Source: a virus. From it: a stretch of 22,628 nt of DNA. This document shows, piece by piece, positions 1-22,628 of this stretch (position 1 is its first letter; each line of letters begins with the position of its first letter). Below the pieces are notes generated by a model. The model was not told the origin of the DNA and did not search any database. It was given only the letters and a program-made list of their open reading frames with translations. Made by a program: the position numbers and the translations under genes. The DNA is taken from IMG/VR virus record IMGVR_UViG_3300037486_000672, positions 1-22,628 of that record; one strand, given 5' to 3'.

Positions 1-461
1 ACATCATCGGGGATCGGGAATCCCAGAAAATAGGGCACACGTTTGGTAGTCCAAAAAGCAGGCTAAGAGCTATTCAAACCTGTTCCCCTAAAAAATTAAA
101 AATAATACTCGCATTTCCCTGCGAAAACCCAGATGAAAAAGAATTGGAATTGCACAAAAAATATATAGATAAAAGGTTAATTGGCGAATGGTTTTCATTG
201 TCAGAAAGTGATTTAAATCATTTGGTATCTGAATTTGGGTTCAATGGATTTAGTTTGGAATATGAGGGAGATACTTATAGGGAACAGTCTATTGGAGCGG
301 CACAAAAAATGTGTCAGCTTAGGGAAATCATTGATCATACTTGCTGTATCTGTGGCAAGACATTCGCCGCTCTCAAACAAGCACGATATTGCAGCAACCG
401 CTGCCGGCAGGCAGCGAAATATCAACGACAGAAAGCCGCTAAAAAAGAGGAATCGAAATGA
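1..461 (+). CDS. T5orf172/GIY-YIG-like nuclease-fold protein with C-terminal zinc-finger-like segment (5' truncated)
   Basis: The frame is open from the left edge (first full codon at base 3) to a TGA at 459-461, so the true start lies outside the window and 152 residues are visible. The N-terminal part carries a KIG motif, an S-R-L-x-x-I-Q-T segment, an E-L-E-L-H-K-K-Y stretch and G-E-W-F. This is the pattern of the T5orf172/MUG113 branch of the GIY-YIG fold; the GIY-YIG strand itself would be upstream. The C-terminal part has C-C-x-x-C and Y-C-S-N-R-C, a probable zinc-binding treble clef, followed by a basic tail. A DNA-cleaving or DNA-binding role is inferred from family knowledge. The gene is clearly AT-rich compared with the GC-rich genes after it, a sign of separate acquisition. 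A TTG at 144 could be picked as a start, but the homologous residues run upstream of it. The end overlaps the next ATG in an ATGA. Confidence 0.75.
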   Translation, partial: IIGDRESQKIGHTFGSPKSRLRAIQTCSPKKLKIILAFPCENPDEKELELHKKYIDKRLIGEWFSLSESDLNHLVSEFGFNGFSLEYEGDTYREQSIGAAQKMCQLREIIDHTCCICGKTFAALKQARYCSNRCRQAAKYQRQKAAKKEESK

Positions 462-832
462 ACCGCACGATTTTAAGTCTTATGGCCCTGGCCCTGACCG
501 CCCCCGCATTCGGGCAAACGATGTACAAATGCCCGAATGCCTCTGGGGTGGCGACCTATCAACAGATGCCCTGCTCGGCCACCGGGGGTGGCGAAACCCT
601 CGCCGTCAAACCGATCCCCGCCGGGGCTGGATCGGGCTTGAGCGACAACGCCAGGGCCTATCTGGCCGAGCGCGACCGCTATCGGGCCGAACAAGCGCAG
701 GCCCAAGCCGAGGCCGATAAGGAAGAGCGCCGCATTGCTGCGGAGCACCACCAAGCCCAGGCCACCGAGGAACAGGCCGCCGCGCAACGGGCGACGGCCC
801 GCGCCATTTGGGCCACCGGCTGGCGGCGTTAA
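458..832 (+). CDS. DUF4124-domain secreted protein
   Basis: The product has 124 residues. Residues 1-20 look like a Sec signal peptide: Met-Asn-Arg, a hydrophobic stretch rich in Leu and Ala, then A-F-G-Q before the mature part. It continues with M-Y-K-C-P-N-A-S-G-V-A-T-Y-Q-Q-M-P-C, the classic two-cysteine core of DUF4124, a domain common in periplasmic or envelope proteins of gamma- and betaproteobacteria. The C-terminal half (about 65-120) is Ala/Gln/Glu-rich and probably a helical coiled coil. The molecular role of DUF4124 is unknown. The start ATG overlaps the stop of the nuclease-like gene (ATGA) and has GAGG about 8 bases upstream, so the two are probably translated together. As a phage-borne envelope protein it could be a lysogenic-conversion (moron) gene; that is inference. 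Confidence 0.8.
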   Translation: MNRTILSLMALALTAPAFGQTMYKCPNASGVATYQQMPCSATGGGETLAVKPIPAGAGSGLSDNARAYLAERDRYRAEQAQAQAEADKEERRIAAEHHQAQATEEQAAAQRATARAIWATGWRR

Positions 833-849
833 ATCTCGATAGAAATCAC

Positions 850-987
850 TTGACAGATCAACCCGAAGAAATTCGCCGCCGTCTCGAATTTTAAGAATTG
901 GCTGGGTATCAAACCGCTCTAGTTGACCCCGCGCCCGTTCCGGTCTACTCTAATCCCGCTCCCGCAAAACACGGGAGTCGGGCTTGA
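850..987 (+). pseudogene. Possible remnant of a small phage gene with an in-frame stop
   Basis: From a TTG at 850 the frame reads L-T-D-Q-P-E-E-I-R-R-R-L-E-F, then TAA at 892-894, then E-L-A-G-Y-Q-T-A-L-V-D-P and on to a TGA at 985-987. Both sides of the TAA look like one protein-like reading, which suggests a small gene broken by a single stop. There is no convincing ribosome binding site before the TTG. The second half overlaps the candidate promoter and first hairpin of the C4-like RNA. I do not recognise the product. It may be chance coding potential in a GC-rich leader. Confidence 0.25.
923..951 (+). promoter_or_regulatory. Candidate sigma70 promoter of the rha leader
   Basis: TTGACC at 923-928 matches five of six bases of the -35 consensus. 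With a 17-base spacer, TACTCT at 946-951 is a poor -10 (three of six); TCTAAT at 949-954 is a better -10 hexamer, but its spacing of 20 is too long. Transcription would start around 957-960, at the left edge of the first hairpin of the C4-like RNA. Position supports the call more than sequence does. Confidence 0.35.
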
Positions 988-1040
988 TCTCCCGAAATTG
1001 GAGCGCACCAGCGCCCCATGCGACACCAGGCGCTTTTTTT
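955..1040 (+). ncRNA. C4-like antisense leader RNA upstream of rha
   Basis: Three structures follow each other. The first is a strong hairpin at 955-982 (CCCG plus CTCCCG pairing with CGGGAG and CGGG, 7-base loop). The second is a small hairpin at 989-1003 (CTCC/GGAG). The third is GCGCC at 1011-1015 pairing with GGCGC at 1029-1033, followed directly by seven T at 1034-1040, a terminator-like end. Two segments are complementary to the downstream leader. Bases 984-1003 pair with 1094-1111: TTGATCT is perfect, then one mismatch, CCG, a short bulge and TGGAG. Bases 1004-1015 pair with 1059-1068, interrupted by single-base bulges. The order is antiparallel, as in the a'/b' to a/b pairing of the P1/P7 C4 RNA, which represses the icd-ant operon, and of the P4 CI RNA. 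Family assignment rests on layout and context, not on a covariance model. Confidence 0.55.
1011..1040 (+). terminator. Rho-independent terminator-like hairpin ending the C4-like RNA
   Basis: GCGCC (1011-1015) pairs with GGCGC (1029-1033) across a 13-base loop, and TTTTTTT (1034-1040) follows at once. The stem is short, so partial read-through into rha is expected, as in C4/CI immunity leaders. The alternative stem AGGCG (1028-1032) with CGCCT (1042-1046) places the T tract in its loop and would compete with the terminator form. Confidence 0.5.
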
Positions 1041-1140
1041 ACGCCTGCTCGTTATGGTGGGCTGTGCGAGGCACCCGCAAAGGTGGCCGGTGACTCCATC
1101 CGGTAGATCAACCTCGTACAGTCCGCCACCATCTGCTTGA
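1018..1140 (+). CDS. Small icd/ash-like leader open frame
   Basis: This is a 40-codon frame starting at ATG 1018, with an internal ATG at 1054. The product begins M-R-H-Q-A-L-F and contains [13 protein letters not shown], a pattern I associate with short Icd-like/ash-like frames found before antirepressor genes in many phages. Both target segments of the C4-like RNA (1059-1068 and 1094-1111) lie inside it. In P1, translation of icd is coupled to that of ant, and C4 pairing blocks both; the same design is inferred here. No strong ribosome binding site is seen before either ATG. It may be a translated leader rather than a functional protein. Confidence 0.35.
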
Positions 1141-1181
1141 TTTCGGTGTTGGCGGTCTCCAATCTTCCATGGAGTCCGGTC

Positions 1182-1910
1182 ATGACCAGCATCATCCCCT
1201 TCAGCAGTACCCCAGCCACCATGTCCAGCCGCGAAATCGCGGAACTCACGGGCAAGCGCCACGATCACGTCATGCGCGATATTGAAGTGCAACTGTCCGA
1301 ATTACTTGGCGAAGAGGGTCTCCCCAGATTTGGGGATACCTATCGCAACGAACAGAACAGTCAGACCTATCGGATATATCGTCTTCCCAAGCGGGAATGC
1401 CTGATCGTGGTATCTGGGTACTCCGTGGAGTTGCGGGCGCGGATCATCGACCGCTGGATGGAACTCGAATCCACCCCCTCTGGTTCCTTCGATCTCGCCG
1501 TGATGACCAGCGCCACACTCCGAGAACTGGCCGCCAAGCTCGAAGAATGCGCGCTGCTCAAGGCCGCCGTCATCACGATGCAGCCCAAAGCCGACTTCTA
1601 CGATCACGTCGCCGGAAGCGAGACGCTATTTGACCGGGCCGACGCCGCCAAGCTGCTGCGCACCGGCCCAAAACGGCTCTGGACCTCATTGAGAGAATGG
1701 AAGGTGGTGCAGGCCAGCGGAACGCCCTACCAGAAATACTACGACCTCGGCTATTTCCGGCTGGTGCCCGGCCTGGTCCACAAGGGCGAGTACAGCATTC
1801 CCTACCAGCAGACCATGGTGACAGGCAAGGGCTTGGCGTGGCTCAAGGCATTGATGGATTCCCAGGTGATGCCCGGCAAGGAATTGACGGTGACGGGAGG
1901 TGCGTCATGA
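1182..1910 (+). CDS. rha: Rha-family phage regulatory protein with KilAC/ANT C-terminal domain (antirepressor-like)
   Basis: The product has 242 residues from ATG 1182, which has GGAG at 1171-1174. An upstream in-frame TTG at 1137 would extend it through the leader and is less likely. Residues 14-95 form a Rha domain: [21 protein letters not shown], then a [13 protein letters not shown] segment and an [12 protein letters not shown] helix. Residues 105-130 are a helical linker. Residues 138-225 match the KilAC/ANT domain, with D-F-Y-D-H-V near its start and a later [12 protein letters not shown] segment. Rha/ANT proteins are DNA-binding phage regulators that interfere with lysogenic control or phage development. 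Transcription and translation are probably controlled by the C4-like leader. The stop overlaps the next ATG (ATGA). Confidence 0.88.
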
Positions 1911-2089
1911 CCCACCCCTCCAATGCCCTCACCATCCCGGTTCCCCCGGTGAACTCCGCCCGCAAGGACTACGCCATCGCAATTTTCAACTGGTGCCAGG
2001 CGCATCCCGCCAGCCCCATCGAAGAGTTCCTGGCGATGATCGAGCGCGCCGAGGCGCGCGTCGCCGAGGAGAGAGGGACATGGCAATGA
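1907..2089 (+). CDS. Small hypothetical phage protein
   Basis: The product has 60 residues. It starts at ATG 1907, overlapping the rha stop by ATGA, with GGGAGG about 7 bases upstream. The sequence runs from a Pro-rich start into a helical part with [14 protein letters not shown] and a charged Glu/Arg/Ala tail. I do not recognise the family. Its tight coupling to rha and good ribosome binding site make it a likely real gene of the same operon. An in-frame GC-rich palindrome (2044-2059) lies in the 3' part. Confidence 0.6.
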
Positions 2090-2238
2090 CTCGCCTTTCC
2101 GACCCCCATGAAATCGACGCCGAAGCCACGCTGGCCCTCCTTACACTTCCACCACCACCGGCGTCAAGGCCGGCGCTTCCCCATCCAGCCGCCCCGCGCG
2201 GATGTAGTAACGCTGGCCGACCGTGCCCGTCCCCTTGA
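2080..2238 (+). pseudogene. Truncated gene stub at the convergent junction
   Basis: ATG 2080 (or ATG 2086, which overlaps the previous stop as ATGA) opens a frame with an AGGG ribosome binding site just upstream. The first 19-21 residues ([14 protein letters not shown] and on to L-A-L-L-T) look like a real start. After about base 2140 the frame becomes Pro/Arg-rich, as expected for the antisense of the opposing tail gene, and stops at 2238. It overlaps the - strand gene by 98 bases. This looks like an early-operon gene cut off where the tail module was joined. A very short real peptide cannot be excluded. Confidence 0.35.
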
Positions 2239-2362
2239 CCCGCAGGCGCGAGCCGCCCGGGAACTCCACGGTGCATTCCTCGGAATCCGCCTGCACCACC
2301 ACGCCCACCGCGGTCAAGCTGGGCGGGTTCGCCAACTGCTGAAACCGTCGCCACAGGTTCAT
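2141..2362 (-). CDS. Small tail-tip-associated protein (last gene of the late operon)
   Basis: The product has 73 residues. It starts at ATG 2362, overlapping the stop of the upstream hub-like gene (ATGA). The N-terminus is basic and amphipathic (M-N-L-W-R-R-F-Q-Q-L). The rest looks like a small beta barrel, with V-G-V-V-V-Q-A-D, C-T-V-E-F-P-G-G and L-R-V-K-G-T-G-T segments. That shape would suit an OB-like virion or spike component. In B3-like siphophages a small gene also follows the hub-like gene (from memory). No exact function is assigned. Confidence 0.7.
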   Translation of the reverse strand: MNLWRRFQQLANPPSLTAVGVVVQADSEECTVEFPGGSRLRVKGTGTVGQRYYIRAGRLDGEAPALTPVVVEV

Positions 2363-4191
2363 GCCGGCACCTCCACGGCGCGCACTTCCAGCGTTTGCGT
2401 CGCCGTCCCGAAGCCGATGTTAATGCTGACGCTGGTGATCGAGCCCGCCCAGATCTTGCCGCCGTCCTCGAAGCGCACCAGCTCGCCGACCGCCCGCAAC
2501 GGACTGATCCCGGCGGCTGCCGACAGCGGCAGCGCCAACGTGAAATCCACCCCCGCCACCGCATCGCTCAGCAGAGCGAGCCCCCGCGCCCGGCAAGCGT
2601 CCAGGTGGCACAACAGCGCCTCGACGATGGGCGCATCGGGCAGGCTGGCACCGGGCAGGCCGGCGCGCTGGACCTTGGCCAGCACCGTTTCGCCATCGCC
2701 CAGATAGACCGCATCCCACGGCTGGCCGACGCGCGGTTTCCAGGCCAGCGTTTTCAGGATGCTGCGCGGCAACATCAGATCGGGTTCCGCCGTGGCCCAC
2801 TCCCACGGCGGGAGCGGATAACGGGGGCGCACTTCGATGATTTCGCCCTTTTTCACCGCCAGCACGCGCCCGCCTGCCGTCGCGATCAGGCGGCTGATGA
2901 CCTCGATAGGCGTTTGCTGCGAATAGGAAAACCGTTTGGCCGGGACCAGCCAGTCCGCGAAATTCGGCGGCCAGTCCAGTTGCCAGACCGTGCCGATCAA
3001 TTCTTGTTCCGCCAATTGCCGCGCGGTCTTGGCCTGCTCCTCGTAGCCGTTGGCCGGCAACGCCACGCCCGGGCCCAGCAGCGCCGCCCGCCCGATGCCC
3101 TGCGTCTGGCCGCCGGTGGCATTAAACGATTCGGACCCGGAGACCGTGTCCAGCCGGAATTGCCAGGCGTAGCCATCCAGCCGCACTTCCACCTCCACCG
3201 CCTGGGAGACCACGGGCCGCAACAGCGCCACCGCCGCCGGTCCGGCCAGCGTGGCGGTCAGCGACCACGCCCACTCCTCCCAGTCGCATTGCAGCGTGAC
3301 GGCGCTGACCGGAATCGAGGTTTCCTCCGGCAGGCGCACCAGATCAAAAACGTGCTGCATCCGATAACTCCTCTGGATGGGAACGAGCCAACTGGGTTCC
3401 CGCCCGAAACGAAAGGTCAGGCGCCCGCGCGCCGGCGCATGAAAATGAAAGCGCAGGGCCAGCCGTGGCGGGATGGGCGGCAGCGGCGGCAACGGCGGCC
3501 AGGGCCACGCCAGGCCGCCGCATCGCAACGCGCCGCGCCACGGGAAGCGGGCCAGCAGACCCACCGGCGGTGCGCTGCGCCAGTCCTGCCCGAACGGGCT
3601 GCCACCCACCGCGGCCTCGTTCCACGGCGCGCGCCGCTCGGCGGTCCGCACCCAGGCGCGCACGAAGGCCAGGCCCACGGCGCGCGCCCGACGGCCACCG
3701 TCGCGCCCGACGGTTCGCAGGTCCGCGCCGCGCGGGGGAATCCGGCGCAACGCCGCCCGGAGGTCCGTCGCCCGACCGCCCCCCTCGCCCCAAACGCTGC
3801 GGGTATCGATCCAGGCGGGCGCGGAATTCCGGGCGGGGATTCGCAGTTCGCGGGCCATTCGCGCCGCATCGCGCGCGGGAAGGGCGGGCGTCGCCCAGGC
3901 CGGATTCGATTGATTCCAAGCGATGGTCGGCTCGACGGCGGCGACCGTCGCCGCGCGCTGTCCCGACGCCGCCAGCCCCGCCCGAACGTTGGCCGGCGGC
4001 AGAAAGCCGGGAAACGGCACGAACGGAACCACGAACCGCCCGCCGCACAAGCGGGGCACGATGGCGGGCTGGGGCGGAACCCAGCGATAGCGCGGATTGC
4101 GCAGTACGCCATGCGGCGCAGCGGTGACCGGCCAAGCGAAATGCAACCGCGCCGGCAGGCTGCCCGCAAAGGCAAAAGCGAGCGCGGTCAT
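2359..4191 (-). CDS. Baseplate hub-like tail-tip protein
   Basis: The product has 610 residues. The first 270 or so are unusually rich in Pro, Arg, Trp and Ala, ending in a polyproline stretch near 230-243 (W-P-P-L-P-P-L-P-P-I-P-P). From about residue 277 the protein becomes well-ordered and conserved-looking: M-Q-H-V-F-D-L-V-R-L, then a W-S-L-T-A-T-L segment, V-E-V-E-V-R-L-D-G-Y-A-W-Q-F, and later P-I-E-V-I-S-R-L-I-A-T-A-G-G. This second part resembles the hub-like tail-tip protein of transposable siphophages of the B3/JBD30 type (from memory). It may form the ring to which fibres attach. Residues 28-36 (G-V-L-R-N-P-R-Y-R) recur in the upstream gene product. The start ATG 4191 lies 6 bases after the upstream stop. 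Confidence 0.7.
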   Translation of the reverse strand: MTALAFAFAGSLPARLHFAWPVTAAPHGVLRNPRYRWVPPQPAIVPRLCGGRFVVPFVPFPGFLPPANVRAGLAASGQRAATVAAVEPTIAWNQSNPAWATPALPARDAARMARELRIPARNSAPAWIDTRSVWGEGGGRATDLRAALRRIPPRGADLRTVGRDGGRRARAVGLAFVRAWVRTAERRAPWNEAAVGGSPFGQDWRSAPPVGLLARFPWRGALRCGGLAWPWPPLPPLPPIPPRLALRFHFHAPARGRLTFRFGREPSWLVPIQRSYRMQHVFDLVRLPEETSIPVSAVTLQCDWEEWAWSLTATLAGPAAVALLRPVVSQAVEVEVRLDGYAWQFRLDTVSGSESFNATGGQTQGIGRAALLGPGVALPANGYEEQAKTARQLAEQELIGTVWQLDWPPNFADWLVPAKRFSYSQQTPIEVISRLIATAGGRVLAVKKGEIIEVRPRYPLPPWEWATAEPDLMLPRSILKTLAWKPRVGQPWDAVYLGDGETVLAKVQRAGLPGASLPDAPIVEALLCHLDACRARGLALLSDAVAGVDFTLALPLSAAAGISPLRAVGELVRFEDGGKIWAGSITSVSINIGFGTATQTLEVRAVEVPA

Positions 4192-4197
4192 GGCGGA

Positions 4198-4551
4198 TCA
4201 GGGCATGGGGTCGGGCGTCTGGTGGTCGTAAGCCAGCGCCGGATAGGTCGCGTCGTAGCAGACCACCAGGTACTCCCGGCTGCGGTTCAGCCAGGCGATG
4301 GTCCAGGTCCCGTCGGCGTTGCTCCACGCCTCGCGGGCCAGAATCCCGGTGCGTTCGTCGAACACCCGCAACTTGGCGCGATACGGCGCGTTGTCCAGGG
4401 TGATCGGATCGTTGACGGGGTTGCCGAACTGGCCATTCCCCCCGAAGAGCATGTCCCGCGAGGCGATCCGATTGCGCGCATAGCCCACCGGGCTGTTGTT
4501 GCTGGGCTGGCCGTTGTACCTGTAACGCGGATTGCGGAGCACGCCGGCCAT
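4198..4551 (-). CDS. Small virion protein with carboxypeptidase-regulatory-like beta domain
   Basis: The product has 117 residues from ATG 4551, one base after the stop of the upstream gene. Residues 3-11 read G-V-L-R-N-P-R-Y-R, a motif shared with the downstream hub-like protein. Residues 55-110 have the pattern A-K-L-R-V-F-D-E-R-T-G-I-L-A, S-N-A-D-G-T-W-T-I and E-Y-L-V-V-C-Y-D. This is typical of prealbumin-like/carboxypeptidase-regulatory beta sandwiches that many phages use in tail fibre or baseplate proteins. It probably decorates the tail tip or helps attach a fibre; function is inferred from position and fold pattern. Confidence 0.65.
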   Translation of the reverse strand: MAGVLRNPRYRYNGQPSNNSPVGYARNRIASRDMLFGGNGQFGNPVNDPITLDNAPYRAKLRVFDERTGILAREAWSNADGTWTIAWLNRSREYLVVCYDATYPALAYDHQTPDPMP

Positions 4552-4552
4552 C

Positions 4553-5728
4553 TCAGCGCCACGGCCCGGTAATATCGATCAGGCATTGACAGCGGGAAGA
4601 TGCGCCTTGAAGCACCAGATCGAAGGCTTGGAAAGTGCGCCCGCTGAAATCGGGAATCGAGGTCAACAGGTCCAGATAGTTCAGCGGCGTGGTATGCAGC
4701 GGTTGATACAATCCCGGCAAGGCCCGGCTGCGGATCGTGTTGGTTTCCACCACGCCGACCGGCGCAAACAACAGGCCGTTATCGGGTGGATGGGGATAAG
4801 CGAGCCCGCCATACCCGATATGGGTCGAGACGGCATTATCCCCTATCATCCCCGCCGCGACCGCAGAGCCCGTCTGATTGTAACTCCGCGCCACGTATTT
4901 ACCGAGACTCGTCACCGTTACCGCTACCAGGTTTTCAAAATAATTGACTGCTCCAGGGTTGCTCGGCAACGTATCGGAAGTGGCACTTTCGGCGCTCAAT
5001 AAAGTGCTGTAAGCGTCTCCCGCCCGCAGGCTGTTGATGTCGCCAAACGCATATCCCCCGGCGACCGTCAATCCGGCGGCGGACCAGAAAATACCCAGAT
5101 AGAAAATGCCACCATCCCCGGCCAGCCACCAATGACGCGCCGTGGCGTCGCTGGTACTGGACTTCACGCACGATAACGCATTTGCCGTTTGCGCCACGGT
5201 CGGGAACAAACCGATGCCGGTATCGATGTCGGTCATGGTTTCGTAGCCGCGCCATTTCGCCCAACGCCCGGACGCCGCTGTGGGCGTGGTGCTGTCGTCC
5301 AGCACCCGCAGATAATTCTGACAGTAGGCGATTTGCGGCAGATACGCGGCCTTGTTCGTGCCGGAAAACGGTTTGGTCCAGCCGAGCGGCGCGATTTTGG
5401 CGCTGAGCGTGCCGGTGGCCGGGCTGGTCGTGCCGGACGGGATGGCGAACGTAAACGAATTCGTGGTGGCGGTCAGCACCCGGAACTCGTCGTTCCAGGC
5501 GGCCTCGTTCGCGCCGGAAATCGCCACCACGTCGTTGGCGTTGTAGCCGTGAGCGGTGGAGGTGGTGACGGTGGCGATGCCCGCCGTCTGCACGGCGGTG
5601 CTGACCGATTTGGTGTTGAAGCCGGTGACCAGGCAGGCGTCCAGTAGGGCGACGAGCGTGCCGACCTGGCCGGTCAGCGCAGGGACGCCGGTCATCAAAG
5701 AGGTGTAACGTTTGACGGCGATGGGCAT
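4553..5728 (-). CDS. Tail/virion protein with N-terminal Ig-like phage domain
   Basis: The product has 391 residues, with a clear AGGA ribosome binding site 7 bases before ATG 5728. Residues 50-108 contain V-T-T-S-T-A-H-G-Y-N-A-N-D-V-V and a later N-S-F-T-F-A-I-P segment. This is a common beta-rich phage tail domain (H-G-x-x-x-G-D-x-V-x-I-x-G). The remainder (110-390) is Gly/Ser/Thr-rich with many aromatics, suggesting a beta-structured virion part. It sits between the 1211-residue tail protein and the small beta protein, a place used for tail-tip or receptor-facing components. I do not recognise a precise function. It is expressed with the late operon. Confidence 0.65.
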   Translation of the reverse strand: MPIAVKRYTSLMTGVPALTGQVGTLVALLDACLVTGFNTKSVSTAVQTAGIATVTTSTAHGYNANDVVAISGANEAAWNDEFRVLTATTNSFTFAIPSGTTSPATGTLSAKIAPLGWTKPFSGTNKAAYLPQIAYCQNYLRVLDDSTTPTAASGRWAKWRGYETMTDIDTGIGLFPTVAQTANALSCVKSSTSDATARHWWLAGDGGIFYLGIFWSAAGLTVAGGYAFGDINSLRAGDAYSTLLSAESATSDTLPSNPGAVNYFENLVAVTVTSLGKYVARSYNQTGSAVAAGMIGDNAVSTHIGYGGLAYPHPPDNGLLFAPVGVVETNTIRSRALPGLYQPLHTTPLNYLDLLTSIPDFSGRTFQAFDLVLQGASSRCQCLIDITGPWR

Positions 5729-5744
5729 GGGGAGGTCCTATGCG

Positions 5745-8700
5745 TTATGCGTCGATGCCGCCGCGCAGCAGCAGGCGGAATTGATCGGGTCCCGCCGCGG
5801 GTTGCGAGGGTTGCACGGTCATGGCGATCCAAAACGGGAAATTGGCGGGCGCGGTCAGGTTCAGCCGCAGGCAATTGCCGGCCACCCAGCCGGACCCCCA
5901 GCCCTCCCAGGGCAGCACGAAATACGGGGTATTGGTGAGCGGATTGACCGGGGCGCAGGCGTGGTCGATGTCGTGAAACCCGGCGCCGCCCAGGGCGTCG
6001 GTGATGTCGCCCAGAGTTTCGCCGATGACCCGGAAACTGGTGCTGGACGCGAACAAAAACAGCCAACGTTCGCGCCAACTGGCGGCGTTGGTGAGTTCGA
6101 TCGGATAGAGCAAATCGTTGTATTGGGCCAGAATCGGGCTGCCGATGCGTTCGTCGCTCCAAACCGAGGTCCACGCCTGTTGCGCGAACAGTGCGCCGAC
6201 GCTGGCGTACAAATCCCCTTTCATCAGCGCGCTGGAGACTAGCGCGCCGGCCGGATAAGCGTGGGCGAGCGCCAGGTTCAGCGTCAGCATCCCGCTGAGA
6301 TCGGCATCGACGATCATCGCCGCATCCTCGATCCAGGCTTTGACCGCATAGGGCGCGGTGTAGCCTGCCAGGTCCAGCGGATTGGCCCAGGTCGCGATGC
6401 CGGTATCCTGGGCCAGATGGTAGCGGCTGGGCGGTACGGCATCGCCTTCGGCATCGTAAACCCGCACCCGCGCCACGGCGGTCAGTTCGGTATCCACCGT
6501 GCCGCCGGCCACCGGCGATTGCACGCTGTGGACCGTCGAATGGGTCAGCAGGATCACGTCGCCCTTTTGCAGGCAGGGCACGCGGCCGTCGGACGGCAGC
6601 CGTACCGGGTCGATGCCGATCAGATCGGCGGACAACGGCAGGTAGCTGTAGCCGACCGCGTTGTATTTGATGGTATCGGCGTAGACGGGGCGCGGCTTGA
6701 AAATCTTGAGCACGCCGCCGATTTCGACGCGGGCATCCGCGCTGTACCAAATTTCCAGTTTCTGCTCGGGCGTTACGTCGGCATCGTTGACCCAACCGCC
6801 CCAGCGGACGCGCGTCACACCGGTCAGATAGTCCACCGTCCCATCGGCCACTCCCGCCTGATAAATCGTGCCGTCGATGTTGGCGGTCAGATTGATCGCG
6901 CTGGCGCCATCCAGCAACGGCGTGGCACGAATGGAGAGCGAGCCGGGCCGTACCGGGGCGATGGCAATGCGAAAAACCGTTTCGTCGGTGATGGCGGCAT
7001 TGAGCTGGGTCAGCAGCGTATCCAGCGCCTGATCGGGCGCTACATTGCTGGCCCAGTCGGTCAGGATCGCCCGCCCGGAGCCCAACTGGAGCGACCCGCC
7101 CGGCGTCCCGGCCCCGGTGGCGGGATCGAGGCCGTAATACAGCACGCCGTTGCGATCCGCGTAGGTTCGCCCGCCGCAGCGCAACCGCAGCGAGTCCGCC
7201 ACGACCGCCTCGGCGTAATCCTTGGTCGCGTCCAGCACCAGCGCCGCTACGGGCAATGCCTCGTCCGCGACCGAGCCCACCCCGCCCGCCACCCGATAGC
7301 GTACCGTCGCTCGCCCGGTTTCGTCGTAGGGCATGGACGCCCCGGCGGGTTTGTACTCGAAACCGACGAACGTATTGCGAAAAACCGCGCGGCCATCGGC
7401 CGAAAAACCCAACGGTTGCACGCGATAGCGCGGCCATGGAATCGAGACGGTCACGTCGGGCAGAAACGAAACCGTCCCCGCCGCGTAATCGACCGTACCG
7501 TTGGCCCCCCCGGGAATGACCAGCACGCCGGCGCCGTCGTCGCGGATGGTTTTGTAGGGATCGATTCGCGGGCGAATTTGCAATTCCGCTGGAGTGTTGC
7601 TGATCGCGTCGTAATCCTCGATCAGCAAATTCCAGACGATTTCCACCGAGCCGGGGAGGAGATTGGCGTCGGGGAGGGCGAGGAGCAGGGAACCGTCGGG
7701 CTCGCGCAACGGGGCGGAAAATACGGTTTCCCTGGGAGGGCCGTACTGATAACCGGCGCGAACGAGCGTGCCCGGCGCGGGCAACAGCGCGGGGACCATG
7801 ACCAGCGCGCCGGTCGTGATATTGATGGTTCCCGTCGCGTCGCCGCTCAGGATGCCGGTAGCGCCGGCGCTGGCGGATCGGGTGACGCCGCCGACCGTCC
7901 AATCCAGCGTCAGCGTGCCGGCCACCAGGTTGGGATGGGCCAGCGTGGTCAGAAAGCGGGGCGGAGCGAGCGCGGCGCCGCCGCGCTCGGTAGCATCCGG
8001 CGCGTTCGCCCAAAAAATCAGAATGGCGCTCCCGATGTCGGGCAGCGCGCCGAGGGTAACCAGCGCCGAGCCGGTGGTGAAATTGAAAGACCCTGCGCCG
8101 TGAGCAGAACTCGCGCCGACCAGGGCGCCATCGCCACGATCCTGCAACCGATACCATTTGCCGCCCACCAGATAATCGACGCGCAGCACGCCGGGCCTGG
8201 GGATCGGCGCCAGCGTAAAGATGACGTTTAACGAGCGGCTTCCGGCGGTCACCGCGATGGCGGCGCTCAGCGTGGAGGTCCCGACCGCGCCGACCGGCGT
8301 CCAGGTGCAGGTTTTGGATGCGGTGTAGCTCGGCCCGCCGGCGACGCCGACCACCGTGCCCTGGGTGTAGTCGATGGTCGCCACGACCACCAATCCGCTT
8401 TCGAGCTGGCCGTGCCCGTCGTCGGTCAGGATCGTCCCGCCGGTGACGATGATCAGACTGCCCTGCGCGATGCCGGCGTTCAGATAGAGCGCCGTGGTGG
8501 GAGTCAGCGGCGCGGACGTGGTCAGGGTCAGGGCATTGCCGCAGACGACCAGGGGGGCGGCGCCCGAGGCGGCGTTCAGATCGACCAGCGGGGTTTCGGT
8601 TTGGGCGGCGGGCACCAGTTGGGCGTAGAGCGAGTCGACGTAAACCGTGCGGTCGGTGGGCGCGGCAGGCGCGACCAGCGGGCGGGCGCTGTAGTAGCGG

Positions 8701-9380
8701 GCGGCGGCGGCGGCGATGGTATCGCGGAGCTTGGTCCGCCCGCCGGTGGACGCGTAACGAGTAGGATCGACGCCGGCAAAATCGTAGCGCAACACGTCGG
8801 AAAGCTCGGCCAGGATGATCTGGCGGAAAAACGAGCCCCGATCGTCGACGAACTCTCGCGTTTCCGCCTCGACGCGGGTGATGCGCGCGTATTGCTCGAT
8901 CTCGGCGAGCGTGCCTTCGTCCTGAATCAGGACCAGGGTTTGCCCGACGTTCGGCGACTCGACGCCGATCAGCGCGACGATTTGCAGGGCGCGTTGGCCG
9001 GCCAGGTGATTGCCGTAGAGCTGGCCGGGCCAGTAGCCGCTGCGGGTCAGATAGCGTTCGATGTAATCGCGAGCATCGGCGCGGATCGCCGCGGCCTCGC
9101 CGGTAGAAAACAGGGTCACGCTGACGGCGGGATCGCTGGGGGTTTCGATCAGCGCCAGATGGGCGTCCAGATAGACGTCGGTGTCGTTGGAGTGGTTGGC
9201 GGCGAACGCCTCGCGCAGGAACACCCGCCCGGTGACGCGCGCGCCGGGACCGATGTCGGCGAACAGGTTGTTTTCCTGGCCGTCGGGAATGACGTTGCCG
9301 GTCATCCGCCCGCCGCCCTGGTCGCTGTCGTCCAGGCGCTCGGATTCTAGAAAAATCAAATCGGTTTCGGCGATGGCCAT
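5745..9380 (-). CDS. Very large tail-tip structural protein with internal beta repeats
   Basis: The product has 1211 residues from ATG 9380. The N-terminus (M-A-I-A-E-T-D, L-E-S-E-R-L and G-N-V-I-P-D-G by residue 34) strongly recalls the large structural tail protein of B3/JBD30-like siphophages (from memory). From about 395 to 880 similar units recur. Each has a P-G-x-L/V beta strand, a Gly-rich turn, then G-T-(V/I)-(D/N)-Y-x-x-G near 336, 436, 519, 630 and 849. These suggest tandem beta domains. It directly follows the tape measure and its small partner, so it probably builds the distal tail tip or central hub. A longer overlapping - strand frame in the same region (5695-9411) is extremely Arg-rich and was rejected as a GC artefact. 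Confidence 0.75.
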   Translation of the reverse strand: MAIAETDLIFLESERLDDSDQGGGRMTGNVIPDGQENNLFADIGPGARVTGRVFLREAFAANHSNDTDVYLDAHLALIETPSDPAVSVTLFSTGEAAAIRADARDYIERYLTRSGYWPGQLYGNHLAGQRALQIVALIGVESPNVGQTLVLIQDEGTLAEIEQYARITRVEAETREFVDDRGSFFRQIILAELSDVLRYDFAGVDPTRYASTGGRTKLRDTIAAAAARYYSARPLVAPAAPTDRTVYVDSLYAQLVPAAQTETPLVDLNAASGAAPLVVCGNALTLTTSAPLTPTTALYLNAGIAQGSLIIVTGGTILTDDGHGQLESGLVVVATIDYTQGTVVGVAGGPSYTASKTCTWTPVGAVGTSTLSAAIAVTAGSRSLNVIFTLAPIPRPGVLRVDYLVGGKWYRLQDRGDGALVGASSAHGAGSFNFTTGSALVTLGALPDIGSAILIFWANAPDATERGGAALAPPRFLTTLAHPNLVAGTLTLDWTVGGVTRSASAGATGILSGDATGTINITTGALVMVPALLPAPGTLVRAGYQYGPPRETVFSAPLREPDGSLLLALPDANLLPGSVEIVWNLLIEDYDAISNTPAELQIRPRIDPYKTIRDDGAGVLVIPGGANGTVDYAAGTVSFLPDVTVSIPWPRYRVQPLGFSADGRAVFRNTFVGFEYKPAGASMPYDETGRATVRYRVAGGVGSVADEALPVAALVLDATKDYAEAVVADSLRLRCGGRTYADRNGVLYYGLDPATGAGTPGGSLQLGSGRAILTDWASNVAPDQALDTLLTQLNAAITDETVFRIAIAPVRPGSLSIRATPLLDGASAINLTANIDGTIYQAGVADGTVDYLTGVTRVRWGGWVNDADVTPEQKLEIWYSADARVEIGGVLKIFKPRPVYADTIKYNAVGYSYLPLSADLIGIDPVRLPSDGRVPCLQKGDVILLTHSTVHSVQSPVAGGTVDTELTAVARVRVYDAEGDAVPPSRYHLAQDTGIATWANPLDLAGYTAPYAVKAWIEDAAMIVDADLSGMLTLNLALAHAYPAGALVSSALMKGDLYASVGALFAQQAWTSVWSDERIGSPILAQYNDLLYPIELTNAASWRERWLFLFASSTSFRVIGETLGDITDALGGAGFHDIDHACAPVNPLTNTPYFVLPWEGWGSGWVAGNCLRLNLTAPANFPFWIAMTVQPSQPAAGPDQFRLLLRGGIDA

Positions 9381-9389
9381 CTCGAGATC

Positions 9390-9617
9390 TCAGGTGAGTT
9401 TCTTCGCCCATTCGAGGGCGGCGATGAATTCGTCTACCGACACGCCGGCCTGCGCGGCGGCGGCCTGGAGGTCGGCGGTGGTGGCCACTGTGTCGGCTTT
9501 CTTGCCCTGGGCTTTCAGCGCGGACTCGATGTCGGCCCGCAACCCGTCCAATTTGGCGCGCAGCTTCGATAGATCGGCGTTGTTGAGCGCGGAAAATTGT
9601 TCGGTGAGCGTCGCCAC
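9390..9617 (-). CDS. Small helical protein after the tape measure
   Basis: The product has 75 residues and starts at GTG 9617, one base after the tape-measure stop region, so it is translationally coupled. Residues 1-40 are a likely amphipathic or coiled-coil helix (D-L-S-K-L-R-A-K-L-D-G-L-R-A-D-I). After a short linker (K-K-A-D-T-V), residues 48-75 form a second helix pair ending E-F-I-A-A-L-E-W-A-K-K-L. I do not recognise the family. Position suggests an accessory protein of tape measure or tail-tip assembly. Confidence 0.65.
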   Translation of the reverse strand: MATLTEQFSALNNADLSKLRAKLDGLRADIESALKAQGKKADTVATTADLQAAAAQAGVSVDEFIAALEWAKKLT

Positions 9618-9618
9618 G

Positions 9619-12600
9619 TCACAGCATCCCGGACAGTTGCGAGGTCGTGGAGGTCAGCCCGGTCAACTGCCCGTGCAGGCCGGACAGATCGACCTTCGCC
9701 AGCGAGGCCGAGGCTTTGACGGCCCGTTCGGCGGCGTCGGCGTAACCGTTCATGCTGGTGGTGCTGCGCGAGGTCGAATCCGAGGCGTCCTCGTCCGTTT
9801 CGATGTTCCTGACCTTGGCGCGGTTGATCGCTTCCAGGGTCCGTTCCTGCTCGGTCAGGATGTTCAGCAACTCCCGGTTGCCGGTCTGCTCGGCCTCGGT
9901 GATTTGGTCGCGGATGGTTTTCAGGTCGCTCATGTAGCTGATCTGCTGGCGCAACAGTTCGGCTTTTTTGTCCTCGCCCTTGGCTTCCAGCAACTCGGCA
10001 TTCATCTCGGCCAGCCGCTCGCGGGCCGAAACCGTGGCTGCCTGCATTTCCAGGATCTTGGCGCGCGCCGCGTCGATGGAGGCGCGCAGGTCGCTCAGAT
10101 CTTGTTCGTTGAGCAGGTTAAACGAGTCGATGGTGTACGTGCTAGCGCGATTCAGCGCCGATATTTCGGCATTGACCGACGCCAGCTTGCCCCGGCTGCC
10201 ATCGGCCATGTCGGCGATGGTGGTCTTGAGTTGTTCGGCCTGGAGCTTTTGTTCGTAATAGGCTTTAGACGATTCGGCGTAGGCTTTGGCGACGTGCCCG
10301 TAAAAGCGGCCCACGGACCCGGTCGAAAACAAAATGGCATCGTCGGCGATCTTGGCCGCCGCGGTAAATTCGGCCAGCTTGGCATTGATGTCCGAGTAGG
10401 CGTCTTTGACATCCCCCAGTTGCAGATAGTAGGCGTGGAGCGCCGAACTGTAGACGTTGACCTCGCCGAGCTGCTGCCCGGTAAAAATCTTCTCGAACAG
10501 AACGCCGGTCTCGACCGACAGCTTGCTGGTCGCTTCCCTGGCGGCGTCCAGGTACTTGTTCATGTCCTTGGTGATCGAGTTGCCGTCCTGTTTGGCCTCG
10601 TTGTTTTTTTGCTGCTCGCCGGTTTGCAGGTTGAGCGCTTTGCCGGTCAGGTTGATCGCTTCTTCGTTTTGCGACACCCAGCCGGTGTTGTCCGCAACCG
10701 CCTGCGAGTGTTTCTCGATGCCGCCCGTCGCCTCGCCCTGGCGCAGGCCGCTCAGGTTGATGGCGGCGGCCTTGTTCGCTTCGGCGTCCGCGACCCGTCC
10801 GGCGGCTTGCGCTTCGATGGCGGCGGTTTCCATCGCCACCGTCGCGGCGCGCAGCCGGGCCTCTTCTTCGGCGCCGATGATCTCGCCCAGCTTCAGCTTG
10901 GCTTCGATCTCGTCCTGCACGGCGATCAGGACGGCAATCGCCGCTTCGGCTTCGATGCCCTTGCGCCGGGCGCTCAGCGCCGCGAGGGCCGCTTCGAGGC
11001 GAGCGACTTCGGTGATGGCCTGGCGCGCGGTCAGTTCGTCGCCTTTGGCTTCGGCCAGTTCCAGCGTGCGCTGGGCTTCGTCGCGCGCGGCGGTGACGGC
11101 GGCTTCGACGACGCCTATCTGTCCGCGTGCGGCTTCGGTGTTGCGCTGGCGCTCGGACAGAACTTCCTGGCTGGCGGCGATGGTGCGGCGGGCCGCCACT
11201 TCTTCCGCCGACTGCTGCCCGGCCAGTGCCTCCAGTTGCGCGGCCAGCGCTTCGGCGGCGCGGGCCTCGGCGGTTTTGGCGGCAGCGGCGGCGCGCGCGG
11301 CCTGCAACGCGGCGGCTTCCTGCGGGGTCAGCCGGTTCTGGACGCGCTCGATGGCTTCCAGCGCCGCCACCTTGACCGTGGCGGCGGTGGCTTCCCCCTG
11401 CGCTAGTTGGGCGGCGAGGCGGGCGGCGGTGGCGCGTTGGGCGGCGAGTTGTACGGTCAGCCGGTCGATTTCGACGACCTGGCCTTCCGCTTCGGCCTTG
11501 GCCAGCAGCGCCTCGGTTTCCTCGATTTGCGCGTCGCTGACCGTTTTGAGGTGCTTGGCGCGGGCTTGAATGGACGCGGACAGCTGGTCCATCGCGGTCG
11601 CTTGCTGGTTGTACTGGCCGACCAGGGCGGCATCTGCAGCCACCGTCGTGGTTGTGCGGTCTTTCTGTTCCTGCAACAGGAGGTTGCGCCGCTCGGTCAG
11701 CGCGTTGAGCTTCTGGGTTTCCGTTTCCAGCGCGGCGCCAGTCCGCGTCAAGTCTTCCTGAGTTGCTGCCACATCGCGCCCGGATTCGGCGGCGTTATCC
11801 AGCCAGGATTTATGAATTTCCCATTCGCGAGTGACGTCCGCCAGCGTCTTTTTCTGCGCGGAAATCTGGGTTTCCAAATCCAGCGCCTGCACGGCCAGTT
11901 GCGCCGTCGTCGCTCGGCCCAGCGCCGCGCTGTACTCGTCCAGGCTGGTCGCCAATGCGTCGGTAACGGGCTTTTGCTTGGAAAAGGCTTCGTACAGTCC
12001 GACGAGCGCCGAAACCGCCAGCACGATCAACCCGACCGGGCCGGTCAGCACCCCAAGTGCCCGCGAGAACAGGCCGACGCTGGCGGTGGTGGTCCCTTGC
12101 GCGGCCACCAGCGCCGTTTGGGCGGTGGCATAGCGTTGGGTGGCGGCGGTGGCGGCGGTGGCGGCGGCGCTGGCTTGTTGGCGGGCGGCGGTCAGGTTGG
12201 CGGTCACCGCGCCATACCCCAGTTCCGCTTCCATCGCCGCCACGATTTGCAGCTTGAGGCGCTGTTCGGCCAGCGCTCGATTGGCGGCGGCTTGCGCGGC
12301 GGCCAGGTGGCCTTGCGCGGCGGCAACGGCCTCTTGCTGTTGCGCGGCGGCGGCAACGGCCAGTTCCCTGGCGGCCTCCTTGGCGGCCAGCATCGCGGCG
12401 ACTTGCTGGCCGAATGCGACCGTTCCCTTGGCGAGGGATGCCGCGAACGCGGCCCCCATCAGGGCGGCCACGGCGTCGAGGTTTTCGGCGAGGAACTTCA
12501 GACCGGACACCAGCCCCTGCGTCGCGCCGGTTTGCTCGTCGAGCTTGCCGACGAACAGAGTCCCGGCGTTGGCCAGTCCGGTCATGGCCTGCCCGACGGT

Positions 12601-13287
12601 TTGCGGGAGCTTGCCATAAGTTTCGTCGAGGGCCGCTTTTTGCGACAGCAGGGCCTTGACGACGCGATCCGCAGTCAGTTGGCCGGCCTCCGCCATGGCC
12701 CGCAATTCGCCGACCGCGACCCCCAGCCCGGCAGCCAGCGCGTCCATGAGCTTGGGGCTGGCTTCCATGATGGAATTGAATTCGTCGCCGCGCAGCGTGC
12801 CCGATGCCAGCGCTTGCCCCAGTTGCAGGATGGCCCCGGACGCGGTCTGGGCGTCGGCGCCCGACAACTGCATGGCTTTCGCCACCAGCTCGGTCACGTC
12901 GGCAACTTGCGTCTGGTTCAGTCCCAGCGCCTTGGCGCTTTGGGAAATCTTGCCGTACAGACCAGCGGTGGAATCCAGGTCGGCATTGCTGCGCCGGGCG
13001 ATGGCAACGACGGCTTCCAGCGCCGCCTGATATTGCTCTTCGCCGGTGGTGGCGACGCGGAGTTGATTGGTCAGCCGGGTATAGGCATCGGCACGGTCCA
13101 GCAGCTCCTTCGCGCCGCCGATGCCCGCCGCTGCCGCCAGCAAGCCGCCGAAAGTGCGCAGTGGCGCCAGGGCCTGCGAAACCGCGCCGCCCATGGCCTG
13201 AACGCTGGCGCCGACTTTGCCGAGCGCGGCGCTGGCCTGATCCTTGGCGGTGATCAGCAGTTGCAGGACGAAGTTTTTATCGGCCAC
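9619..13287 (-). CDS. Tail tape measure protein
   Basis: The product has 1222 residues from GTG 13287, with GAGG about 10 bases upstream. The N-terminal 260 residues match the tape-measure N-terminal domain: L-L-I-T-A-K-D-Q-A-S-A-A-L, A-Y-T-R-L-T-N-Q-L-R, and G-T-L-R-G-D-E-F-N-S-I-M-E-A-S-P-K-L-M. The middle is Ala/Gln/Glu-rich coiled coil. A hydrophobic stretch near 411-433 (L-T-G-P-V-G-L-I-V-L-A-V-S-A-L-V) may insert into the membrane during DNA entry. The protein sets tail length and is ejected with DNA. At roughly 1.5 angstrom per residue it predicts a tail near 180 nm, longer than lambda's. The Ala codon runs around 12120-12180 are low complexity inside the coding frame. Confidence 0.93.
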   Translation of the reverse strand: MADKNFVLQLLITAKDQASAALGKVGASVQAMGGAVSQALAPLRTFGGLLAAAAGIGGAKELLDRADAYTRLTNQLRVATTGEEQYQAALEAVVAIARRSNADLDSTAGLYGKISQSAKALGLNQTQVADVTELVAKAMQLSGADAQTASGAILQLGQALASGTLRGDEFNSIMEASPKLMDALAAGLGVAVGELRAMAEAGQLTADRVVKALLSQKAALDETYGKLPQTVGQAMTGLANAGTLFVGKLDEQTGATQGLVSGLKFLAENLDAVAALMGAAFAASLAKGTVAFGQQVAAMLAAKEAARELAVAAAAQQQEAVAAAQGHLAAAQAAANRALAEQRLKLQIVAAMEAELGYGAVTANLTAARQQASAAATAATAATQRYATAQTALVAAQGTTTASVGLFSRALGVLTGPVGLIVLAVSALVGLYEAFSKQKPVTDALATSLDEYSAALGRATTAQLAVQALDLETQISAQKKTLADVTREWEIHKSWLDNAAESGRDVAATQEDLTRTGAALETETQKLNALTERRNLLLQEQKDRTTTTVAADAALVGQYNQQATAMDQLSASIQARAKHLKTVSDAQIEETEALLAKAEAEGQVVEIDRLTVQLAAQRATAARLAAQLAQGEATAATVKVAALEAIERVQNRLTPQEAAALQAARAAAAAKTAEARAAEALAAQLEALAGQQSAEEVAARRTIAASQEVLSERQRNTEAARGQIGVVEAAVTAARDEAQRTLELAEAKGDELTARQAITEVARLEAALAALSARRKGIEAEAAIAVLIAVQDEIEAKLKLGEIIGAEEEARLRAATVAMETAAIEAQAAGRVADAEANKAAAINLSGLRQGEATGGIEKHSQAVADNTGWVSQNEEAINLTGKALNLQTGEQQKNNEAKQDGNSITKDMNKYLDAAREATSKLSVETGVLFEKIFTGQQLGEVNVYSSALHAYYLQLGDVKDAYSDINAKLAEFTAAAKIADDAILFSTGSVGRFYGHVAKAYAESSKAYYEQKLQAEQLKTTIADMADGSRGKLASVNAEISALNRASTYTIDSFNLLNEQDLSDLRASIDAARAKILEMQAATVSARERLAEMNAELLEAKGEDKKAELLRQQISYMSDLKTIRDQITEAEQTGNRELLNILTEQERTLEAINRAKVRNIETDEDASDSTSRSTTSMNGYADAAERAVKASASLAKVDLSGLHGQLTGLTSTTSQLSGML

Positions 13288-13290
13288 GGC

Positions 13291-13692
13291 CTAAACCTCG
13301 ATCAGCGCGAGGGATTCCAGCACGTACCAGGCGGCGGGGCCTGGATTGGCATAGCCTGAGTCCTTGACGCGGGGCAACGGGGAAACGATGAGCGGTTTAT
13401 CGCCTGCCGGCAACACGGTAAAAACGCGCGCATCGTGGAGGGTCAGAGTCATCGGCGCGCCGGTATTCAGCAGGGCTTTGAGCGTGCCAATCTCCGCGCG
13501 AGTCAGCCAAGCGAAGTCTTTGCCGCCGGTCAGGGTGATGGGCCGGCCCGCCTGTTTCGTGGATTGCTCCACGATCAGGCTGCCGGTCAAGGTGTATGTT
13601 GTTTCTTGTGCCAGCGGCGACCACGCAAACTCATCTTCATCGGCCCACCTCAATCCTTGCGGGAGTGCGATGGCATTGAGCGTGATCGCCAT
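13291..13692 (-). CDS. Small tail protein between tube and tape measure genes
   Basis: The product has 133 residues. Residues 10-60 contain G-L-R-W-A-D-E-D-E-F-A-W-S-P-L and later A-G-R-P-I-T-L-T-G-G, a pattern I have seen in small proteins of phage tail modules without known function. The rest is beta-rich and ends Y-V-L-E-S-L-A-L-I-E-V. Its stop is followed 3 bases later by the tape-measure start. The position is that of the tail assembly chaperones (lambda G/GT), but no slippery site or second frame is visible and the fold looks like a structural beta protein. A minor tail or tail-tip component is the safest call. Confidence 0.7.
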   Translation of the reverse strand: MAITLNAIALPQGLRWADEDEFAWSPLAQETTYTLTGSLIVEQSTKQAGRPITLTGGKDFAWLTRAEIGTLKALLNTGAPMTLTLHDARVFTVLPAGDKPLIVSPLPRVKDSGYANPGPAAWYVLESLALIEV

Positions 13693-13733
13693 GGGTTACG
13701 CCGCCAGATCAGGGTGATGGCCACAGCGCGGGT

Positions 13734-14501
13734 TTACGCGGCGGCGAGGTCTAAAAATTCCATCTGCCAGGGCGAGGTTTCGTTGGCGGGCGTGAGCAGG
13801 TCGCCGGCGAAACTGCCTTTTAAATAACCGCCCGCCACTGGATCGAACGCACCGCTGGCGGCCAGCGACGCCTTGTGGATCGCCAGCCGACACCGACGCT
13901 GAGAGACTTTGTCGGTGCCCGTGCCGACCAGCATGACGTAACCGGATTTCGCCTTGCCGGCTTTGTGGACTTCGGACACGCGAGCCGATTTCGTGTAGCT
14001 GAACTTGGTTCCGGTCGCACCGGTAACATTCAGCGCCTTGATCAGGCCGTTGATGTGGTCTACCGCATAATTCGCGGCGGCAATAACGACATCGGCCGCT
14101 GTCTTCAGCGTGATGCCCGTCGTTTCGATGTATCTATTGGCGATGGGCACCCAAATCCCCACGGCCAGCGTCACGGCTTCATCGATGATCGGGCCGGTGA
14201 CTTGAGTGACTTCGGTCAGATCGGATCCCAGCAGCAGCGATAGCATTTGTGGCGACATGTAGTCGGCATCGGCCGACAATTTCGCGGGATCGGTCGGCTT
14301 GTTGACCGACGCCAGCGCCTCGCCGGCGTTTCCTTCCATATTCGAGATCAGCCGGTCGGCTTCCTGTACCTGCGAGGTGATTTCCAGCTTCGTGAAGTTG
14401 ATCGGGTCGTAGAACGACGTGGGCGCCACGTCGCCAGACCAAAACCCGGGTTTGAAGGCGCAGTTCAGGTAAACGGCGCGAGAAGCGACGGATAGTGCCA
14501 T
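13734..14501 (-). CDS. Major tail tube protein
   Basis: The product has 255 residues from ATG 14501, with GGAG about 8 bases upstream. It lies between a terminator-like protein gene and the tape-measure region, the standard place of the tail tube gene. The sequence is beta-rich with an early L-E-I-T-S-Q-V-Q-E-A-D-R-L-I-S-N-M-E-G segment, a central V-P-I-A-N-R-Y-I-E-T-T-G part and an F-S-Y-T-K-S-A-R-V segment. No sheath gene follows, which fits a non-contractile siphovirus tail. Tube subunits stack as hexamers around the tape measure. Confidence 0.75.
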   Translation of the reverse strand: MALSVASRAVYLNCAFKPGFWSGDVAPTSFYDPINFTKLEITSQVQEADRLISNMEGNAGEALASVNKPTDPAKLSADADYMSPQMLSLLLGSDLTEVTQVTGPIIDEAVTLAVGIWVPIANRYIETTGITLKTAADVVIAAANYAVDHINGLIKALNVTGATGTKFSYTKSARVSEVHKAGKAKSGYVMLVGTGTDKVSQRRCRLAIHKASLAASGAFDPVAGGYLKGSFAGDLLTPANETSPWQMEFLDLAAA

Positions 14502-14524
14502 GGGTCATCTCCAGCAAGGGAACG

Positions 14525-14538
14525 GTCGGTCTCCCGAC
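14525..14538 (-). promoter_or_regulatory. Small RNA hairpin with GNRA loop before the tail tube gene
   Basis: In the mRNA sense the bases read GTCGG, GAGA, CCGAC: a perfect 5-base-pair stem with a GAGA tetraloop. It lies between the stop of the tail-terminator gene (14550) and the ribosome binding site of the tube gene. No T tract follows, so it is not a terminator. An mRNA-stabilising or processing hairpin for a highly expressed gene is possible. Confidence 0.3.
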
Positions 14539-14549
14539 AGTCCAAAACA

Positions 14550-14978
14550 TCATGAATAATCGACGGTATAACTGTACGTCAACGGCATGGATAACACCGC
14601 AAGATCGCCGCCATCCGCCGGCGGCTGGAACGTCGCTGACCCGATCGATAGCGGATAAGAATGGTGCGCGAGCGCGCGGCGGATATCGTTTAACAGGGCA
14701 TCCAGATCGGTCTCCCAGGTATCGCTGCTGGAAATCAGCGCTTCCAATTCGACGGATCGCGTCCAGGTCTGATACCAGGTGCCCGCTTCCAGCGGCGAGG
14801 TGGAGGGATCGTCCCGAACGGAGGTCAGCGTCACCTGCGGCAGGGGAGCCGTCGTGCCGACCGCCAGTGCGGCGCGGCCGATGGAAACGGCCGCCAATGT
14901 CGTCGAATAGCCGTTGGCCGTGGTAATCGTTTCCAGCGTGCCCTTGATAGCTTCCAGCGCGGTCATGGCTGCGGTCAT
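14550..14978 (-). CDS. Probable tail terminator/tail completion protein
   Basis: The product has 142 residues and starts at ATG 14978, overlapping the stop of the head-tail joining gene (ATGA). The pattern is an N-terminal helix (M-T-A-L-E-A-I-K-G-T-L-E-T-I), beta strands (P-L-P-Q-V-T-L-T-S-V), and then S-V-E-L-E-A-L-I and D-L-D-A-L-L-N-D-I-R-R-A-L. This is the alpha/beta plan typical of gpU-like tail terminators. Position between head-tail joiner and tube protein supports it. The protein would cap the growing tail tube and join it to the head. A gpZ-like completion role is the alternative. Confidence 0.65.
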   Translation of the reverse strand: MTAAMTALEAIKGTLETITTANGYSTTLAAVSIGRAALAVGTTAPLPQVTLTSVRDDPSTSPLEAGTWYQTWTRSVELEALISSSDTWETDLDALLNDIRRALAHHSYPLSIGSATFQPPADGGDLAVLSMPLTYSYTVDYS

Positions 14979-15280
14979 CGGATCGCGACCTCGACGAACA
15001 GCCCGTCATCGTTCACCGTTTGATCGATGCGGTAGGTCGTGGCGCCGACCGTCAGGGCGTCGCCCGGCTGCGGCTCGGGAACGTCCGCCTTGGGCAGTTG
15101 CGCCGTGAGCCGGTTTTCCAAGCGTTCGCCAAACTGGCCGACGTTATCGACGCTGCGGTTGAGAATCGCCCACGTCGCTTTTGCCGCGCCGAATCCCGGC
15201 TCATAAACCGCCGCATCCCCGAGGACGCGGCGGAACATCGACATTCCGGTATTTTTGAAAATCTGGTCGAAAAGGCTCAT
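14975..15280 (-). CDS. Head-tail joining protein, FII-like
   Basis: The product has 101 residues. ATG 15280 overlaps the capsid gene stop (ATGA) and is preferred over an upstream start that would add residues inside the capsid gene. The N-terminus is helical (M-S-L-F-D-Q-I-F-K). Residues 40-100 are beta-rich, with R-S-V-D-N-V-G-Q-F-G-E-R and T-T-Y-R-I-D-Q-T-V-N-D-D-G-L. This fits the lambda FII/Gifsy-2-type attachment protein (usual length near 110-120). It would sit below the portal and gpW ring and form the docking surface for the tail. Confidence 0.65.
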   Translation of the reverse strand: MSLFDQIFKNTGMSMFRRVLGDAAVYEPGFGAAKATWAILNRSVDNVGQFGERLENRLTAQLPKADVPEPQPGDALTVGATTYRIDQTVNDDGLFVEVAIR

Positions 15281-16443
15281 CCGAGCAAAATCGCGACATG
15301 TTCGGACTTGATGACCGATACGCCCCACGCGAGCTGGATTTCGTATTCGCCCATCATGTAGCCGGGGTAGTACGCCAGCCCCAGCGAAATTCCGGACACG
15401 GGATCGGTGATCGCCATCCGGTCGCTGGCCAGATCGCCGGCGACGGGAGTCGCTGGGAGCCGGGTCGCCAACAAGATCGCGTTACGATTGAATGCCACGT
15501 TGCGGGCAGCGGTGGCGATCGTGGTGATGGCGCGGGCGGCGGATGTTTGTGCGACGCGCAAGCCGGGAGCGGCGATGGTGATCGAATCGCCAGCCGCCGG
15601 ATTGGCACCAGCGAACGCCACTGACGCGACCACGTACTTGTTGGTATCGTTCGCCAGCGCGATGATATCGCCGGCGGCGACCACGCCGGTGCCGGCGGTG
15701 GCCAGTGGCAGTACGGTTTGTCCGATCGACAGCACGGCGGCGGTGGTCGTAGCGCTCGCCATCGCGCCGGCCGTCGCGGTCGGAACCTGCGCGGATTCCC
15801 GGATCGCGAACCCGTTGATATCGAAAATGATGCCCTGGCGTTGCAGGCTGTTGTCGCCAGCCATGTAGGCCTGCGCTTGTTTGGCGCGGATGTTCGCGCC
15901 GGCAGCGGTATTGACGACGAGGGTGCGATCCGACAACGGGGCGCCGTTATCGTCCAGGATTTTGCGCGTTTGCGCCGCGTCTCCGTAGTCTCCGGCCGAG
16001 CCGAACGGAGTCGTGGCGGCCGTGCCGTAGGCGCGGGAAGCTGCTTTATAAGCGGCGGCCGCTACGTCGGCCTCCATTTCGTTGATCGCGGCCCTGATCG
16101 CCTGCGCGATTTGCCCCTGTTGGATCGTCAAAAATCCAGGTCCGGCATTGACCGATTTTTGTTCTTCGCCGGTCCAACTGAACGGGAATGCACGGTATTT
16201 GGAAATCGTCAGCGAGACGTTGCCGATGGTTTGGTCGGAGGCGGCCGGCAACGCCATGGCCGGCGCGATGTTCTTGCCGGCAGCGTTCGCCGAACTGACC
16301 GGAATCCGCAGGGTTTGATTGGCGGCCACCTGATCGGCGGTCGCATCCCGCGCGATGGACGGGATAAACCCGACCAGTTCGCGGGAGACCACGTCCAGGG
16401 CGGCGTAAAAATCGGGGATCAGGTTCGTGAGGGTGTTGGCCAT
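15277..16443 (-). CDS. Major capsid protein, P22 coat superfamily
   Basis: The product has 388 residues from ATG 16443 with AGGAG 7 bases upstream. The start M-A-N-T-L-T-N-L-I-P-D, followed by V-S-R-E-L-V-G-F-I-P, is characteristic of bacterial prophage members of the P22 coat family as I recall them. A spine-helix-like region (Q-A-I-R-A-A-I-N-E-M-E-A-D-V-A) sits near 115-135. An inserted beta domain around 225-300 (A-G-T-G-V-V-A-A-G-D-I-I-A-L-A) matches the P22 I-domain. The fold is HK97-like. The gene follows the S49 protease/scaffold gene, as expected for a head module. It is the most abundant virion protein. No lambda gpD-like decoration gene is seen. Confidence 0.85.
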   Translation of the reverse strand: MANTLTNLIPDFYAALDVVSRELVGFIPSIARDATADQVAANQTLRIPVSSANAAGKNIAPAMALPAASDQTIGNVSLTISKYRAFPFSWTGEEQKSVNAGPGFLTIQQGQIAQAIRAAINEMEADVAAAAYKAASRAYGTAATTPFGSAGDYGDAAQTRKILDDNGAPLSDRTLVVNTAAGANIRAKQAQAYMAGDNSLQRQGIIFDINGFAIRESAQVPTATAGAMASATTTAAVLSIGQTVLPLATAGTGVVAAGDIIALANDTNKYVVASVAFAGANPAAGDSITIAAPGLRVAQTSAARAITTIATAARNVAFNRNAILLATRLPATPVAGDLASDRMAITDPVSGISLGLAYYPGYMMGEYEIQLAWGVSVIKSEHVAILLG

Positions 16444-16455
16444 GAAGAGGCTCCT

Positions 16456-17901
16456 TTAATCGATGACTTTGCCGCCAGCCACGATAAACTCGCGCTGTTT
16501 GGCCGGGTGAAGCGTCGCAAAAGCAGCGCGGGAGAGGGTTTCTCTGTGCGTCGGAGGCGTGGCGTCTACCGGGTTTTGTTCCGACCGGGTCACCAGCGCG
16601 TTCCAGGTCGCGGCCATGGCATCCGTTTCGGTGGAACCATGCAAGATCAATCCATCCGCCAATTCCGGCGCGCCGGCGGTGGCGCATATGGCGCGGACGG
16701 CCTTGGCCTGTTTGATTTTGGTTGCCAACTGCTCGCGGGTATGCGGGGTTTTCAGCGCCAACTCGGCCAAACCGGGTTCGTCGGCGGCATGGCACATCTG
16801 CACGATTTCGAGTGCGGTCAGTGCGGCCAGTGCGACGGGCGCCGGTGGCGAGGCGTCCTGAACCGGCTCGGTTTCTGGTTCGTCCGGCGTCGATTCGTCC
16901 GGTTTTTCCTTTTCCGGATCGATTTTTGCCTCGGCATCGGGATCGGGATCGGCGCTGACCGAAATATCGAGATTGAGACGTTTCTTCCCGAAACCGAAAA
17001 TTTCCATGGTGGGGAGCTTCATGGGCGTACTCTGGGCGCGATAAGCGCCGGTCGAGGTTGAAATCTGGGCGGCGAGACGGGCGACGGCCTGGTCTGGCGT
17101 CTCCACGCGATCGACGAGGCGGGCGGTCAGGGCCTGTTCGCCGATATAAACGCGGGCCTCGGTCGCTTTCAGCGCGGCGGCATCGGTTGCGGGGCGATAG
17201 CTGGCCACTCGCCCGACGAACAGGTCGTAGTAATAATCCACGGCGGCCTGAATGTCGGCGGCCACTTCTTGCGAAAGGGGTTCCAGCGGATTGCCATCGA
17301 TTTTGTGGGCGCCGGCATAGATGTAAGTCACGGCCAGCCCCATCGAATCCATCGCGCGCGACATATCGACGTGCGAAGTCACCACGCCGATGCTGCCCGC
17401 CATGCCCGTCGGCACGATCGATACGCTGTCGGCGGCGCTGGCGATCAAATAAGCGGCGGAGGCGGCCATGTCCCCCGCGATGGCAGCGATGGGCTTGACG
17501 CGGCGAGCGGCATAAACCTGGTCGGCGAATTGGAATGCGCCGGACACCTCGCCGCCAGGCGAGTCGATTTCGAGCAGGATGGCGCGGACGTTCGGGTTTC
17601 TCAGCGCGCCGTCCAAGGCGCGGGCGAGGCCGTCGTAGCCCTGGATGTAGCTGGAATCGGCCTGTAAACCGCCGCGATGGGCGAGAATGCCGAACACTTC
17701 CAGGATGGCGACGCCGTTGTCGAGCAGCCGGTAATCGCCTTTTTCGCGCGTGCCGAACTGGGCGGTGTACGCCTGGGGCGCGGGCGGCGCGGCGACGCCG
17801 AACCGGTCGGACAAGCCGGCTACGATGGCATGCAGTTTGCCGGGATGGATCAGCAGCGGCGTATTGAACAGCCGGGTGGCGATGTAGGGCAACAGGTTCA
17901 T
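16456..17901 (-). CDS. S49-family prohead protease with scaffold-like C-terminal region
   Basis: The product has 481 residues from ATG 17901, overlapping the portal stop by ATGA; upstream in-frame sequence lies inside the portal gene. Residues 60-290 form an SppA/lambda gpC-type serine protease. It has I-D-S-P-G-G at 112-117, M-A-A-S-A-A-Y with catalytic Ser148, and A-G-A-H-K with Lys200 as the general base. Residues 315-355 are very acidic and Pro-rich. Residues 360-420 form a helical domain (T-A-L-E-I-V-Q-M-C-H-A-A-D-E) seen in other prophage S49 proteases. In lambda the C-terminal part of C also yields the scaffold Nu3 from an internal start. Met294 (17020-17022) is a possible internal start here, but its ribosome binding site is weak. 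The enzyme matures the prohead. Confidence 0.88.
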   Translation of the reverse strand: MNLLPYIATRLFNTPLLIHPGKLHAIVAGLSDRFGVAAPPAPQAYTAQFGTREKGDYRLLDNGVAILEVFGILAHRGGLQADSSYIQGYDGLARALDGALRNPNVRAILLEIDSPGGEVSGAFQFADQVYAARRVKPIAAIAGDMAASAAYLIASAADSVSIVPTGMAGSIGVVTSHVDMSRAMDSMGLAVTYIYAGAHKIDGNPLEPLSQEVAADIQAAVDYYYDLFVGRVASYRPATDAAALKATEARVYIGEQALTARLVDRVETPDQAVARLAAQISTSTGAYRAQSTPMKLPTMEIFGFGKKRLNLDISVSADPDPDAEAKIDPEKEKPDESTPDEPETEPVQDASPPAPVALAALTALEIVQMCHAADEPGLAELALKTPHTREQLATKIKQAKAVRAICATAGAPELADGLILHGSTETDAMAATWNALVTRSEQNPVDATPPTHRETLSRAAFATLHPAKQREFIVAGGKVID

Positions 17902-19442
17902 AAAATTGGTTTTTCCGGCTCTGGTGGATCGTCGGCAACCGGAGGCGAGGAGCCATAGTGCAATCCGAGGGTGGATTCCCGCGCGCGGTCGGCGGCCTGG
18001 TCGTTGTCCACGTCCTCCGCGTCCCAGCCGTCCTCCGCCACCACTGCCGAACGCGAGGTGAGGCCGTGGTCGATCTTGAGGATCTTGGTCTGCGCTTCCT
18101 GCAAGGGGTTGACGTAACTCCAGGCTTGCGGGCGCCACTCGCAGCGCTGAAGCGGGCGCGGGTCGGCGAGGTAGCCGGGGATGGACAGGGCGCCGCTCAG
18201 GACGGCGGCGGTCAGCCAGTTTTTGTAGACGGGTTGCAGCACCTGGCCGACGAAATGGTCTTGCTGGAATTCCAGCTCTCGGTAAAAAACGTTCAGGATC
18301 ACCCGCATGATGCGGTCGTTGGCGCCGGCGTAATCGCCGACCATCAGTTCGTAGGGGACGCCCCAGCCGGCGGCGATGCCGCGCAACTGACCGCGCATGA
18401 AATCCAGCAGGCCCTGGTTTCCGGTATCGCCGCCGAACAGCTCGACGCGCTCGCTCGTGCCCAGTTGCAGCATGTAGCCGTCTTCGATGTCGATGAAGGT
18501 CTTTTTTTCCTGCTCCAGCGTGATCTGTTCGCGCAGGGCGGCGGCGGCAGCGAGTGCGGCCGGGACGTTGGCGAGGTAATCGGCGGACGATTCGATGGTC
18601 GCCAGTTGCTGTTGCAGGTTCGCCAGGATCGGGTTGGCTGGCCCGTCGGCGATGGGGTTATCTTCCGGCTGCTCTTTGTAAATCACGCCGGAAAACCGCG
18701 CCTTGTTGCGCTTGCGGGTCAGTTCGGCCGATTCGTAGTGATCCAGCACGCGGGCGCGGTGCAGCGCGCTCAATCCTTCCGGGGCCCCGCGCAGTTGCCC
18801 GGGGCGGTCGGGCAGGTAGTGATGCAGGATCTCGGCGGCGGGCACGCGGCTGGTCGTGTGGGGGGAAACGACGACGAAGCGTTCGCCGGGATGCTCGCGG
18901 TAGAAATGATAGGCGGTGCGGCGGCCGGTGGCGTCGCGTTCGATGCCCTGGCGGATGCGGCGCAGCGGATCGTTCAGGCCGAGCGGCAGCAGGTCGGCTT
19001 CGATCAGTTGCAGTTGCAGGGGGACGGAAAACCCGTCGCTTTTGCGGCGCCAGAACAGGCGGGCGAACACTTCGCCGGACTCGTGGCGAGCGCGGCTGGC
19101 GAGCGATTGGAGGCCGTAGAAATCCATGACACCGTCGGCGTCGGCCTCGGCGGTCCAGTCGTTCCAGAGGGCGATGATTTCGGCTCGCAGGCCCTGATCG
19201 GCGATTTTCGGGCGGGGCTGGATGCCGCAGCCGATGAGGTGGCTGACCAGCAGCTTGACGGCGCGCCGAATCCACGGGTTGTTGCGGACGGCGTCCTGCG
19301 CGCGGGCGCGGGCGATTTGGCTGGATTCCAGCGCGGCGTTGGGACCGTAGAGGGTCTGGTCCCAATCGGCGACGCGAGGTTTGTCGCTGGTCGCTTCGTA
19401 GGCACCCATGCGGATCGGACGGACGGTGGCCGGCGATCTCAT
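17898..19442 (-). CDS. Phage portal protein, lambda gpB family
   Basis: The product has 514 residues from ATG 19442, overlapping the gpW-like stop. Hallmarks of the lambda-type portal are A-R-A-R-A-Q-D-A-V-R-N-N-P-W and later V-S-H-L-I-G-C-G-I-Q-P near 45-75; G-E-V-F-A-R-L-F near 122; P-D-R-P-G-Q-L-R-G near 210; and L-R-G-I-A-A-G-W-G-V-P-Y-E-L-M near 355. The last is the usual stem/crown region. Twelve copies form the DNA entry vertex and bind terminase. The acidic, Pro-rich C-terminus (D-D-P-P-E-P-E-K-P) is typical. The next gene starts on the stop codon. Confidence 0.93.
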   Translation of the reverse strand: MRSPATVRPIRMGAYEATSDKPRVADWDQTLYGPNAALESSQIARARAQDAVRNNPWIRRAVKLLVSHLIGCGIQPRPKIADQGLRAEIIALWNDWTAEADADGVMDFYGLQSLASRARHESGEVFARLFWRRKSDGFSVPLQLQLIEADLLPLGLNDPLRRIRQGIERDATGRRTAYHFYREHPGERFVVVSPHTTSRVPAAEILHHYLPDRPGQLRGAPEGLSALHRARVLDHYESAELTRKRNKARFSGVIYKEQPEDNPIADGPANPILANLQQQLATIESSADYLANVPAALAAAAALREQITLEQEKKTFIDIEDGYMLQLGTSERVELFGGDTGNQGLLDFMRGQLRGIAAGWGVPYELMVGDYAGANDRIMRVILNVFYRELEFQQDHFVGQVLQPVYKNWLTAAVLSGALSIPGYLADPRPLQRCEWRPQAWSYVNPLQEAQTKILKIDHGLTSRSAVVAEDGWDAEDVDNDQAADRARESTLGLHYGSSPPVADDPPEPEKPIL

Positions 19443-19693
19443 AGCCCTTTGCCTCCACCGAGGTAAAACCCGCGGCGCGGCAATGCGTTGGTAGACAGCG
19501 CGGCGACGGCGGCCTGGAGGTCGCGGATGTGCTTTTCGAGTGCGGCGGGCGTGGTCGGGACGAAGGTGATCCGCTTGTCGCCGGTGGCGATCGCGCCGAC
19601 GGCTTCGCCGCGCAGCAGCATGGGCAGCGCGGTTTGGGCGAGGGTCAGGGCCTCGGCCAGAGTTTCGAGCGGGATGCCAGAGTAAAGGCTCAT
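19439..19693 (-). CDS. gpW-like head-tail joining protein
   Basis: The product has 84 residues from ATG 19693. Residues 8-28 are a helix (P-L-E-T-L-A-E-A-L-T-L-A-Q). A beta hairpin follows (T-G-D-K-R-I-T-F-V near 38-46), then a second helix (L-E-K-H-I-R-D-L-Q-A-A-V-A). This alpha-beta-beta-alpha plan, the size and the place before the portal gene match lambda gpW (68 residues). The C-terminus is Gly-rich. The protein plugs the portal after packaging. AGGGA about 6 bases before the ATG is the ribosome binding site and lies beside a small hairpin. Confidence 0.85.
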   Translation of the reverse strand: MSLYSGIPLETLAEALTLAQTALPMLLRGEAVGAIATGDKRITFVPTTPAALEKHIRDLQAAVAALSTNALPRRGFYLGGGKGL

Positions 19694-19697
19694 GCGT

Positions 19698-19712
19698 CCC
19701 TGTATATCAGGG
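19698..19712 (-). promoter_or_regulatory. Hairpin at the ribosome binding site of the gpW-like gene
   Basis: CCCTG and CAGGG form a perfect 5-base inverted repeat with a 5-base AT loop. In the mRNA sense its 3' arm contains the AGGG ribosome binding site of the gpW-like gene, so folding would hide that site. It could tune translation of the head-tail joiner or serve as a small operator. Confidence 0.35.
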
Positions 19713-19725
19713 CGGGGCGCGAAAG

Positions 19726-19760
19726 TTCATAGGAGGATTTCATGGGAAAACTCCTATGAA
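19726..19760. repeat. Perfect 10-base inverted repeat in an AT-rich gap
   Basis: TTCATAGGAG (19726-19735) and CTCCTATGAA (19751-19760) are exact reverse complements separated by 15 bases. The gap between the 64-residue gene and the gpW-like gene (19694-19875) is visibly AT-rich between about 19735 and 19815, unlike the rest of the late operon. No T tract follows the stem on the - strand, so it is not a normal terminator. A regulatory hairpin, protein-binding site or scar of an insertion or deletion are all possible. Confidence 0.5.
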
Positions 19761-19875
19761 AATCCGTGGATAAGTCCTAAAATATCAATAGATTTAATGA
19801 CTTGATAAATCATTTTTCGCGATGACGGCGGTGATGAACTCCCGAATCATGGCCGGATGCGCGGGATCGAGGCGG

Positions 19876-20070
19876 TCATCGCCGGACGGTCGGCCGCTTT
19901 CCGGGAATCGCTCGAACGGTCCCGGAAAAGTCCCTGACTTTGGGATGGCGGATGTACACCATGTCGCCGGCGTACTTCATCCTCGCGTCCAGGACCGCCG
20001 ATTGGATCGTCTCTGCGGTCAGCGGTTGGGCGGTCAGCTTTTCGCGGATATAATCCAGAATATCGCTCAT
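19876..20070 (-). CDS. Small hypothetical protein between terminase and gpW-like genes
   Basis: The product has 64 residues from ATG 20070, overlapping the large terminase stop (ATGA). Residues 1-30 are helical (M-S-D-I-L-D-Y-I-R-E-K-L, P-L-T-A-E-T-I), then Y-A-G-D-M-V-Y-I-R-H-P-K. That two-part start vaguely recalls the N-terminal half of Mor-type phage proteins, but the C-terminal helix-turn-helix is missing. After the stop another frame reads D-D-R-L-D-P-A-H-P-A-M-I-R-E-F-I-T-A-V-I-A-K-N-D to a TAA at 19794-19796, so a frameshifted C-terminus is possible. Function unknown. Confidence 0.6.
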   Translation of the reverse strand: MSDILDYIREKLTAQPLTAETIQSAVLDARMKYAGDMVYIRHPKVRDFSGTVRAIPGKRPTVRR

Positions 20071-22085
20071 AGTAAAACCCTCCGGGTGACGGTTTGACGG
20101 CGGACCGACGGTGGCGGCGGAATCGGGCGGATCGGTTCGGCGGAATGCGCGGGAATGGATGCGACGGGGAATGCGGCGTCATCGAATAGCACGGGCTGGG
20201 CCAGAGCACGCTCTATCGCGGCCCATTGCTCCGGTTTCATCAGGTGCACCTTGCGGGAGCGCGCGGCGTGCAGGGCCAGCACCTCGCAGTCCCACGCCTC
20301 GTTGGACTGGCCCGCTTTTTTTTGCCAGATCCGCTTGTTCCTCAAGCTGCGATGCGGCGCTTTCACCTCGCTGGTGATTTGCTTCCAGTAATCGGCGCGA
20401 ACATCGCGATACCAGTGCATCCGGCCCGAGCCGCATCCGGTCAATTTGAGCCGACCGGCCAGCAAATCCTTGGCCTTGTTGGTGCCGACCGGGTAGACCC
20501 GCAGCCCGAAGGTCGCGGCTTTGGTGTTGCGCTGGCCCTTGGTATCGATGCTCGCTTTCGGTTTGCTGAAAATTTCGAGCTGCCCGAAATCCGTGCTCGG
20601 TCCCTTGGTCGGCATGATGTTTTTACCCTTGTGGATCATGGCGCGCACGAACTGGTAAACCGCCTCCGAGGTGGTTCCATCGCCGGAATCGATGCTGGTT
20701 GCGGCCACCGCGAGCAGCGCGCCATTGACGTGCCGGCGCGGCTCGAACAGAAACTTTTCGAGACCGCTCCAAACCGGGTCGGACTTGTCGATCGGATTCC
20801 CGTAGATTTCGCCCCAGTAGACCAGCCAGCTCTCTTCGTCCCGGCCCCAGGCGCGAATGAGGATGGCGAGGCGGTCGTGCTGCACGTCCACTCCGGCAGT
20901 GAGGATCAGGCCGCCGGCCGGCACGGTATTCTCGGAATAGTCTTCGGCCCGATCCATCAGCGCGTCCACGGCGGGCGCGTCGGACTGGTATTCGTAGGGT
21001 AAACCCTGACACGAATTGACGAACACGATCATGTCGGTATCGTCGCCCTGGTCGAGCTTGGCTTGCGCTTCCAGGTAGCGCTCCACCAGCCGCTCCAGGC
21101 GGGAGCCGGGAAACGGGGAATAGAGTTCGTTGATGTGGAACGACGCGACCCCCCGGCATTCGCGTTCCGCGATCCACTCGCCCTGGCGCACGGCCCGGTT
21201 TTTGGCGGCATCGTCCCATGCGGCACCGCAATGCGGGCAGGCGTAAACGGCGGTTTCCGGGCGGGATTTACCGTACACCGGGTGGGAGGCTACCGCATCG
21301 ATCAGCCATTTGACGTTGGCCCAATCCAGGACGTGGGATTCGGGACATTCGGGGCAGGGAACGTGGAAGCGCCGCTGATCGCCGGTCAGGAAAGCATTCT
21401 CGATGGTGGAGATACCCTTGATGCTGGGCGTCCCGCCGAACACCACCTTGCGCCGGGCATAGGTCTTGGTACGCTCTTCCAGCAGCTTGATCGAATCGCC
21501 CTGCTTGCCGACGTTCGCGCTGGCATCGTCCGGCTCTTCCACGAACACGCGCGGGGCCGGCGTCGATTTGACGTTGGAAGGCGAATTGCTGCCGACCAGC
21601 TTGAGAAATCCGCCGGGAAACTTTTTGAACAGTGCTCGATTGCCGTCCTTGCGCGAGGTGCGCACGTCCACCTTGTCGGCCAGACGCGGCGTGGAGATCA
21701 CCATCGGGGCAAACTTCTCGACGCCGTATTCGCGGGCGGCATCCACCTTGGCGAACAGCCCGATCACCGGCGACGGGTCCACGTCGATGATTCGGCCCAG
21801 CCAGTTGTTGATCACGCCGTCGGTCCAGGCGATCTGCGCCGACTTCATGCAGATCACCTTCCAGACGTCGGGATCGTCCAGGGCGGCGTGCATTCCCGGA
21901 ATCCAGGGCGTGATATCGGTGCTGTACTTGCCGGACAGGTCGGCGGATTCGGCGGACAGGTAGCGGTGGCGGTTCGACCATTCGGTGATGCCGATTTTCG
22001 ACGGCGGCGCGAAGGCTTTGCGGGCGCGGATCGATATGGACTGCAAGGTTTTGAGGGTGAGGGCCTGCCAGTCCGAGGTGCTCAT
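20067..22085 (-). CDS. Terminase large subunit, GpA family
   Basis: The product has 672 residues from ATG 22085, overlapping the small-subunit stop. It shows the GpA plan. The N-terminal ATPase has a Walker A-like loop at 78-90 (I-C-M-K-S-A-Q-I-A-W-T-D) and a Walker B-like segment at 180-188 (V-F-V-E-E-P-D-D). The G-G-T-P-S-I-K-G-I-S coupling motif is near 217-226. A four-cysteine zinc site follows (C244, C247, C283, C286). The C-terminal nuclease domain has acidic residues Asp400 (A-G-V-D-V-Q-H-D) and Asp466 (S-I-D-S-G-D-G), with another likely in N-E-A-W-D-C-E-V-L. The enzyme cuts concatemeric DNA and drives it into the prohead through the portal. Length is normal for the family (lambda A is 641). 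Confidence 0.95.
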   Translation of the reverse strand: MSTSDWQALTLKTLQSISIRARKAFAPPSKIGITEWSNRHRYLSAESADLSGKYSTDITPWIPGMHAALDDPDVWKVICMKSAQIAWTDGVINNWLGRIIDVDPSPVIGLFAKVDAAREYGVEKFAPMVISTPRLADKVDVRTSRKDGNRALFKKFPGGFLKLVGSNSPSNVKSTPAPRVFVEEPDDASANVGKQGDSIKLLEERTKTYARRKVVFGGTPSIKGISTIENAFLTGDQRRFHVPCPECPESHVLDWANVKWLIDAVASHPVYGKSRPETAVYACPHCGAAWDDAAKNRAVRQGEWIAERECRGVASFHINELYSPFPGSRLERLVERYLEAQAKLDQGDDTDMIVFVNSCQGLPYEYQSDAPAVDALMDRAEDYSENTVPAGGLILTAGVDVQHDRLAILIRAWGRDEESWLVYWGEIYGNPIDKSDPVWSGLEKFLFEPRRHVNGALLAVAATSIDSGDGTTSEAVYQFVRAMIHKGKNIMPTKGPSTDFGQLEIFSKPKASIDTKGQRNTKAATFGLRVYPVGTNKAKDLLAGRLKLTGCGSGRMHWYRDVRADYWKQITSEVKAPHRSLRNKRIWQKKAGQSNEAWDCEVLALHAARSRKVHLMKPEQWAAIERALAQPVLFDDAAFPVASIPAHSAEPIRPIPPPPSVRRQTVTRRVLL

Positions 22086-22564
22086 GCGGCAGCCTCTTCA
22101 TCGGCAAGAGATTCGTGCGATTTGGCCGCGAGCCGTCGCAGGGCGTCGATGATGTAATTTTCGATGAGGGCGGGATCGATGGTCACACCGTAGAGCGACT
22201 TGATTTCGTGCGCGATTTTGCCGGGCAGCAGCAGCAGTTCGGACCGTGCCCCTACGATCAGCGACAGCCATTCCCGTTCGACGGCGTCGGCGGGAATCAA
22301 CGTGGCAGCTTTTTCCTGGATTTGCAGGTCCAGCATATCGCCCTTCAGACGAGATTCGCGAGCGCGCTCCTTGGTCAATTTGTACTGTTCGTCGCCGCCG
22401 CGCCCGGCCGCGACTTCGGTGTAGTGCCGGATCAGAATTTTGCGCGCTTCTTCGACGGACAGCGCTTCCCACTCGCGCTTGAACAGGCCAAGCGCGTTTA
22501 GGGCGTTCGATATCGCGATTTGGCTTAGTCCCAAATCGTCGGCGATCTCTTGCTGTGTAGCCAT
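22082..22564 (-). CDS. Terminase small subunit, Nu1-like
   Basis: The product has 160 residues from ATG 22564. Residues 3-30 form a helix-turn-helix (Q-Q-E-I-A-D-D-L-G-L-S-Q-I-A-I-S-N-A-L). The middle is a long charged helix (Y-K-L-T-K-E-R-A-R-E-S-R-L-K-G-D-M-L-D-L). The rest matches the Nu1/small terminase pattern of prophages (A-D-A-V-E-R-E-W, R-S-E-L-L-L-L-P-G-K-I-A). It recognises the packaging site and recruits the large subunit. The ribosome binding site is weak. It is the first late gene in the window. Confidence 0.85.
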   Translation of the reverse strand: MATQQEIADDLGLSQIAISNALNALGLFKREWEALSVEEARKILIRHYTEVAAGRGGDEQYKLTKERARESRLKGDMLDLQIQEKAATLIPADAVEREWLSLIVGARSELLLLPGKIAHEIKSLYGVTIDPALIENYIIDALRRLAAKSHESLADEEAAA

Positions 22565-22628
22565 AACTTATTGATTATAATACCATTTAATATGCCAAAT
22601 CTGGATAAAAACCGGGGTGCGAATAATT
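22565..22628 (-). promoter_or_regulatory. AT-rich region with candidate late promoter
   Basis: The bases before the small terminase gene are AT-rich compared with the operon. On the - strand a perfect TATAAT lies at 22574-22579, only about 10 bases before the ATG. TTGGCA upstream has a 13-base spacer, too short for a normal -35, and the hexamer at the right distance is a poor match. A second AT-rich stretch (TATTAAAT) lies further upstream. A late promoter here is plausible, but start-site position and regulator are unknown, and the window ends. Confidence 0.3.

Follow-up and report, generated by a model that had tools for sequence, protein, structure and literature searches.

C4 Antisense RNAs and Their Leaders

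In the sequence record of phage P1, the elements a1, b1, C4, a2, and b2 are annotated in that order; translation of icd-ant is repressed at a2/b2, and the a1/b1 site is marked as putative. Rfam models find C4 and c4-a1b1 in both P1 and Gifsy-1, and isrK in Gifsy-1. Modulation of the IsrK terminator by STnc1160 has already been suggested for Gifsy-1, by analogy with the CI RNA of P4 (PMC4825925), in a study in which phage P1 goes unmentioned. An attenuator role of a C4 leader was not found described in the literature searched, a body of work that lies outside the main papers on P1/P7 C4. Here, we describe a locus in which a C4 RNA very probably represses an antirepressor gene by blocking its Shine-Dalgarno (SD) sequence, and in which the upstream leader may form an attenuator.

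A C4 RNA in Front of a Rha-KilAC Antirepressor Gene

The window is an entire virus record of 22,628 bases, itself a fragment, with the lysogeny-control genes falling outside the contig; no repressor gene was found in these 22,628 nt. A lambda-type portal is encoded in it. The regulatory region and the Rha-KilAC gene sit at the left end of the window (Table 1). The reading frame of the gene is intact, and its ATG is preceded by GGAG. RF01695 is the sole Rfam family above its cut-off across the whole window, and a full-length match of this quality indicates that the RNA is a genuine C4 antisense RNA, of the kind known from phage P1. This bears out the initial annotation, which had read the region as a C4-type immunity leader before a Rha/KilAC gene and proposed the covariance model as a check. 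Weak Rfam matches near the site to ybhL, SAM_alpha, and Ysr141 were far below cut-off and were rejected. A ranking of all window sites for the C4 core gave no information, owing to the high G+C content.

The predicted mature form of C4 starts with GGU, as at an RNase P site, and its start and length fit RNase P processing to a 77-nt RNA. GGW is the apparent processing site of the A. baumannii C4 RNAs (PMC5320573), and TTATGGTGGG at the C4 start is common to P1 and the window.

Table 1. Features of the C4 locus and the gene behind it, in window coordinates.
Feature	Positions	Strand	Sequence or evidence
Likely sigma-70 promoter	923-951	+	TTGACC (923-928), 17-nt spacer, TACTCT (946-951); read from the sequence
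c4-a1b1 match	945-998		RF03163, 35.7 bits, below cut-off 46.7 (permissive Rfam scan)
isrK-like leader RNA, two hairpins then terminator (C4 target region)	958-1040	+	Rfam isrK RF01394, 41.0 bits, below cut-off 50
a1 target, in hairpin loop	984-990	+	TTGATCT; 7/7 Watson-Crick pairs with a' (1105-1111)
b1 target, in 5' arm of antiterminator	999-1003	+	TGGAG; pairs with CTCCA of b'
Predicted antiterminator hairpin	1000-1017	+	GGAGCGC-ACCA-GCGCCCC, one A.C mismatch; present in minimum-energy fold
Intrinsic terminator	1010-1040	+	AGCGCC-13-GGCGCT + T7; arms 1010-1015 and 1029-1034, T7 1034-1040
C4 antisense RNA	1050-1133	+	Rfam RF01695, 61.1 bits, full length (1-87), cut-off 45
Predicted mature C4	1056-1130		75 nt
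C4 b' loop (anti-SD)	1092-1099	+	GACTCCAT; 8 Watson-Crick pairs with 1169-1176
C4 a' segment, unpaired in C4 fold	1105-1111	+	AGATCAA; Rfam alignment and fold
a2 target	1137-1143	+	TTGATTT; pairs with a' AGATCAA, one G-U
b2 target, covers SD GGAG (1171-1174)	1169-1176	+	ATGGAGTC; pairs with b' GACTCCAT
Rha-KilAC (ANT) antirepressor gene, 242 aa	1182-1910	+	Pfam Phage_pRha 2.4e-18, ANT 3.5e-20; PHROG 63 anti-repressor Ant 1.6e-48

The a' and b' segments are complementary to a downstream target pair, a2/b2, which lies over the ribosome-binding site of the Rha-KilAC gene and had been overlooked in the initial annotation (the a and b labels follow P1 usage). The a2 site begins 7 nt past the predicted mature C4 end, and in most relatives about 8 nt separate the end of b2 from the start codon. 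Taken on its own in the window, the a2/b2 duplex does not outperform shuffled sequence (p 0.15). From this complementarity, C4 is predicted to control the downstream gene, whose product, a Rha-ANT protein matching the PHROG anti-repressor Ant, is a predicted antirepressor.

A second target pair, a1/b1, precedes C4 and would share one transcript with it. The leader that carries this pair is termed isrK-like, rather than isrK, on account of its sub-cut-off score; the pairing that the c4-a1b1 family stands for is borne out by a direct swap test (see below), despite a score that is likewise below cut-off. The nearest relative, L150, scores 43.6 bits for isrK and 45.7 bits for c4-a1b1. The candidate promoter has 8 of 12 consensus matches, and is thus weak; a promoter scan returned no entries, this one lying under its threshold.

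It had been proposed that an RNA at 955-1040 acts on the sequence downstream of it. The Rfam matches reverse these roles, with C4 at 1050-1133 as the regulator and 955-1040 as the upstream target and terminator; the short hairpin and seven T residues seen at the end of that RNA are the intrinsic terminator of Table 1. Two pairings between the segments had been claimed. The pairing of 984-1003 with 1094-1111 (TTGATCT/AGATCAA perfect, a mismatch, CCG, a bulge, and TGGAG/CTCCA) is upheld by comparative evidence and contains the a1/b1 duplex, which in the window alone exceeds dinucleotide shuffles modestly (z -2.3, p 0.03) and in which b1 contributes just 5 bp. The pairing of 1004-1015 with 1059-1068, which draws on the 5' arm of the C4 stem, is at chance level (z -0.01, p 0.46) and was discarded.

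Comparative Evidence for the Pairings

Because the window alone beats shuffled sequence only modestly, the case for the pairings is carried by comparison. The nearest relatives (L150-L152) have identical C4s, a Rha protein 70% identical to that of the window, and the same layout. In L150, a' has changed from AGATCAA to TCTGCTA together with a change of a1 from TTGATCT to TAGCAGA, and b' from CTCCA to CTCCG together with b1 (TGGAG to CGGAG) and b2 (ATGGAGT to ACGGAGT). These are compensatory changes of the sort that the initial annotation had suggested looking for in related prophages; at the downstream target, compensation is complete for b2 and partial for a2.

The pairings were further assessed by exchanging C4s and targets among 91 viral and genomic C4 loci, those of P1 and Gifsy-1 among them, with locus L200 left out. 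The mean number of paired bases was higher with the locus's own target than with swapped ones at every site: 7.29 versus 4.69 for a1, 7.00 versus 5.05 for b1, 6.74 versus 4.47 for a2, and 7.35 versus 4.91 for b2, the observed mean being reached in 0 of 10,000 permutations in each case. The permutations ignore relatedness between loci, which should improve the swapped fit rather than worsen it. The L150 changes and the swap test together support all four pairings at the level of sequence. As the best fit of a C4 tends to be to the targets of its own locus, a single genome could harbor several of them.

A Predicted Competing Hairpin in the C4 Leader

A recognizable intrinsic terminator precedes C4 in 58 of the 91 leaders. 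In 39 of 42 leaders of a first set, the 5' arm of the terminator can alternatively pair with sequence at or just after b1, and in 37 this sequence overlaps b1. The upstream arm of the resulting antiterminator is dispensable for the terminator, yet it matches the shared arm of its own locus better than those of others (hydrogen-bond score 13.35 versus 8.98 when swapped, among 26 distinct arms; 0 of 20,000 permutations). Measured against shuffles locus by locus, the antiterminator reaches p < 0.05 in 8 of 42 leaders, and p is 0.12 in the window; given how seldom it is significant in a single locus, the case for it rests on the family. In the L150 leader, the terminator is one pair shorter, with GGCAC in place of GGCGC, and the antiterminator sequence is unchanged.

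Blocking b1 in silico in 51 leaders raised the mean terminator probability from 0.56 to 0.86, compared with 0.59 when other positions were blocked, in energy models that treat isolated leaders and ignore co-transcriptional folding. The control in these calculations consisted of sliding positions; a single control position used in a pilot had also raised the terminator of the window (0.88). With sliding positions, the terminator probability of the window rose from 0.36 when free to 0.97 when b1 was occupied, and 98% of other blocked positions gave less. The corresponding values for P1 were 0.74 and 0.93. The Gifsy-1 terminator had a probability of 0.99 whether b1 was blocked or free; it is thus predicted to form regardless of b1, and attenuation may not be universal. 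As b1 overlaps an antiterminator that competes with the terminator, C4 bound at b1 should cause early termination, and the folding models suggest that it would promote termination before C4 itself.

Models of C4 Action

In the mechanism that we propose, a single transcript from a promoter near 923-951 would span the leader, C4, and the Rha/KilAC gene, and C4 (~1056-1130) would be released from it, probably through excision by RNase P, to judge from its GGU start. The b' loop and a' segment of C4 would bind b2 and a2, and with the SD sequence covered the antirepressor would remain untranslated. The same segments would bind a1 and b1 upstream; b1 being the 5' arm of the antiterminator, its occupation by C4 would free the terminator arm, transcription would end near 1040, and C4 would limit its own synthesis. 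The short terminated RNA could serve as a decoy for C4. The generality of this upstream step is put forward tentatively: we give slightly less than an even chance to the proposal that C4 leaders, that of P1 included, are attenuators, in which pairing at b1 removes the antiterminator arm, C4 thereby restricts how much of itself is made, and the short RNA (IsrK in Gifsy-1) is a by-product able to titrate C4. The decoy part is the weaker, because IsrK was reported to stay toxic when additional STnc1160 was supplied (PMC4825925), a co-expression result that a simple decoy model would not predict. What is added here to the suggestion made for Gifsy-1 is the competing hairpin and its covariation.

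C4 might instead act on translation only, through a2/b2 at the SD sequence, with a1/b1 and the terminator setting a basal level independent of C4. In the P1 record, repression is assigned to a2/b2 and the label of a1/b1 is only putative, about a third of the C4 loci are without a leader terminator, and that of Gifsy-1 is predicted to be insensitive to occupation of b1. However, the coevolution of a1/b1 with C4 is roughly as strong as that of a2/b2, b1 overlaps one arm of an antiterminator, an arm whose changes track those of the terminator arm, and the blocking of b1 lifts the predicted terminator well above what blocking elsewhere achieves. We regard a purely translational role as a serious possibility, albeit one that falls noticeably short of even. 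It appears unlikely that the terminated leader RNA (958-1040) is itself the active regulator and, as reported for IsrK, switches the read-through mRNA in trans from a silent to a translated form; this resembles the roles assigned in the initial annotation, with the sign of the effect inverted. In Gifsy-1, translation of anrP rises 139-fold when IsrK is supplied in trans (PMC4825925), and an isrK-like leader ending in a terminator is present in the window. The Gifsy-1 data are also explicable by titration of C4 by IsrK, however, and the Gifsy-1 leader is followed by a C4, which is equated with the ~80-nt STnc1160 by position and size only.

The short b1 duplex, the G-U pair in a2, the pair lost from the L150 terminator, and the weak promoter of the window could also be read as marks of a decaying remnant, in which the pairing is still readable but no longer functions in the phage of the window. 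The intact Rha-KilAC frame speaks against such decay, and the paired compensatory changes relative to a locus at 70% protein identity point to selection on the pairing, making a remnant very improbable. A role of the module in a lysogeny switch is plausible by analogy with P1 and Gifsy-1.

Distribution of C4 Loci

Of 50 viral records that contain Rha relatives, 5 carried a C4, and none was found beside the Rha genes of six known phages, so most Rha genes are without a C4. Two classes, reached via genomes of Pseudomonas trivialis and an Acidocella, were sampled; C4 occurred in 24 of 369 genomes from one and in 2 of 190 from the other. Among the proteins downstream of other C4s (54 scanned), AntA was found five times, Rha and ANT three times each, and Bro-N twice. 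A relative, G001, has an SU10-type portal, as opposed to the lambda-type portal of the window, indicating that differently built phages can carry the C4-rha module. With the window element, the genes known to lie behind C4 gain one for a Rha-type antirepressor, and the phage that carries it is built differently from its nearest relative.

Several further arrangements were observed. G001 carries a second C4 at 50242-50327 (L154, L155), with different a' and b' segments and 7 kb from the first, which precedes a 115-aa ORF followed by genes for replication protein O and a DnaB-type protein. In Pseudomonas trivialis, P. simiae, and P. abietaniphila (G057, G082, and G073), C4 lies, by position, directly before 14 of 20 DUF6124/DUF3077 genes; one such gene (G082:C8:75760) is about 500 bases away from its C4. 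No mention of DUF6124 was found in the literature searched. In a single Chromobacterium haemolyticum genome (G076, locus L129), the C4 matches number 39, many of them below cut-off. At L239 (G349:C9, 1700-3092), four C4 RNAs are packed into 1.4 kb; a 570-aa ORF lies downstream of them, and beyond it an integrase-like ORF. Going by gene names read from the translations, this locus looks like a satellite element.

Comparison with P1, Gifsy-1, and P4

The P1-like design recognized in the initial annotation is confirmed by a layout that P1 and Gifsy-1 share with the window. As in P1/P7 C4 (immI), the window has the C4 fold, an RNase P-type start, and a b2 site at the ribosome-binding site, and the order promoter, a1, b1, C4, a2, b2, gene is that of P1. 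The P1c4 promoter (TTGACC-17-TATAGT) lies 31 nt from its -10 to a1, against 32 nt in the window, and a2 starts 4 nt past the C4 end in P1, against 7 nt from the predicted mature end in the window. For P1, too, one can draw an antiterminator that overlaps b1. The two differ in that the P1 target site precedes icd, with ant after it, whereas that of the window directly precedes the Rha-KilAC antirepressor gene; the C1 operator Oc4 of P1 is without an identified counterpart in the window. The Gifsy-1 arrangement IsrK, STnc1160, orf45, anrP resembles the window in having an isrK-like leader with a terminator, a C4, and an antirepressor operon. In the window, however, the isrK match is below cut-off, there is no antQ upstream, no separate orf45 lies between C4 and the antirepressor, and the antirepressor itself differs from that of Gifsy-1.

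The CI RNA of P4 (seqA/seqC) is a processed antisense RNA, as the C4 of the window is predicted to be; like C4, it has one target upstream and one downstream, and in P4 it acts on transcription termination, a likeness drawn from its published description (PMC4825925). The downstream target in the window is the SD sequence of an antirepressor gene rather than replication genes. Antisense-dependent termination of the P4 CI type is predicted at the upstream target of the window from the competing hairpins. If true, attenuation would give the putative a1/b1 site a function, and would unite P1 C4, Gifsy-1 IsrK, and P4 CI in one scheme.
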